NCBI GenBank assembly: GCA_013697915.1
Contig: JACCVY010000257.1
Location: 17,577 to 81,576 of the forward strand
DNA: 64,000 bases
From: Blastocatellia bacterium
GTDB taxonomy: Bacteria; Acidobacteriota; Blastocatellia; Pyrinomonadales; Pyrinomonadaceae
Reading direction: 5' to 3'
Position numbers and translations under genes: made by a program. The notes under the pieces were generated by a model that was not told where the DNA came from, searched no databases, and worked only from the letters and a program-made list of their open reading frames with translations. This document shows positions 1-64,000 of the stretch, piece by piece (within the stretch, counting starts at the first letter, position 1; every line of letters begins with the position of its first letter).

Positions 1-480
1 GCAGAGTTGGTCGGTTACGGCATGACGGCGGATGCGTTTCACTTAACGATGCCGGACGAGACGGGCTCAGGCGCCATTCGCGTGATGACGAAGACCATGA
101 AGGACGCTGGAATAAAACCGGAGCAGGTCGGGTACATTAATGCCCATGGCACTTCGACCCCTTACAACGACAAGTTTGAAACACTGGCCATCAAGAAAAC
201 TTTCGGCGAGCATGCGTACAAGCTTGCGGTCAGTTCGACAAAGTCGATGACGGGCCATTTGCTGGGCGCAGCCGGCGGGATTGAAGGCGTGTTTTCAGTG
301 TTGGCTTTACATCGCAAGGTGTTGCCGCCGACGATTAATTACGTCAATCCCGATCCGGATTGCGATCTTGACTACGTGCCGAATGTTCCGCGCGAGGCGG
401 AGGTCGAGTACGCGCTGTCGAATAGTTTTGGTTTTGGCGGGACGAACTCGGCGTTGTTGTTTAAGCGGTACGAAGCGTAG
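1..480 (+). CDS. fabF: 3-oxoacyl-ACP synthase II, C-terminal part (5' end outside window)
   Basis: Frame open from base 1; [27 protein letters not shown] and [10 protein letters not shown] thiolase-fold ketosynthase motifs. Confidence 0.95.
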
Positions 481-563
481 TCAGTAGTCAGTTGTTAGTG
501 GTCAGTTGCACGCTACCTAGACGAGCCACTGACAACTGACAACTAACAACTGACTACTGACAG
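478..563. repeat. 7-mer-period hairpin, fabF-etfB intergenic
   Basis: Arm 1 AGTCAGT AGTCAGT TGTTAGT GGTCAGT; arm 2 reverse complement GTCAGTA GTCAGTT GTTAGTT GTCAGTT GTCAGTG. Confidence 0.9.
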
Positions 564-572
564 CGGACTAAT

Positions 573-1346
573 ATGAAGATTCTAGTAATGATGAAACAGG
601 TCGCGAACAAAGACGCGATCCTGAGAATCAACAAAGAAAACACCTGGATTGAGGAAGGCGATCTTTCTTTCGAGGTGAGCGAATCGGACGGCTACGCTTT
701 GGAAGAAGCTCTACGCGTCAAGGAAAAGCTCGGCGGTGAAGTGGTTGTTTGTTCCATGGGACCGCAGCGAGTGAAGAGTGTGATCAAAGACGCGCTGGCG
801 CGCGGTGCTGACCGGGCAATTCATGTGGTTGGGGATAACCTGGGCCAACTCTCGCCTTATGCCGCAGCGAGCGCGCTGGTCGCCGCGATCCGTGATGAGA
901 ATCCGGATTTAATTCTGACGGGATTGCAGTCGGACGATTACGGCTACGGACAAACCGGCGTGATCATGGCCGAGCTGCTGGGAATACCGCACGCGACTAT
1001 CGCGATTGAGGTTGACGCTTCCGGTGACAAGCTTCGTGTCAAGCGCGAGCTGGAAAGTGGCTGGTACCAATGGTACTCGATGCCGCTGCCCGCTTTGTTG
1101 ACGATTCAATCAGGCATCAGCCAGATTCGTTATGCAACACTAAAGGGCATCATGGCTGCCAAGAAGAAAGAGATTAAGGAAGTCACGCCAGCAGCCGAGA
1201 TCGTAGATCGTCCCACGCATCAGCGCATCGAAAGGATTTATCTGCCGCAAAAAAGCAAGCAGACGCAGTTGCTCGGCAACGGCGATGCGAAAGCCGGCGC
1301 AGTGGCGTTGGCCGAGAAACTCCACAACGAGGCGCGCGTAATTTGA
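573..1346 (+). CDS. etfB: Electron transfer flavoprotein beta subunit
   Basis: MKILVMMKQVAN start, LTGLQSDDYGYGQTG motif; followed by etfA. Confidence 0.95.
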   Translation: MKILVMMKQVANKDAILRINKENTWIEEGDLSFEVSESDGYALEEALRVKEKLGGEVVVCSMGPQRVKSVIKDALARGADRAIHVVGDNLGQLSPYAAASALVAAIRDENPDLILTGLQSDDYGYGQTGVIMAELLGIPHATIAIEVDASGDKLRVKRELESGWYQWYSMPLPALLTIQSGISQIRYATLKGIMAAKKKEIKEVTPAAEIVDRPTHQRIERIYLPQKSKQTQLLGNGDAKAGAVALAEKLHNEARVI

Positions 1347-1350
1347 GTGG

Positions 1351-1368
1351 CACAGGCTTAAGCCTGTG
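1351..1368. repeat. Short REP-like palindrome
   Basis: CACAGGCTTAAGCCTGTG, 5 nt after the etfB stop. Confidence 0.75.
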
Positions 1369-1395
1369 TCCTTCGGCGGAAAAGCAGAGAGTGAG

Positions 1396-1506
1396 TGAAG
1401 TTCTGATCAAGTTAATCGGGCTTGCTTTTCCAAAACCCGCGTAGCAGGCTGACGCCGCGCTTCGCGGGCTTAATACAAACGGTTCATGGTCTTAATCAGA
1501 GCTTCC
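1396..1506. repeat. MITE-like palindrome, family B copy 1 (etfB-etfA)
   Basis: TIR-like GAAGTTCTGATCAAG ... CTTAATCAGAGCTTCC. Confidence 0.7.
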
Positions 1507-1527
1507 TAAAGTCTACGCTACAAATTT

Positions 1528-2514
1528 ATGAGTAACGGAATCTTAGTTTTCATCGAGCACCGAGACGGCGCGCTGAACAAGACTTCGCTTGAGGCCATAG
1601 CCGCAGCGCAAAGTCTTGCTTCCCAATTGCAACAACCAGTCACAGCCGTCATCCCGGGCGCTGACGTAGCGGCGTTGGCCAACGAGATTGCAGCTTACGA
1701 TCTAGCCAGGGTAATCCAGGCAAAGAACGAAAAGTTGGCCCAGTACACGCCGGACGGCTACACGGACGCGTTCGAAGCTATCGTGCGGCAACTCGATCCG
1801 CAGCTCGTGGTTTTTCCGCATACATATTTGGTGCGCGACTTTGCGCCGAAACTTGCAGCGCGTTTCGAAAAGGCTTTAATCAGCGACTGCATTCGCGCGC
1901 AGGCGGCGGGCACGACGCTGACATTCACGCGTCGCATCTTCCTGGGCAAGCTCGACGCTGATGTTGTTTCCGATGGCGCGGCGCCGGTTTTTGCGACCTT
2001 TCAATCGGGAGCCTACAGACCGGACCAGGCGCGGAAGGGAAGCGGCGCTCCAATCGAGGAAAAACCCGTCGATGTCGGTAAAATTCGCATGACTCCGGAA
2101 GCTCCTTTTCAGGAAGTCAAACAAGCGGTCGACTTGAGCAAGGCTGACATCATTGTTGCCGTGGGCCGTGGCATCAAGAGCAAAGACAATCTGGTCCTCG
2201 CAGAGAAACTTGCGGAAGCGCTCGGTGGCGATTTAGCAGCGTCGCGGCCAATTTGCGATGCCGAGTGGTTGCCGATCGATCGGCAAATCGGTTCGTCCGG
2301 ACAAACTGTCGCGCCTAAACTTTATATCGCGCTGGGAATTTCAGGCGCGATTCAACATCTCGTAGGTATGAAAAACTCCGGCACCATCGTGGCCATAAAC
2401 AAAGATCCGGAAGCGCCGATTTTCGACATCGCCGACTACGGGATCGTTGGCGATCTGTTTGAAGCGGTGCCGGTGCTCACCGAAGAAATTAAGAAGATCA
2501 AAGGCGCTGCCTAA
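1528..2514 (+). CDS. etfA: Electron transfer flavoprotein alpha subunit
   Basis: C-terminal FAD domain PKLYIALGISGAIQHLVGMKNSGTIVAINKDPEAPIFDIADYGIVGD. Confidence 0.95.
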   Translation: MSNGILVFIEHRDGALNKTSLEAIAAAQSLASQLQQPVTAVIPGADVAALANEIAAYDLARVIQAKNEKLAQYTPDGYTDAFEAIVRQLDPQLVVFPHTYLVRDFAPKLAARFEKALISDCIRAQAAGTTLTFTRRIFLGKLDADVVSDGAAPVFATFQSGAYRPDQARKGSGAPIEEKPVDVGKIRMTPEAPFQEVKQAVDLSKADIIVAVGRGIKSKDNLVLAEKLAEALGGDLAASRPICDAEWLPIDRQIGSSGQTVAPKLYIALGISGAIQHLVGMKNSGTIVAINKDPEAPIFDIADYGIVGDLFEAVPVLTEEIKKIKGAA

Positions 2515-2613
2515 GCAGTGTTGCACGATGTACCCGCAGCGCGCAGGAATCTTCCTAAGGCCCCCCGCTTTATAACCCACTTTTCAGGGAATTGAATCTG
2601 GAGGTCTCTAATC

Positions 2614-2820
2614 ATGCGTAAGCTCTTAACTACAATTGCTATCGCAGCAGGGTTGATCTGTTCGCTCGTTTTCGCAAACCGATCAAGCGAAGCCGCTCAT
2701 ACCAAAGCGACGTTCCGGTCTGTGCCCACAATCGAAGCTGGCGTTGCCAGATTTGGTAAGGAAGTTTTTGGCCGCGGATGTTCGCGGATAAAAGCGGATC
2801 GGAAGAACCGAAAATATTAA
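2614..2820 (+). CDS. Small putative secreted protein; C-terminus possibly created by repeat DNA
   Basis: RBS-like ggagg before ATG, signal-peptide-like N-terminus; 3' part overlaps a 10-bp-period GCGGATNTTC repeat. Confidence 0.35.
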   Translation: MRKLLTTIAIAAGLICSLVFANRSSEAAHTKATFRSVPTIEAGVARFGKEVFGRGCSRIKADRKNRKY

Positions 2821-2894
2821 AGACCTGGCTTACTAATCGTGCGTTCTGCGCGCGCCTCAAATGTCAAAGGCCAGTTCTGTTTCGGCTTCGCCGT

Positions 2895-3055
2895 CTGATG
2901 TGCGGCGGTGGCTATGCCCCGCCGAACCCAGCAACATTATTCCCTTGGTACGGGCGTAGCCCTTTGGATTCCTTCGGCCAAAAACCGGAATCAAGGGCAC
3001 AGCCCCAAGTGACAAAGGCAGCTTTACGGCGGGGCAGAGCCGCCGCCGCACATCA
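2895..3055. repeat. Long palindrome downstream of the small ORF at 2614
   Basis: CTGATGTGCGGCGGTGGCTATGCCCCGCC versus inverted CTGATGTGCGGCGGCGGCTCTGCCCCGCC. Confidence 0.85.
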
Positions 3056-3145
3056 GGCGGCATAGGCGTAGCCGCACCGATAAACTACTTTTAGGGTAAA
3101 AGCTCTCTTACTGTTCAGTTTTTTCTAGTCGCGTTCGTCCGGCGG

Positions 3146-4054
3146 CTAGTCTTTCGTTTGGGCTGCGGCACGCAGGTCGTTCACAATTTCATCCGGCTTC
3201 CAATCGTTGCCGCGATAGACCTTAATGACTTTGCTGTCCGGGCCGATGACGGCGGTCCTGAGCGAGTGAATTACCTGCTGATTACCCGTCTCAGAATCCA
3301 GGTAGTAGCGCATCCCGAAATACTGCGCTATGCCTTTCACCTCGTCCGCACTGCCCGATGCGAATTCCCAATGTGCGAACGTCTCGTCTGAATATCTGCC
3401 GGTGAAAGCTGCTCCATAACTTCGCAGCACCTTGGGCGTATCGTATTCCGGATCGAAGCTGATACTTAGCAGATGAGTCTTCGCGTAAAGCTCAGGTTGC
3501 TTTTGCAGTGCCTGATCTATTGCCGCGAAATTGTTGCTCATCAAAGTGCACTGGTCCGGGTCCGGGCAACGCGTGTAGATGAACGTCAAAACCAGCGCCT
3601 TACCGCGGTAGTCGTGGATGCGAATTGCTTTTCCATCCTGATTGATAAGCTGATAGTCCGGAATTTCGTCGCCCGGTTTCGGGCCCATGCCTTCGCCACT
3701 AACTGGCGCAGTGCTATCAGAACTCTCTTTTGCGATCACTGCGTCCTCGAGCCACGATTTCGCGCCGTCCACAACCAGAGTAGCGTTGAGGTGATCGCCC
3801 GGAACGAGAGGCACCTCGAAAATCCACCACCAGTCTTCACCAACCTTGAAAGGCATCGTCATCGCGGGCATGTAGTCTTTAATATCTTCATGCGCGACGG
3901 TAACCAGATGCTGGTCCTTCTCGACCAGCACTACCTTACCCTTTAACTCGTAACGTTTTTCCGTCGCCGAATGGGTGCGCTGCTGACGACAACCTGAAAT
4001 AACAACCAGCGTCATGAAGCCAAGCGCAAGAATGACCGTTCGAAACGTTTTCAT
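3146..4054 (-). CDS. SCO1/SenC family protein with N-terminal CusF-like copper-binding domain (lipoprotein)
   Basis: VVISGC lipobox; DYMPAMTMPFKV copper-binding segment; FIYTRCPDPDQCTLMS thioredoxin-like motif; start moved to the internal Met at 4054. Confidence 0.85.
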   Translation of the reverse strand: MKTFRTVILALGFMTLVVISGCRQQRTHSATEKRYELKGKVVLVEKDQHLVTVAHEDIKDYMPAMTMPFKVGEDWWWIFEVPLVPGDHLNATLVVDGAKSWLEDAVIAKESSDSTAPVSGEGMGPKPGDEIPDYQLINQDGKAIRIHDYRGKALVLTFIYTRCPDPDQCTLMSNNFAAIDQALQKQPELYAKTHLLSISFDPEYDTPKVLRSYGAAFTGRYSDETFAHWEFASGSADEVKGIAQYFGMRYYLDSETGNQQVIHSLRTAVIGPDSKVIKVYRGNDWKPDEIVNDLRAAAQTKD

Positions 4055-4184
4055 AAGTATTTGTTTATTCACGCTAACTAATAAAAGCAATCTCGGTGTA
4101 ACCTAGCACGAATGTTCCACGGTTGTTAAAGGACTAAATCTTAAGTAGTGGGTCAGCTTCGTTGCCTATGTCCGATAAAGTTTA

Positions 4185-4275
4185 GGAACCTCTGATTAAG
4201 GGAATGAACAAATTTGCATTTGAGCCCGCTTCGCGGGCTCAGTGCAAACTTTTCATCAACTTGTTCAGAGACTCC
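4185..4275. repeat. MITE-like palindrome, family B copy 2 (upstream of folD)
   Basis: GGAACCTCTGATTAAG ... CTTGTTCAGAGACTCC, core GAGCCCGCTTCGCGGGCTC. Confidence 0.75.
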
Positions 4276-4349
4276 TCTAGTTTGTCGCGGCGTTACGACA
4301 AGCTGAAGCTTATCGGACATCAAACTAACCCGCTGCCACATTTTAGAAC

Positions 4350-5315
4350 ATGGCTACGCAATCTTTTATAGACACCGATCCAGCGCGACGCGCGCAATTG
4401 CTCCACGGCGCTGCTGTCGCTGCGCAAATCAAACTGGAAGCCACGCGCGAGGTGGAACGGCTATGGAAAGATCATCAGGTCAGGCCTTGTCTGGCGGCAG
4501 TTCGAGTGGGCGATGATCCCGCCTCAGCCGTCTACGTGCGGAACAAGATAAAAGCTTCGGCGGAAGTTGGCATCCGTTCGGAACACCACGCGCTGACGGC
4601 TACCACAAACTCTATTGAACTGCTCGATCTAATAGCGTCGCTTAACGACCGCGACGACGTCGACGGTATCCTGGTACAACTTCCGCTGCCCGCGGAAATC
4701 GATGCGGACAAAATCATTGAAGCAGTCGATCCGCAAAAGGATGTCGATGGGTTCCATCCTTTAAACGTTGGACGATTAGCGCTTGGCAGGCCGGCTTTCG
4801 CGCCTTGCACGCCCGCGGGCGTAATTGAGTTGCTGGATCGATCAGGAATACCCATTGCCGGCGCCGGCGCCTGCGTAGTTGGCCGCAGTCAAATTGTAGG
4901 CCGGCCCATGGCACAACTGCTGTTGCAAAGGGACGCCACTGTTACGGTCTGTCACTCGCGCACGCGCGACCTGGCGGCGGTAACGCGCGCAGCGGACTTA
5001 CTGATCGTAGCCATCGGCCGCCCTGGTTTTATTGGCCGCGAGCATATCAAACCGGGTGCGACCGTTATCGATGTCGGCATGAACAGCGTGACTGATGAAG
5101 CTGTTGCGAGAGAATTATTCGGCGCAGACGCAGAAAAGCGAATCGAAATAATTTCAAAGCGCGGGTACACCCTGGTGGGCGACGTGAACCCGGCCGAGGC
5201 GGACGCAGTCGCCGGTCGGCGCACGCCGGTGCCGGGCGGCGTCGGTCTTCTGACTGTGGCGATGTTGCTGCGAAATACGGTTAAGGCGGCGAAGCTGCGG
5301 AGGGGAATGGAATGA
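4350..5315 (+). CDS. folD: Methylenetetrahydrofolate dehydrogenase/cyclohydrolase
   Basis: VDGILVQLPLP, KDVDGFHPLNVGRL, VVGRSQIVGRPMAQLL, PVPGGVGLLTVAML. Confidence 0.97.
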   Translation: MATQSFIDTDPARRAQLLHGAAVAAQIKLEATREVERLWKDHQVRPCLAAVRVGDDPASAVYVRNKIKASAEVGIRSEHHALTATTNSIELLDLIASLNDRDDVDGILVQLPLPAEIDADKIIEAVDPQKDVDGFHPLNVGRLALGRPAFAPCTPAGVIELLDRSGIPIAGAGACVVGRSQIVGRPMAQLLLQRDATVTVCHSRTRDLAAVTRAADLLIVAIGRPGFIGREHIKPGATVIDVGMNSVTDEAVARELFGADAEKRIEIISKRGYTLVGDVNPAEADAVAGRRTPVPGGVGLLTVAMLLRNTVKAAKLRRGME

Positions 5316-5425
5316 GCAAACAGTAAACAGTGTAGGGTAAGAGCAAGCAAAACTTTCGTCATCCCCTACTCGTCATTCCGTACTGTTCACTGTTCCCGGT
5401 TAACTGTTTACTTTTCACTGTTTCC
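5315..5425. repeat. 7-mer-period hairpin, folD-coaE intergenic
   Basis: AACAGTA AACAGTG versus ACTGTTC ACTGTTC CCGGTTA ACTGTTT ACTTTTC ACTGTTT. Confidence 0.85.
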
Positions 5426-5430
5426 TAATC

Positions 5431-6057
5431 ATGTTGCGCGTGGGACTTACAGGATCGATTGGCGTTGGTAAATCATTCGTAGCCGGCGTGCTCGCTGAAC
5501 TTGGTTGTCAAGTGCTCGACGCCGACCTGACGGCGCGTGAAGTGGTTGAACCAAATTCTATCGCGCTTAAAAAGGTAGTTGCAGAATTTGGCGCTGAAGT
5601 TCTGCAGCCGGATGGTTCGCTCGATCGAGCAAGGCTCGGCGCTTTGGTATTCGGCGACGCGCAAAGACGCGCCACGCTTAACTCAATCCTGCATCCATAC
5701 ATCATTGCGCGTCAGGATGAGCTGCTGCGGGAATGGGAGGCTGTCGATCCGTACGGTATCGCAGTTGTGGATGCCGCCTTGATGATCGAATCAGGCGGTT
5801 ATAAACGTCTCGACAAGCTGATCGTTGTTCACTGCCGCCCGGAAGTTCAACTGCAGCGCTTGATGTCGAGAAATAGTTTGAGTCGCGAAGAAGCAGAGAA
5901 GCGAATTAACGCGCAGATGAGCCAGGACGAAAAGAAGAAGTTTGCTGACTACCTGATCGAAACATCAGAAGGTTTTGACGACACGCGCCGGCAAACTGAA
6001 AAAGTCTATGGAGCACTTACCGTTGAATTGAAGCAAAACCCGCGACGCGGGGAATAG
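5431..6057 (+). CDS. coaE: Dephospho-CoA kinase
   Basis: VGLTGSIGVGKSFVA P-loop, DADLTAREVV. Confidence 0.95.
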   Translation: MLRVGLTGSIGVGKSFVAGVLAELGCQVLDADLTAREVVEPNSIALKKVVAEFGAEVLQPDGSLDRARLGALVFGDAQRRATLNSILHPYIIARQDELLREWEAVDPYGIAVVDAALMIESGGYKRLDKLIVVHCRPEVQLQRLMSRNSLSREEAEKRINAQMSQDEKKKFADYLIETSEGFDDTRRQTEKVYGALTVELKQNPRRGE

Positions 6058-6078
6058 ATCACGACACGAAACAAGTTA

Positions 6079-7866
6079 ATGACTCGTATGAAAAAGATCC
6101 TGCCGACGAGACAAGGCACCCGCGCATTCGTGGCAGCTCTTCTGCTTGTCACGCTCGCTTTTAGCCACGCCGGCTGTTTCCTCAGTGAGACTGTCGATCC
6201 TTATTACGGGCGTGTGGCCGTGCCCAACGGTCAGCAGTTTCGATGGAGCGATGGCGGCCTGCCGCAGACTTTCGATCCAGCTTTCGCCGCTGCGCCTCCC
6301 GATACCGATTTGGTCCGAGCAATTTTTGAAGGGCTGACAGATTACGATCCGCAGACATTAATGCCGGTGCCCGCAGTTGCAACCCGATGGGAGGCGTCAA
6401 ACGGCGGGCGCACCTGGACTTTCTATTTGCGCGACGACGCCCGTTGGTCCAACGGCGCAGTAGTGACGGCGGAAGATTTTGTCCGATCGTGGCAACGGAC
6501 GGTGAAATTGGGCGAGCTGGCTCCGCACACGGATCTGCTTGCGAACATCGAAGGTGTGGAAAAGCAACCGGGAGTTTCGCCATCTCAAGCACCGGAGCAA
6601 CCGGCCCAGCGGATGCATTCAAACACGAATTCCGCTCAGGCAACCGCTCAAACTTCGGAGCCCGCATTTGGCGCCGAAGCCCTTTCAGACCGCGTGTTGC
6701 GTGTCCGTTTGCGCCAGCCGGACCTGAACTTTCCCGCGCTGGTAGCTCATCCAGTCTTTCGTCCAGTGAAACTCGGCGTCAATGTGCCGGCGGGCAAATT
6801 GTCCGCGAGTGGGTTGCTCTCCAACGGGGCATTCTCAATCGCAAATGCGGACACCGATCGCGTGCTGCTCGCGCGCGCAGAAAATTATTGGGACAAGCAA
6901 CAGGTGGCACTGCAAAGCGTTGAATTCGTCGGTGCCCGCGACACGGAATCGGCGTTGGCCGCCTATCGCTCTGGCGCCGTCGACGCCGTAACGAATGCCG
7001 CTCTTGAGCCGCTCGCTATCAAACTCCTTGCTCCATACGAAGATTTTCGCCGCGCCACGTTTGGCGCGTTGACCTATTACACCTTCAACACTGCGCGCGC
7101 GCCCTTTGACGATGTTCGCGTTCGTGAAGCCCTCGCCATTGCCATCGATCGCGATCGAATCAGCACGGACGAAACAGGCGGCGCAACTGAGCCGGCAAAA
7201 CGATTCCTGCCTCAGAGTCAAACTGAAGCGCCCAAAACTGTAGTTGGTAAATCCGACGTCCTGGAGAAGGACGAACAACGAGCCCGGCTGTTGCTGGCTG
7301 AGGCTGGCTTTCCTGACGGCAAGAACTTTCCTATTGTTCGCTTGTTGATTAATCGAAACGAACAACAGCGCGTCGTCGCCCAGGCCATTGCGGCAATGTG
7401 GCGCAGCGTATTGAATATTCAAACTGAGCTGGTCATCAGGAACTGGGACGACTATGAGGCGGCAATTCGCACCGGGGATTTCGATGTCGTGCGGCGCGGA
7501 ATTGTGATGCAAACCACCGATGAACTTACGAATATTCGTACGTTATTCGGCGAAAGTTATCCCGGAACGGCCGCTGAGAAGGAGACGGAACGCTTGAATA
7601 AGGCGGGCGCTGACCTTTCCGACAGAAACAAATCGAGCCTCACAGCCGGCAGGACTTTGACCGCGCTTCCCGCTATTGCTACTGAAGCCCAGGCATTAAA
7701 TGACCTGAGTGCCATGCCGATTTATTTTGCGTCGTCGTATGCGCTGGTGAAACCGTATGTCAGTGGATTCGATGCCAACGTCCTCGACGCGCCGTCCTTA
7801 AAAAAAGTCCGAATAGATGGAAACTGGAAGCCGCCTGCCTCTCCCACAGGTAACAGCGTGCGTTAA
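6079..7866 (+). CDS. Peptide ABC transporter substrate-binding protein (SBP_bac_5), lipoprotein
   Basis: SHAGC lipobox; RWSDGGLPQTFDPAFA and WSNGAVVTAEDFVRSWQRT, typical OppA-family motifs. Confidence 0.9.
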   Translation: MTRMKKILPTRQGTRAFVAALLLVTLAFSHAGCFLSETVDPYYGRVAVPNGQQFRWSDGGLPQTFDPAFAAAPPDTDLVRAIFEGLTDYDPQTLMPVPAVATRWEASNGGRTWTFYLRDDARWSNGAVVTAEDFVRSWQRTVKLGELAPHTDLLANIEGVEKQPGVSPSQAPEQPAQRMHSNTNSAQATAQTSEPAFGAEALSDRVLRVRLRQPDLNFPALVAHPVFRPVKLGVNVPAGKLSASGLLSNGAFSIANADTDRVLLARAENYWDKQQVALQSVEFVGARDTESALAAYRSGAVDAVTNAALEPLAIKLLAPYEDFRRATFGALTYYTFNTARAPFDDVRVREALAIAIDRDRISTDETGGATEPAKRFLPQSQTEAPKTVVGKSDVLEKDEQRARLLLAEAGFPDGKNFPIVRLLINRNEQQRVVAQAIAAMWRSVLNIQTELVIRNWDDYEAAIRTGDFDVVRRGIVMQTTDELTNIRTLFGESYPGTAAEKETERLNKAGADLSDRNKSSLTAGRTLTALPAIATEAQALNDLSAMPIYFASSYALVKPYVSGFDANVLDAPSLKKVRIDGNWKPPASPTGNSVR

Positions 7867-7893
7867 CCTAAGACCGCGACTTGCACAAGATTC

Positions 7894-9948
7894 TTGATAA
7901 TGCGTTTTTGGCGTGTTAACTTTCGTCTGACATTCCCCTTCATAAATCGGTTGCCTCGGAAAACGATGGCTAGTCTCTACTACAGACAACTATTCGCGGG
8001 TCTGGCGCTTGTTTCGCTGGTGCTGGGTTCGATTTCCTGTCGCGCGCTGGCGACCAATCCGGCGTTCTTCGGCAGCACTACCCCGCCAGCGACCAATATT
8101 CTGCGGTACATAAATGGCGATGAGCCTGAGTCGCTCGATCCGGCGATTAGCTCAGGCCAACCGGAAGCGCGCATCTACATGGCGCTGTATCAGGGATTGG
8201 TCGAATACGATCCGAAAACGCTGGCGGCGATTCCGGCGCTGGCAGAGCGCTGGGACATCAACGACGACTCGTCTGAGTTTGTCTTTCACATGCGCCCGAA
8301 CGCCAAGTGGTCCAACGGCGATCCGATCTCGGCGCAGGACTTCGTCTACAGTATTCGCCGGGCTCTGTCGCCGGAGATAGCGTCGAAGAATGCATACCTC
8401 GCTTACACCATAAGATACTCCCAGGCTTTTAATGAGGGCGCCGTTTTTGTCCGCGACCCGGCGACGAATCAGTACTTGCTGGAGAAGGATTTCGCTGAGG
8501 AAGGCGCAGTACAAACTGAGCCGCTAAGTCAGAAACCGCTCACTCCCGGCGGGCCTGAGATTAAGCCAACTGAGCAGGGACCTGCTGCTGTCCCAGACAC
8601 GCCGTTTCACCAGTTCATGCATTCGCCGCCACGGCTCACCTTGCCTGGCAGCGAAAAAGTCCGCGCGAAGTTGTTGGCGAGTAATGCCAAACTTCAGGCA
8701 GCCGTTGCCGGCAAAGAATTTGTCAAAGTAAAAGCCGAAGACATCGGCGTCGAAGCGGTAGATGACTATACGATTCGCATCTCGCTGTCGCAGCCTGCAC
8801 CTTACTTCAGCGGGCTTGCCGCGCATCAACTCTTCCGGTTAGTGCCGCGAAAGATCATCGAAAAATACGGTGACAGTTGGACCGACCCCGCAAACATCGT
8901 TACCTGTGGTCCATTCAAAGTTAAAGCGTGGAAACACTACGACGAGCTGATAGTGGAACGCGATCCGGTTTACTGGGATGCGGCGAATGTGCGTCTGGAC
9001 GAAATCCACTTCATGGTTTCGTCGGATAACCCCACCGCCATGAACCTGTACAAGGTCGGCGAGGTCGACGCAGTTAATAATCACGTTGTGCCAAACGGCT
9101 GGCTGGATGTGGTGCGTCCCAAAAAGGATTACATGGATGGCGCCGAGGCCGCAATCGTCTATATTTTGATGAATGTCACCAAGCCGCCCATGAATGACAT
9201 TCGAGTGCGCCGCGCCTTTAACATGGCGATTGACAAGATCAATTACGCCAAGTCACGACGCATAACCAAACCCTTATCTGCATTCACCCCCGAGGGAATT
9301 TTTGTAGGCTACCCACAACCAAAAGGCGATGGCTTTGATCCTGCGCAGGCGCGAAAGCTGATGAGTGACGCGGGTTTCCCGGTGACGAAAAAAGGTGACG
9401 GTACTTACGAATGCAAAGGCTTTCCTGTGAACCAGGTTGATTTTTCCTTCAACACGCAAAGCTCAAACAAGACGATGGCGGAGTTCATGCAGGCCCAGTG
9501 GAAACAGAATTTAGGTATCACGGTTCAGTTAAAGAGCATGGAATTCAAAACGTTCATGAACGTTCGCTCGAAACTCGAGTACAAGGGTTTTGCGATTGGG
9601 ATTTGGGGCGCGGACTACATGGATCCGTTTACGTTTCTGAATTTGTTTTCGACGCCGGGCGGCGATAATGGCAGCGGTTGGTGGGACAAGAAGTACGTCG
9701 ATTTGTTGGACGACGCCAATCGCTCCCTCGACAAGCAGAAACGTTATGAGCTGATGGCAAAGGCCGAGAAGTACCTGCTCGATGCGCAACCGGTGATACC
9801 CATTGAGACGTCGTCCGTGAATTTTGTAAAGAAGCCTTACGTTAAGGGTTTATATCCCAATGCACAGTCAGTGTATGCGTGGAAGTTTGTATATATTGAG
9901 CGCGATCCGGCGAAGTGGGACTACGGCCCGCCGAGTTTGGCGGACTAG
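7894..9948 (+). CDS. Peptide ABC transporter substrate-binding protein (SBP_bac_5), second copy
   Basis: GSISC lipobox; EPESLDPAISSG, WSNGDPISAQDFVYSIRRAL; true start may be 7966. Confidence 0.9.
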   Translation: MIMRFWRVNFRLTFPFINRLPRKTMASLYYRQLFAGLALVSLVLGSISCRALATNPAFFGSTTPPATNILRYINGDEPESLDPAISSGQPEARIYMALYQGLVEYDPKTLAAIPALAERWDINDDSSEFVFHMRPNAKWSNGDPISAQDFVYSIRRALSPEIASKNAYLAYTIRYSQAFNEGAVFVRDPATNQYLLEKDFAEEGAVQTEPLSQKPLTPGGPEIKPTEQGPAAVPDTPFHQFMHSPPRLTLPGSEKVRAKLLASNAKLQAAVAGKEFVKVKAEDIGVEAVDDYTIRISLSQPAPYFSGLAAHQLFRLVPRKIIEKYGDSWTDPANIVTCGPFKVKAWKHYDELIVERDPVYWDAANVRLDEIHFMVSSDNPTAMNLYKVGEVDAVNNHVVPNGWLDVVRPKKDYMDGAEAAIVYILMNVTKPPMNDIRVRRAFNMAIDKINYAKSRRITKPLSAFTPEGIFVGYPQPKGDGFDPAQARKLMSDAGFPVTKKGDGTYECKGFPVNQVDFSFNTQSSNKTMAEFMQAQWKQNLGITVQLKSMEFKTFMNVRSKLEYKGFAIGIWGADYMDPFTFLNLFSTPGGDNGSGWWDKKYVDLLDDANRSLDKQKRYELMAKAEKYLLDAQPVIPIETSSVNFVKKPYVKGLYPNAQSVYAWKFVYIERDPAKWDYGPPSLAD

Positions 9949-9997
9949 TTATGCGATAGAAAGGGTTGCTTTCTATTTTCCGTTAGAAGTTGTTTGA

Positions 9998-10101
9998 AGA
10001 TTTTCCATTTGTCATTTGACATTTTTCATTTGCCATCGAAAGCGTCGAGGCGTTGTTTTAAATGAACAATGATAATTGATAAATGGCAAATGGAAAATCT
10101 G
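9998..10101. repeat. 7-mer-period hairpin upstream of oppB
   Basis: CATTTGT CATTTGA CATTTTT CATTTGC CATCG; arm 2 reverse complement CATTTGC CATTTAT CAATTAT CATTGTT CATTT. Confidence 0.9.
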
Positions 10102-10120
10102 TTCCTTTTCGCTCCACTAA

Positions 10121-11041
10121 ATGCTCCGCTTCATACTTAAACGTTTGCTCATTACGATCCCGACGATTCTCGTCGTGATCACCATCACCTGGGGTTTGAT
10201 CAGGCTCGCGCCCGGGAACTTTTATTCAGGCGAAAAGCCAATCCCGAAAGCAATTGAAAACAACATTCGCGAGAAGTATGGATTGAACAAGCCGTGGTAC
10301 GTGCAGTACGGCAAGATGATGGGCCACGTGTTGGTCCTCGACTTTGGCACCTCACTTAAATACGAAGGACAATCAGTTAACGGCATCATCCGGCGCTCGC
10401 TGCCGGTTTCGGCTGCGATCGGCTTGTCAGCCTACCTGCTCGCGTTGCTGGTTGGTATTACCCTCGGGTCGCTGGCGGCACTGAAGCAAAACTCAAAACT
10501 CGATTACGCGTCGATGGCGCTGGCGATGGTGGGCATCTCTGTGCCGAACTTTGTCCTCGGCCCGATTCTCGTTTTGATCTTTTCGTTAACTCTCTACTGG
10601 TTTCCGCCGGCGCGTTGGTACGGCTTTCCCAGTCGTGGCATGGTTCTTCCGGTGCTCACTCTGTCGGGGATTTACATGGCCTACATAGCGCGCTTGACGC
10701 GTGCAGGAATGTTGGAAGTGTTGCGCTCGGATTACATTCGCACCGCTCGATCCAAAGGATTAAGTGAGCGGCAAGTCGTGATGCGTCACGCGCTGCGTGG
10801 TGGACTTATGCCCGTCGTCTCTTTTACCGGACCGGCACTGGCCTTCCTGTTAACGGGAACTGTTGTGGTCGAACGTCTGTTCACGCTGCCGGGGTTGGGA
10901 AACTATTTCATTCAGGCGTCATTGAATCGTGACGAGCCGCTGATTATCGGCATCGTTTCTTTCATCGCAATAACGCTGTTGCTGATGAACCTGGTCGTGG
11001 ACATTGCGTACGCGTACCTTGATCCGCGCATTCGCTATTGA
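10121..11041 (+). CDS. oppB: Peptide ABC transporter permease, OppB/DppB type
   Basis: LRFILKRLLITIPTILVV N-terminus, YIRTARSKGLSERQVVMRHALR EAA loop. Confidence 0.92.
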   Translation: MLRFILKRLLITIPTILVVITITWGLIRLAPGNFYSGEKPIPKAIENNIREKYGLNKPWYVQYGKMMGHVLVLDFGTSLKYEGQSVNGIIRRSLPVSAAIGLSAYLLALLVGITLGSLAALKQNSKLDYASMALAMVGISVPNFVLGPILVLIFSLTLYWFPPARWYGFPSRGMVLPVLTLSGIYMAYIARLTRAGMLEVLRSDYIRTARSKGLSERQVVMRHALRGGLMPVVSFTGPALAFLLTGTVVVERLFTLPGLGNYFIQASLNRDEPLIIGIVSFIAITLLLMNLVVDIAYAYLDPRIRY

Positions 11042-11114
11042 AAAGTAGAACAGGCCCGAGTCTGCTCATGGAATTGAACTCGAAGCGCCGGGCAGGAATG
11101 TCTGTCCACTCTTT

Positions 11115-12125
11115 ATGAACGAAGACGAAAGAACTCCGGAGCCCGAAATCATCCACACGCCGCCTGAGTTTGTGGTGGCGGAAGAAGAGTTTCATACGCC
11201 CGCCGGCGAAGAAATAATCGCGGGCACGTCGCTTTGGAAAGACGCGTGGCGCCGGTTATTGAAAAATCGGTTGGCCGTGTTTGGCATGATCGTTGTGATT
11301 CTGGTGGCGATAGCGTCGCTGATTGGGCCGGAGATTATCAAGCGAGTTAATGGTTTCGGTCCGGACTACATTCCTTCAGACTCGCAGCTAATCAAGTCGT
11401 TTGCTCCATTCAAAGCGCCCGACGGCTCCTTCTCATGGAAGCACCCAATGGGAACCGACAATCAAGGCCGCGACATCATGGCGCGCGTGCTGCAAGGCGG
11501 GCAGATCTCGCTGATGGTTGGCATCATTGCCACAATCGTCTCGCTGTTGATTGGCGTCGCCTATGGCGCAGTCGCCGGCTATCTGGGTGGGCGCATCGAC
11601 AACCTGATGATGCGATTCGTCGATATTTTGTACTCGCTCCCGTACATCATTCTGGTGATTGTGTTGCTGGCCATGTTCCGCAGCAGCACGGCGGTCGGTC
11701 AGTTAGTCCTGTTGTTTATCGCTCTCGGGTCGGTTTCGTGGCTCACCATGGCGCGAATCGTTCGTGGCCAGGTGCTTTCGCTAAAGAACCAGGAATTCGT
11801 CCTGGCGGCGCGCGCGACCGGCGTCTCGACCGCGCGAATTATCTTTCGACACATCGTGCCCAACACCCTGGGACCAGTCATCGTTTATGCAACGCTAACA
11901 ATCCCGACGGTGATGCTTAGCGAAGCCTTTCTTTCTTATCTGGGTTTTGGGGTGCAGCCGCCGTTGGCTTCGTGGGGCAGCTTAGCGTCTGACGGGATCC
12001 AGAATATTGCGATTTTCCCCTGGCAACTGATTTTTCCCGGACTGACGATGGCGCTGACTTTGTTTTCACTAAACTTTCTTGGTGATGGACTGCGCGATGC
12101 GCTCGATCCACAGATGCGTAAGTAG
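11115..12125 (+). CDS. oppC: Peptide ABC transporter permease, OppC/DppC type
   Basis: HPMGTDNQGRDIMARVL; FVLAARATGVSTARIIFRHIVPN. Confidence 0.92.
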   Translation: MNEDERTPEPEIIHTPPEFVVAEEEFHTPAGEEIIAGTSLWKDAWRRLLKNRLAVFGMIVVILVAIASLIGPEIIKRVNGFGPDYIPSDSQLIKSFAPFKAPDGSFSWKHPMGTDNQGRDIMARVLQGGQISLMVGIIATIVSLLIGVAYGAVAGYLGGRIDNLMMRFVDILYSLPYIILVIVLLAMFRSSTAVGQLVLLFIALGSVSWLTMARIVRGQVLSLKNQEFVLAARATGVSTARIIFRHIVPNTLGPVIVYATLTIPTVMLSEAFLSYLGFGVQPPLASWGSLASDGIQNIAIFPWQLIFPGLTMALTLFSLNFLGDGLRDALDPQMRK

Positions 12126-12135
12126 CACCAGGTAG

Positions 12136-12185
12136 CACAGACTTCAGTCTGTGTTGGCGGGAAAGAGCACAGGCTAAAGCCTATG
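12136..12185. repeat. Two tandem REP-like palindromes between oppC and oppD
   Basis: CACAGACTTCAGTCTGTG and CACAGGCTAAAGCCTATG. Confidence 0.75.
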
Positions 12186-12197
12186 CCACTGAGTAAG

Positions 12198-13226
12198 ATG
12201 AACAATAACGGAAATCTTCTGGAAGTCACTGACCTGCGCACCTACTTCGACACCGAAGACGGGATCGTCAAGGCTGTTGATGGTATCTCGTTTCAGCTTA
12301 AGCGCGGCGAGACGCTGGGCATCGTGGGCGAATCTGGCTCAGGCAAGTCAGTCACAAATCTTTCGATCATTCGCCTGGTGCCAACGCCGCCGGGCAAGAT
12401 CGTTTCCGGCAAAGTGATCTTCGACGGACAAAATTTACTGACGCTGAGTAACGAAGCTGTGCGTCACATTCGCGGCCGTCGCATTGCCATGATCTTTCAG
12501 GATCCAATGACCTCGTTGAATCCTTTCATGAAAGTCTCGCGCCAGTTGATGGAGATGACCCGTCTGCATCTTGGCCACACGAAGCAGCAGGCGTACGAAC
12601 ACGCCATCAAGATGCTCGAGACGGTGGGCATTCCGGATGCGCGCGCTCGCGCTAACAACTATCCGCACGAATTTTCGGGTGGCATGCGCCAGCGAGTGAT
12701 GATTGCCATGGCACTTTCCTGCGAACCGGAATTGTTGATTGCTGACGAACCTACGACCGCCCTCGACGTTACTATTCAGGCGCAAATTCTGGAATTGATA
12801 AAGAGACTAAAACAAGCGACTGGAACCAGCGTGATATTGATTACACACGACCTGGGCATTGTTGCGGGTATGACTGACCATTTGCTGGTCATGTATGCCG
12901 GAAAGATTTTTGAGCAAGCGCCGACAAAAGAGTTATTCGCCACGCCCGGAAATCCGTATACGAAAGGTTTGCTGCGATCGGTCCCGGATCCGACAGCGGA
13001 ACAGGGCGAGCTTTATCAGATTCCGGGTTTGCCGCCGGACGTAGCGCACTTACCACCGGGATGTCCCTTTGCGGCGCGTTGCGATCGCGTCCAGGAGATT
13101 TGTCATCGCGAATTTCCGCCGTTTGTGCAGTTAACCGCGGATCATTGTTCGTTGTGCCATTTCGCCCATGAGGTTTACGAAGAGTCGCGCGCGGAAGGGG
13201 CACGAAGTTCAGAGTCCAATCTTTAG
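12198..13226 (+). CDS. oppD: Peptide ABC transporter ATPase, OppD type
   Basis: GESGSGKS Walker [17 protein letters not shown]-terminal oligopeptide-binding domain; upstream ATG at 12183 lies in a palindrome. Confidence 0.93.
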
Positions 13227-13281
13227 ATTGCTGCTTAGTGGCAGCCAACGTAAACGCAAGCAAAAGCTTGTACTCTGAACT
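13206..13281. repeat. Palindrome between oppD and oppF, overlapping oppD stop
   Basis: AGTTCAGAGT ... ACTCTGAACT. Confidence 0.7.
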
Positions 13282-13307
13282 GCACTTAGCCAGCTCCAAA
13301 AAAAAAT

Positions 13308-14405
13308 ATGAGCACTCAAGAAACAAATCCCGACAGCATTGTGGAAATGCCGCCACCAATCGAGAGCGGTCATGGCGATCCGTTGATCGCTATCCGGGAC
13401 TTGAAGGTCTATTTTCCGATAGCCGGCAACCGCAACGTAAAAGCAGTTGACGGAGTCACGATCGACATTTATGCCGGCGAGACGCTGGGCCTGGTTGGTG
13501 AATCCGGTTGTGGCAAGTCGACGCTTGGCCGCGCGATCCTGCGGCTGGTCGAACCGACATCCGGGCAGGTGCTCTATCGCAACAACGATCTCGCAAAACT
13601 GTCCACACGCGAACTGCGCAAGCACCGCCGGCATCTCCAGATAATTTTTCAGGATCCTTACGCTTCGCTAAATCCGCGTATGACGGTCGGCCAGATCGTG
13701 GGCGAGCCATTGGATACGTTTCGCATCGCGCGCGGCAGGGGAGCAGAACAGCGAGTACAAGAGTTATTGGAAACTGTCGGGTTGAGCAAACGGTTCACAA
13801 AACGTTATCCCCATGAATTTTCCGGTGGCCAACGGCAGCGCATCGGCATCGCGCGCGCGCTGGCGGTGGATCCTGATTTCATAGTCGCGGATGAACCAAT
13901 CTCCGCGCTTGACGTTTCCATCCAGGCGCAGATCATGAATCTGCTGGAAAAGCTACAACGGGAAAAGAACCTCACCTACCTTTTCATTTCACATGACCTA
14001 CGGGCCATTCGGCATGTGTCGGATCGAGTAGCGGTTATGTATCTCGGCAAACTCGTTGAGATAGCCGGCGCCAAAGCCATCTACGCTGATCCTTTAATGC
14101 CCTACACGAAGGCGCTTATTTCCGCCGTACCGGTGCCGGATCCGGTAGTGGAAGCAACCCGGCAGCGAATCGTGCTCGAGGGCGATGTGCCCTCTCCAAT
14201 TAATCCGCCGACCGGATGCCGCTTTCACACACGTTGCCCTTACATGATCGAGACGTGCAAACAAGTCGTTCCGCCGCTGGTAGAAATCAAGCCAAACCAT
14301 TTTGCCGCCTGCATCCGCATCAGCCCCGACCAGCCCGATATTGAAAAAGTCGCGCCAGGCGCCGCCCCGGGCCTTGAGGCAGCGGAGCAAGTCATTAGCC
14401 AATAG
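13308..14405 (+). CDS. oppF: Peptide ABC transporter ATPase, OppF type
   Basis: [30 protein letters not shown], oligo_HPY C-terminus. Confidence 0.93.
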
Positions 14406-14626
14406 CCCTCAAATTCCTCGCAAATCGCGGTTATGTTCAGCCTTAAACGCATGAAAAGCGTTTGCTATTAGTCGTTTATCAATAGGGCAAGTTGTTCTGT
14501 TGAGCAGGATGCGGTCGTACTGTGCGGCCAGCAAGTTCTGATTGAGCCCTTATTGATAACGCAATTGGAAACTTATACTGAAACGACGATTTGAGTAGTG
14601 CGTTGCGGACTTTTGCAAGTAATCGA

Positions 14627-16414
14627 ATGCCACGTCGCAAACAAGAGTCTCGTGCAAAACGAGCGATAGCCAAAGCGCCAAGGTCCGCACCTGAGCAGTC
14701 GCCTGAGATTGTTCAGGAACATCCAGAGGATGCACCGGCAGGCTGGCTGGAAGTGCAAGAGAAACTGGCAAGCTCTCATGGGCTGTCGCTGTTGCTTGTT
14801 GACGGGCGACAACCTCCCGCCATCGCTGTCTCAAACAACAACTCGATATGTCACGCGTTTCAATCATCGCCCGAGCATGTTCATCTTTGCGATCCTTTTT
14901 GTGGAGATGCACACCGCCGCGCCCTGAGCGCCCGGTCAGTGGTCCATTACAAATGCCACGCCGGGTTGGAGTGTTTCACAATGCCGGTTGAAATTCCCGG
15001 CGAACCGAATCTTGCTGTAATTGGGGGCCGCGCGTTCGTTAGCGGCACTGACTATCGTGCGCTTGCCGAGCGCTTTCGCGCAGGCGAATTAAATGAATTG
15101 CTTGAGCGAGCGCCGTTTGAGAATGTGATCTTTTCCGAACCGCAGCGCTTGACTCAGTTGTCATCGCGTGTGGAAAAGGCCGCGCAAGCTTTGTCGACTT
15201 CACACGCGAAGGAGCCCATTGAAGCATCCAGTGAACTAAAGATAGAGCAACTTGTTCAACCGGAGGCACTACTGGCCGTTCCGGTTGCCCAAGCCCGCGA
15301 TGATTCGTTCCGGGCCCAAACGCAACCCGATCTGCAAGGTGAAGTGGATCGCCTGCGGAGTGAATTGCAACATCGTGCTGATCTTGCTGAATCGTTGAAA
15401 CACTTTCTCGAGCGCATTAGCTCCAACGAACCGGAACAGACTTACGTGGCCATTTTAACGCAGGCGAAAAGCCTGCTCCGCGCCGAACGCGCTTCGCTGA
15501 TGGTGCTTGACGAGGACGAAAACGAGCTTGTGATGAAGGCGGCCATTGGATTGTCAGTTCCAAAAGAGGACGTGGCTCGCGCCCGGCTGGGCGAAGGTAT
15601 CGCCGGCCGGGTAGCGGAATCAGGACGACCGATGATTGTCGCTAATGCTGTGAGCATTCGTCCGTTCGTTGCGAATGAGAAACGTGATTACAAAACTGCA
15701 TCGTTCATCAGTTATCCCATCAGCATGCGCGGCCGCAAGATTGGCGTGCTGAATCTTACCGATAAGACAACCGGCGAAGTATTTGATGACGTGGATTTGA
15801 GTTTGCTGGACTTGGTTGGCCCGCAGATCGCGATTGCGCTCGAGCGCGCGGAATGGCAGGACCGTGCCGCTCAGTTTCAGTTGATGTCGATTACTGATCC
15901 CTTAACCGGACTGCTCAATCGCCGTTACCTGGAAGAGCGTTTAACTGAGGAACTAAACCGTTCGCTGCGCTACAACTATTCGATGAGTTGTTTAATGATC
16001 GACATTGATGACTTCAAGAAATACAACGATCTCAATGGTCATCAGGCCGGCGACGACGCTTTGAAGATCGCGGCCCACTGCCTGAAGACGGCGCTTCGGT
16101 CCGCCGATGTCGCTTGCCGCTATGGCGGTGAAGAGTTTTGCATTCTGCTGCCGCAAACGTCGCTTACCGAAGCCGGCGTAATCGCCGAGCGCATGCGGCA
16201 GCGCGTCGCAGAAACAGGCTTCCCCTACGGAAAGTCGCAGCCTTTAGGCGTGGTCAGTATCAGCGTCGGCATATCGACGTTTGCCCGCGACATCGATACC
16301 GCCCAAAAAGTGATCGCGACGGCAGACCGCGCGCTTTACAGCGCCAAGAATCGGGGAAAGAACCGGGTTGAGTATTACGTCGAAAACTTGACCGGCGGGC
16401 CGGCTAACAAATGA
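14627..16414 (+). CDS. Diguanylate cyclase with PocR and GAF sensory domains
   Basis: PocR-like Cys-rich segment (HLCDPFCGDAHRRAL...YKCHAGLECFTMPV), GAF, GGDEF with YGGEEF; ORF track start 14591 is TTG, first ATG is 14627. Confidence 0.88.
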   Translation: MPRRKQESRAKRAIAKAPRSAPEQSPEIVQEHPEDAPAGWLEVQEKLASSHGLSLLLVDGRQPPAIAVSNNNSICHAFQSSPEHVHLCDPFCGDAHRRALSARSVVHYKCHAGLECFTMPVEIPGEPNLAVIGGRAFVSGTDYRALAERFRAGELNELLERAPFENVIFSEPQRLTQLSSRVEKAAQALSTSHAKEPIEASSELKIEQLVQPEALLAVPVAQARDDSFRAQTQPDLQGEVDRLRSELQHRADLAESLKHFLERISSNEPEQTYVAILTQAKSLLRAERASLMVLDEDENELVMKAAIGLSVPKEDVARARLGEGIAGRVAESGRPMIVANAVSIRPFVANEKRDYKTASFISYPISMRGRKIGVLNLTDKTTGEVFDDVDLSLLDLVGPQIAIALERAEWQDRAAQFQLMSITDPLTGLLNRRYLEERLTEELNRSLRYNYSMSCLMIDIDDFKKYNDLNGHQAGDDALKIAAHCLKTALRSADVACRYGGEEFCILLPQTSLTEAGVIAERMRQRVAETGFPYGKSQPLGVVSISVGISTFARDIDTAQKVIATADRALYSAKNRGKNRVEYYVENLTGGPANK

Positions 16415-18657
16415 GTCCAAGACCACAGCAAGAGCGGCGCATTCTTGGCCGCGTTAAGCGAGCAGAGTTTGTTGGCAGAGATGCCGAACTCGAGCGCATC
16501 CTCTCGCTCGCTTCGCATGCAAATTCTGCCCGCGCAGGAGGAGGACTGCTTATTCTGCTGGCGCCGCTAGCTGGAGTCTCTGAGCTGATGCGTCAGGCTT
16601 ACGACCAGTTGTTCAACGCTCAGAGCGAAGCAGTTCCCATCTACTTTTCGCTGCCTGCAAGCGACACTACTGCAGTCAGCGCTGCCATTGAATTTCTCAA
16701 CGCGTTTCTGGCGCAGTACATCGCCTTTCGCCGCAACGAACCATCGCTGGCGCAAGCGTCGTTGACCATGAATGATCTGGTCCAACTGGCGCCGGCTGCC
16801 GACCTTGACTGGATTGAGCAACTGGTTAGCGCACACAACAAACAACGGTTCAGTAGTGACGAGCGCGAGCTGGTGCGCTTCTGTCTTAACGCGCCGCGGC
16901 GAGTGCCGTCCGGGAATCCCCAACCCTACATATTGTTCGACGCCGTGAAACTCGCAAACTACGACAACGAGCAAGTTCCGTTTGCCGGCGAGCTTATTAA
17001 AGCGCTTGCGGGCTCGCCACCGTTCGTCCTTGCTGGTTTGCGTCGCGAGATCATTCGCGAAGTCGAACAAGCCGGCATCGACTACGGCACCCACGAAAAA
17101 GTTCGGCTGGAACCGCTCGCTGAAGCTGAGGCACGCCAACTGGTTGCGTCAGTCGCTCGCCGCGAAGGCGTAGCGGTAAGCGATGAATGTCGCGACCTGC
17201 TCGCGCAGCAGTTTGAAGGCAGTCCGTTTCTCATTAGCGCCATGCTGTTGGCGGCTCGCGAGAAGCATTTGGCGCTCAACTCATATTTCGATTGCGAGCG
17301 CTTGTATGTTGATGAGCTGTTAGGCGGGCGGCTGAATCACTATTTCACCTCGGTGCTTGAGAATGTCGCGCCGGAGCCGATTGTTAGGAGCGCATTGATT
17401 CGCCTGCTTTCTGAGAGCCTGCGAGCGGGACAGCGCACCGCGTCATTTGCAGCCTGGACCAGACGCCTCAACCTTGAGGCCGCCGACGTCGAAAGTATCC
17501 TACGAAGTTTGCACGTCCAGGAAATTGTTAACTGGGACGGCGAGACTGTGGACACGCAACGCGGCTCTGGAGCGTGGCGAGATTTCGTTCGTAGCCGATT
17601 CCGTTTAGACGCGCTGCGAGAGCCGAGAGCTTTAGTCGTAGCGGACCTGATGTCGGCCGCTTTGCAGCGCGCCCCGCAAACCGTCGCCCGCCATTACCGG
17701 CGTAGTGCGAGCCTGCCACTGCGAGATGTGCTGCAAGCATTCAATTACCAGCGCGTTCCTAAAGTTCTTTTCGATTACGCTGCTTTTGCGGCCGACTACA
17801 AGGGCGCGCCCACTGAAGAGATTGCGGCGCGGCTGGAAATTGATCCGCAAGCCATGAAACTGCCGCAGGTGTTTCATACGGCGCACGGTGTTGCCTTCAG
17901 CGCCGAACTCAAACAATTTGACGAAGAAAGCTGCGTTGTTGCGCACGCTTTTGCCGGCACGAGTTACACGAATGAAAATGAGGTCGTCTGGCTTACTGCA
18001 AAGATTGATAGCAAACTTGAAGCAGATGCCGACGCTGTCGCCGACTGGTGCAATCGGCTGGAGAATCTGGCGCAGCGATCCGGTTTCTCGCGCGTTCAGT
18101 TGTGGCTGATAGCTAATGAAGGCTTCTCAGTTGAAGCAAGCGAAAAGCTGCGGGAGCGCGGGGCGTATGCCTCGAGCCGCATGCAATTTGAACTGCTCTC
18201 GGCACAACTTTCCGAAGGCCTTAACAAATCAACCGCGGCTGCGAACAACGAATACGTTTTCATCCTGCCGATGGGCGCTGATAACGAGCTGCTGGCGGCT
18301 GCGACCGCTGAGCAGATTGCCCGGCGTCTCAACTTCCGTCCCGAGGCTATCAATCAGATAAAGACGGCCATCGTCGAAGCGTGCATCAATGCGTCCGAAC
18401 ACAGCCTGAGTCCCGACCAAAAAATTTATCAGCGTTTTCGGGTCGAAGATGATAAATTGGTAATTACTATTTCGAGTCGCGGCATATTGCCGGCAAGTGT
18501 TGAAGCGAGAGAGGGCCGCACCCATGGGAAAGATGCAGGCGTTTTGGAGCAGCGGCGCGGTTGGGGACTCAAATTGATTGAGACACTGATGGACGAAGTT
18601 GAGTTTGAACGAGTTGATGAAGGCACCAGCTTGCGCATGGTCAAATATTTGAGGTAA
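16411..18657 (+). CDS. STAND/AAA-like protein with degenerate P-loop fused to C-terminal RsbW-like HATPase (anti-sigma kinase) domain
   Basis: N-term FVGRDAELERIL; LLILLAPLAGVSELM in place of GPPGVGKS; C-term AIVEACINASEHS and RGWGLKLIETLMDEV; ATGA overlap with upstream GGDEF gene. Confidence 0.75.
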   Translation: MSPRPQQERRILGRVKRAEFVGRDAELERILSLASHANSARAGGGLLILLAPLAGVSELMRQAYDQLFNAQSEAVPIYFSLPASDTTAVSAAIEFLNAFLAQYIAFRRNEPSLAQASLTMNDLVQLAPAADLDWIEQLVSAHNKQRFSSDERELVRFCLNAPRRVPSGNPQPYILFDAVKLANYDNEQVPFAGELIKALAGSPPFVLAGLRREIIREVEQAGIDYGTHEKVRLEPLAEAEARQLVASVARREGVAVSDECRDLLAQQFEGSPFLISAMLLAAREKHLALNSYFDCERLYVDELLGGRLNHYFTSVLENVAPEPIVRSALIRLLSESLRAGQRTASFAAWTRRLNLEAADVESILRSLHVQEIVNWDGETVDTQRGSGAWRDFVRSRFRLDALREPRALVVADLMSAALQRAPQTVARHYRRSASLPLRDVLQAFNYQRVPKVLFDYAAFAADYKGAPTEEIAARLEIDPQAMKLPQVFHTAHGVAFSAELKQFDEESCVVAHAFAGTSYTNENEVVWLTAKIDSKLEADADAVADWCNRLENLAQRSGFSRVQLWLIANEGFSVEASEKLRERGAYASSRMQFELLSAQLSEGLNKSTAAANNEYVFILPMGADNELLAAATAEQIARRLNFRPEAINQIKTAIVEACINASEHSLSPDQKIYQRFRVEDDKLVITISSRGILPASVEAREGRTHGKDAGVLEQRRGWGLKLIETLMDEVEFERVDEGTSLRMVKYLR

Positions 18658-18715
18658 AGCAAACTGTTAGTTTGCGGCGCGTGCGCCCTTAACATCCTGA
18701 CGAGGAATAATTAGT

Positions 18716-19090
18716 TTGGCAGATTTCAAATCAAACGTTCGCTCGCACACTGTCGGCACCACTGCCGTCGTGTACGCCAGCGACTACCTGAACAAGCTCA
18801 CCGGCGAACGCATCGAGCGCGAATGCAAGAAGCAGCTTGATTCAGGCGCGCGTGCGCTGGTGATTGATTTCAGTGACACGGAACTCGTCAACAGCATCGG
18901 TATCTCCATCCTGCTCGGCATTATCGACATCGCGGAAAAGAGCGGCGCGCTGGTTGTATTCTCGGACGTGAACAACGAGACGGTGCAGTTATTCGAAATG
19001 CTTGGGTTAACTCGGCACGTCGTGCTCGCCAAAGACGAAGAGGAAGCGCTCACCACCCTCTCTTCAAGCAGCAAAGCAATGGGACATTAG
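18716..19090 (+). CDS. STAS-domain anti-sigma factor antagonist (RsbV/SpoIIAA-like), TTG start
   Basis: ALVIDFSDTELVNSIGISILLGII with conserved Ser; AGGA upstream of TTG. Confidence 0.85.
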   Translation: MADFKSNVRSHTVGTTAVVYASDYLNKLTGERIERECKKQLDSGARALVIDFSDTELVNSIGISILLGIIDIAEKSGALVVFSDVNNETVQLFEMLGLTRHVVLAKDEEEALTTLSSSSKAMGH

Positions 19091-19091
19091 C

Positions 19092-19318
19092 CAGAGGACA
19101 GAGGTCAGAGAACAGAGGTCAGAGGTCAAAGAACAGAAGTCAGAGTCAGAGAACGGAAGTCAGAGGTCAGAGAACGGAAGTCAGAGCTCAGTTAGATTCT
19201 CAAGTTGTTTCAAGCTATAGTTCCATCTGCTGTCGTGGCAAATGTCGTGGCCAATTTTCCGACGTCTGATCTCTGGCCTCTGATCTCTGATTTCTGACCT
19301 CTGTTCTCTGACCTCTGT
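19092..19318. repeat. 7-mer-period hairpin, STAS/HD-GYP intergenic
   Basis: About 14 units of CAGAGGT-like heptamers in arm 1; arm 2 reverse complement has 8 units. Confidence 0.92.
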
Positions 19319-19322
19319 ATTT

Positions 19323-20684
19323 ATGGAGTCCAACACCCAAAAACTTATTCACTCGTTCGGTGCGCTCGCCGACCTTGGCCAGGAGGTTGCTGACACCGGC
19401 GACTTTATGGAGATGGTGCGCACCTCGCTGCACCTGCTGCTCGGCACGCTTGCGATCCGCCGGGGCGCCATCATTGAATGTCCAACGCATCACTTGCCGG
19501 AGGACAAGAGCACAAACCTGCTGGCGGTGTGGGGCGTGGGTGACGACTACCAGCCGCAGTTTGATGTTGAGGACGCGGATCGCGAAGTGTTTCTGAACGC
19601 ACCCGATGGCGCGCTGGATATTTTGGGATTAGTCCAAAGTCCAACTTCCAACCTACAACATGAGGTCAGTACCGGAAGCGGTAGCGACCGGGTCGAAGAG
19701 ACAAGTCGGACTACACCAGAGTCCTCGCCGATCTTTTTTCATCGCTACGCGACTGACCTTCAGCAGCAGGGAATTGAACTGATCGTTCCCATGGTCGTCC
19801 GCGGTGAGTTAACAGGTTTGGTTTTGCTCGGCGGCAAAGCCAGCGGTGATGCGTTCACCGCTGACGATCTTGAAGTCATCAAATCAATGGTCCGGCACAT
19901 CGGGGTAGGCATTCACACGCACCGGCTGCTCGGTGAAGTGAAGCAGCAGGTCGTGGAGAACCGGCGCCTTTACGAAGACTTGCGCGCCATCTATCGCGAC
20001 ACCGTACGCGCCTTTGCCGCTGCCATCGACATCAAGGACAAATACACGCAGGGGCATTCGGAACGCGTTGGGAAGTACAGCGAGATCATTGCGCGCGAGC
20101 TGGGTTTTGGTGAGGAAGAAATCGAAGGCATGGCCATCGCCGGTTATCTGCACGACGTGGGCAAGCTGGTTGTAGAACGCGACATCATCAACGCGCCTTA
20201 TCGCATCGATGCAAAACAATCAAGTGAACTCAATCGCCACCCCGTCGCCGGCTTTGAAATTCTGTCGCCCATTCATCACCCTTACGCCGACATTCCGCTG
20301 ATGGCCAAGTACCACCATGAACGCATGGATGGCCGCGGCTATCCGGATGGATTGACGGACGAACAGATTCCGCTCGGCGCAAAGATCGTGACGTTGGCTG
20401 ACTCGTTTGATGCGATGACGACGAACCGTCCTTACAAAACGCGCCGGACTTTTGATGAAGTTATTATTGACCTGCGCCTCAACACTGGCTCGCAGTTTGA
20501 CCCCGTCGTTGTCGTTGCCTTCTGTCGCGCGCTAATGAAGGAATTAAATGGTGAGATTAAAGAACGCCGCTTCGCGAAGATGCTCGGCAAGAATTATCTC
20601 GAGGCCTCCAAAGACATCCCGCTTCTGACTCAACTCCTCGCCGAACTCGATCCAAATACCAAAACCGTCGCCGCCGGCGGTTAG
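19323..20684 (+). CDS. GAF-HD-GYP c-di-GMP phosphodiesterase
   Basis: HSERVGKYSEIIA, LHDVGKL, HHERMDGRGYPDGL. Confidence 0.92.
   Translation: MESNTQKLIHSFGALADLGQEVADTGDFMEMVRTSLHLLLGTLAIRRGAIIECPTHHLPEDKSTNLLAVWGVGDDYQPQFDVEDADREVFLNAPDGALDILGLVQSPTSNLQHEVSTGSGSDRVEETSRTTPESSPIFFHRYATDLQQQGIELIVPMVVRGELTGLVLLGGKASGDAFTADDLEVIKSMVRHIGVGIHTHRLLGEVKQQVVENRRLYEDLRAIYRDTVRAFAAAIDIKDKYTQGHSERVGKYSEIIARELGFGEEEIEGMAIAGYLHDVGKLVVERDIINAPYRIDAKQSSELNRHPVAGFEILSPIHHPYADIPLMAKYHHERMDGRGYPDGLTDEQIPLGAKIVTLADSFDAMTTNRPYKTRRTFDEVIIDLRLNTGSQFDPVVVVAFCRALMKELNGEIKERRFAKMLGKNYLEASKDIPLLTQLLAELDPNTKTVAAGG
19629..19716 (+). repeat. Intragenic palindromic/7-mer insertion in the HD-GYP gene
   Basis: AGTCCAA AGTCCAA CTTCCAA CCTACAA ... 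GTCGGACTAC; arms TAGTCC.../...GGACTA. Confidence 0.65.
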
Positions 20685-20891
20685 TTCCGCAATTACTTTG
20701 AACAGCTTGCCAGCGCGGCCGGCGTTCGCGTTAAGCAGTCTTCCACAGCCGCCGTCTACCAGGCTGATGTTATTCGCGAACGAATACAGCTTCATAGTCG
20801 TTGCCGCCTGCCGAACGGAGAGCCATATGGCTTTCCGTTCGAGAGCGGGTATTGCTTTTTCTCGCTTGCGAAGCGATTAATTACGCGACGC

Positions 20892-21533
20892 GATCTCATT
20901 AGCACCGCGGCTTCAGCCCGGTGATAACTGTCGCCACGCGATTCCAAACCGTTTCAACGGTTTTATTATTCTTCGTGCCACTCCAACCCATACTTCTGAA
21001 CGAATAGTTCGAACTCCTCAGCGAAGCTTTTCCTTCGATGATGTTCCTCTTGCCCGGCAATATAAGCTGCCACTCGCTCAACATCTGAGTGAGAAACTGA
21101 AAACGCTCCATAGCCGCGTCCCCAAGCGAATCGACCGCGTAATAATTTCTCCTCATTTATCCAATGCGACGATCCACCTTTGAATAACTGAGCGACCTCT
21201 TCGATAGTCTTGTTAGTAGGAAGGTCAATTAAAGTGTGTACATGTTCTGGATTTACGTAATTGATCTTCATGTAGATTCCTTTTTCCACCGAGTAGTTCG
21301 ATAGAAAGTGAGAAACCCTCGCGGCGGGAGGTTTGAGGAGCATCGGTTCTCGATCGAGTGTGGCCCAAATTAGATGCAGCCAGCAGCGTGAGTAGGAATG
21401 TTTTGACATGAGGGACTTTGTATCACGGGACGATACCAGAGGCGATGACCAGCGAAGAGTAAACCGTTGAAACGGTTTACAGAATTTCTTGCATCGCTGA
21501 TCACCGGGCTAAAGCCGCGGTGTTAATGAGATC
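20892..21533. mobile_element. REP-flanked transposase unit (REPtron-like)
   Basis: GATCTCATTARCACCGCGGCTTYAGCCCGGTGAT at both ends in inverted orientation, inner AAACCGTTTCAACGGTTT palindromes, Y1 transposase inside. Confidence 0.8.
20966..21409 (-). CDS. Y1 (IS200-like / REP-associated) transposase
   Basis: NPEHVHTLIDLP HUH motif; VAAYIAGQEEHHRRKSFAEEF Tyr helix; flanked by inverted REP-like palindromes. Confidence 0.88.
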   Translation of the reverse strand: MSKHSYSRCWLHLIWATLDREPMLLKPPAARVSHFLSNYSVEKGIYMKINYVNPEHVHTLIDLPTNKTIEEVAQLFKGGSSHWINEEKLLRGRFAWGRGYGAFSVSHSDVERVAAYIAGQEEHHRRKSFAEEFELFVQKYGLEWHEE

Positions 21534-21541
21534 GTGATTAG

Positions 21542-22432
21542 CTACCGCGGTTGAATCCTGATGATGAAGTTGCAGATGGCGATCTTTTGATCGGGCATTA
21601 CTTCGGTGCGTTCTTCGCGTGGCAGATCGCGGCCGGCAACGGTCGTCGGGTTGCGTCCCTTGGAGACCAGCCAGTAGCGGCCATCGTTTTCGCGCGTGAG
21701 GATCGCCTGCACTCGACTCACTTCCGGATCGCCTTTCAACGGCAGGTCAACTGTGATCGTTCGCGAACCGCGGCCGATGGTGACTTCAGATTTCGTAACC
21801 GGCACCACTGATTCGCGCACGCCGTCTTTCCAAATCTCGACGGTGTAGAGTTCCTTGATGCGCGGGCGCACGACGGTTGCTTCACTTTGTTCGCCGCCGC
21901 CGGTTTCAGTGTCACCGGTGCTGCCGTCGGCGCGTTCACGCACGGTCTCACCGAGGTTTACGCTCGGGGACGCGGCGGGCTGCGAAGCAGACACTCGCGG
22001 CGTCACCTGCGTGTGGCCACTCTCGGTTTCATCCCAAACACCTTGCACGCGAAACTGACCTTTTTCCAAAGTGCCATCGACGCGCAGCTCGACGGCAAAT
22101 GATTTCGCCGCCAGATCCGTATGCCCGCTCAGCTCTTTCGCGCGTTCTGAGAGCACATGAAACAAGCCCTGCTCCAGGCCGCGGCGCTTATCGCCCTGCC
22201 AGTCCTTATCATCCTCGTTGCTGAGATAGACGATGTACTCGCGTGGAATGTAGGTGGGGCCACCGGGCGGCGTAAACATCTCGCGCTGCATGACAGCTTC
22301 AACTTCGCGCGCAATCTTCACCAGGAACTCTTCCCAAATGCGGCGCGGTTTGGCATGTTCATCGGCAGACTCGACCAGGTCTTCGCCGGTCTCGCCGTCG
22401 ATCCATTTTCTGATTGATTCTATTAGGCCCAT
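21542..22432 (-). CDS. FHA-domain protein, FhaA-like
   Basis: VTIGRGSRTITVDLPLKGDPEVSRVQAIL FHA core; MGLIESIRKWIDG start at 22432. Confidence 0.82.
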   Translation of the reverse strand: MGLIESIRKWIDGETGEDLVESADEHAKPRRIWEEFLVKIAREVEAVMQREMFTPPGGPTYIPREYIVYLSNEDDKDWQGDKRRGLEQGLFHVLSERAKELSGHTDLAAKSFAVELRVDGTLEKGQFRVQGVWDETESGHTQVTPRVSASQPAASPSVNLGETVRERADGSTGDTETGGGEQSEATVVRPRIKELYTVEIWKDGVRESVVPVTKSEVTIGRGSRTITVDLPLKGDPEVSRVQAILTRENDGRYWLVSKGRNPTTVAGRDLPREERTEVMPDQKIAICNFIIRIQPR

Positions 22433-22467
22433 AAGATCGTTAATGGTAAATCGTGAACAGTAAATTT

Positions 22468-22577
22468 GGAGTGCGCCGGCTTGACGGCGCTTTCGTCTCC
22501 CGCAAACAACAAGCGACGTCAAATCCATTCAACTTGACGCTGGCGCAACCAAAAGCGGCGTCGAGCCGCCGCACTCC
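22468..22577. repeat. Long palindrome between FHA and STPK genes
   Basis: GGAGTGCGCCGGCTTGACGGCGCTTT versus inverted GGAGTGCGGCGGCTCGACGCCGCTTT. Confidence 0.85.
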
Positions 22578-22593
22578 AAAGCCGCACGCCAAA

Positions 22594-24132
22594 TTAATCG
22601 AACTTAACAAACTTCTTATTTATCCAGCCACGGTCGGACGTGAAGGGACTAGCCTTTGGTCTCCCATGTTGCAGCACCTGCACCTCGTACCAGTTGTCGG
22701 TAGTAGACAGAATCTTAACGCGAGATCCATTTTCTGCCACGCCCACCGGCGCATTCGCCAGGCTCGCATCCGAGCGCAAATTTACATCGGTTGTTGTAAC
22801 ACCTTCGCGGCCAATTACAAAAAGGTCCCCCATAGCCGGCACTTTAATAAACGGATTCCAATGCGACGTAACGTACTTGTGCGTAGCCAAAAGCATGATT
22901 GAAAACGCGGCAATCAAAACTGCGGCAACTATGTAAGCGCGCTTGCGCGGGTTCGCCACCGGCCGTCGTCCCGAAGCTGCCTTCCTCATTCTTGCAGACT
23001 GCGCTCCCGGATCTGATGCAACCTTGTCGCGCCCCTCGAGTTTCTTATTCGCCTGCGCTTCCGCCACCGGCACAACGATCTTTGGACGGCGCTGAGCTTC
23101 CGCAAAAGCCAACGCCGCGGGTGAGGTCACCGGCACGAAATGCGCCTGCGGCGCCGCCTTAGGAAATTCGGCGGGTTCAATCGCAAGATCCGCGCTCGGT
23201 TTGCGTCGCGCCTCAGCGTTCAGTTCGCCCAGTACTCTCGTTGGCGGCAGCGTTGCTTCGGCAAGTTCATCCCAAAATTCCTGCACCGTCTGATAGCGCT
23301 CGGGGGGCCGCGTCTGCGTTGCTTTCTCAAGCACGCGCAGCACCGACTTTGACCAGAAGTGATTGTTGATAGAGGCCGGCAGCTCGCGAATTGCATGTTG
23401 CGCAAACCGGCGTGGCGATTCACCGGCCAGTAGCGTGTAGGTGGTTTTAGCCAGCGAGTAAATATCGGCGGCGGGCGTCAAATGTTCCTTGTTGATGAGC
23501 AGGGCCCCGGTATCCAGTTGGCCCGTCTGGACCAGCGGGTTATGTTCCGGCGCCGAGTAGACATTTGTGCCCACGCGCGTGATGGCGCCTTCGTTGGCTT
23601 CGAGACGGGCCACGCCAAAGTCTGCAATCTTCACAATCTGACGGTCCGCCGTTAACAACAAATTGTGTGGCTTGATATCGCGATGAATGACGCCACACTC
23701 ATGCGCATGCGCCAGGCCGGAACACACTTGCTCGAGATAGAACAGGGCTTTATCTATCGTCAACGCCTGCTGACGCGCCAGCGCCGACATGTCACCACCT
23801 GACAGATACTCGAGCACGATATAATGAAAAGTAGTGCCCGAAAGATCGATGGCGGTGCCATGGCCCAGGCGGCTAATGATGTTTGGATGTCGCACCCGAT
23901 CGAGCGCCACCGCTTCGTTCTGAAAATTGGTAATCAGCGTGTGTTCGAGATCGGCATCAGGAGTATCCTGAAGGAACATGTTCAGGGCCTTGATGACGAC
24001 GGTGGTGGGCGCGCCCTCAGGCGCGGCGTTGTCATGCGCCACATAGATCTCGGCATAGCTGCCTCGCCCAAGGCATTCAATGATGTCGTAACGACCATCG
24101 AGTCTGCTTTGTTGTAACTTCAGTTCTGCCAT
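22594..24132 (-). CDS. Serine/threonine protein kinase with transmembrane and C-terminal SH3-like region
   Basis: IHRDIKPHNLLL, IADFGVARLEAN; TM AYIVAAVLIAAFSIMLL; DVNLRSDASLANAPVGVAENGSRVKIL SH3_3-like. Confidence 0.93.
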   Translation of the reverse strand: MAELKLQQSRLDGRYDIIECLGRGSYAEIYVAHDNAAPEGAPTTVVIKALNMFLQDTPDADLEHTLITNFQNEAVALDRVRHPNIISRLGHGTAIDLSGTTFHYIVLEYLSGGDMSALARQQALTIDKALFYLEQVCSGLAHAHECGVIHRDIKPHNLLLTADRQIVKIADFGVARLEANEGAITRVGTNVYSAPEHNPLVQTGQLDTGALLINKEHLTPAADIYSLAKTTYTLLAGESPRRFAQHAIRELPASINNHFWSKSVLRVLEKATQTRPPERYQTVQEFWDELAEATLPPTRVLGELNAEARRKPSADLAIEPAEFPKAAPQAHFVPVTSPAALAFAEAQRRPKIVVPVAEAQANKKLEGRDKVASDPGAQSARMRKAASGRRPVANPRKRAYIVAAVLIAAFSIMLLATHKYVTSHWNPFIKVPAMGDLFVIGREGVTTTDVNLRSDASLANAPVGVAENGSRVKILSTTDNWYEVQVLQHGRPKASPFTSDRGWINKKFVKFD

Positions 24133-24183
24133 CGTGCGCGCTTCGTTTCGCCTTGTCTTTGATGCTGCACGGGGAATTGAGGG

Positions 24184-25734
24184 TTAAGGGGTAGGCTGCG
24201 AAACTGCCGGGGAAATGGTTGCCGAGGGCTTCTGAATGATTTCATCGAAATGGGTTTGCGCGGCTGGCTTGTCTTTGTCTGACTTCAAAGCTGCCGCCGC
24301 AAGTCCGAGCGTCGCCTCTTTACGCAACGTCATATTGTCGGCCGAGAGGCTGGTGTTCGCTTTGGCGATTACAGCTTCGAATGCTTTTGCTGCTTCATCC
24401 ACATTTCCCGTCAGCAGAGATGCACGGCCGTAGAGATACAAAAACTCGGGGTCAGCAGAATCAAGCGGAGTGGGAATTCCTTGCCTGCTAACTTCAGTCT
24501 TTGCGGTCGTCGCAAGCCAGGCAGTTGGATCGCGATCAACTTCGCGCCGGGCAGTTTCAAATCTCGAGAATGAATCTGGTGGCGCGGCGGTTGCTGCCGG
24601 TGAAGCCTGTGCCGCGATTTGATTGTCCGCGTCGACGTAGGGAATTGGACCCTTATATTTCCTGCCGCCATAAAAAGCCGCGCCCACTGCGGCCAGCACG
24701 AGCAGAAACAAAATAAAGCGGCCGAAGAAACCACCACGCCGTTGCTCAGGGGAGTTAACCGGTGCTACTTCAACTGTCCGTTCGAAGTTAACCGGCTCTA
24801 CTACTTGCGTTGCGACGGCCGGAAACGCCTTGCGCGAAGCCGGCACGAATTCTGCCGGCGCTGCGCTTTCGACCGCTTCCATTCTGCGCGCTGCCGAAAG
24901 GGTCGGCACAACTTCTGCTTCCGGCGTCAGCGTCTCGTCCATGTCGGCGCTTCGCATTGTCGCTGAGATTGAAGTACCAACCCGCACAACGACAGCGGTC
25001 AGGTTGTCTTCGGCGCCGCGTTCGTAACAGCGCTCTTTAAGCGCGGCGCAGAGCTCGGGCAGATCTTCATTCAGAATCATCAACTGGCGCAGCTCGTAGT
25101 CGGGAATGTGTCGCGTAATACCGTCGGTGCAGAGAAGAAACTGCGTGCCGTCTTCCACCTCCATCACCTTCATGTCGACTTCAACACCGTCCTCGGCGCC
25201 CAGCGCGCGGCTGATAATGTTCTTGCTGGGATGATTGGCGGCCTGTTCCGCCGTCATGCGTCCGGCGCGTACTTCTTCTTCGACGACTGAATGATCTTCG
25301 GTTTCACGCAACAGATGGCCGTCGGGCGTAAGACGATACAGACGCGAATCGCCGACATGACCGATCGTGGCAATGTTGTTCTTGATATGCAGCGCCACGA
25401 TGGTGGTCGCCATCATGGCAAACTTGGCGTGTTCCTGGGCCATCTTGTGAATCGACGCATTGGCGCGTTGAATCGCAAGCTCCATCAGGTCTTCAATGTC
25501 GGCGTTCTCTTCCTTATGGCGAAACGCTTCATCGAGCACTTCAATTGCAGTTTGTGATGCGACTTCGCCGGCTTCCGCGCCGCCCACGCCATCGGCGACT
25601 GAGAAGATGCCACGCTCAGCGTCCGCCAAAAATGAGTCTTCATTGAGAGGGCGTTTCTCACTCAAGCCGCGATCGGTGACCGCCGAGGATTTAACAGTCA
25701 GCTCCGGCGCTGGATGATTGCTGGGTTGGCTCAT
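24184..25734 (-). CDS. PP2C-family protein phosphatase with TM and TPR-like C-terminus
   Basis: SVADGVGGAEAGEVAS, GHVGDSRLYRL, CTDGITRHI, EDNLTAVVV. Confidence 0.93.
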   Translation of the reverse strand: MSQPSNHPAPELTVKSSAVTDRGLSEKRPLNEDSFLADAERGIFSVADGVGGAEAGEVASQTAIEVLDEAFRHKEENADIEDLMELAIQRANASIHKMAQEHAKFAMMATTIVALHIKNNIATIGHVGDSRLYRLTPDGHLLRETEDHSVVEEEVRAGRMTAEQAANHPSKNIISRALGAEDGVEVDMKVMEVEDGTQFLLCTDGITRHIPDYELRQLMILNEDLPELCAALKERCYERGAEDNLTAVVVRVGTSISATMRSADMDETLTPEAEVVPTLSAARRMEAVESAAPAEFVPASRKAFPAVATQVVEPVNFERTVEVAPVNSPEQRRGGFFGRFILFLLVLAAVGAAFYGGRKYKGPIPYVDADNQIAAQASPAATAAPPDSFSRFETARREVDRDPTAWLATTAKTEVSRQGIPTPLDSADPEFLYLYGRASLLTGNVDEAAKAFEAVIAKANTSLSADNMTLRKEATLGLAAAALKSDKDKPAAQTHFDEIIQKPSATISPAVSQPTP

Positions 25735-27422
25735 TCAACCGCCTCCAAATTTAATGGCGACGCAGCCACGCCGGGCGAGGGCTTGGCGAGCATTTGGTCG
25801 CGCGCGTTTCGATGGGAAAAAGCCATCAGCATCCCTAACATCGCAAAGCTGGTAACCAGACTGAATCCTCCATGACTAACGAAAGGCAGGGTAATTCCGG
25901 TCATCGGCAAAGCCCGCAAAATGCCGCCGATATTAACCAGGGCCTGGAATCCTATGAAAGCTGTTAAGCCGGCCGCGCAAAGCTTGGTAAACATATCACG
26001 CGCATCGAGTGAAGTACGAACCCCGGCCACCACCAAAACGATCACGGCCAGCAGCACGATCGCGCCTCCAGTCAAACCAAGTTCCTCGCCAATTGCCGCA
26101 TACACGTAATCCGAGTCGGCGATGGGTATAACCTCCGCAAAGCCAAGCCCCAGCCCGCGTCCAGTGTTCTTGCCTGAAGCAATGCCAAAAATCGCCTGGG
26201 CCGGTTGGAAAGCCAGCTTATCAAACCAGACGTCGACGTTGACAATCTTTTGCAGCGCCGGACTCTGCTCTGAGAGTTCCTTGAGTTGCGGATCACGGTT
26301 GACAGCTTCCTGGTAATCTTTTTTCCACCAGGGGATTTCTGGCGACGGCGGTTCGAAACCGTCGAGCCACAAATGGAAGCGCTGTTGAATTCGCGACGGC
26401 AGCATTGTCTGAACCGGGCGAGCGATGGTCGGCAGCAGCGGCACTTTCTGCTGTACGTCTCGCGGCAGCGCGCCGACGACAAGAATTCCAATTACCAACA
26501 GTAACGAACCGACAAATAAGAGCAACTGCGGCCAACGTCTGACCGCGACTAGATAAAGCGTCGTATAGGCGCCACTAAAGATCAGCATCTGCCCAAAGTC
26601 TTTCAGCGCGAAGAAGGGAACGAACGGCAACATCCCCATCACGACCAGAGGGACCACATCACGCGCGCGTGGAATGCCCCAGTAAGTTTCGGCAAGATCT
26701 TTGTAACGCGCCGTTAAAATTCCGGCGAAGCCAAGCAGGAATGGAATCTTTGATGGTTCCCACGGCGTCATGTTCCCCAGCGCCTTGCCGGCGCTGGAAG
26801 TGACCACGGCCGCCGCCAATGGCACCAGCGTCAGCAGAACCACGATAAAGCTGTTCCGTTGCAGCCAAAGCAGAAAGCCATCGCGAACACAGAACATATA
26901 GGCCACGCCAAAGGCTAAGAAAGAGAAGATTGGAATCCAGGTGTAGCTTGAGGTTATTGCGTCGCCGATTGAGTAGTTTGCTGGGCGCCGCGGCAATTGA
27001 TTTATGTCGATGGACGAAGCGGGTGTTGCCGGTAACCCCATCATCTGTTTCTTAGCGGCGTCATAGTTCTCGATGATGTAGCGCGTACGCAATGCTTCCA
27101 TCTTTTGTTCGCGCGCCGCCGATTTGTTACGGGCGTTGTATTCCGGATCGCTGTAAAGCCGGTATTGAATCAGCAGACCAATCGAGAAAAGCAGGACGGC
27201 GGTCGTAAACAAAATCCACTGGCCGCTGTAATTCATTACGCGCGACAGCCAGATCACCAGGGCTAACAGGGGCACAAACATCAGCAGGTCCCGCAGCGCT
27301 CCGATCGTGGACGTTTCATAACCGCGCAGCAAACCACCGCGGTGAATGGCCCAGTAGCCCGCAATCTCGAAAAGAAAGACCAGCAGGATTATTAGGAGAT
27401 GTGATGATGCGCGATTCTTCAT
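25731..27422 (-). CDS. FtsW/RodA/SpoVE-family SEDS protein
   Basis: Many TM segments; AAIGEELGLTGG and LPMTGITLPFVSHGGFSLV signature. Confidence 0.92.
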   Translation of the reverse strand: MKNRASSHLLIILLVFLFEIAGYWAIHRGGLLRGYETSTIGALRDLLMFVPLLALVIWLSRVMNYSGQWILFTTAVLLFSIGLLIQYRLYSDPEYNARNKSAAREQKMEALRTRYIIENYDAAKKQMMGLPATPASSIDINQLPRRPANYSIGDAITSSYTWIPIFSFLAFGVAYMFCVRDGFLLWLQRNSFIVVLLTLVPLAAAVVTSSAGKALGNMTPWEPSKIPFLLGFAGILTARYKDLAETYWGIPRARDVVPLVVMGMLPFVPFFALKDFGQMLIFSGAYTTLYLVAVRRWPQLLLFVGSLLLVIGILVVGALPRDVQQKVPLLPTIARPVQTMLPSRIQQRFHLWLDGFEPPSPEIPWWKKDYQEAVNRDPQLKELSEQSPALQKIVNVDVWFDKLAFQPAQAIFGIASGKNTGRGLGLGFAEVIPIADSDYVYAAIGEELGLTGGAIVLLAVIVLVVAGVRTSLDARDMFTKLCAAGLTAFIGFQALVNIGGILRALPMTGITLPFVSHGGFSLVTSFAMLGMLMAFSHRNARDQMLAKPSPGVAASPLNLEAVE

Positions 27423-27433
27423 TTAGTCAATTA

Positions 27434-27454
27434 CCCTCTCCCTTTGGGAGAGGG
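27434..27454. repeat. Hairpin between PBP and FtsW/RodA genes
   Basis: CCCTCTCCCTTTGGGAGAGGG perfect palindrome. Confidence 0.75.
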
Positions 27455-27528
27455 AAGGAAGAGGGCCTGTTGTCGCCTAAACCCTCCCCTCAATCCCCTC
27501 CCAGCCGGAGGGGAAGTAAAACCCAAAA

Positions 27529-29448
27529 TCAAGGCGTCGGTGTTGCTGTTGCGCGCGGCCGTCGCCGGGCCCGCGCTTGCCTTTGCGGCTGATTGTTTGG
27601 TTGACTCCTGGCCGCATTGAAATACCCGAGGTCCTTCGCCTTCATGACTAAAGCCGCCGCTATCGGCGCCGCTGATTTCGATCCATAGCCACCGCCTTCG
27701 ACAATGACGGCCATCGCCAGCTGTGGCCGTTCGAGCGGAGCAATGCACAGGAACCACGCGTCAACGCGCGGATTCTCTTCATCCATGATGGTCTCTTCAT
27801 ATTCACGAATGATGTTGCCCTTGTTGTCCTTTTCAACGCGGTGTCGGCTCTTTGGTTCTCCAGTTTTCAGATCATAGACAGGCACGATCTTCTGTGCCGT
27901 TCCTGTCTTGCCGCCAGTGTTGATGCCGGCCGCTTGCACGGGAGCAAAAACTCCGCGCGCTGTGCCACGGGCGCCGCCCGTCACCCGACCCATGATGCTG
28001 CGCAGTGTTGCCGCCACCTGCGGCGTCATCACTTGCTTAAACATTTCGGGCGGACGATTGAACTCAATCTTGGGTTTCATCAAACGTCCATCCATATTCG
28101 CAATCGCCGCCGCCGCCAGCGCCATTTGGAACGGAGTCATCTGGCCGGCGTATCCCTGGCCATAACCCATCAGGGCAAGATCGTATCTAGTCACCCCTTT
28201 GCCGGTGACTATTGTGGCTTCGCGCGGGGCCAGCGCGCGCTTAATGGCATCGCTGCTGGCGTTCCAAATTTCAGGTTCCTTGCGGCCGCGCAATGCTTCC
28301 GTCGGCGTGTCGTAAGTGCCAATGCCCAGCAATTGCGCCGCAACTTTCAGACGTTCGGCGCCAAGCTTCACGCCCATTTGGGCGAAGTACTGATTGCAGG
28401 AAACTTCGTAAGCGGTATCGATGCCGATGCGGCCGTGGACTTCGCCCGGTCCACCGTCATCCATAATCACGTTTGCGCCCGGCGCCGCAACATAGCCACC
28501 GCTGCTACAAGTGAACTGCGTGTTCTGCTCACCCGCGAGAAAAGCAGCCGTCATCGTCACAGTCTTGAAGGTTGAGCCGGGAATGTAATAAGCGCCAAGC
28601 GCGCGGCTCACCAGAGGACGATCGCGTTGGTTTGCTTCGAGCCTAATCCAGGTAGCTTCGTCTTCAACTTCTTTCAAGCTATAGGACGGCTCGCTATAGA
28701 GGGCCAACACTTCGCCGGTTTGCGGGTTCACGACAACAACGGCGCCGTGCTTTCCTTTCAACTGGTCCATGGCCATCTGTTGCAGATCGCGATCAATTGT
28801 TAAGCGAACGTCAGTGTTGCCTTTGATATTTATTGTCTTGCCCCGGGCAACTTCCAGCGCTTCGGGAAGGGCGCCACTTTGCGGTCCAAACAGGGCGCGT
28901 TCCAGTCCCGGATCGCCGCGATCGGAGCCAAAGATTTGCGCCATCGCCTGATCCATCGGGTAATCGCGGTAGATGTTCCCGCTGGAATCACGGCGATATA
29001 ACGCCAGCGCGTTTTCAAGTTTGCCACTGCGATCCAATAGCCACCCGCGCAACGTCGATTCCGAGAGACGCCGGTTGCGCAAATCTTTGTAACCCAGTTC
29101 CTGGAACTTTTCGTTGTTTTCCGCCGCGTAGTGGGACCAATAAACGTGAAAACCAAACACACCCAACGCCAGCAGCACGAATATCCAACGCAACGCGCGC
29201 AGGCCGCGATTGGTTGAAGTTGAGCCAAGACGCCGCTTAACTGCTTTTGGAAGATCTTCCGCAACTGCCAGTGGTGTGATTACACCACGGCGCCGGTTGC
29301 GAAAAAGCGAGACCAGCAACACCAAAGCGATTAGCGACAGTCCGGCGAGATAAATCAGGGTGAGCGTAGCCGGCACTCTTTCCGGCACGGTAACCGAAGA
29401 GGCCGGGGTGGCTGATTGAAAGAGCAGGAAGAGGGTCATCGTGTTCAA
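27529..29448 (-). CDS. Penicillin-binding protein (class B transpeptidase, PbpA-like)
   Basis: PGSTFKTVTM (SxxK), SCNQYF (SxN), GKTGTAQ (KTG). Confidence 0.93.
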   Translation of the reverse strand: MNTMTLFLLFQSATPASSVTVPERVPATLTLIYLAGLSLIALVLLVSLFRNRRRGVITPLAVAEDLPKAVKRRLGSTSTNRGLRALRWIFVLLALGVFGFHVYWSHYAAENNEKFQELGYKDLRNRRLSESTLRGWLLDRSGKLENALALYRRDSSGNIYRDYPMDQAMAQIFGSDRGDPGLERALFGPQSGALPEALEVARGKTINIKGNTDVRLTIDRDLQQMAMDQLKGKHGAVVVVNPQTGEVLALYSEPSYSLKEVEDEATWIRLEANQRDRPLVSRALGAYYIPGSTFKTVTMTAAFLAGEQNTQFTCSSGGYVAAPGANVIMDDGGPGEVHGRIGIDTAYEVSCNQYFAQMGVKLGAERLKVAAQLLGIGTYDTPTEALRGRKEPEIWNASSDAIKRALAPREATIVTGKGVTRYDLALMGYGQGYAGQMTPFQMALAAAAIANMDGRLMKPKIEFNRPPEMFKQVMTPQVAATLRSIMGRVTGGARGTARGVFAPVQAAGINTGGKTGTAQKIVPVYDLKTGEPKSRHRVEKDNKGNIIREYEETIMDEENPRVDAWFLCIAPLERPQLAMAVIVEGGGYGSKSAAPIAAALVMKAKDLGYFNAARSQPNNQPQRQARARRRPRATATPTP

Positions 29449-29455
29449 TGGACTG

Positions 29456-29553
29456 CTCTGTGCAACCTTTGTGTTCTCTGTGTCTCCGTGGTGAATTTAG
29501 TCGATGGTTAAGGCTCACCACTGAGACACAGAGTTCACAGAGAACGCACAGAG
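29456..29553. repeat. Palindrome upstream of the PBP gene
   Basis: CTCTGTG...TTCTCTGTGTCTCCGTGGTGA versus TCACCACTGAGACACAGAGTTCACAGAGAA...CACAGAG. Confidence 0.85.
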
Positions 29554-29588
29554 ACGTTCAAAATTCAAGACTATTGTGACTCCAAAAC

Positions 29589-30416
29589 TCATTCGCTTCG
29601 GCGAAATCTCACCTCGACGTCGCCAAAGCCCACTACGTCGCCATTCTCGATCTGCCGCGCTTCGCCGTACGAGATGCGACGGCCATTTATAAAAGTTCCG
29701 TTTGTCGATCCCGTGTCAGCGACCAGCAGTGTTCCCTGTTGATTCATCAGCAGGGTGGCATGAATTTTGGACACGCTGGTGTCGTGCAAGGCAAGCTCGT
29801 TGTCAGTCGCGCGTCCGACATTCAGACGCCGGCCTCCGGGCTTGAACACGAGCGCCACTTCACGCGTGCCGTTGCTCATGGTGACGCGAGCCACCACGCC
29901 AACGTCGGGAATCTTTGGCACTCCTTTTGGCGGCGCAGGCAAATGCTGCGCGCGCTTTTCTTCATCCTCGCGCCGTATTTTTTCTTCAAACTCGCCGAAC
30001 GTCGGATCAACCGTTATACCGCTGGTAAAAATATCGACTTCGGTTTCGACTTTTACCGGCGCCAGCGTGCGATAACGATGATCATTGATGTGGTCGATGG
30101 CGGCGGCCAGGACTTCCGTTTCCAGGTCTTTGATTATTTCGGGGGGCGCTTCGGAGTGCGTGCCCCATTCGACTTTGAGTTTCAGATGATGGGGGGCTAT
30201 GCGGCCACTGCGGCCTTCATCCCGCACGCGTTCATCGATCAGTTTCTTCATGCGCTCGATGAGTTGCGAAGTTGTCAGGCCGCCTTTCGGCGCGACGGTG
30301 CGTCCGAACTTGCGGTCAACGACTTCGCCCATGCTTTCCAGCACGCGCCGCATCAAACGCTCGGGCAGGGCCTCTTCGCGCTTCGTCTTCTTTGGTTGCT
30401 TGCCTTCGTCTGCCAT
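29589..30416 (-). CDS. FHA-domain protein, FhaA-like (DUF3662 + FHA)
   Basis: LNVGRATDNELALHDTSVSKIHATLLMN...DTGSTNGTFINGRRI. Confidence 0.9.
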   Translation of the reverse strand: MADEGKQPKKTKREEALPERLMRRVLESMGEVVDRKFGRTVAPKGGLTTSQLIERMKKLIDERVRDEGRSGRIAPHHLKLKVEWGTHSEAPPEIIKDLETEVLAAAIDHINDHRYRTLAPVKVETEVDIFTSGITVDPTFGEFEEKIRREDEEKRAQHLPAPPKGVPKIPDVGVVARVTMSNGTREVALVFKPGGRRLNVGRATDNELALHDTSVSKIHATLLMNQQGTLLVADTGSTNGTFINGRRISYGEARQIENGDVVGFGDVEVRFRRSE

Positions 30417-30604
30417 TGTTGAAAAAAACGCAGCTCGGTCATGCTGCGCAGAAAACGAAAACTAAACTTCTAAGGGAACGAGGCTTATTCTACTTTAAAC
30501 TGGGGTTTCGACAATAGCGTGGAAAATTGGTGGGACATTACTGAAATTGTGAAATAAAAATGGTGGTCGTGAGTGGCTTTGCACAGAAATGTTCGGCCGC
30601 ATAA

Positions 30605-30748
30605 AAAGAGCGGGGGCAAGCCCTCCTTCCCAACCTCGAGCTGATCCAAGTTGAAGGTTAATCGCTGCCGGAAAGGCTTTCAACGTCAAAGCAATCGCGC
30701 AAGTCCAATAGTCTCGAGGTCGGGAAGGAGGGCTTGCCCCCGCTCTTT
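30605..30748. repeat. Long palindrome, family C copy 1
   Basis: AAAGAGCGGGGGCAAGCCCTCCTTCCCAACCTCGAG and its inverted copy, 1 mismatch in 36. Confidence 0.92.
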
Positions 30749-30812
30749 AGCGGGCCTAACATCGATTATCAAATCATGACGAATGGTCCAGGTTACCAGA
30801 CCGTTAGCTATC

Positions 30813-31631
30813 TCATTTTGATTTGGTGGCGTGGTGATCTCGCTGCCGCGCAGCCTCGTAAAGCAATACGCCGGCAGCCACCGAAACATTCAAACTCTCA
30901 ACCGGCTCTCGCATAGGAATTCTTGTGGCTTCGGCCGCGGCTTCGATTTCAGCCCGGGTAAGGCCGCTGGTTTCCGGACCAAGAATCAAGGCGCGTCGAA
31001 TGGTCCAATCCATCTCGGTATAAACGGTAGTCGCATCGAGGTCCGCGCAAACCGTCTTGACGCCATGTTGCGAGCACCAGTCGATCACCTCTTCATAGCT
31101 GGGCCGAAACCAAATTGGCAGGCGAAACGCGGCGCCCATTGCGCCGCGTAATGCTTTGGGCGAAAACGGATCGGTAGCATTTTCAGTGGCAATGGCGCCG
31201 GTCACTCCGGTCGCTTCCGCGGTTCGCAGTATCGCTCCGACATTTACCGGATTGGTGATTCGATGCATCACCACAATCAACGGCGTTTCTTTTTGCTTAT
31301 TGGTGAAATGCTCTTCGGTCATCGCCGGCCGTGCCACAAGCATGACGACGCCCTGCGGTGTTTTGCTGTAAGAAATTGAAGCAAGCAACTTCTCACTCAC
31401 AATTGCGTTGCGCTCACTAGCAGTAGCAAATTTTTCAATCAACTCAGCCGGTTTGGGCTTTTGCGCAAGTTCGTGCGAAACAATGAGTGCGTGGATAGGC
31501 AGTTGCGAGTTCACTGCTTCTTCGCAAAGACGCAGGCCTTCGACGAAGATCATTTCTTCCACCTTGCCATCGCGAATCGCGCGCGCTTCGCGCAGCAGGG
31601 AATTGTCTTTACTGGTGATTCGTTCAGCCAT
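30813..31631 (-). CDS. TrmH/SpoU-family RNA 2'-O-methyltransferase
   Basis: NPVNVGAILRTAEATG, LILGPETSGLTRAEIE, IPMREPVESLNVSVAAGVLLYEA. Confidence 0.93.
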   Translation of the reverse strand: MAERITSKDNSLLREARAIRDGKVEEMIFVEGLRLCEEAVNSQLPIHALIVSHELAQKPKPAELIEKFATASERNAIVSEKLLASISYSKTPQGVVMLVARPAMTEEHFTNKQKETPLIVVMHRITNPVNVGAILRTAEATGVTGAIATENATDPFSPKALRGAMGAAFRLPIWFRPSYEEVIDWCSQHGVKTVCADLDATTVYTEMDWTIRRALILGPETSGLTRAEIEAAAEATRIPMREPVESLNVSVAAGVLLYEAARQRDHHATKSK

Positions 31632-31678
31632 TTATTCAACGCTACGAGCAGATGGGGACGGCGACTCAAGAAAGCAAC

Positions 31679-31802
31679 CTCATGGTCGGGAAGGGTGGCT
31701 TTGGCACCCCAGCGCGGCTGCCGCGCCCGGGACCCCGCTTGCCCCCGCCTACGCTTGAGTGCCGCTCAAGAGCGGGGGTAAACCACCCTTTCCAACCATG
31801 AG
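31679..31802. repeat. Long palindrome, family C copy 2
   Basis: CTCATGGTCGGGAAGGGTGGCTTT ... AGCGGGGGTAAACCACCCTTTCCAACCATGAG. Confidence 0.88.
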
Positions 31803-31872
31803 ATTATATGGCTTGAATGGCTGTCTCGTTTCTTTGTGCTTGACTTCTTTTTATTCCAGGCCGATCTCGCTT

Positions 31873-32805
31873 CTATTCCAGAGAGATCTCGGCCCAGATG
31901 GGCCAGTGATCGGAAACATTCAATGGTCGTGCGACTCCCCAATTCATGATCTTAAGGTCGCGATAAAAAATCCAATCTGCATGCAAACGAATTCCCGCAC
32001 CACGCCAGGTCGGCGTGCCGGTGGGAATGGGCGTTTGAAATCCCCGGGCTTCCATGAAACTTCTCGTCTCTGCACATTTTCGTCGAGACAGGGTGTTGAA
32101 ATCGCCAACTACCAATGTAGGTCCGGAATGTTTTTCAGCTTCTGCTGCTAACACTTCGAGCTGTTCCAGTTGTCCGCCAATCGCCGCATGCGGATCGACA
32201 TGAGCGTTAAGAATTCGCAGCCTCTTGTTTCCCAGTGAAATCGTCGCGGCCATTGCAAGCCGCGGCCTCCAGGGACATTCGTGCCACGGCAAATCGATAC
32301 GCGTCACCTCCTCGAGCGGATAACGACTCAGCAAAGCAATGCCGGTGTCGCCCGTGTCGTGCAACCCAATCTGTTCTTCAAAATCCAACCACCACTGCCG
32401 CGCAACCGGCGGTTGTCCGCGCGGGATGCCGGCCGGCGCATGGACCCAAAAACTTTGCAACGCTTCCGCCAGCTCGCGCGCGACGTGATGGCCTCCTGCG
32501 CGCGTGGTTTGTTTGTCTGCTTCCTGCAACGCCACCACATCCGGGAAGGGCATTAGTTTAGCTGAGTTCAGAACATTCGCGACCCTGCGAATATTTTCAC
32601 CAACTTGAGAGGTGCGCTTTCCGTTGCCGCTAAGCCCGAGCTTGCGCAGCAGTCCGCTTGATATCAAAAAGCGTCCGACCGCATAGCGAATGTTGTATGA
32701 TGCGATTACGAGTTGGGAACTTTCGCGGTCGCCAATTGACTGCGGCAGAGCACTACCGAACTCAAGTGTTTCAGAATCTTTCAGCGGGGGAATTGCGGTT
32801 ACCAT
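31873..32805 (-). CDS. Endonuclease/exonuclease/phosphatase-family protein
   Basis: DVVALQEAD, LNAHVD, LVVGDFNT, DHWPIWAEI. Confidence 0.88.
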   Translation of the reverse strand: MVTAIPPLKDSETLEFGSALPQSIGDRESSQLVIASYNIRYAVGRFLISSGLLRKLGLSGNGKRTSQVGENIRRVANVLNSAKLMPFPDVVALQEADKQTTRAGGHHVARELAEALQSFWVHAPAGIPRGQPPVARQWWLDFEEQIGLHDTGDTGIALLSRYPLEEVTRIDLPWHECPWRPRLAMAATISLGNKRLRILNAHVDPHAAIGGQLEQLEVLAAEAEKHSGPTLVVGDFNTLSRRKCAETRSFMEARGFQTPIPTGTPTWRGAGIRLHADWIFYRDLKIMNWGVARPLNVSDHWPIWAEISLE

Positions 32806-32952
32806 CAGAACTTATCTTTACGCGATCTGATTCCGAACGACAAATCGAAAAATGCTAACCTCCTGCTGCTATGACATTCGTCCATAACCGCAACCCAGTC
32901 CGGCAGGCGTACGCAGCAACAACCGTCAACTCTCTCTCGTCACGACACAAAT

Positions 32953-33336
32953 ATGATTCGAACTGTAATTGCTGTAATTGACGACATGTTTTTGGCCTCG
33001 AAAGTTCGGGCTACGGCCAAAGCTTTGGGAATGCTCGCTGTCTTTCCACGCGGCCTCGACTCGCTTCGGCATAGTATTGACGACGGCGTGCCTGACATTA
33101 TCGTCGTCGATCTGCAACACGCAAAGCTCGACCCAATTGCCCTCGGCAGTGAGTTGAAAACTAATGAAAGACTGAAGGCCGTTCCGGTGGTTGGATTCTT
33201 TTCTCACGTTGAAGCGGAACTGCAGCGGAAAGCCGTGCAGGCGGGCTATGATCAGGTGCTGCCGCGTTCTGTGTTCTTTGGCGAACTGGCAAATGTTCTT
33301 TCGGGCGAAAGCAAGTGCGAGAGCAAGAAGGCCTAA
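32953..33336 (+). CDS. Response-regulator receiver-like protein
   Basis: VIAVIDDMFLASKV, DIIVVDLQ, VPVVGFFSHVE. Confidence 0.7.
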   Translation: MIRTVIAVIDDMFLASKVRATAKALGMLAVFPRGLDSLRHSIDDGVPDIIVVDLQHAKLDPIALGSELKTNERLKAVPVVGFFSHVEAELQRKAVQAGYDQVLPRSVFFGELANVLSGESKCESKKA

Positions 33337-33342
33337 GGCGTT

Positions 33343-34362
33343 TCAACCCACCGGCGCCGGCGCGATGACTTCGTGGATGGCGCGCACTTCGCTAACAAGC
33401 CGCTCATATTGATCCAATGTCAGTGCTTGCGCGCCATCGGAAAGCGCGTTGCCGGGCGAATCGTGCACTTCGACAATCAAGCCATCGGCGCCAACTGCAA
33501 CACCCGCGCGCGCCAACGGAGTTACCATATAGTTCTTTCCGGTACCGTGCGACGGGTCGACTATGACCGGCAAATGTGAAATACGTCTCACCGCTGGTAT
33601 CGCGGCCAGGTCCAAAGTATTTCTGGTGTGCTGGGAAAAAGTGCGTATCCCGCGCTCGCAAAGAACAACTTGATAGTTACCTTCGGCCATTATGTATTCC
33701 GCCGCCAGCAGCCATTCATCAAGCGTCGCCGACAAGCCGCGTTTAAGCAGCACCGGCAAACTGGATTTTCCCACGCGTCGCAGCAGCGTGAAGTTTTGCA
33801 TACTGCGCGCGCCAATCTGAATCATGTCCGCATAGCGTTCAACCAAATCGACACTCGGTTCGTCCAATGCCTCGGTAACAATTTTCAATCCAAAGGTGTC
33901 GCGAATCTCTGCAAGAATCTTCAATCCGTCTTCGCCCAAACCCTGAAATGCATAAGGCGAAGTACGCGGCTTGAAAGCGCCACCGCGAAAAAAGCGCGCG
34001 CCGCTGCGTCGCACAACCTCGGCGACTGCGAAAGCCTGCGTGCGGCTTTCAACTGCGCAGGGACCAGCAATGATGGCCAACTCGTCACCGCCGATGGCCG
34101 CGTCGCCCACGCGCACGACTGTCTTCTCCTTGCGCATGTCGAGCGTCACCAGTTTATATGGCTTGCTGATGCGAACAGCTTCGGCGACGCCGGGAAGAGT
34201 TTCGAAATGTGAAGGATCAATAGCACCGGAATTTCCTGTTATGCCAACAGCAGTTCGGGCGGCGCCAGGCATGGGATGCGCTTTGTACCCGAGCTCTTCA
34301 ATGACCTGGACCACGGCCTCCACCTGGCCGTCGGTGGCGTCAGCTTTCATTACGATCAGCAT
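33343..34362 (-). CDS. aroF: 3-deoxy-7-phosphoheptulonate synthase (N-terminal ferredoxin-like regulatory domain)
   Basis: [47 protein letters not shown]. Confidence 0.95.
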
Positions 34363-34393
34363 AGTTCACAGGTAACGTGAGAACAGTTTGGTT

Positions 34394-34626
34394 CTATAGT
34401 TTCCGATACACCTCTCGACGATGGCGCACGTAATGAATAAGCACTTGCTTGGCCCGCTGATTGACTCCATACACTACGCGATACTCCCGAACTTCAGCGC
34501 CTGTCGTGGAAAAGGATTCTCCGCCAGTAAGTCCAACCTATTAATTACGCGGGTAATCGCGGATTTCGGTAATGAACGCAAATCCTTTTCAAACGAGGGC
34601 TTGAGGATGACTTTATATGAGGCCAT
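34394..34626 (-). pseudogene. RelE/ParE-superfamily toxin, frameshifted
   Basis: MASYKVILKPSFEKDLRSLPKSAITRVINRLDLLAENPFPRQALKFG then frameshift then EYRVVYGVNQRAKQVLIHYVRHRREVYRKL in another frame (own translation of minus strand). Confidence 0.82.
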
Positions 34627-34798
34627 CCTTCTTCAGACGCCGTTTCAATTCTTCTAAGGCGATTGGCTTTTCGGCTTTGCGCTCGGCAACGACGGCGAGG
34701 TCATGGAGGTCTTCCAATAATTTCTCGTATTCTTTGAGAGACAGCAGAACCCCCGTCTTTTTTCCGGTTTCATCGATTACATACTGTGCTTGCGACAT
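34613..34798 (-). CDS. Antitoxin, Phd/YefM-like or similar, cognate of RelE-like toxin
   Basis: MSQAQYVIDETGKKTGVLLSLKEYEKLLEDLHDLAVV; stop overlaps toxin start by about 14 nt. Confidence 0.8.
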   Translation of the reverse strand: MSQAQYVIDETGKKTGVLLSLKEYEKLLEDLHDLAVVAERKAEKPIALEELKRRLKKDGLI

Positions 34799-34843
34799 GG
34801 CCTTACTTTAACTGAAAGACAGCGAACCTAAAAGCGCGATTAC

Positions 34844-36901
34844 CTACATCCTTTCGGGCACCCTGATTCCAAGCGTTGCCAGCGCCGCGGTCAACTGCTG
34901 CCGCGTAATATTAGCGACTGCGATCAATACCGCCTTCTTGATTTCATCTTCCTCGGCGATGATGCGATGACGGTGATAGAAGAGATTAAACGCGCGCGCA
35001 AGTGTGAATGCATACTTCGCTAAATTCGCCGGCTCAGCTGAAGCTGCGCATTGCGCGATCGCTTCTTCCAGGCGCTCGGCCAGCATGAGCAACGACCAGA
35101 CTTCGGTTCCGGCCTCCCCAGCAAGAACTTCGGAAACTCTCGCTGCGGTTTGCGAATCGCCCGTCGCTTTCTGGAGCAACTCCGTCGCGGCCGCGATCGC
35201 CTTCTCATCGAGCTTGCGAAAGATCGAATTCGCCCGCACCGCTGCATACTGGCAATAAGGGCCGGTTTCGCCTTCGAAAGAAAGCGCCTCGTTGAAGTCG
35301 AATGCAATTACCGAATTGCGCGTGAACTTGAGAAGAAAATAACGCAAGGCTCCGACAGCTATTTCATGTGCAGTTGCGCTTCGCTCGTCCGCCGACAATT
35401 CAGGATGCCGCGCCTCGACTTCCTTCAGCGCATCCTTTTCCAAACGATCGATCAGATCGTCGGCTTTCACGCCCAGACCTTTCCGCCCACTCATTTCGAT
35501 GTAAGGACGCGCGCGATCCTCTTCGCTCAATTCAATTCCCAACTCTTCGCAAGCCGCAGGAGACAACGCCACCATCTCGTAGCCAAAATGAACGCTTGCG
35601 TCTGCGCCGATTTCGGGCACGAGCGCAACGACACCGCGCGCCACAATTTCCTGCGGATACGCCTGGCGGGAATCGATTACGTTATAGACCTTCACGCCGC
35701 CGCCGAAATTGGGCCGCGGCAATTCGGGAAGGATCTCAGCGTTGGATTCCGTAGTAGTAACCCAGGCGACGTGCCCATCCGGATAAGAACGAAAAGGCTT
35801 GTAGTTGAAATCCAAACCGAGCTGGCCCAGCTTCCACAATTGATAAGCGATGTCCTTGCCGGTGTAGGTTACTGTGCCGTTTGAGCGCACGATTATCTTG
35901 TCCGATTCATGTTCGTCAGTGCCGGTGTGCGATTCAAACGGCATCACCCAACAACCCGCGTGCTTGCCCTGTGATTCGAAGCGGATAACGCCAGCGCTCT
36001 TCATCAGCTCAAAGGCGCGATCCCAAAAATGTAGATGAAGAATGTCTGATTCGCGCGCCAGCAAGTCGTAACGAATGTCGAGCCGCTCCATCGTGTCGAG
36101 TATGCGTTCGACATTGCGCGTGGCGACGTAATCCGCCAGCTCGGCTGTTGGGTTGTTTCCCGCCTCGATCGCGTGCAGCACGTCGCTGCGCAACTCGAGT
36201 CGTGCTGAATTTGTTTCTTCATCGGCGCCTTCGCGATAAAACACTCCGACACGCGTGTACAGGTCCCAGCAGTAATAATCAAACGGAACATTTGCGGGCA
36301 GCGAACTATCCAGCGCTTTGATTTGTTCGAGCGTCATTTTCTCGAGCTCGGTAAAGCCGACAACGACGTCCGCCACCTGGACGCCGGTATTGTCGATGTA
36401 GTTTTGCACCTCAACGCGCTCGCCCGCGGCTTTGAGCACGCGAACAAAAGTGTCACCGAGCACGGCGTTGCGAACGTGCCCAATGTGCGCTGCCTTGTTC
36501 GGATTGATGCTGGTGTGCTCAACCATCTTTTTCGGACGATCTGGTACAGATGAGGTTACCTCGGTGGCAGCATTCTGTTTTCCTGCGAACAGCGAAAGCA
36601 GTTTGGCGCGATCAAAGAAGATGTTGACGTAACCGGCGCCCGCAACTTCGACGCGGGCGACTTCCGCGGACGCTTCCAATTTTGCCTTCAACTGTTCGGC
36701 AATTGTGCGCGGTGGGACCTTTGCGCCGGTGCCTTGCTTAATGAGTTTCGCAAGTTCAAATGAAACCGGGAACGCAAGATCGCCAAGCTCAGGGCGCGGC
36801 GGTGTCTCAGCGCCGACCTGGTCGAGTTCGACGCCGAACAGCTCCAGCGCCGCGCTTTGAACGAGTCCCTTTAGTTGATCCTGAAGCTGTAGAAGAGCCA
36901 C
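34844..36901 (-). CDS. argS: Arginyl-tRNA synthetase
   Basis: HTSINPNKAAHIGHVRNAVLGD, C-terminal DALR region ending LGIRVPERM. Confidence 0.96.
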   Translation of the reverse strand: MALLQLQDQLKGLVQSAALELFGVELDQVGAETPPRPELGDLAFPVSFELAKLIKQGTGAKVPPRTIAEQLKAKLEASAEVARVEVAGAGYVNIFFDRAKLLSLFAGKQNAATEVTSSVPDRPKKMVEHTSINPNKAAHIGHVRNAVLGDTFVRVLKAAGERVEVQNYIDNTGVQVADVVVGFTELEKMTLEQIKALDSSLPANVPFDYYCWDLYTRVGVFYREGADEETNSARLELRSDVLHAIEAGNNPTAELADYVATRNVERILDTMERLDIRYDLLARESDILHLHFWDRAFELMKSAGVIRFESQGKHAGCWVMPFESHTGTDEHESDKIIVRSNGTVTYTGKDIAYQLWKLGQLGLDFNYKPFRSYPDGHVAWVTTTESNAEILPELPRPNFGGGVKVYNVIDSRQAYPQEIVARGVVALVPEIGADASVHFGYEMVALSPAACEELGIELSEEDRARPYIEMSGRKGLGVKADDLIDRLEKDALKEVEARHPELSADERSATAHEIAVGALRYFLLKFTRNSVIAFDFNEALSFEGETGPYCQYAAVRANSIFRKLDEKAIAAATELLQKATGDSQTAARVSEVLAGEAGTEVWSLLMLAERLEEAIAQCAASAEPANLAKYAFTLARAFNLFYHRHRIIAEEDEIKKAVLIAVANITRQQLTAALATLGIRVPERM

Positions 36902-37110
36902 TTGATTCCTGATCTGAAAATTTGATTGTCCGGAAAAGCGGAAATTATAGCTTAGCGGGTTTCCAATCCGCTATTGCGGGGCATCGGGAAAAATGATTGA
37001 GGACTAGCAACGACAAGCAACTCGCTTCGTCACCCGGTTGACCCTTGAACGGGGCAAAGCCTTGTATACTCATCGCTTTTGGCGTTTTCTGACCACGCTC
37101 TGTTACCATC

Positions 37111-37176
37111 GCTCGTAAACCGTAAATAGGAGATTCGCAATCGGTCGGTTCCATTTACGATTCACGATTCACGCTC
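37111..37176. repeat. Short 7-mer-period hairpin upstream of larC
   Basis: CGTAAAC CGTAAAT versus ATTTACG ATTCACG ATTCACG. Confidence 0.75.
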
Positions 37177-37178
37177 TT

Positions 37179-38354
37179 ATGAAGACTCTCTATTTCGATT
37201 GTTTTGCCGGGGCCAGCGGCGACATGATCCTCGGCGCAATGGTTGCCGCAGGTGTCAGCCCGCAAGAGTTGAATGATCAACTTTCGCTCCTGGGCGTTTC
37301 AGGGTATGCCATCAATTTTGAAACAGTGAATCGTTCAGGGATTAGCGCCACTTACGCTCGCGTGCAGACTGCGCCCGAACAGGCCCATCGCCACCTGTCA
37401 GACATCCTGAAAATTATTTACGACTCGCGTTTGTCCGGGAGCGTCAAGGACCGCGCCGCTGAAATATTTGCTCGTCTTGCTGAAGCCGAGGCCCGCGTGC
37501 ATAACGAGCGCATTGAAAAAATTCACTTTCATGAGGTCGGTGCGCTTGATGCCATTATCGATGTTGTAGGCGCCGCGATATGTTTTGACTTGCTCGGCAT
37601 TGAACATTTCGTTTCTTCGGCGTTCCACGTCGGCAGCGGCATGATTGATATGGCCCATGGCCGTTTTCCAGTGCCACCGCCGGCGGTGACGGAATTGTTG
37701 AAAGGCGCACCTTTTTATTCGACTGACGTTAAGGGGGAACTGCTGACGCCGACGGGCGCTGCAATCATCACCACCGTGTGTTCGGAATTCGGCGCGCTAC
37801 CGCAGCTGAAACTTGAACATACGGGCTATGGCGCCGGAACGCGCGAATATGAAAAATTTCCGAACGTCCTGCGCGTCTTTGTTGGCGAAACAGTAGACGC
37901 ACAGCGTGACGACGTGAAATTGTGGATGGTGGAAACAAATGTGGATGACATGTCGCCGCAAGTGTTCGGTCACGTGATGGAGCGAGCGTTGGAATCAGGG
38001 GCGCTGGATTGCTATTTCACGCCAATCCAGATGAAGAAGAACCGTCCCGGAGTTCTGTTGTCAATCCTCTGTCGCGAAGACGAGCGCGAAAAGTTTATGG
38101 ATCTCCTTTTTTCCGAGACGACAACATTAGGCATTCGCAGCTACCAGGTTGAGCGCCGCGCCCTTGAGCGTCACACAGTGCGAGTGGAAACGCAGTATGG
38201 ACCGATTGATGTTAAAGTAGCGCAAGTCAACGGCCATATTGTTAAGGAGATGCCGGAGTACGAGCAATGCCGGCAAGCGGCGCGCAACGCGAATGTGCCG
38301 CTGCGGATCGTAGAAGAGGCGGCGCGAAATGCCTTCGCCGAAACCGCTAAATAG
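37179..38354 (+). CDS. larC: Nickel pincer cofactor biosynthesis protein LarC (single ORF)
   Basis: YFDCFAGASGDMILGA; VETNVDDMSPQVFGHVME. Confidence 0.93.
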   Translation: MKTLYFDCFAGASGDMILGAMVAAGVSPQELNDQLSLLGVSGYAINFETVNRSGISATYARVQTAPEQAHRHLSDILKIIYDSRLSGSVKDRAAEIFARLAEAEARVHNERIEKIHFHEVGALDAIIDVVGAAICFDLLGIEHFVSSAFHVGSGMIDMAHGRFPVPPPAVTELLKGAPFYSTDVKGELLTPTGAAIITTVCSEFGALPQLKLEHTGYGAGTREYEKFPNVLRVFVGETVDAQRDDVKLWMVETNVDDMSPQVFGHVMERALESGALDCYFTPIQMKKNRPGVLLSILCREDEREKFMDLLFSETTTLGIRSYQVERRALERHTVRVETQYGPIDVKVAQVNGHIVKEMPEYEQCRQAARNANVPLRIVEEAARNAFAETAK

Positions 38355-38362
38355 TGGAAGAC

Positions 38363-38504
38363 AGAGCGGGGGCCATGCCCGCCTTCCCGACCATGAGCCT
38401 TCGATGTGGCCGTTTACGCTTTCATTGAAAGGCTTTCGCACGCGAAGCCGAAAACGAGATAAATAATCTCTCAGGTTGGGAAGGTGGGTTTACCCCCGCC
38501 CTTA
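38363..38504. repeat. Long palindrome, family C copy 3 (larC-folE)
   Basis: AGAGCGGGGGCCATGCCCGCCTTCCCGACCATGAG ... CTCAGGTTGGGAAGGTGGGTTTACCCCCGCCCTT. Confidence 0.88.
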
Positions 38505-38515
38505 CGTAGCAAAAG

Positions 38516-39142
38516 ATGGCGACAAAGCTTACAGGTCAGGCGGCCAACGACACCTCCCAGCAGAACGAACGTCCTGCTGTCGATCTTGATCTGATAGCGC
38601 AAGGAGTGCGCATGATTCTTGAGGGTCTAGGCGAAGATGCGGATCGCCCGGGTTTGCAGGAAACACCCAGGCGCGTCGCCGAGATGTATGCCGAGCTTAC
38701 ATCGGGCATGCGCGAAGATCCGGCACAGCACATCGTGCCTTTGCCCGGGGATAAACACGATGAGATGGTGATCGTAAAAGACATCAGTATTGCCTCGATG
38801 TGCGAACATCATCTGGCGCCTTTCGTCGGCAAGTGTCATATCGCATACATTCCGCGCGACGGACGCATCCTGGGAATCTCGAAACTGGCACGTCTGGCTG
38901 AAACGTTCTCGCGTCGGCTGCAACTTCAGGAACGTTTAACTACCGACATCGCGAACACATTATTCGAAGGTTTGAAGCCAATTGGCGTGATGGTGGTGAT
39001 CGAGGCAGCGCACACGTGCATGACCCTGCGTGGCGTGAGAAAAGCCGACGCCAAGACAGTTACTTCGGCGGTACTCGGCGGCTTTCGCACCGACCCGCGC
39101 ACGCGCGCCGAAGCGATGGCTCTTATTACAGGCAAGGAGTGA
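38516..39142 (+). CDS. folE: GTP cyclohydrolase I
   Basis: SMCEHHLAPFVGKCHIAYIP, ISKLARLAETFSRRLQLQERLT, CMTLRGV. Confidence 0.97.
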   Translation: MATKLTGQAANDTSQQNERPAVDLDLIAQGVRMILEGLGEDADRPGLQETPRRVAEMYAELTSGMREDPAQHIVPLPGDKHDEMVIVKDISIASMCEHHLAPFVGKCHIAYIPRDGRILGISKLARLAETFSRRLQLQERLTTDIANTLFEGLKPIGVMVVIEAAHTCMTLRGVRKADAKTVTSAVLGGFRTDPRTRAEAMALITGKE

Positions 39143-39152
39143 GAGGAAGAAG

Positions 39153-40826
39153 ATGAAAAGACTAGCTTTAAGTTTTCATAGTGTAATCGTTGCCACAGTG
39201 ATCAGCGCATTGGCCGTCAGCGGCTACGCGCAATCCCGCGGACAAATGAAGATCGCTCTCAATGAGGATTCAATGCGCGCCCACACCAGGTACTTAGCCA
39301 GCGACTTGTTGGAAGGTCGCGGCACCGGCGCGCGCGGTGGCGAACTCGCCGCCAGCTATATTGCGGCGCAAATGGAAGCACTGGGATTGAAAGGCGCGGG
39401 CGCGAATGGCAGTTTCTTTCAACCGGTTTCGCTCGTCGGAGTGAAAGCCGATCCTAATACGAAACTGGTTGTTTCGGGACGAAACGGTAAAGAGACTTTC
39501 AAGTTTGCCGACGATTATGTCGCGTTCACCGGTGCTCAAACCGAAGACGTCGATGTCGATTCGGATTTGGTTTTCGTCGGCTATGGCATCAGCGCTCCGG
39601 AACAGAAGTGGAACGACTACAAAGGCGAAGCAGCGGATTATCGTGGCAAGATCTTGGTGATGCTGGTGAACGATCCGCCAGCCACCGCAGCCGAGCCCAA
39701 TCTTTTCGGCGGCAGAGCGCTGACGTATTACGGCCGCTGGACATACAAGTTTGAAGAAGCCGCTCGTCGCGGCGCTGCGGGCGTGATTCTTCTGCACACC
39801 GACGAATCCGCTGGTTATCCCTGGAGCGTGGTGCGCACGTCTAATGGCTCTTGGCGTTTCGATATTGCCCGCACGGCCGGCGATGCCACACCGTTCTTGA
39901 ATATGCGTTCGTGGGTAACCAACGATACCGCGCAAAAGATCATGAAGCTCGCTGGTTACGACCTTGGCGATATGCGCACGAAAGCGGCCTCGCGCGATTT
40001 TCAACCGGTCAAACTGAATCTCAAGGGAAAGATAAACCTGAAGAGCGAACTAAAACGCGTCGCGGCGCCAAACGTTGTGGGCATCCTGCCGGGACGCGAT
40101 CCGAAATTGCGCGACGAGTATGTTGTCTATTCCGCGCATTGGGACCACTTTGGAATTGGCGCTCCTGACAAAACCGGCGACACGATTTACAACGGCGCGG
40201 TGGACAACGCTACCGGTTGCGCGGCGATACTGGCAATCGCGGAGGCGCTAGCCAAGCTGCCACCGGCGCAGCGACCACGTCGTTCAAGTTTGTTTCTGTT
40301 TCCTACCGCGGAAGAGCAGGGGCTGCTGGGCGCTGAATGGTATTCCAGACATCCGGTGGTGCCGGTTGAGAAAACTGCTGCCGACGTGAACCTCGATTCG
40401 ATGAACATGCTCGGGGTAGCTCGCGATTTCACACCGTTGGGCGCTGAGCGTTCCAGTCTTGAAGCGGTGGTCCAGGCTGTGGCGCGCGAACGAGGATTGC
40501 GCATCTCGCCGGATTCGCGACCGGAGCAAGGTTCATTCTACCGATCCGATCACTTTCCGTTTGCAAAAGTCGGCGTGCCGTCGATTAGTTTGAAAGCGGG
40601 CGATGACTTGGTGGGGCATCCAAAAGGTTGGGGCGAGCAGCAGTTCAACGCATACAACACGCAGCACTATCATCAGCCGTCAGATGAATTCGATCCCAAC
40701 TGGAACTATCAGGGCATGATTCAGGAGACTGAGATCGCGCTGGCGATTGGAATGCGCATCGCTAACGATCCGGCGATGCCACGGTTTAAACCGACTGATG
40801 AGTTTGCCAAGAACAGCAAGCGATGA
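39153..40826 (+). CDS. M28-family peptidase
   Basis: Signal peptide; YSAHWDHFG, GAVDNATGCAAILAIAEAL, FPTAEEQGLLGAEWY. Confidence 0.93.
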   Translation: MKRLALSFHSVIVATVISALAVSGYAQSRGQMKIALNEDSMRAHTRYLASDLLEGRGTGARGGELAASYIAAQMEALGLKGAGANGSFFQPVSLVGVKADPNTKLVVSGRNGKETFKFADDYVAFTGAQTEDVDVDSDLVFVGYGISAPEQKWNDYKGEAADYRGKILVMLVNDPPATAAEPNLFGGRALTYYGRWTYKFEEAARRGAAGVILLHTDESAGYPWSVVRTSNGSWRFDIARTAGDATPFLNMRSWVTNDTAQKIMKLAGYDLGDMRTKAASRDFQPVKLNLKGKINLKSELKRVAAPNVVGILPGRDPKLRDEYVVYSAHWDHFGIGAPDKTGDTIYNGAVDNATGCAAILAIAEALAKLPPAQRPRRSSLFLFPTAEEQGLLGAEWYSRHPVVPVEKTAADVNLDSMNMLGVARDFTPLGAERSSLEAVVQAVARERGLRISPDSRPEQGSFYRSDHFPFAKVGVPSISLKAGDDLVGHPKGWGEQQFNAYNTQHYHQPSDEFDPNWNYQGMIQETEIALAIGMRIANDPAMPRFKPTDEFAKNSKR

Positions 40827-40863
40827 CTCGCGTAGACGGTTTTGGTGATGCGCGAATAAAACT

Positions 40864-41068
40864 AGATTTACCATTTACCATTTTTTATTTCTTATTTTCC
40901 ATTGCCGATTAGTAGAAGACGGACCATGACGTTGAATTAGGAGGTAACAAATAGTTAGCTCTAAGCCTGTAAATGCCTATAGCAAAACGACAACAAAGTA
41001 AGTTTCCGCTGTTACTGCAAACGAATAAAAAATAAGAAATGAAAACTGGTAAATGGTAAATTCTGTTC
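40864..41068. repeat. 7-mer-period hairpin upstream of metG
   Basis: ACCATTT ACCATTT TTTATTT CTTATTT TCCATTG; arm 2 reverse complement ACCATTT ACCAGTT TTCATTT CTTATTT TTTATTC. Confidence 0.9.
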
Positions 41069-41101
41069 AATCTCGCTCCTTTCGCGTGATTCAGCCCAGC
41101 G

Positions 41102-43273
41102 ATGAAAACCTTCTACGTAACAACCCCCATCTACTACGCCAACAGCCTGCCGCATCTTGGCCATCTCTACACGATGATTGTGGCCGACACGATCGCGCGT
41201 CACAAACGCCAGCAGGGAATTGAAACGTTCTTTCTCACCGGCACCGACGAACACGGTATCAACATCGAGCGCGCTGCCCAGCGGAATAATCGAACGCCCA
41301 AAGAGCAAGCCGATTACGTTGTCAGTTACTTCAAGAAGATGACGGCCCAGTTTGGTCTGGATACAGAACACTGCGGCTACGACATTTTCATGCGCACCAG
41401 CGAGCCTTTTCACTACGAGGGTGTGAGCGAGTTTTGGCGGCGCGCTGCCCGAGCGAAAACGCCCAAGGGTAATGACGCGATTTACAAGGGTCACTATGCG
41501 GGCTGGTTTTGCGCGGCCTGCGCTGCCTATAAGACCGAAGATGAATATGCAAAGCCCCGGAACGCCGGGGACCCGCCAACCTGTCTGATCCACGACCTGG
41601 CGCTCGATCGTATTTCCGAGGATAGTTATTTCTTTCGACTGTCCGACTATGGCGATGCGTTGCTGGAGCTTTACGAATCACGCCCCGATTTTGTGCAACC
41701 GGAAACGCGGAAGAATGAAGTCACCAGCTTTGTGCGCGGCGGACTACAAGATCTTTCGGTCAGCCGTTTGCAGAGTTCGGTGAGTTGGGGTGTGCCCGTG
41801 CCGGACGATCCTGACCACACAATGTATGTTTGGTTTGATGCGCTTACGAACTACATCACCGCGATTGGTTTTGGCAACGAGCAACAGAATCGTGCCGTCG
41901 GTTTTGAAAAATTCTGGCCGGCACTGCATCTGGTTGGTAAAGACATTCTGCGCTTCCATGCTGTCTATTGGCCCGCCTTCCTGATGGCGGCGGGCGTCGA
42001 ACAACCGCGCGGCATTGTGGCGCATGGCATGTGGCTCGATCCGAACGGCAGAAAAATGTCCAAGACGTTAGGTAACACGATCGAGCTGGACGTGCTTGGC
42101 AAATATTTTTCAGTGGATGCGATTCGTTATTTTTGTTTACGCGAAATGGTGTTCGGCCAGGATGGGCGCTTTGGTTATGAAGCAGTGATCGATCGCGCCA
42201 ACAGTGATTTGGCCGGCGGACTGGGCAATCTTTCCAGCCGCACGTTGACGATGATTACGCGTTACAACAGCGGCCGCGTGCCTTCAGGTGTGATCTCGGA
42301 AGATAAACTGCTGCTGGCAAAACGCGCCGGCGTGGACACCGACGCCACCACAATTGCGGGCTTCATCGAGCACGCGCGCGTACAATATCTGCAGCATCTT
42401 GAAACCTATTCATTTAGTCGCGCGCTGGAAACAGCCTGGTCCATTGTCGCGCGCGTCGACAAAATGATCAGCAAAGCGAAGCCCTGGGAGCTCGCCAAAG
42501 ATATCAACCAAACTCAGACCCTGGGTGCGGTATTGTATCGCGCCGCGGAAACGCTGCGTTGGTTATGCGTCATGCTCTATCCGGTGATGCCGGCGGCAAC
42601 GCTGGAAATTTGGCGACAGCTGAATCTCAGCGAGAAGCTACCCGAGCTGGATCCGGCAAAACTTAAATGGGGTGAACTCAAGGAAGAGGCGCCAATCGGC
42701 GAAGTAAAACCGATCTTCCCGCGCATCGATAAAGCAAAAACCATGGACGAGATAAATCGAAAGTCAGAGGTCGGAAGTCAGAAGTCAGAAGTCGGAAGGC
42801 AAGGGTCAGAAACGCATTCCGGCCAACATGCAACGGAAGCGGATGCGGTTCCAGGTGCTTCGCAAGCAGAAACCAAACCGGCTGCGCCACAACACGGCGC
42901 GACGGAAGCCGATGCCGTACCGGGCGCAGAAGGCCTCGCGAACTTAATCGATATCACCGACTTCACCAAAGTGGAACTTCGTGTGGGCCAGGTCTTAACA
43001 GCAGCGCGCATTCCAAAATCCGATAAGCTGCTGCTGTTGAGCGTGGACATTGGAGAACAGCAGCCGCGCCAGATTCTGGCGGGGATCGCGGAGCATTACA
43101 CGCCGGAAGAGCTGACGGGGCGCAAGATTGCGGTCGTTGCCAACCTCAAACCACGAAAAATGCGCGGCCATGAATCGCAAGGTATGTTGCTCGCTGCATC
43201 GGTTGGCGACGGCGACAAACCCGTGCTTGCTACCTTTGTTGATGATGTTCCCAACGGCGCCCGTCTGAAGTAA
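41102..43273 (+). CDS. metG: Methionyl-tRNA synthetase with C-terminal tRNA-binding (OB) domain
   Basis: TPIYYANSLPHLGHLYTMIVAD, KMSKTLGN, C-terminal DFTKVELRVGQVL...NLKPRKMRGHESQGMLLAAS. Confidence 0.96.
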   Translation: MKTFYVTTPIYYANSLPHLGHLYTMIVADTIARHKRQQGIETFFLTGTDEHGINIERAAQRNNRTPKEQADYVVSYFKKMTAQFGLDTEHCGYDIFMRTSEPFHYEGVSEFWRRAARAKTPKGNDAIYKGHYAGWFCAACAAYKTEDEYAKPRNAGDPPTCLIHDLALDRISEDSYFFRLSDYGDALLELYESRPDFVQPETRKNEVTSFVRGGLQDLSVSRLQSSVSWGVPVPDDPDHTMYVWFDALTNYITAIGFGNEQQNRAVGFEKFWPALHLVGKDILRFHAVYWPAFLMAAGVEQPRGIVAHGMWLDPNGRKMSKTLGNTIELDVLGKYFSVDAIRYFCLREMVFGQDGRFGYEAVIDRANSDLAGGLGNLSSRTLTMITRYNSGRVPSGVISEDKLLLAKRAGVDTDATTIAGFIEHARVQYLQHLETYSFSRALETAWSIVARVDKMISKAKPWELAKDINQTQTLGAVLYRAAETLRWLCVMLYPVMPAATLEIWRQLNLSEKLPELDPAKLKWGELKEEAPIGEVKPIFPRIDKAKTMDEINRKSEVGSQKSEVGRQGSETHSGQHATEADAVPGASQAETKPAAPQHGATEADAVPGAEGLANLIDITDFTKVELRVGQVLTAARIPKSDKLLLLSVDIGEQQPRQILAGIAEHYTPEELTGRKIAVVANLKPRKMRGHESQGMLLAASVGDGDKPVLATFVDDVPNGARLK
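42761..42812 (+). repeat. Intragenic 7-mer tandem repeat in metG linker
   Basis: AGTCAGA GGTCGGA AGTCAGA AGTCAGA AGTCGGA AGGCAAG GGTCAGA, encoding KSEVGSQKSEVGRQGSE. Confidence 0.88.
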
Positions 43274-43421
43274 CCATGGGTGTTTCTAGTTTGTCTTTCT
43301 CTCACTAATGGTGGCGAGTAGTTAAAGAAACACGCGATTTTTGCCCTCGCCTGGATTATTATCTTCGCAAACAGAACTCAACTGGACTCATCATTTACTC
43401 AAACCTCAAGGAGAAAACGTC

Positions 43422-43841
43422 ATGAACAAAATCGCAAACATCGTCGCGACTCTTCGCTACGGTGGCAGCGTTGCTTCGTCGGAGTTCAACGATCTGCCCG
43501 CCGTTCACGCGAACGCGGCGCCTTCAATTGAAAACTGGCAAATGAATTTTGCAGGAGGCACGCTCAGTGGCTCGTGCCAGATCACTTCGGACCGGCCGAT
43601 CACAGGCGCCGGGCTGCTTGCCTACTCAGAAGACGGTGTCACATTTTACTTCGGGACTTATTGCTCGATGACTGATGCCAAAAACCAAACCAACGACACC
43701 CTGGCGCTGCCGACGGCGAGTACTGCGCTCTTCAACCCGGACACCAACGGGCGCAATGTCATGGGGATAGTTTACGGCGAATTGGTCGGCACGGATGGAA
43801 AACTAATCCCATTCAGTCAACAACAGAACTTCACTGTTTGA
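43422..43841 (+). CDS. Hypothetical protein
   Basis: Strong RBS aaggag before ATG; start moved from 43341. Confidence 0.6.
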   Translation: MNKIANIVATLRYGGSVASSEFNDLPAVHANAAPSIENWQMNFAGGTLSGSCQITSDRPITGAGLLAYSEDGVTFYFGTYCSMTDAKNQTNDTLALPTASTALFNPDTNGRNVMGIVYGELVGTDGKLIPFSQQQNFTV

Positions 43842-43851
43842 AGAACTTTGA

Positions 43852-43945
43852 GATATCCGCAGATTACAAAGATTCCGCCGATTCTGTAAAAGCAGATGTG
43901 TTTCCGTCTTTTTGATCGGTGTAATCGTCGTAATCTGAGGATTTA
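43852..43945. repeat. Palindrome of about 10-bp period downstream of the hypothetical gene at 43422
   Basis: ATCCGCAGATTACAAAGATTCCGCCGATT versus inverted AATCCTCAGATTACGACGATTACACCGATC. Confidence 0.75.
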
Positions 43946-44053
43946 GTTCATACCAACCGAGCGCATTGCGCCGCCGCCAACCACCGAGTCATCTAACAAC
44001 CATTTCTTATTGGCTGGCGCTGACGGAGCGGAATAAAGTAACTTGCCGACCTG

Positions 44054-44848
44054 ATGTTCATTGATTCGCACGCACACATTGATGGGCCGGAGTTTGACGC
44101 GGATCGTGATGAAGTCATCCAACGTGCGCGCGACGCTGGGGTTTCTGTGATTCTCAACGTCGGTACGGGCGATCCGAACAGCGGCGCACTCGAGCGGTCG
44201 GTTGATCTGACATCGCGCAGCGGAAATGTTTATGGGGCGGTCGGCACACATCCTCATGATGCACGTCTCTACGACAACTCGGCTGAAGACAAAATCAGAA
44301 AACTCATCAATGATCATTCACGCGTTATCGCTTGGGGTGAGATCGGCCTCGACTTTCACTACGACAACTCGCCTCGTGAGGTGCAGCTAGACGTTTTCCG
44401 CCGGCAATTAAGGTCCGCGCGCGGATTGAAAGTTCCGGTGATCGTTCACACACGCGAGGCGGAAGTCGAAACGATTGAAGCGCTGCGAACAGAATGGTTC
44501 GGCCCGGGATTGGCTGGCATCATGCATTGCTTCAGCGGCAGTCAGTGGCTGGCGGAGCAGGCAATCGAACTGGGAATGCTAATTTCCTTTTCCGGAATCC
44601 TTACGTTCAAGAAGGCAGATGACTTGCGCGCCATTGCGCGACGTGTTCCGCTGGATCAGTTACTTATTGAAACTGACTGTCCTTACCTGACGCCCGTACC
44701 CTATCGCGGAAAACGAAACGAGCCAGCCTATGTGGTTGAAGTGGCGCGGTGCCTCGCAGAATTGCGTGAAATTAGCCTGGATGAGATTGCTAATATTACT
44801 ACCGCGAATTTCACTCGCTTGTTCGGATTGCCTACCCCTCTCTCCTAG
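44054..44848 (+). CDS. TatD-family DNase
   Basis: FIDSHAHIDGPEFDADRDEV, GEIGLDFHYDNSP, IETDCPYLTPVPYRGKRNEPAYV. Confidence 0.95.
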   Translation: MFIDSHAHIDGPEFDADRDEVIQRARDAGVSVILNVGTGDPNSGALERSVDLTSRSGNVYGAVGTHPHDARLYDNSAEDKIRKLINDHSRVIAWGEIGLDFHYDNSPREVQLDVFRRQLRSARGLKVPVIVHTREAEVETIEALRTEWFGPGLAGIMHCFSGSQWLAEQAIELGMLISFSGILTFKKADDLRAIARRVPLDQLLIETDCPYLTPVPYRGKRNEPAYVVEVARCLAELREISLDEIANITTANFTRLFGLPTPLS

Positions 44849-44940
44849 CGACAACTTTCACATGCTCGCCGTTTGATGTTATTCTCAAAGGCCAAACAAT
44901 CTTCCATTTTGATCGGCGTTATTGAGCACTTAAGACCGCA

Positions 44941-45438
44941 ATGGCCCAGCAAAATTCTTTCGACATCGTATCGCAGGTGGATCGCGCCGAAGTAACGAAC
45001 GCGATTCAGCAAACCATCAAGGAGGTTCGCCAGCGCTTTGACTTCAAAGGCAGCACTGCGACCGTTGTCCTTGAAAAGGACGAGTTGATACTTAGCGCCG
45101 AAGACGAAACCAAGCTGCGGAATATGAATGACATCCTGCAGCAGAAGCTGGTGCGACGCAGCGTGCCGCTCAAGGCTTTGAGTTACGGCACGGTCGATCC
45201 GGCAGCGGGCGGCAGCGTAAGGCAACGAGCGCAGATTCAGCAGGGCATCCCGCAGGAGAAAGCCAAGGAAGTTGTAAAGTTCATCAAAGATTCGAAAGCG
45301 AAAGTTCAGGCATCGATTCAGGGTGATGTGGTGCGCGTTTCGGGTAAGGATCGCGACACCCTGCAGGACATTATTGCCAAACTCAAAGCGAAAGATTTTG
45401 GCATCGACATGCAATTTTCAAATTACCGGACAAACTGA
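44941..45438 (+). CDS. yajQ: YajQ-family nucleotide-binding protein
   Basis: SFDIVSQVDRAEVTNAIQQT, RFDFKGSTATVVLEKDEL. Confidence 0.95.
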   Translation: MAQQNSFDIVSQVDRAEVTNAIQQTIKEVRQRFDFKGSTATVVLEKDELILSAEDETKLRNMNDILQQKLVRRSVPLKALSYGTVDPAAGGSVRQRAQIQQGIPQEKAKEVVKFIKDSKAKVQASIQGDVVRVSGKDRDTLQDIIAKLKAKDFGIDMQFSNYRTN

Positions 45439-45469
45439 TCCAAGCTATCGCCGCCAGCATTCAATACCA

Positions 45470-46489
45470 ATGCACGCAACCGAACAAAGCGCAGTACTTG
45501 AAGAGGCCAGGCTTTCGGCAAAGCGCATCTTCACGCTTATAGAGGCCGACCTGTTGCAGGTTGAGACGGAGTTTGAACGACAGGCGCAATCCAATGTTCA
45601 GGTGATTGCGTATCTGGGTGACTACCTGCGCGAGTCAGGCGGCAAACGCGTCAGGCCGGCGCTTACGATTCTTTCCAACTACGCAGTTGGTGGCGATGGC
45701 TCGCGTTACAACTCCATTCGCATGGCAACGGTGATGGAGTTTTTGCACACAGCGACGCTGGTCCATGACGACATCATTGACAAAGCCGACACGCGCCGGA
45801 ATCGCCCTACGGTTAACGCCCTTTATGGAAATGAAACTGCGGTGCTAATGGGCGACTGGCTTTACATGTCTGCTTTTGAAACCAGCCTCGCCGAGCGATC
45901 GTTACCCATTCTCGACATTCTGACGCGCGTCACCCGTAAGATGACTGAAGGCGAATTGCTTCAGTTGACGACCTTGAATCGCACCGATGTTTCTGAACAG
46001 CACTACCTCGACGTCATCCAACGGAAGACCGCGTATCTCTTCAGCGCCTGCTGCGAAGTGGGCGGCATACTCGGCAACGCCAGCGAACTCGAGCAGAAAG
46101 CGCTGGCCGATTATGGCTTTAATTTGGGCCTCGCATTCCAGTTAACGGATGACTTGTTGGACTTCACCTCGAGCGATGACACGCTGGGGAAGGGAGTTGG
46201 CGTCGACCTGCTGGGCGGCAAAGTAACCCTGCCCTTGATCTACTTGGTGGCCGCGGATTCTTCAGCGCGCGATTTAGTCGATACCGTTATGACTGACGGA
46301 AACTATGAGCAGGTTGAGCGACAACGATTGTTCGCAGCGATGGAGCGCGTTGGCGCCCTCGACCGCGCCAGAAGTCGCGCGGACGAGTTTGCTGAAGCGG
46401 CGCGACGTGCGATCGGAAAGCTGCCGGCTTCTGAGTATTCACAGGCTCTGGAGTCAATTCCTACCTATGTTCTGGACCGCGACCGCTAG
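45470..46489 (+). CDS. Polyprenyl synthetase (octaprenyl/solanesyl-PP synthase-like)
   Basis: GGKRVRPAL, LVHDDIIDKADTRRNRPT, QLTDDLLDFTSSDD; start set at ATG 45470. Confidence 0.94.
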   Translation: MHATEQSAVLEEARLSAKRIFTLIEADLLQVETEFERQAQSNVQVIAYLGDYLRESGGKRVRPALTILSNYAVGGDGSRYNSIRMATVMEFLHTATLVHDDIIDKADTRRNRPTVNALYGNETAVLMGDWLYMSAFETSLAERSLPILDILTRVTRKMTEGELLQLTTLNRTDVSEQHYLDVIQRKTAYLFSACCEVGGILGNASELEQKALADYGFNLGLAFQLTDDLLDFTSSDDTLGKGVGVDLLGGKVTLPLIYLVAADSSARDLVDTVMTDGNYEQVERQRLFAAMERVGALDRARSRADEFAEAARRAIGKLPASEYSQALESIPTYVLDRDR

Positions 46490-46542
46490 GCGCGGGCACG
46501 AGAGTATTGTGCAAACCTGTAAATCCCTTTAAGATTTGTTGA

Positions 46543-47127
46543 ATGATTGATCGGCCCAGCGAGAATCTGCTTTCCCGGTTAGAACAAAGCCTGCGCCAGT
46601 CGCGGGCCGCGCGTATGCACCTGGCCGCGCGGCTGCGGGAGCTGGAAGCTGAAGCGGACAGTGTGCGCGCCGAATTGGCCGAAATGGACACGCTTGCCAG
46701 TCAAACTGAAGCGGCTATTTACCGCCTGTTGTCGTCGGTGCTGGCTTCAAGCAATATTTCGGCTGGGTTGCCATCCGATGCTGAGTTGGAAGCAGCAATG
46801 CGACAGGCACCGGCGCATTCGCGCATGCCGTTGGCGCATGAAGTCACTCGTCAGGCGATTCCTTCGCTGCGCCCAAACACAGAAGCGCTTAGCGATCGGT
46901 TTGCCGATCGCACGATTCCCCAGGCAGTAACGCTGTTACTGCGGGAAGAAGGTGGCGCTCTGCACGTGAATGAAGTCTACAATCGCCTGCTTGAAGGTGG
47001 CTTCCGCTTCACCGGCCAGAATCCCACTATCAGTATCGCCGTCTCACTCAATCGGAACACGCGATTCCGCAAAGTTGCGCCGGGCACGTTCGATCTCATG
47101 ATCCGCGACGCGTCTAAAGCTTCATAG
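46543..47127 (+). CDS. Coiled-coil protein with C-terminal HARE-HTH-like winged helix
   Basis: Heptad-rich N-term; C-term AVTLLLREEGGALHVNEVYNRLLEGGFRFTGQNPTISIAVSLNRNTRFRKVAPGTFDL. Confidence 0.6.
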   Translation: MIDRPSENLLSRLEQSLRQSRAARMHLAARLRELEAEADSVRAELAEMDTLASQTEAAIYRLLSSVLASSNISAGLPSDAELEAAMRQAPAHSRMPLAHEVTRQAIPSLRPNTEALSDRFADRTIPQAVTLLLREEGGALHVNEVYNRLLEGGFRFTGQNPTISIAVSLNRNTRFRKVAPGTFDLMIRDASKAS

Positions 47128-47156
47128 CGAGTGGTTTCCCACGAACCAAAGCAAAA

Positions 47157-47278
47157 AGATTTACCACTTCTCATTTTTCATTTGCCATTTTCTATTTGCT
47201 CCCACCAACGGTCCACATCCCTGGCACGCGACCTCCAATGGCCAATGAGAAATGAAAAATGATATATGGAAAATCTGC
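47157..47278. repeat. 7-mer-period hairpin upstream of the nucleotidyltransferase gene
   Basis: ACCACTT CTCATTT TTCATTT GCCATTT TCTATTT; arm 2 reverse complement TCCATAT ATCATTT TTCATTT CTCATTG GCCATTG. Confidence 0.9.
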
Positions 47279-47354
47279 TAGCTCAGTCTCGTTGGTAGCG
47301 AGTCCAGCCTAGGGCTGTCTTGGCGTTGTCCCAGCGCGCGAATACAATGCCTTC

Positions 47355-48335
47355 ATGCGCGCAATGATTCTTTCTGCCGGCTACGGCACACGACTGTGGC
47401 CGCTGACGGAAGATCGCACCAAGCCTGCCATTCCAATCCTCGGGAAGCCACTCGTCGGCTACGTCGCTGAATATCTCTCTCGTTATGGCTGCGATGAGAT
47501 AGTCGTCAATCTTCATCATCGGCCTGAGTCAGTGCGCCGCGCGCTGGGCGACGGCAGCAGGTTTGGAGTGCGGTTGCATTACGTTGAAGAACCGGAAATC
47601 CTGGGCACGGGCGGTGGAATCGAGAACGCACGCGCGCTGCTTGAGGGTGAGAGTTTCATCGCGGTCAATGGAAAGATAATCACCGACATTGATTTGAATG
47701 CTGCGTTGGAGACACATCGCCGCGCGCAGGCGCTGGCTACGCTGGTTGTCTTGCCTAATCTTTCGTGCGAACGTTTTTCGATGGTGAAAGCAAAAGATGG
47801 AATGTTACAGGGCTTTGGTGGCATGCCTATAAAAGACGATTTCGTTGGTAAAGAGCCGCCGCTCATGTTCACCGGTATTCAGATACTTGAGCCGGCAATC
47901 TTTGACTACATTCCGCGCGGCGTATTTTCGCATTCGACTACAGATGTCTATCCGCAAGCCGTGGCAAAAGGCGAACCCCTTGCTGTTCATGTCGCCCAGG
48001 GAAACTGGTTTGAGCTCTCCACGATACAACGCTATCTCGATATTAGTTTGCAGTTGTTGTCGGAAACGGGCGCCGACATCAGCACGGGAGACGGCTGCAG
48101 CATCTCGATGTCCGCCAAAGTAAATGAAGCAATATTATGGGATAACGTAATCGTAGAAGATGGCGCCCGCGTAAGGCGCGCGATTCTTGCAGATAATGTT
48201 CGCATTCCCGCCGGCGCAGTCATTGAAAACGCGGCTGTTGTGTGTGCTTCGTTGGTCGAGGGGAAAGAACGTCCGCCCAAGGCTTTGAAGGGTGAGATTC
48301 GCGGCGACAATTTTGTTGTGTCTTTAGCTGAGTGA
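47355..48335 (+). CDS. Sugar-1-phosphate nucleotidyltransferase (MurU/ManC-like)
   Basis: MILSAGYGTRLWPLTEDRTKPAIPILGKPLV; C-terminal left-handed beta-helix-like repeats. Confidence 0.88.
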   Translation: MRAMILSAGYGTRLWPLTEDRTKPAIPILGKPLVGYVAEYLSRYGCDEIVVNLHHRPESVRRALGDGSRFGVRLHYVEEPEILGTGGGIENARALLEGESFIAVNGKIITDIDLNAALETHRRAQALATLVVLPNLSCERFSMVKAKDGMLQGFGGMPIKDDFVGKEPPLMFTGIQILEPAIFDYIPRGVFSHSTTDVYPQAVAKGEPLAVHVAQGNWFELSTIQRYLDISLQLLSETGADISTGDGCSISMSAKVNEAILWDNVIVEDGARVRRAILADNVRIPAGAVIENAAVVCASLVEGKERPPKALKGEIRGDNFVVSLAE

Positions 48336-48424
48336 TACAATCACGCGAAATTCTGAAGCAAAATGGCGGGACTGAGGCTGGTCCCGACAACGTTTAATTG
48401 ATTGAGCACCCCCGTTTCCCCAAA

Positions 48425-49471
48425 ATGAGCTCAGCAAAACAGGTCACTGTGAACGCTTTTGAAGTTTCCCCGTCTGAGCGTCTGCTGCGTTTTCTGGAAC
48501 GGCAAGGTGCTGCCGGCAACTCGGTCGTGCCGCTGACTCCTGATGCGTCAACGCGCAACTACTTTCGCCTTCCGTGGAAGCAGGGCACGGCCGTCGCTGC
48601 CGTTTATCCCGAGCCCTTCGATGCGGACGTGCATCCTTACCTCGATGTGAGCCGCCTGTTTCTTCAGAACGGTATTCCGGTGCCGGAGATCTATTGCGTT
48701 GATGGCACGCAAGGCATCATCGTGCAGGAAGACCTTGGGGATCGACCGCTGTTTCGGGTCTATGACGAGGCGCCCGCAGACGAATGTGACGAGTACAAAG
48801 AACGCGCAGTTAATCTGATCGCACAAATTCAGAAAACGACCGCCAGCGCTTATGAGCAACAATCGATCGCCAGTCGACTCGCGTTTGACGAGGCAAAGCT
48901 TTCCTGGGAATTCGATTTTTTCCTCGAGCACTATTTCGGCAGCCTGCGTCACGAAACTTTGCGGCACGCTGAGGCCGCAGAACTCAAGGCAGAACTGAAC
49001 GATATCTCGGCTGAGCTCGCAGCGCGGCCGCGCGTGCTTTGTCATCGCGACTTTCATGCGGCAAACCTCATGGTTGATGGCGACGACCGCTTGCGCGTCG
49101 TGGATCACCAGGATGCGCGGATGGGCCCGGTTACCTACGATCTTGTTTCATTCCTGCTCGACCGTCGAGCTGAGCTGCCGTCGCTCGCTGAATTGCGCGC
49201 TTACAGATTGTTCCTTTTGGAAGAGCGGCGCTTGCTGGGGCTGGACGCGCTTGACCCTGATGAATTCGCTCGCGAGTTCCGTTTGATGACGATCCAGCGC
49301 GGCCTGAAAGCAATCGGCACGTTCTCGTATCAAACGGCGGTGTGTGGCCGCGGCGCGACGTATGAGAGATTTATTCAGCGAACTTTCTGCATTGTGCTTC
49401 AGGCGGCTGACTGGCTTGATAGATTTCCAGTGCTGCGACGCATAATACGAGAGAGACTAAACACGAACTAA
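48425..49471 (+). CDS. Aminoglycoside phosphotransferase-fold sugar kinase (AmgK-like)
   Basis: VLCHRDFHAANLMVDGDDRLRVVDHQDARMGPVTYDLVSFLLD; adjacent to MurU-like gene; 48398 start is TTG, ATG at 48425. Confidence 0.8.
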   Translation: MSSAKQVTVNAFEVSPSERLLRFLERQGAAGNSVVPLTPDASTRNYFRLPWKQGTAVAAVYPEPFDADVHPYLDVSRLFLQNGIPVPEIYCVDGTQGIIVQEDLGDRPLFRVYDEAPADECDEYKERAVNLIAQIQKTTASAYEQQSIASRLAFDEAKLSWEFDFFLEHYFGSLRHETLRHAEAAELKAELNDISAELAARPRVLCHRDFHAANLMVDGDDRLRVVDHQDARMGPVTYDLVSFLLDRRAELPSLAELRAYRLFLLEERRLLGLDALDPDEFAREFRLMTIQRGLKAIGTFSYQTAVCGRGATYERFIQRTFCIVLQAADWLDRFPVLRRIIRERLNTN

Positions 49472-49492
49472 TTAGGCGGATTGAAAAGCTAA

Positions 49493-50842
49493 ATGGTTAC
49501 CGAATCAACATCATTGGAAAAAGTCACCGCGGACCGGGTTTTCATCAACCAGCTTTCGCAGCACGTTGGTCAGGAAGTTACCATTAAGGGCTGGCTCTAT
49601 AACTTGCGTTCGAGCGGCAAAATACTTTTCCCGCAACTGCGAGACGGCACGGGCGTAGTCCAGAGTGTAGCGCTGAAGAATTCCCTCACCCCCGAAGTAT
49701 GGGATGCGTTGAAAGGTCTGGGTCAGGAGTCAGCGCTCGCAATTCGCGGCACCGTGCGCGCGGATGCGCGCGCGCCCGGTGGCTACGAGATTGACTTAAT
49801 TGACGCCCGGATTTACAGCGAGGTTCACGATTATCCAATCACGCCAAAGGAACACGGTACCGAGTTTCTGATGGACCATCGCCATCTTTGGCTGCGGTCG
49901 CGCCGGCAGCACGCAATTCTGAAAGTGCGCCATACCGTAGTTAAAGCCGTTCGCGACTTTTTCGACAACGATGGTTTTACGCTTGCTGATGCTCCAATTT
50001 TTACCCCGGCCGCTTGCGAAGGCACGACCACGCTTTTTGAAGTGGACTACTTTGACGGCGAAAAGGCTTACCTGACGCAATCGGGCCAGCTTTATAACGA
50101 AGCGACGGCGGCGGCGTTTGGCAAGGTTTATTGTTTCGGACCCACTTTTCGCGCGGAGAAATCGAAGACGCGTCGCCATCTGACTGAGTTCTGGATGGTT
50201 GAGCCAGAGATGGCTTACGCAACGCTTGATGATGTAATGACGTTGGCGGAAAGAATGCTGGCCTACATCGCCGGGCGCGTGTTGGAAGATCGCGCTGAAG
50301 AATTAAAGGTGCTGGAACGCGACACGGCCAAGCTCGAATCGATTGTGCCGCCTTTTCCGCGGCTGCATTACGACGACGCGGTAAAGATGCTGCATGAAGG
50401 CCACGAGAAAGGTTTGCTTGAAACGCGTTTTGAATGGGGCGGCGATTTTGGCGCGCCCGACGAAACCTTTATCTCTTCGCATTACGATAAGCCGGTGATG
50501 GTCCATCATTATCCGGCGGAAGTGAAAGCGTTTTACATGGCGCGCGATCCGGAACGAAACGAATTGGCCCTGGGTGTGGATGTGCTGGCGCCGGAGGGTT
50601 ATGGCGAAGTTATCGGCGGCGGTGAGCGCGCAACTTCGCTCGAGTTTCTCAAGGAACAGATAGCCTTACATGAATTGCCGCAGGAAGCTTTCGAATGGTA
50701 TCTCGACCTGCGTCGTTATGGCAGTGTTCCTCACGCGGGTTTCGGCATGGGCATCGAACGTTGCACTGCCTGGATGTGCGGCATCGAGCACGTTAGAGAA
50801 ACGATCCCGTTTCCACGCATGCTGTATCGCTTGCGGCCTTAA
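49493..50842 (+). CDS. asnS: Asparaginyl-tRNA synthetase
   Basis: [77 protein letters not shown]. Confidence 0.95.
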
Positions 50843-50902
50843 GCGTTAGGTAAACTTCATTCGCACCAGCGCCCTTCTGGCTGAGATTCGATAAGACACT
50901 CA

Positions 50903-51583
50903 ATGAACCAACGCTTGCGTTTAGAATTCAACGACTGGGCCAAAGCGGGGCGTGGCTCGAGCATGGAGCGTGGCCATCGCCCTGTCGGCGAACAGGCAAT
51001 CCGGTTATTGGAAATTCCGGACGACGGCCGCGTGCTCGATATCGGTTGCGGCAACGGCTGGGCAACGCGTCTGATGGCCGAGCAGTCGCCGCATGGTCGC
51101 GTCGTTGGAATCGATATTTCCGACGAAATGGTTGATCTCGCGCGCGAGTCTTCCGGATCGTTCTCCAATGTGGAGTTTCGCGAGGCGAGCGCGGAAAAAC
51201 TCTCCTTTGCCGAAGCGGAATTCACGCACGCGTTTTCGATGGAGTCGCTTTATTATTATGGCGACATTTTGCGAGCGTTGCAGGAGATTCGCAGAGTCCT
51301 GAAGCCCGCTGGCAAGTTCGCTTGCGTGGTCGATCTTTACCAGGAAAACCGAGCCTCCCATCAGTGGATTCCCCAACTAAAAGTCCCGGTACAACTCTTA
51401 AGCGTTGCCGAGTATCGTTCGCTGTTCGAAACGGCAGGGTTTGTTAACGTGCGGGACCAGCGCCTTTATGATCCGACTCCGGTTCCTGAAGATTATGCGG
51501 GCGGGAGTTTCAAAACTCGTGAAGACTTTCTTGAGTACCGGGCAGCGGGCTCGCTGCTAATCACCGGCGAGGTAGCGGCATGA
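50903..51583 (+). CDS. Class I SAM-dependent methyltransferase
   Basis: VLDIGCGNGWATRLMAEQ motif I. Confidence 0.9.
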   Translation: MNQRLRLEFNDWAKAGRGSSMERGHRPVGEQAIRLLEIPDDGRVLDIGCGNGWATRLMAEQSPHGRVVGIDISDEMVDLARESSGSFSNVEFREASAEKLSFAEAEFTHAFSMESLYYYGDILRALQEIRRVLKPAGKFACVVDLYQENRASHQWIPQLKVPVQLLSVAEYRSLFETAGFVNVRDQRLYDPTPVPEDYAGGSFKTREDFLEYRAAGSLLITGEVAA

Positions 51584-52131
51584 GCGATGGCATCGAACGC
51601 ATTGTCACGATTTTCGGTGGCGCCAAGTGCGACGAGTCGGACGCCGAGTACGCGCAAGCTCGACGAGTCGGGGAACTCCTGGCGGATGCCGGCTATACGA
51701 TTTGCACCGGCGGCTATCTCGGCGTGATGGAAGCCGCCAGCCGCGGCGCTCACGAACGCGGCGGTCGCGTGCTCGGCATCACCATGAATCAGTTCAAGGC
51801 AGAGCCGAACCGGTTTCTTACCGACAAAGTTGCGACCGCGCATTTTTACGAAAGACTACAATTGCTCATTACGCGTTCGGTTGGCTTTATCGCCATTCGT
51901 GGCGGCATGGGAACAGTGACAGAGTTGTCGTTGGTCTGGAACAAGATTCAAACGCGCGTAATTGGTCCGCGGCCGCTGGTCCTGCTCGGCGACTGTTGGC
52001 CGCCGATTGTGCGTGAATGGCAGAAGCATTTGGTAGTGAGTGATAAAGATGTTGCGCTTCTCGATTTTGCGAAGTCACCGGAGGAGGCGATAGCAATTAT
52101 TAATGAGAAATCTCAAGGAGTAGTTTTATGA
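51580..52131 (+). CDS. LOG-family protein
   Basis: GGYLGVMEAASRGAHERGG; RGGMGTVTELSLVWNKIQ; ATGA overlap with upstream gene. Confidence 0.88.
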   Translation: MSDGIERIVTIFGGAKCDESDAEYAQARRVGELLADAGYTICTGGYLGVMEAASRGAHERGGRVLGITMNQFKAEPNRFLTDKVATAHFYERLQLLITRSVGFIAIRGGMGTVTELSLVWNKIQTRVIGPRPLVLLGDCWPPIVREWQKHLVVSDKDVALLDFAKSPEEAIAIINEKSQGVVL

Positions 52132-53006
52132 ACTGTCCAACGTGTGGCGCCGCGATGCTTCCCGGCGCCGTGTTTTGCGGCGGCTGTGGATATCGCCTAT
52201 CGCCGGCTGATGCCGGCGCCGCCGTGGCGTCTCAGAACACGGCCCAGGCACACGGTATTCATATCGATGAGGACTCAAAAGGCCAGGGCGGTGGTTATAG
52301 ATATGAAGTATTACATCAACCCGCGTTCTCCCTGGCTGTTATTCAACTTCAAGCTGAACAGTCGATCCAGGCCGAGGCGGGTGCCATGGTATCCATGTCT
52401 GCGAACATCGAGCTGCAATCTCAAATGAAAGGCGGACTGTTCGGTGCTATCAAACGCGCGGCTGGGGGCGAGTCGGCATTCGTCTCCACTTTTACGGCAC
52501 GCGGCGGTCCGGGCGAAGTAACCTTCGCCCCCGGTACTCCCGGAGATATCGCCGCCATCGAACTCAACAACCAATCATTCTTTGTGCAATCAAGTTCCTA
52601 CCTTGCCGGCGATGCAAGCCTGACGGTCGATACAAAGTGGGGCGGCGCGAAATCGTTTTTTGGTGGCGAGGGATTATTCGTGATGCTGGTCCAGGGGCGC
52701 GGTCTGTTATTGGTTTCATCTTTTGGTGCTATTCATCGAAAGGTTTTGCAAGCCGGCGAACGATACGTGGTAGATACAGGCCACCTCGTAGCCTGGGAAG
52801 GAACCACGCAATACACTTTGCGTAAAGCGGCTGCGGGATTCTTCCGCAGCGTGATGAGCGGCGAAGGCATTGTCGCGGAGTTCAGTGGTCCAGGCGAACT
52901 CCTGATTCAAACCAGAAATCTCGCCGCGCTCGCGGGATTGCTCAAACCATTTTTCCCGACGCAGTCCGGTGGTGGCAGTGGGTTTAATATCAACCTGGGC
53001 GGCTGA
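52128..53006 (+). CDS. AIM24/TIGR00266-family protein with N-terminal zinc ribbon
   Basis: CPTCG...FCGGCGYRL; QAEAGAMVSMSANIELQSQMKGGLFGAIKRAAGGES. Confidence 0.88.
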   Translation: MNCPTCGAAMLPGAVFCGGCGYRLSPADAGAAVASQNTAQAHGIHIDEDSKGQGGGYRYEVLHQPAFSLAVIQLQAEQSIQAEAGAMVSMSANIELQSQMKGGLFGAIKRAAGGESAFVSTFTARGGPGEVTFAPGTPGDIAAIELNNQSFFVQSSSYLAGDASLTVDTKWGGAKSFFGGEGLFVMLVQGRGLLLVSSFGAIHRKVLQAGERYVVDTGHLVAWEGTTQYTLRKAAAGFFRSVMSGEGIVAEFSGPGELLIQTRNLAALAGLLKPFFPTQSGGGSGFNINLGG

Positions 53007-53022
53007 GAAAGCGAACGGTTTT

Positions 53023-53991
53023 ATGGCGGACGCCGTTGTGGCAGAAAACAATCAGAAACTAAACGCTGCTGATTCGAGAAAACTGAAGGCAGTTGACATC
53101 GTCGGTGTGCCGCTCGCGTACGGCGCCAGCATGGCTGGTGTTGAGTTGGGCCCCGCCGCACTTCGTATCGCGCGCCTCAAACGCAGAATTGCGCAGCTTG
53201 GCTATGTAGTTCGAGACCTTGGCGATCTGACTGTCGAACAGTCGCAAACAAATGCAGAGCCTGCCGACAAGGTGAAGTATCTGAAAGAAATCAGCGCCGC
53301 TTGCGCAGAGTTGGCTCAGAAAGTTGCAGGCATTCTGGAATCGGGCGGACTCCCGTTGGTGCTTGGTGGCGACCATTCTATTGCGATTGGATCGCTTTCC
53401 GGTTTCGCGGCATATTGCCGGCAACGGAATGAGGCGCCTGGGCTGATTTGGTTTGATGCGCACGCGGACATGAATACCCCTGAGACTACACCTTCGGGAA
53501 ATATTCACGGTATGCCGCTGGCTGTGGTATTTGGCCGCGGCGCGCCCGAGCTAACAAACATCGCGGGCTTTGCTCCCAAGCTTGACCCCAAACTTTGCGT
53601 GCACGTTGGCGCGCGTGACATCGATGCCGGCGAACGCGAAATGATAAAGGAATTGGGAATTCGCTTTATTACAATGCGTGAGATTGACGAGCGTGGCATG
53701 AACGCCTGCATGGACGAGGCTCTCAGCCTGGCATCTCAGGCAAGCGGCGGCTACGCTGTTACTTTCGATGTTGATGCGCTTGATCCCGGCGACGCGCCAG
53801 GCTCAGGCACGCTGGTCCGTGGCGGACTCACGTATCGCGAAGCTCACCTTGGGATGGAAAAGATTGCGGAAGCAGGCGGGATGCGTTCGCTTGAAGTTGT
53901 GGAAATCAACACTGCGCTGGACATCAATAACAAGACAGCCGAACTCGGGGTTGAATTGATTCTTTCAGCGCTTGGCAAAACTATTCTCTAG
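53023..53991 (+). CDS. rocF: Arginase
   Basis: LGGDHSIAIGS, WFDAHADMNTPETTPSGNIHGMP, TFDVDALDPGDAPGSGT, VVEINTALD; start placed at 53023. Confidence 0.93.
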   Translation: MADAVVAENNQKLNAADSRKLKAVDIVGVPLAYGASMAGVELGPAALRIARLKRRIAQLGYVVRDLGDLTVEQSQTNAEPADKVKYLKEISAACAELAQKVAGILESGGLPLVLGGDHSIAIGSLSGFAAYCRQRNEAPGLIWFDAHADMNTPETTPSGNIHGMPLAVVFGRGAPELTNIAGFAPKLDPKLCVHVGARDIDAGEREMIKELGIRFITMREIDERGMNACMDEALSLASQASGGYAVTFDVDALDPGDAPGSGTLVRGGLTYREAHLGMEKIAEAGGMRSLEVVEINTALDINNKTAELGVELILSALGKTIL

Positions 53992-54023
53992 TGCGCTGCA
54001 CCAGACTCATCCTTGCAGCAGAC

Positions 54024-54959
54024 TCATCCTTTTGGAGCGCGGTATGCCTTCCTCGTTCTAACAAGTAACTCCGGCTGCGAAACCTTGACCTCGAGCTTGC
54101 GCCACTTCCCATCGCGTGTTTGATTAGCTGGTCTATAAGCCAGCGTGTACTGATGCCCCAACTCGTCTGCCATACTGGCGAAGGCATCGCGCAACGCTGG
54201 TCCACCGGGTGTGCTCACAAACCTGCCGCCGCTTTTTTCTGCAAAACTTTTTAAGACAGCGGCGCTTCGCTGATTGTTTGATCCGGTTTCACTGCCTGAC
54301 ATGTCGACGGCATAAATTGTGGCGCCAACGCCGAGCGCGCTTTCGATTGCTTTGTCTGAAGTCGCCCTGCTGGAAGTGTCCATACCGTCCGACAGAATCA
54401 CAATTGCCTTTCGCATTTCCGACCGTCCTGCGAGCGCGTTGGAGGCATCGACGATCGCGTCGTTCAAACGGGTCAGTCCCTTGGCGCGTAAGCCAAAAGC
54501 CGTCGGCGCAAGGTCGCGGCCGGTAGAAAAATCCTGGACGCGCTCTACCTTGGAATCAAACTTGTACACCGCCGCGACATCTCCTTCACGTAACCTGTCA
54601 AGAAAACGAATGGCAGCAGAGCGGGCGAGGGAAAGTCTGATTTCCATGCTGCTGGAAGTGTCCAACAAGACCACCGATGCGAATGGCGACTCTTGAACGC
54701 TGAAGCTTGAGATGAGTTGTGCGGGTATTTCTTTACCGTCCTCGAACACTTTGAAGTCTGAAAGCCTGAGGCCAGGGACGTACTGTCCGGCCGCGTCCGT
54801 AACGGTGATGTTGAGAACAACCAGATCGGTATTGACCCGAACAACCTCATCGTCCTGTTGCGAATTCCCGGCGGAAGGCACGAGCATCACAAGGCAAAGC
54901 GCGAGAGGCCAGAACAAATAAACAGTTCGCCAGATAAAAGAGTTGGGGTTGGGCTTCAA
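54024..54959 (-). CDS. VWA-domain protein of the acidobacterial TIGR03436 type
   Basis: VLLDTSSSMEIRLSLARSAAIRFLDRLREGD, QYTLAYRPANQTRDGKWRKLEV. Confidence 0.88.
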   Translation of the reverse strand: MKPNPNSFIWRTVYLFWPLALCLVMLVPSAGNSQQDDEVVRVNTDLVVLNITVTDAAGQYVPGLRLSDFKVFEDGKEIPAQLISSFSVQESPFASVVLLDTSSSMEIRLSLARSAAIRFLDRLREGDVAAVYKFDSKVERVQDFSTGRDLAPTAFGLRAKGLTRLNDAIVDASNALAGRSEMRKAIVILSDGMDTSSRATSDKAIESALGVGATIYAVDMSGSETGSNNQRSAAVLKSFAEKSGGRFVSTPGGPALRDAFASMADELGHQYTLAYRPANQTRDGKWRKLEVKVSQPELLVRTRKAYRAPKG

Positions 54960-54961
54960 GG

Positions 54962-55522
54962 TTAGACCTTCAGCGAAAGTTCTCGTACCAGCCGGATTAG
55001 CTCAAGTAATACATTAGCCTCGTCGATGACCGCTGCGGATATCACCCGGCGCGGTGTCTTTTCAACCCGGTGCGCCAGCGACTCAACAACGCCGAGCAAC
55101 TTCTTTACATTTTCTGTGAGATCGACAGAATGCTTGTCCGAATCTATTTCGGTATCTGAGCCTCCTGCGGCATTACGAATCGCCTTTGTAAGCTTCTCGA
55201 GCCGGTCTAATTTTTTCAAGTCTACCCGGTCGAACTGCTGGTTCTTCTTAAAAGATTCGCCTAACTGTGAACCCAGTTCTGCCAGCTCATGAGCTCGATC
55301 GATGTTTTCACGATATTCTTTCTGAGCGTATTTGATCGCGCGCTTGGCCCGCATCTCTTCTTCCATTGAAGCCATTGGATCGGGCGGTTCCTCGGGTCGT
55401 GAGATTCTGGGAGGGGTAGTATCTGGAGTGGGGCGAGCTGCCTGAGCGCTGGCCGCCGTCACCGCACTCAACAAGATGGCGATAGCGGCGACGTATCTGA
55501 AAGTGCGGCGGGCGAACTTCAT
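54962..55522 (-). CDS. Hypothetical secreted protein
   Basis: Signal peptide VAAIAILLSAVTAASAQA; 2 nt from VWA gene. Confidence 0.65.
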   Translation of the reverse strand: MKFARRTFRYVAAIAILLSAVTAASAQAARPTPDTTPPRISRPEEPPDPMASMEEEMRAKRAIKYAQKEYRENIDRAHELAELGSQLGESFKKNQQFDRVDLKKLDRLEKLTKAIRNAAGGSDTEIDSDKHSVDLTENVKKLLGVVESLAHRVEKTPRRVISAAVIDEANVLLELIRLVRELSLKV

Positions 55523-55828
55523 TGTACTTGACCTTATGATGATAGGACTGCGAAGTATGACGGGCTCGCGCTGTTATCGGTTGCTCGGCTAAAAAAGCCC
55601 CTGCTTGTTGTAAAGCAAACTTGTAGGCGAAAGGCGTCCGGCTTTGCGCTCGCCGAGCGAGAAACAACCTTCAGATTTCTCTTTAACAACTCCATTTGTG
55701 TTGTCTGATAGTTGATAAGCTACCTGACCTGTCGCCGCACCGACTGCTCAACCAGAACTTGAAGCACACGCTGGCGCAACGAAGATCTGACCGCTTGCAT
55801 GTTCGTCGGTAGCGCGAACACTGCGCGC

Positions 55829-56431
55829 TCAGGGAACGCGAGCTGGGTTATCTGGCGAGTTTAAGAATTCGGATCCCTTCCCGGGCGGAGGCTTGTCTAC
55901 CTTAATTGTCTTCGATTCTAGTTTCTCCGGCGGTCTCTTTTCGCCCTGGGCGAGCGTATAGGGAACGGATGCCTGTGACCCACTTTGCAGCGCCACAACC
56001 TTAGCCGATACGTAATCCTGCGCTTTCAACTGTAGTGAATAGCGGCCCTCCTGTGACGTATCGAGGTCGGCCGGACTCAAGGTTACTTGCTTTCTTTCTA
56101 CAGTGCCCCCAGTGCGCCGCTTGAGCTCAAGCTCAACGGAAAGGGCAGCCAATTTTCCGTTACTGATATTTTTCACGGTGCCGCCGAGGACTGTGTTTCT
56201 GCCCTGCAGCAAGGCCTCATCCACCAGGATCAGCGCTTGAGGCGGAGCTTTCGGTTGACTGCTGGCCGCTCTCTGAACCGCCGCCGCACTCTGCGCTTGG
56301 CGTTTACGTAGATAGGCATAACCAACAAAAACAAGTGCAGTGATCAGCAGCGCAGACACCGTAGCGGCAATCTTCAAACCTGAAGATTCAGTCGCCTCGA
56401 TAAATACTTCTTCGCGATCTTCTGTGATCAT
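55829..56431 (-). CDS. Hypothetical single-TM protein
   Basis: TM ISALLITALVFVGYAYLRKRQ-like segment (SALLITALVFVGYAYL); periplasmic FxLxLK-like beta domain. Confidence 0.6.
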   Translation of the reverse strand: MITEDREEVFIEATESSGLKIAATVSALLITALVFVGYAYLRKRQAQSAAAVQRAASSQPKAPPQALILVDEALLQGRNTVLGGTVKNISNGKLAALSVELELKRRTGGTVERKQVTLSPADLDTSQEGRYSLQLKAQDYVSAKVVALQSGSQASVPYTLAQGEKRPPEKLESKTIKVDKPPPGKGSEFLNSPDNPARVP

Positions 56432-56476
56432 GTCGAGATACTATTTAAAGTGATACTTTAAGTGGTGCGCGACTTG

Positions 56477-57109
56477 TCATTCGCTGCGACCGGGAGGAGG
56501 CGCACCGGTAAGATTCTCAATCAGCGCCGACAGGAATTCTTCTTCCACCACACCCATCGTGTTTAGCGTCATCCACTCTGCGCCAGTTGCTCCGTCAGTT
56601 CTACCTTCAATTTTTGCATTAACTGCAACGTTGGCGTTGGCCCCATCAATCGGTTGCACTTCGACGGTTATCGTATAGCGTCCGCGTGTCCAACCGCGCG
56701 CAATGGAAGTAGAAATATCGGCATAGCGGCCGAGTTCGGACTGGCTGACGACCGCTCCCTTAATAAACGTATACGGCTGGCTGATGATGATGCCGTCTGC
56801 AGGTTTGGATGCGGCTTCGTCAACGATCAGGTTTCGATCGCGCATGACGTCGGCGACTGCTTTAAGAATCACGTCGCGTCTTGCGGTGAAGCGATAAGGA
56901 TTCGGAAGTGGAGGTAAAGCGGCCGCTCTGCCGAAATCCATGCCTCTACCCGCGCCAACGTCGGTCTTACTGCCGTTAGCTCCGGCTGACCGGATGCCGT
57001 TGTCGCGTACCCGCTCGCTTTGTTTATCGCCTCCCTTACCCTGAGACCAGACCGGCGGGCTTAACAGGATTACGACCAGCAGAGCAATTGCGAATTTCAT
57101 CGTACACAA
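56477..57109 (-). CDS. Hypothetical secreted protein
   Basis: Signal peptide FAIALLVVILLSPPVWSQG. Confidence 0.6.
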   Translation of the reverse strand: MCTMKFAIALLVVILLSPPVWSQGKGGDKQSERVRDNGIRSAGANGSKTDVGAGRGMDFGRAAALPPLPNPYRFTARRDVILKAVADVMRDRNLIVDEAASKPADGIIISQPYTFIKGAVVSQSELGRYADISTSIARGWTRGRYTITVEVQPIDGANANVAVNAKIEGRTDGATGAEWMTLNTMGVVEEEFLSALIENLTGAPPPGRSE

Positions 57110-57440
57110 CCTTTGAAAAAAGAGACGATTTGCTGCAAGGGAGATACAAACTCAGAATAGATTAAGGAACACGCAATTTCAAGGGAGATGACTCGCGGCT
57201 AGTGGGTCGGGCTGCGTTGTTATATTGACTTCTTATTGGAACTGCGGCGGGGGAACGCGGAGCGATCTCGGTAAAAGCGGCGAATTACAACCATCTTCTT
57301 GAAATTTCAAAACTGACCCGCTAACCCCTTGCGACTAGTGGTGCAGTTTGAATTAGCGCAGCGCTGTCGCCGGTTAAATTTTCTTTGGTTGTCGGCGGAA
57401 ACCGGTACGCGCTGGTATTGAATCGGAAAAAACTGAATAT

Positions 57441-58496
57441 CTATTTGCCGGCTGCCGCGTCACGTTGAGCTTCCCAGTTCCGCAGCGCCTGCACACCAAT
57501 CCCAAAGTCTTGTTCGTTGCTATAAAAGTTATGGGCTCCGTCATCTCTGGACGGTTCGCGAACGTAATACAAATAGTTTGTGGTGGCGGGATACAGTGCG
57601 GCTTCGAGCGAACTCTTTCCCGGCGCGGCTATTGGACCAGGCGGCAATCCCGCATGCAGCCGAGTGTTGTATGGTGAACGCCGCTCGACATCGCTTTTAT
57701 AAACCTTCCCGTCGTTGCGCCATTTTCCTTCCAGCTTCGAAGCATAGATGATGCTTGAATCAACCGCGAGCGCCATGTCTTTCCGCAAACGGTTATAGAT
57801 GACCGACGCAACCAGCGGCCGTTCATCGCTAAGCTTCGCTTCAGTTTCAATTAAGGAAGCAACAGTCACAACTTGTCGCGGCGTCATTGCCAGTTCGCGC
57901 GCAAGTTGCGACCATTCCGGTTTCCACTCGCGTCGAAAACGTTTCACCATCATCTTGATTACATCGGCTGCCTTTGTGTCAGGCGGAAAATCGTAAGTGT
58001 CGGGAAAGATGTAGCCTTCAAGGTTCGTCGCGGTCGGATCCAAATCCTTGATCAAATCGACGTTGTCCATCAGGCGCAACCCCTCGTCCGCATCCGCTAG
58101 CCCCAATTCCGGAATTTTGAGCATCGCATTTGCAATATCCCAACGCGTCCAGCCTTCTATCACCGTCAAGCGCAACATACGTTGTTGGCCTTCACGTAAC
58201 CGGGCTAAGACGCCCACTGGTGAAATTGGAGAAGGGAAGTCGTATTCGCCCGCCTTCAACTCAGTGGCTTGTGCCGTTAGTTTCAAATACAGCGCCAGTG
58301 GCCACTTGTGTTTGATTATTCCCTCACTTGCTAACCTGTTTACTACTGCCGTGGGCGACGAGCCTCTGGGAATTTCTACGTACTGGCCGTGCTTGGCGTG
58401 ACGGGTGGGAGTGTGCAAATCGCGATAAGCCCAGGCCGTCGCGCCGCCGGCAATCACCAATAGAGCCAGGAAGACAATTAGCAGTATTCGTTTCAT
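57441..58496 (-). CDS. mltG: Endolytic transglycosylase MltG
   Basis: VASLIETEAKLSDERPLVASVIYNRLRKDMALAVDSSIIYA; SPYNTRLHAGLPPGPIAAPGKSSLEAALYP. Confidence 0.95.
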   Translation of the reverse strand: MKRILLIVFLALLVIAGGATAWAYRDLHTPTRHAKHGQYVEIPRGSSPTAVVNRLASEGIIKHKWPLALYLKLTAQATELKAGEYDFPSPISPVGVLARLREGQQRMLRLTVIEGWTRWDIANAMLKIPELGLADADEGLRLMDNVDLIKDLDPTATNLEGYIFPDTYDFPPDTKAADVIKMMVKRFRREWKPEWSQLARELAMTPRQVVTVASLIETEAKLSDERPLVASVIYNRLRKDMALAVDSSIIYASKLEGKWRNDGKVYKSDVERRSPYNTRLHAGLPPGPIAAPGKSSLEAALYPATTNYLYYVREPSRDDGAHNFYSNEQDFGIGVQALRNWEAQRDAAAGK

Positions 58497-58523
58497 TAGG
58501 AAGTTAGTGTAAATGAAGTGGGC

Positions 58524-59003
58524 CTACTCTGATAAATGGGGAGACACAAGCATTCTTTGCTGATCCGAACCCAGAAAGTCGCGCAGAATCAACGCAGCCG
58601 CTTCGCTATCGACGCGCTTTCCGATTTCTTCAGGCCGAACACCCGCGGCGCGAAGGTTTGCCTCGGCCTCTGCTGAAGAAAGCCGCTCATCCTGCAAATA
58701 AACAGGCAGCCTCAACGAACGCGCAAACTTCAGAGCCGTTTGACGTGTCGCCAGTGCGGAATCTCCCAAAGAACCATTTAGTTTCAGCGGTAAACCAATG
58801 ACCAGGGTTTGAGCGTCTAAGCGGAGTGCCAATTTCTCGACGTCGCGAAGCAGTTGCTTCCAATTCGTCCGCTGAATGGCGTCGAGCCGATTAATCGAAA
58901 TTGACAATGAGTCCGAGACGGCGACGCCGACCCGCTTGCTCCCGAGGTCGAGAGCGAGAACGGGAGCGCGAATCGAATCTGTACCGTATTTGCTGTTGAT
59001 CAT
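58524..59003 (-). CDS. ruvX: Holliday junction resolvase RuvX/YqgF
   Basis: LALDLGSKRVGVAVSD, LVIGLPLKLNGS, QDERLSSAEAEANLR. Confidence 0.94.
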   Translation of the reverse strand: MINSKYGTDSIRAPVLALDLGSKRVGVAVSDSLSISINRLDAIQRTNWKQLLRDVEKLALRLDAQTLVIGLPLKLNGSLGDSALATRQTALKFARSLRLPVYLQDERLSSAEAEANLRAAGVRPEEIGKRVDSEAAALILRDFLGSDQQRMLVSPHLSE

Positions 59004-59171
59004 GTTCGTGGGCTTAACACTTTAAGTCGTTAGTTTGCTCGAATTACACCGGCACAAATGGCAAAACCCGGTTGCGCGCGTTCGCCACGGGCCTGTATCA
59101 TACCAACTCACCAGGGCGCGGCCGCCAGGCGCACCCGCAGCGCAGAATTGTTTTTAGACACGAGGTACCTG

Positions 59172-60476
59172 ATGTCATTCCGCACTAAGTTTTCTCTAAT
59201 CATCTTGTCATCCATGCTGGCTATTTATACCGTCGTTGGCGGTTGGATTTCCACCCGCGCGCAACAGCCGGCCAACGATCCGAATGCACAGCTTCGCATT
59301 TTCGAAAGCGTTCTTCAGCATATTCAGAACGATTATGTTGATGAGCCAAACATGGAAAAGGTTCGCGCGGGCGCATTGCGTGGCTTGGCCTACGGCCTGG
59401 ATCCTTATTCGACTTATCTGACTCCCGATCAAGTCCGCCAGTTTAACGAAAACGCGAAAAGCAATACGGTAGGAATCGGCGCCGAGCTTTCTCAGGTCGC
59501 CTCATATCTCTACGTGATCGCGCCAATGAAGGGTTCGCCGGCTGATCAGGTCGGTGTTCGCGCGGGCGACATTATCGAGTACATCGACGGCAAAGCCACT
59601 CGCGACATCTCCCTTTACGACGCGAAGCAACTTCTGAACGGGCCGGCAGGTTCGGAAGTGAAACTAAGAATTCTGCGTGCCAACACACGCCCACTTACGG
59701 TGACAGTCAAGCGCAGTTCGTTCCGCGCACCCGCCGCCGAAGCGCACATGGAAGCCGGTCGCATCGGTGTTCTGCGCCTCAACAGTTTTGCTGACGGTGA
59801 AGCAGCCGATGCGCGCGCGCGTTTGCAGGAATTGATGAAGCAGGGCGCACAGAAAGTTGTTGTCGATTTGCGTGGCACGGCAGGTGGTTCGCTCGATGAA
59901 GCTGTTTCGGTCGCCAATCTTTTCATCAAGGATGGAACACTGGCGCAAACTTCGGGCCGGGAAGGCAGAGCATTGAAAACTTTTAGCGCCGACACAAAGC
60001 TTGCGATTTTCTCAGGCCCGGTTGTCGCGTTGATTGATGCGGGCACCGCGGGTGCGGCTGAAGTCGTCGCCTCGGCATTTGTCGATCGCAATCGCGGGCA
60101 GGTCGTGGGCGAAAAGAGTTTCGGCGCCGGCGCCGAGCAGCAGCTTTTCACCTTACGCGGCGGAGATGGACTGCTCTTGACGACGGTGAAGTGGGCGTCG
60201 GCTAACGGCAAACCTTTTCTTGGCGAAGATCGCGGTCATTCGGGCGTTGCCCCTTCAGTAGAAGTGAAGCGTCCCGAACTCGCCGACGCAGTTGACCCTG
60301 ATGATTTGACTGGTAATGAAGATGATCAAGTGGCGAAGCCGGATCAACCGAATGATAAACGCGAAGTCGCGCCCGAACCGCCGTCGGCGAAACCCGCTGT
60401 CGAAGACGTACAAATGAAGAAGGCGCTCGAACTGCTCAGGGAAAACAAACCGGTGCAATTGCAAAAGGCGGCCTGA
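59172..60476 (+). CDS. S41/CtpA-like PDZ protein, probably catalytically inactive
   Basis: GLDPYSTYLTPDQVRQF, PDZ, then GTAGAAEVVASAFVDRNRGQVVGEKSFGAG lacking Ser and Lys at the canonical positions. Confidence 0.88.
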   Translation: MSFRTKFSLIILSSMLAIYTVVGGWISTRAQQPANDPNAQLRIFESVLQHIQNDYVDEPNMEKVRAGALRGLAYGLDPYSTYLTPDQVRQFNENAKSNTVGIGAELSQVASYLYVIAPMKGSPADQVGVRAGDIIEYIDGKATRDISLYDAKQLLNGPAGSEVKLRILRANTRPLTVTVKRSSFRAPAAEAHMEAGRIGVLRLNSFADGEAADARARLQELMKQGAQKVVVDLRGTAGGSLDEAVSVANLFIKDGTLAQTSGREGRALKTFSADTKLAIFSGPVVALIDAGTAGAAEVVASAFVDRNRGQVVGEKSFGAGAEQQLFTLRGGDGLLLTTVKWASANGKPFLGEDRGHSGVAPSVEVKRPELADAVDPDDLTGNEDDQVAKPDQPNDKREVAPEPPSAKPAVEDVQMKKALELLRENKPVQLQKAA

Positions 60477-60501
60477 TCGGTGACGTTAATTTTGTTAACT
60501 C

Positions 60502-60531
60502 AAAGGTCAGGGAGAACACTCCCTGGCCTTT
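60502..60531 (+). terminator. Rho-independent-like terminator after the S41 gene
   Basis: AAAGGTCAGGGAG-AACA-CTCCCTGGCCTTT followed by pyrimidine-rich CTTCTT. Confidence 0.7.
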
Positions 60532-60756
60532 CTTCTTGCTCATGACGGGAACAACCCGCACTAGACCGCGTTGGATATCGCATCTTGTCTAACTCCATAT
60601 CGGGTATTCCAACTCCCGCCCGACATTAATCAGGTCTGTTAGGCCGGCCGAACTGTTGAGTTTCGGTTGTGAATCGGTAATAAAACGGCCTGTTTGCCTC
60701 TTATGGCGCGGGTTTCTGCCTTTAATAGGTATTCCAGATGCGATGTTGGATTTAAA

Positions 60757-60773
60757 AGGTATAGCACTTGCTG
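60757..60773 (+). promoter_or_regulatory. Possible sigma-54-type promoter (GG-N10-GC)
   Basis: aGGTATAGCACTTGCTg: -24 GG and -12 TTGCT with correct spacing, about 50 nt upstream of ATG 60825. Confidence 0.35.
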
Positions 60774-60824
60774 AACAACTAGTCGTTAGATGCTGCCTAC
60801 ATATTTGCGAAGGAGAACGAAACA

Positions 60825-61424
60825 ATGATTATGACTAATAAGTTGCTGCCGGTAGCCTTGGTCGCCGCCCTGATTGGCGGTTCAGTGGGCGCTTTTGTAA
60901 TGCACTCCAGAAACCAATCGACTACCGCCGACACAACCACAACGCCTGCCTATTCCACGGGCGCGGATACGCAGTTCGCTCGTTACCAGCCGAATCAGCC
61001 GAACGCTTCGGTAAACGATGCGTCGGTGCCAGCGCAGTTTGATACTACGCAGGAACAGACGGCTTACAAGTCTGGTTTCGCTGATGGATTCCGATCCTGC
61101 GAAGCTGGGGTTTCAGGAAATCAAGTAGCTTCCAATGGCGCTTATTACAGCCAGCCACGCGTTGTCTATCGCAACAGTGGACGCTCTTATGCGCGTAGTT
61201 CTACCAGCTCGCGTCGGGTCTATTATGACTATCAACGACCGCGCAGCCGTAGCTTCTGGCAGAAACACCGCGACAAGCTGACGGTCGCCATGGGTACTGG
61301 CGGCGGCGCCCTCCTGGGCGGAATTATTGGTGGTAAAAAGGGTGCCGGCATTGGCGCGCTTGCAGGCGCCGGCGGTTCTGCTCTTTACACCTACAAGATT
61401 CGCAATCGCAATCGACGCTACTAA
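60825..61424 (+). CDS. Membrane-anchored protein with C-terminal glycine-zipper segment
   Basis: N-term TM; GTGGGALLGGIIGGKKGAGIGALAGAGG; RBS gaaggag. Confidence 0.75.
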   Translation: MIMTNKLLPVALVAALIGGSVGAFVMHSRNQSTTADTTTTPAYSTGADTQFARYQPNQPNASVNDASVPAQFDTTQEQTAYKSGFADGFRSCEAGVSGNQVASNGAYYSQPRVVYRNSGRSYARSSTSSRRVYYDYQRPRSRSFWQKHRDKLTVAMGTGGGALLGGIIGGKKGAGIGALAGAGGSALYTYKIRNRNRRY

Positions 61425-61433
61425 CTAAGGCGT

Positions 61434-62387
61434 ATGCCGAACATGAGAGTATTGCTCTCGATCGCATTGAGCGTTCTGGCAGCAGTTGCATGGGCAGTCC
61501 CTGTTACAGGGGCTGCCCGTTTCTTTGCCGGCGCGCGCGCCAGACAAGCCAGACAATTTCGCCGCACCTCGACCGTTCCTCAACCAGCGCGCTTTCGGGT
61601 GGACGCTGACCGCGGCCTTTTGGTAAGCAGCTGGGTTAACGGACGTGGTCCTTATGTTTTTGTTCTTGATACCGGCGCCGGCTTGAACGTGGTCAGCGAA
61701 CGGTTGGTCAGCGCCGCGGGTTTAAGGATTACGCAAACGCGCCAGACCGTTGTCGGTGGGCTCAGTGGCGTGACCACAGCTTCAAATCGCGAAGCCGCCA
61801 TCGACACGCTGGCGCTTGGTTATCAAAACAATCGGCTGCCGCCGGGACAAAGCGCCTTGATCGTTAGTTATCTGCCTGAAGGTATAGACGGAATTCTCGA
61901 TCCAACCGAGGCCTTTGCTCCATACGGTTACTCGATCGATATGCCCAGGGGAGAGATTGCAGCATTCGATGACGTAGCGGAATCAAGCCATCGTTCATCA
62001 ACGGACGGCGCCACTGTCGAATGGCTGCGTCGCGGTGACAGCGATAGGCCTTTCGTTAAACTGGGCGACGGCCGGCTCGCTTTAATCGATACCGGTTCCC
62101 GCTTTGGATTAGCTGTAAGCGATCGTCAGGCAATAGTAGTTAGCAGAAATAGAACGCCGCACACGATCCCCAGCCTCGATTTGGGGGGCGGCATTGTTAA
62201 CGCGCGGCGAGTAGCGCCGACGACCATCAGCATTGGTGAGCTGGTGCTGCGCGGTATTCCCACTGATATAGTTTCTGGCGCAGCGGCCGACGTTCCGTTA
62301 ATTTTGGGCCGCGACGCTTTGTATCCATTTAAGATGAGTTTCGATCCGCGGCGGCGACTAATTGATTTTTCCACCAGCGAACGATGA
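61434..62387 (+). CDS. Retropepsin/pepsin-like aspartyl protease family protein
   Basis: Two D-T-G motifs: FVLDTGAGLNVVS and ALIDTGSRFGLAVS; signal peptide. Confidence 0.8.
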   Translation: MPNMRVLLSIALSVLAAVAWAVPVTGAARFFAGARARQARQFRRTSTVPQPARFRVDADRGLLVSSWVNGRGPYVFVLDTGAGLNVVSERLVSAAGLRITQTRQTVVGGLSGVTTASNREAAIDTLALGYQNNRLPPGQSALIVSYLPEGIDGILDPTEAFAPYGYSIDMPRGEIAAFDDVAESSHRSSTDGATVEWLRRGDSDRPFVKLGDGRLALIDTGSRFGLAVSDRQAIVVSRNRTPHTIPSLDLGGGIVNARRVAPTTISIGELVLRGIPTDIVSGAAADVPLILGRDALYPFKMSFDPRRRLIDFSTSER

Positions 62388-62420
62388 ATTCAACTTACAG
62401 GTTCAACAGGGTGGTTCGTT

Positions 62421-62603
62421 TTCGCTCCAGGGGAGCGAGATGTCTATAACTACGAGCGCGCACCCAAAAAATCCTCGCTCCTCTAGGAGCGAAACCCGGC
62501 AGCGGAACTTCGCCAAGGCAGGGAAAAGGGATTGCGCTCCAACCGAACTTCGGTGTAAAGAAGGCCCGTCAGGCTATAAACAGCTCGCTCCTCTGGGGCG
62601 AAG
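62421..62603. repeat. Long palindrome with internal hairpins, upstream of the VWA gene
   Basis: TTCGCTCCAGGGGAGCGAGATGTCTATAAC versus inverted TTCGCCCCAGAGGAGCGAGCTGTTTATAGC. Confidence 0.85.
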
Positions 62604-62693
62604 CAATAAAGGAAGTTCTGTTGCAGTTTCCAACTTGAATCAGCGAACGATGAAGCCGGCAATGCGCTTCGTCATATTTCGACAATTTATTAA

Positions 62694-63773
62694 ATGACAA
62701 TAGAAATCCACTTCCTAACCGCCGCGCTCGCGCTTGTTATTACCCTTAGTGGTCTACCTACCAGCGCGAGCAACGCCAAGGCACAACAACAGCGCGCTCC
62801 GGTCGTAACCAAAACTCCGGCGCCACAAAAGCCTGCGAGCGGTGACTCCGAGCCGGAAGCGGAAGTGGTGCGCGTGGAGACAGATCTCGTTAACACCCTG
62901 TTCACCGCAGTAGATAAAGATCGCCACTTCGTCACCTCGCTGCGGGCGGAAGACGTGCGCATTTTTGAGAACGACGTACCGCAAACCGTAAGCATGTTCC
63001 AACGCGAGACTGATCGGCCACTGTCGCTGGCAATTCTTATTGACACCAGCGAATCGCAAAAAGGAGTAATGGCCGAAGAAAAGCGCGCCGCCCGAGCATT
63101 TGTTGATTCAGTGATACGGTCCGGTATCGATCGTGCGGCAGTGCTTTCATTCACGGGCGTTCCCAGATTAGAGCAGGCGCTCACCAGCGATCCCGTTTGT
63201 TTGCGACAGGGAATTGAGCAGGTGCGCGTGCAAATGTCTCCGGAAAATGAGCGGCTGCTCGCTGCCGGCGAAGATCCGCTGCCAATTGAACAGGACCCGA
63301 GCGGTTACACCAGCATCTGGGATGCGATGTGGATCACAATTCAGGAGCACTTAAGCAAAACTCCCGACAACACGCGCCGTGCAATCATTCTCTTGTCCGA
63401 CGGCGACGACACTGCGAGTCGAAAAGGTAAGCAGGAAGTCATTGACCTAGCAGTGAAGTCAGACGTCGTAATCTATTCGATTGGAATTCGCGATGCGGAT
63501 TTTCCCGAGGGGAAACTCGATGCCGGCGCCCTACGGAAAGTGTCGGATAAAACCGGAGGGCGCGCCTTCATTCCTGCCGGGCCCGGCGACCTGACGCAAG
63601 CCTTTTCGCAAATCGATCAGGAGCTTCGTTCGCAGTACTTAATTGCTTACTCACCAACGAACAAGAATCGCGACGGGTCCTACCGGCGACTTCGCATCGA
63701 GATCACTAACCCCGAGCTGCGCAAACAAAAACTGCAATTGCTCTACCGCCAGGGTTATTACGCAAAGAAATAG
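62694..63773 (+). CDS. VWA-domain protein of the acidobacterial TIGR03436 type
   Basis: AILIDTSESQKGVMAEEKRAARAFVDSV, SQYLIAYSPTNKNRDGSYRRLRIEI. Confidence 0.9.
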   Translation: MTIEIHFLTAALALVITLSGLPTSASNAKAQQQRAPVVTKTPAPQKPASGDSEPEAEVVRVETDLVNTLFTAVDKDRHFVTSLRAEDVRIFENDVPQTVSMFQRETDRPLSLAILIDTSESQKGVMAEEKRAARAFVDSVIRSGIDRAAVLSFTGVPRLEQALTSDPVCLRQGIEQVRVQMSPENERLLAAGEDPLPIEQDPSGYTSIWDAMWITIQEHLSKTPDNTRRAIILLSDGDDTASRKGKQEVIDLAVKSDVVIYSIGIRDADFPEGKLDAGALRKVSDKTGGRAFIPAGPGDLTQAFSQIDQELRSQYLIAYSPTNKNRDGSYRRLRIEITNPELRKQKLQLLYRQGYYAKK

Positions 63774-63835
63774 GATAGGCATTACTGCTTGTCCCTTAAA
63801 TCGTCGCCAGAAGAATAGACATTCCTGTCTGCCCC
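63773..63835. repeat. Direct repeat pair
   Basis: GGATAGGCATTACTGCTTGTCCC and GAATAGACATTCCTGTCTGCCCC. Confidence 0.65.
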
Positions 63836-64000
63836 TCATCGCTCGACTGAAGTGATTGACACGTACGATAGTCCTCAGCTGACCAACAGTTTTTCGCGCG
63901 CATAAGTTGTAAGGGCGATTGCTAACGAGGCGTAAGCGGCGCCCGTATAATACCCCCGAATCCGTAGTTGTGCCGCAGATCCGCGGTATAATACTTAGTT

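Follow-up and report, generated by a model that had tools for sequence, protein, structure and literature searches.

In the genome of an uncultured member of the Pyrinomonadaceae (Blastocatellia, Acidobacteriota), the gap between fabF and etfB is taken up almost entirely by a hairpin that probably belongs, as a short form without a gene, to a class of elements resembling the intervening sequences (IVSs) of 23S rRNA genes. Each element would have a pair of inverted arms, built from degenerate heptamers in tandem whose words keep a fixed polarity, and the long form, of ~450–550 nt, would carry in its loop a gene for S23p, the four-helix-bundle protein of 23S rRNA intervening sequences (PF05635, TIGR02436). 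The elements would occupy stop/start junctions of co-directional genes, with neither gene broken. Because the fabF-etfB loop is too short to keep an S23p gene, the hairpin is assigned to the class by the arms, polarity, position, and genome that it shares with other members, and because this loop has no S23p ORF, we use the label "IVS-like class" and do not call the hairpin an IVS.

In the 64,000-nt stretch of DNA that was analyzed (the window), the 3′ part of fabF (1–480, forward strand; β-ketoacyl synthase C-terminal domain, PF02801) is followed by etfB (573–1346, forward strand; electron transfer flavoprotein domain, PF01012), with the identity of both genes confirmed by Pfam. The left arm of the hairpin (477–508) is made of tandem degenerate heptamers of the GTCAGTN type and the right arm (528–562) of the ACTGACN type, reverse-complementary to the left arm over 533–561. 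Period-7 arrays were found at 477–506 and 528–562, and the best-paired arms, 480–508 and 533–561, are 29 nt each and 97% complementary, separated by a 24-nt loop (509–532). An earlier note on this DNA had described the gap as a hairpin of degenerate heptamers with the fabF stop codon in its left arm. The computed arms, arrays, and fold bear out both statements: the stop codon TAG (478–480) lies inside the left array, the start of etfB is at 573, and the hairpin RNA folds with −52.5 kcal/mol (z −8.3 relative to dinucleotide shuffles). The loop contains neither an ORF nor an S23p remnant, an Rfam search of the window gave zero matches, and the stem is not followed by the T-tract of an intrinsic terminator. 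A near-copy of the hairpin, loop included, is present at a distant locus of the same genome (G000:C78:2460-2534; 88% over 75 nt). As an intergenic run of tandem degenerate heptamers the hairpin matches the description of the STRR, and as two inverted degenerate-heptamer arms that form a stem it matches the Nostoc P6b type. It also has the terminal inverted repeats and long stem of an IVS, although it lies between two protein genes and not in a 23S rRNA gene.

The connection to S23p comes from related long members of the class, in this genome and in others, whose loops contain the S23p ORF that is absent from the fabF-etfB hairpin. Four of the six widest hairpins have an ORF in the "loop", and wide members match PF05635 at G000:C80:65138-65416, G004:C2:190022-190336, and G017:C21:572786-573103. 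Loop proteins that were tested directly matched TIGR02436, four helix bundle protein, and showed a weak relationship to Avd. Among 68 S23p loci in related genomes, which are the better-scoring PF05635 matches and therefore a non-random draw, 57 lie between inverted arms, and in 47 of these the arms have period 7, compared with 1/172 small and 0/294 larger control genes (odds ratio about 380). These arms use many words; at locus L268 they are of the TCAGTAG type with the polarity seen in the fabF-etfB hairpin. Plasmids from four phyla (those of Cyanobacteria, Gemmatimonadota, Azospirillum, and Riemerella) carry S23p genes that are bracketed in 17/17 cases, 14 with period 7. Bracketed small genes on Nostoc and Hymenobacter plasmid stretches numbered 0/39, and the Avd gene of a diversity-generating retroelement, included as a control, is not bracketed. 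S23p genes are also found within operons, between cas6 and cas4 (twice), between cas10 and cmr3, and between nrdB and nrdA. The arm words of the two cas6-cas4 elements differ (L301, Anabaena sp. 90 plasmid; L304, Pseudanabaena galeata plasmid), and the left array of the Anabaena element is ~260 nt long. At some S23p genes the inverted arms have period 8 or 9 (L290, L297, L269, L308, L312, and L310), so units of other lengths than 7 nt also occur. The number of S23p genes is an imperfect predictor of heptamer load: G016 and G008, both in assemblies that are 88% complete, have heptamer hairpins with zero PF05635 matches, and G009 has 13 matches yet no array in the 13.5 kb sampled. None of the other short loops tested holds a credible S23p remnant.

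A junction of one gene pair, followed through nine congeners, was found in several states. It is empty in G011, with a stop/start overlap TAATG, and in G014 it holds an AGTTTC hairpin of ~75 nt that begins immediately after the stop codon and ends 2 nt before the start codon. G001, G002, and G010 have an S23p gene in GTAAATN arms, the S23p ORF of G009 appears damaged, and G004 and G006 have unrelated palindromes. In G000, the genome of the window, GTAAATN arms enclose a 196-nt loop in which the S23p start MRPHQKLEV and the C-terminal LLRELDRIGRLITGLVRHL are kept and the middle is missing, with both ends recognizable (E 6e-6 and 2e-8). This internally deleted S23p gene in retained arms indicates that a gene-less hairpin can derive from a gene-bearing one by deletion, as in MITEs. 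Short forms would arise at least partly by such internal deletion, seen once here, and would then persist alone in the manner of MITEs and gene-less IVSs. Short IVSs without a gene also exist. The sister species G002 and G010 differ at one further junction, where each has an S23p gene but the two genes point in opposite directions and their arms are unlike, which indicates that one element has replaced another. The position upstream of metG is occupied by an S23p element in G017, by CATTT hairpins in G000 and G004, and by about 21 nt in G015. Whole elements would thus be exchanged at the same junction for ones with other words, and such exchange would explain why the architecture outlives the sequence. 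The elements may move as units; we infer both their mobility and their function, and the observations that relate to mobility are that one junction occurs both empty and filled and that a single near-copy lies at a distant locus.

At the fabF-etfB site, the architecture persists and the word changes. When close relatives were compared for presence or absence of the hairpin, most proved to have one in this gap too, with at least five different words: GGTCTTT in G004 (EtfB 97% identical), G006, and G017; GTACTTT or GAACTTT in G001, G002, G010, G011, and G008; TCAGTNG in G013, G007, L065, L075, and L077; GCTGTTA or TCAGC-type words in G016, G021, G019, and L076; and AGTTTTC in L064 and L070. G012 has a nested hairpin with TCAGT arms outside and GGTCTTT arms inside, and the gap lacks a hairpin in G015 (0 nt) and G003 (−1 nt). 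Between G002 and G010, at 3.5% divergence, the words are kept and indels of 8 and 21 nt distinguish the arrays, the kind of small change by which arm length may evolve. Words also switch in register within one array. With one architecture, many words, and loops that are unrelated across loci, where residual heptamers are the only homology found, the arms belong to no single conserved sequence family.

Period-7 blocks are paired as inverted arms beyond expectation, an outcome that the earlier note had made a test of its proposal. In 1.6 Mb of stretches sampled from six genomes, with genes called by a simple purpose-made caller, 73/135 arrays (54%) are accompanied by an inverted partner no more than 300 nt away, compared with 5 under the null and with 18 that have a direct partner, and the number rises to 85 of the 135 within 800 nt. 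The ~46% of arrays with no inverted partner within 300 nt count against the IVS-like reading. Apart from its multiples, 7 is the sole clearly enriched repeat period in the sampled congeners. In 464 kb of the genome of the window there are 42 period-7 arrays with a score of at least 14 and 0 in shuffles; other periods, multiples of 7 aside, give a few arrays at most at this score, and 25/72 hairpins have period 7. Arrays in the window have period 7 or a multiple of it, besides one each at periods 17 and 20, and three shuffles of the window gave zero arrays. A test of unit order in the arms showed a suggestive excess that is non-significant per locus and biased by the choice of arms.

Five other gaps in the window have the two-arm architecture, so that the seven counted in the earlier note were slightly too many. 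Three have the word CATTTNN (9998–10100, 40866–41061 upstream of metG, and 47157–47276), one has CAGAGGT and occupies the whole stop-to-start gap (19092–19318), and a weaker one has AAACAG (5309–5425). One period-7 array, at 37153–37173, has no partner arm.

The polarity of the TCAGT word is absolute: the orientation GTCAGT..ACTGAC occurs in 8/297 Acidobacteriota genomes and the reverse pattern in 0/297. Other word families agree with this fixed orientation. A G+T-rich left arm fails as a general polarity rule, being true on average (0.58) and broken by several families, and a by-eye check of whether stop or start codons within the arms set the polarity gave no consistent rule. A TCAGT-armed hairpin on a plasmid of Hymenobacter yonginensis (Bacteroidota; L222:10935-11020) fills a co-directional gap with the same polarity.

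The earlier note had attributed the hairpins to a generative process and not to one transposed sequence. The many words, unrelated loops, inverted pairing, and indels of 8 and 21 nt agree with that proposal, whereas the near-copy with its loop, the absolute TCAGT polarity, the S23p cargo, and the one deletion derivative point to the behavior of an element class, and a generative process on its own would not be the full explanation. In its strictest form, this alternative would be purely mutational: slippage makes the arrays, template switching inverts them, the hairpins survive at operon junctions where they do the least harm, nothing moves, and S23p is there for another reason. We consider this unlikely. 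The diversity of words and loops, the array indels at 3.5% divergence, and the in-register word switches all favor it, and hairpins are known to be created and repaired by template switching (PMC8794818). However, fold-back predicts both polarities and one alone is observed, and mutation by itself does not predict the S23p association, the deletion derivative, or a distant near-copy that includes the loop. In the IVS-like class, replication slippage and template switching could still be what makes and repairs the arms.

The hairpins are concentrated where genes of one operon would meet. Co-directional gaps hold 61/68 intergenic heptamer hairpins (p 7e-6), and convergent (2/68) and divergent gaps have fewer than expected. 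The distance from left arm to stop codon is at most 10 nt in 32/44 paired gaps (random 12), and in 20 of the 44 the arms are at both gap ends (random 5), even when they are 424–450 nt apart. The CATTT family is an exception, located at least 29 nt from the stop codon, and counts against the IVS-like reading. Anchoring at stop codons, confinement to co-directional gaps, and an architecture that is kept as its sequence changes could also be expected if the hairpins were mainly functional operon RNA structures, such as 3′-end stems, attenuators, or terminators, with the structure selected and the words free. A T-rich stretch after the stem in 10/74 cases, compared with a 2% background, also speaks for it. 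Even so, this explanation is improbable: most hairpins lack a T-tract, they are depleted in the convergent gaps where terminators belong, G015 and G003 manage without a hairpin at the fabF-etfB junction, and both the S23p cargo and the polarity are left unexplained. As members of the IVS-like class, the hairpins may nonetheless act in mRNA, where the stem would hold the upstream stop codon near the downstream start codon and, by analogy with the stems of rRNA IVSs, could be a substrate for RNase III. REP/REPIN-like palindromes mobilized by RAYT (Y1) transposases are more improbable still, since, despite 13 Y1_Tnp (PF01797) matches in this genome, one of them in the window (IS200-like/RAYT gene, 20966–21409, reverse strand), and none in the hairpin-poor G015, no period-7 array lies next to any of ten Y1_Tnp loci read, G011 and G021 have heptamer hairpins without a Y1_Tnp match, and the words are diverse.

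Several known systems resemble these elements in part. The 23S rRNA IVSs of Coxiella, Leptospira, and Brucella are ~430 nt long, have an S23p ORF, and have been described as selfish, with the Coxiella IVS having terminal inverted repeats, the S23p ORF in its loop, and excision by RNase III (PMC4990558). The long stem formed from terminal inverted repeats, the S23p ORF in the loop, and the short ORF-less forms are common to both, whereas rRNA IVSs lie in rRNA genes and, as far as described, have plain non-heptamer arms, and the present elements lie between protein genes, with a variety of words in their period-7 arms. In the Nostoc trnL intron, the P6b stem is built from heptamers of Class I (TDNGATT) or Class II (NNTGAGT) (PMC4476775). 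It is likewise an inverted two-arm hairpin of degenerate heptamers with class replacement at a fixed site and whole-heptamer indels, so the two-arm form, of which the earlier note knew no description, was already known at one site. In contrast to that single site in a group I intron, for which a link to S23p was not made, the present hairpins occur genome-wide, at operon junctions, and with many words. Intergenic heptamer arrays include the TAACTGA direct repeats of Beggiatoaceae and the cyanobacterial STRR (PMC4679880). The TAACTGA word is related and is oriented alike with respect to the start codon downstream, but these are mostly single direct arrays (one inverted in 170), and an element was not proposed. 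REP/REPINs and MITEs are also small intergenic palindromes and gene-less derivatives of gene-bearing elements (PMC3116915), unlike which the present hairpins have period-7 arms, no conserved end sequence, and no transposase link that we found. The two-arm heptamer hairpin at one site and single heptamer arrays in many organisms are therefore known (PMC4476775, PMC4679880). Our literature search found no paper tying heptamer repeats to S23p, which is weak evidence of novelty because most subscription journals were outside its coverage.

To our knowledge, the heptamer repeats seen for decades in cyanobacteria and other bacteria have had no explanation, and the abundant S23p/four-helix-bundle proteins have no known function. 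The strong association of S23p with heptamers in multiple phyla, often in operons, gives both puzzles a common frame in an IVS-like element and links heptamer repeats to 23S rRNA intervening sequences. It also makes binding of S23p to the arms, cutting of the stem by RNase III, and movement of the element directly testable questions. More tentatively, and with the balance slightly against it, the heptamer repeats (STRR, TAACTGA arrays, and heptamer stems) found in many phyla might all be terminal arms of one ancient class of S23p-encoding mobile hairpins. Members of such a class would take up places at operon junctions, in some lineages also in rRNA genes and introns, would be recognized by architecture and not by sequence, and would shed gene-less copies like the fabF-etfB hairpin.

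The repeat content of these genomes varies in other ways. The congener G015, in which 280 kb contained no period-7 array, is nearly free of hairpins, lacks Y1_Tnp matches, and has one S23p match, a weak one. Its operon gaps are very short (0–11 nt for the first junctions that were compared), and the genome looks as though its entire repeat load had disappeared or had never been acquired. In the window, a period-7 array GTCAGAGGTCGGAAGTCAGAAG at 42763–42798 lies within the ORF of the methionyl-tRNA synthetase gene (41102–43273), and the stretches sampled from G004 contain a comparable array, likewise within a gene, at the matching location. The window also has several hairpins without period 7. 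Among them are palindrome families at 13206–13281 (AGTTCAGAGTCCAAGCTTTAG..), 30605–30748 (AAAGAGCGGGGGCAAGCC..), 62421–62602 (TTCGCTCCAGGGGAGCGA..), and 29449–29560 (CTCTGTGTCTCCGTGGTGA..), which recur in the gaps of congeners and sometimes replace a heptamer hairpin there.
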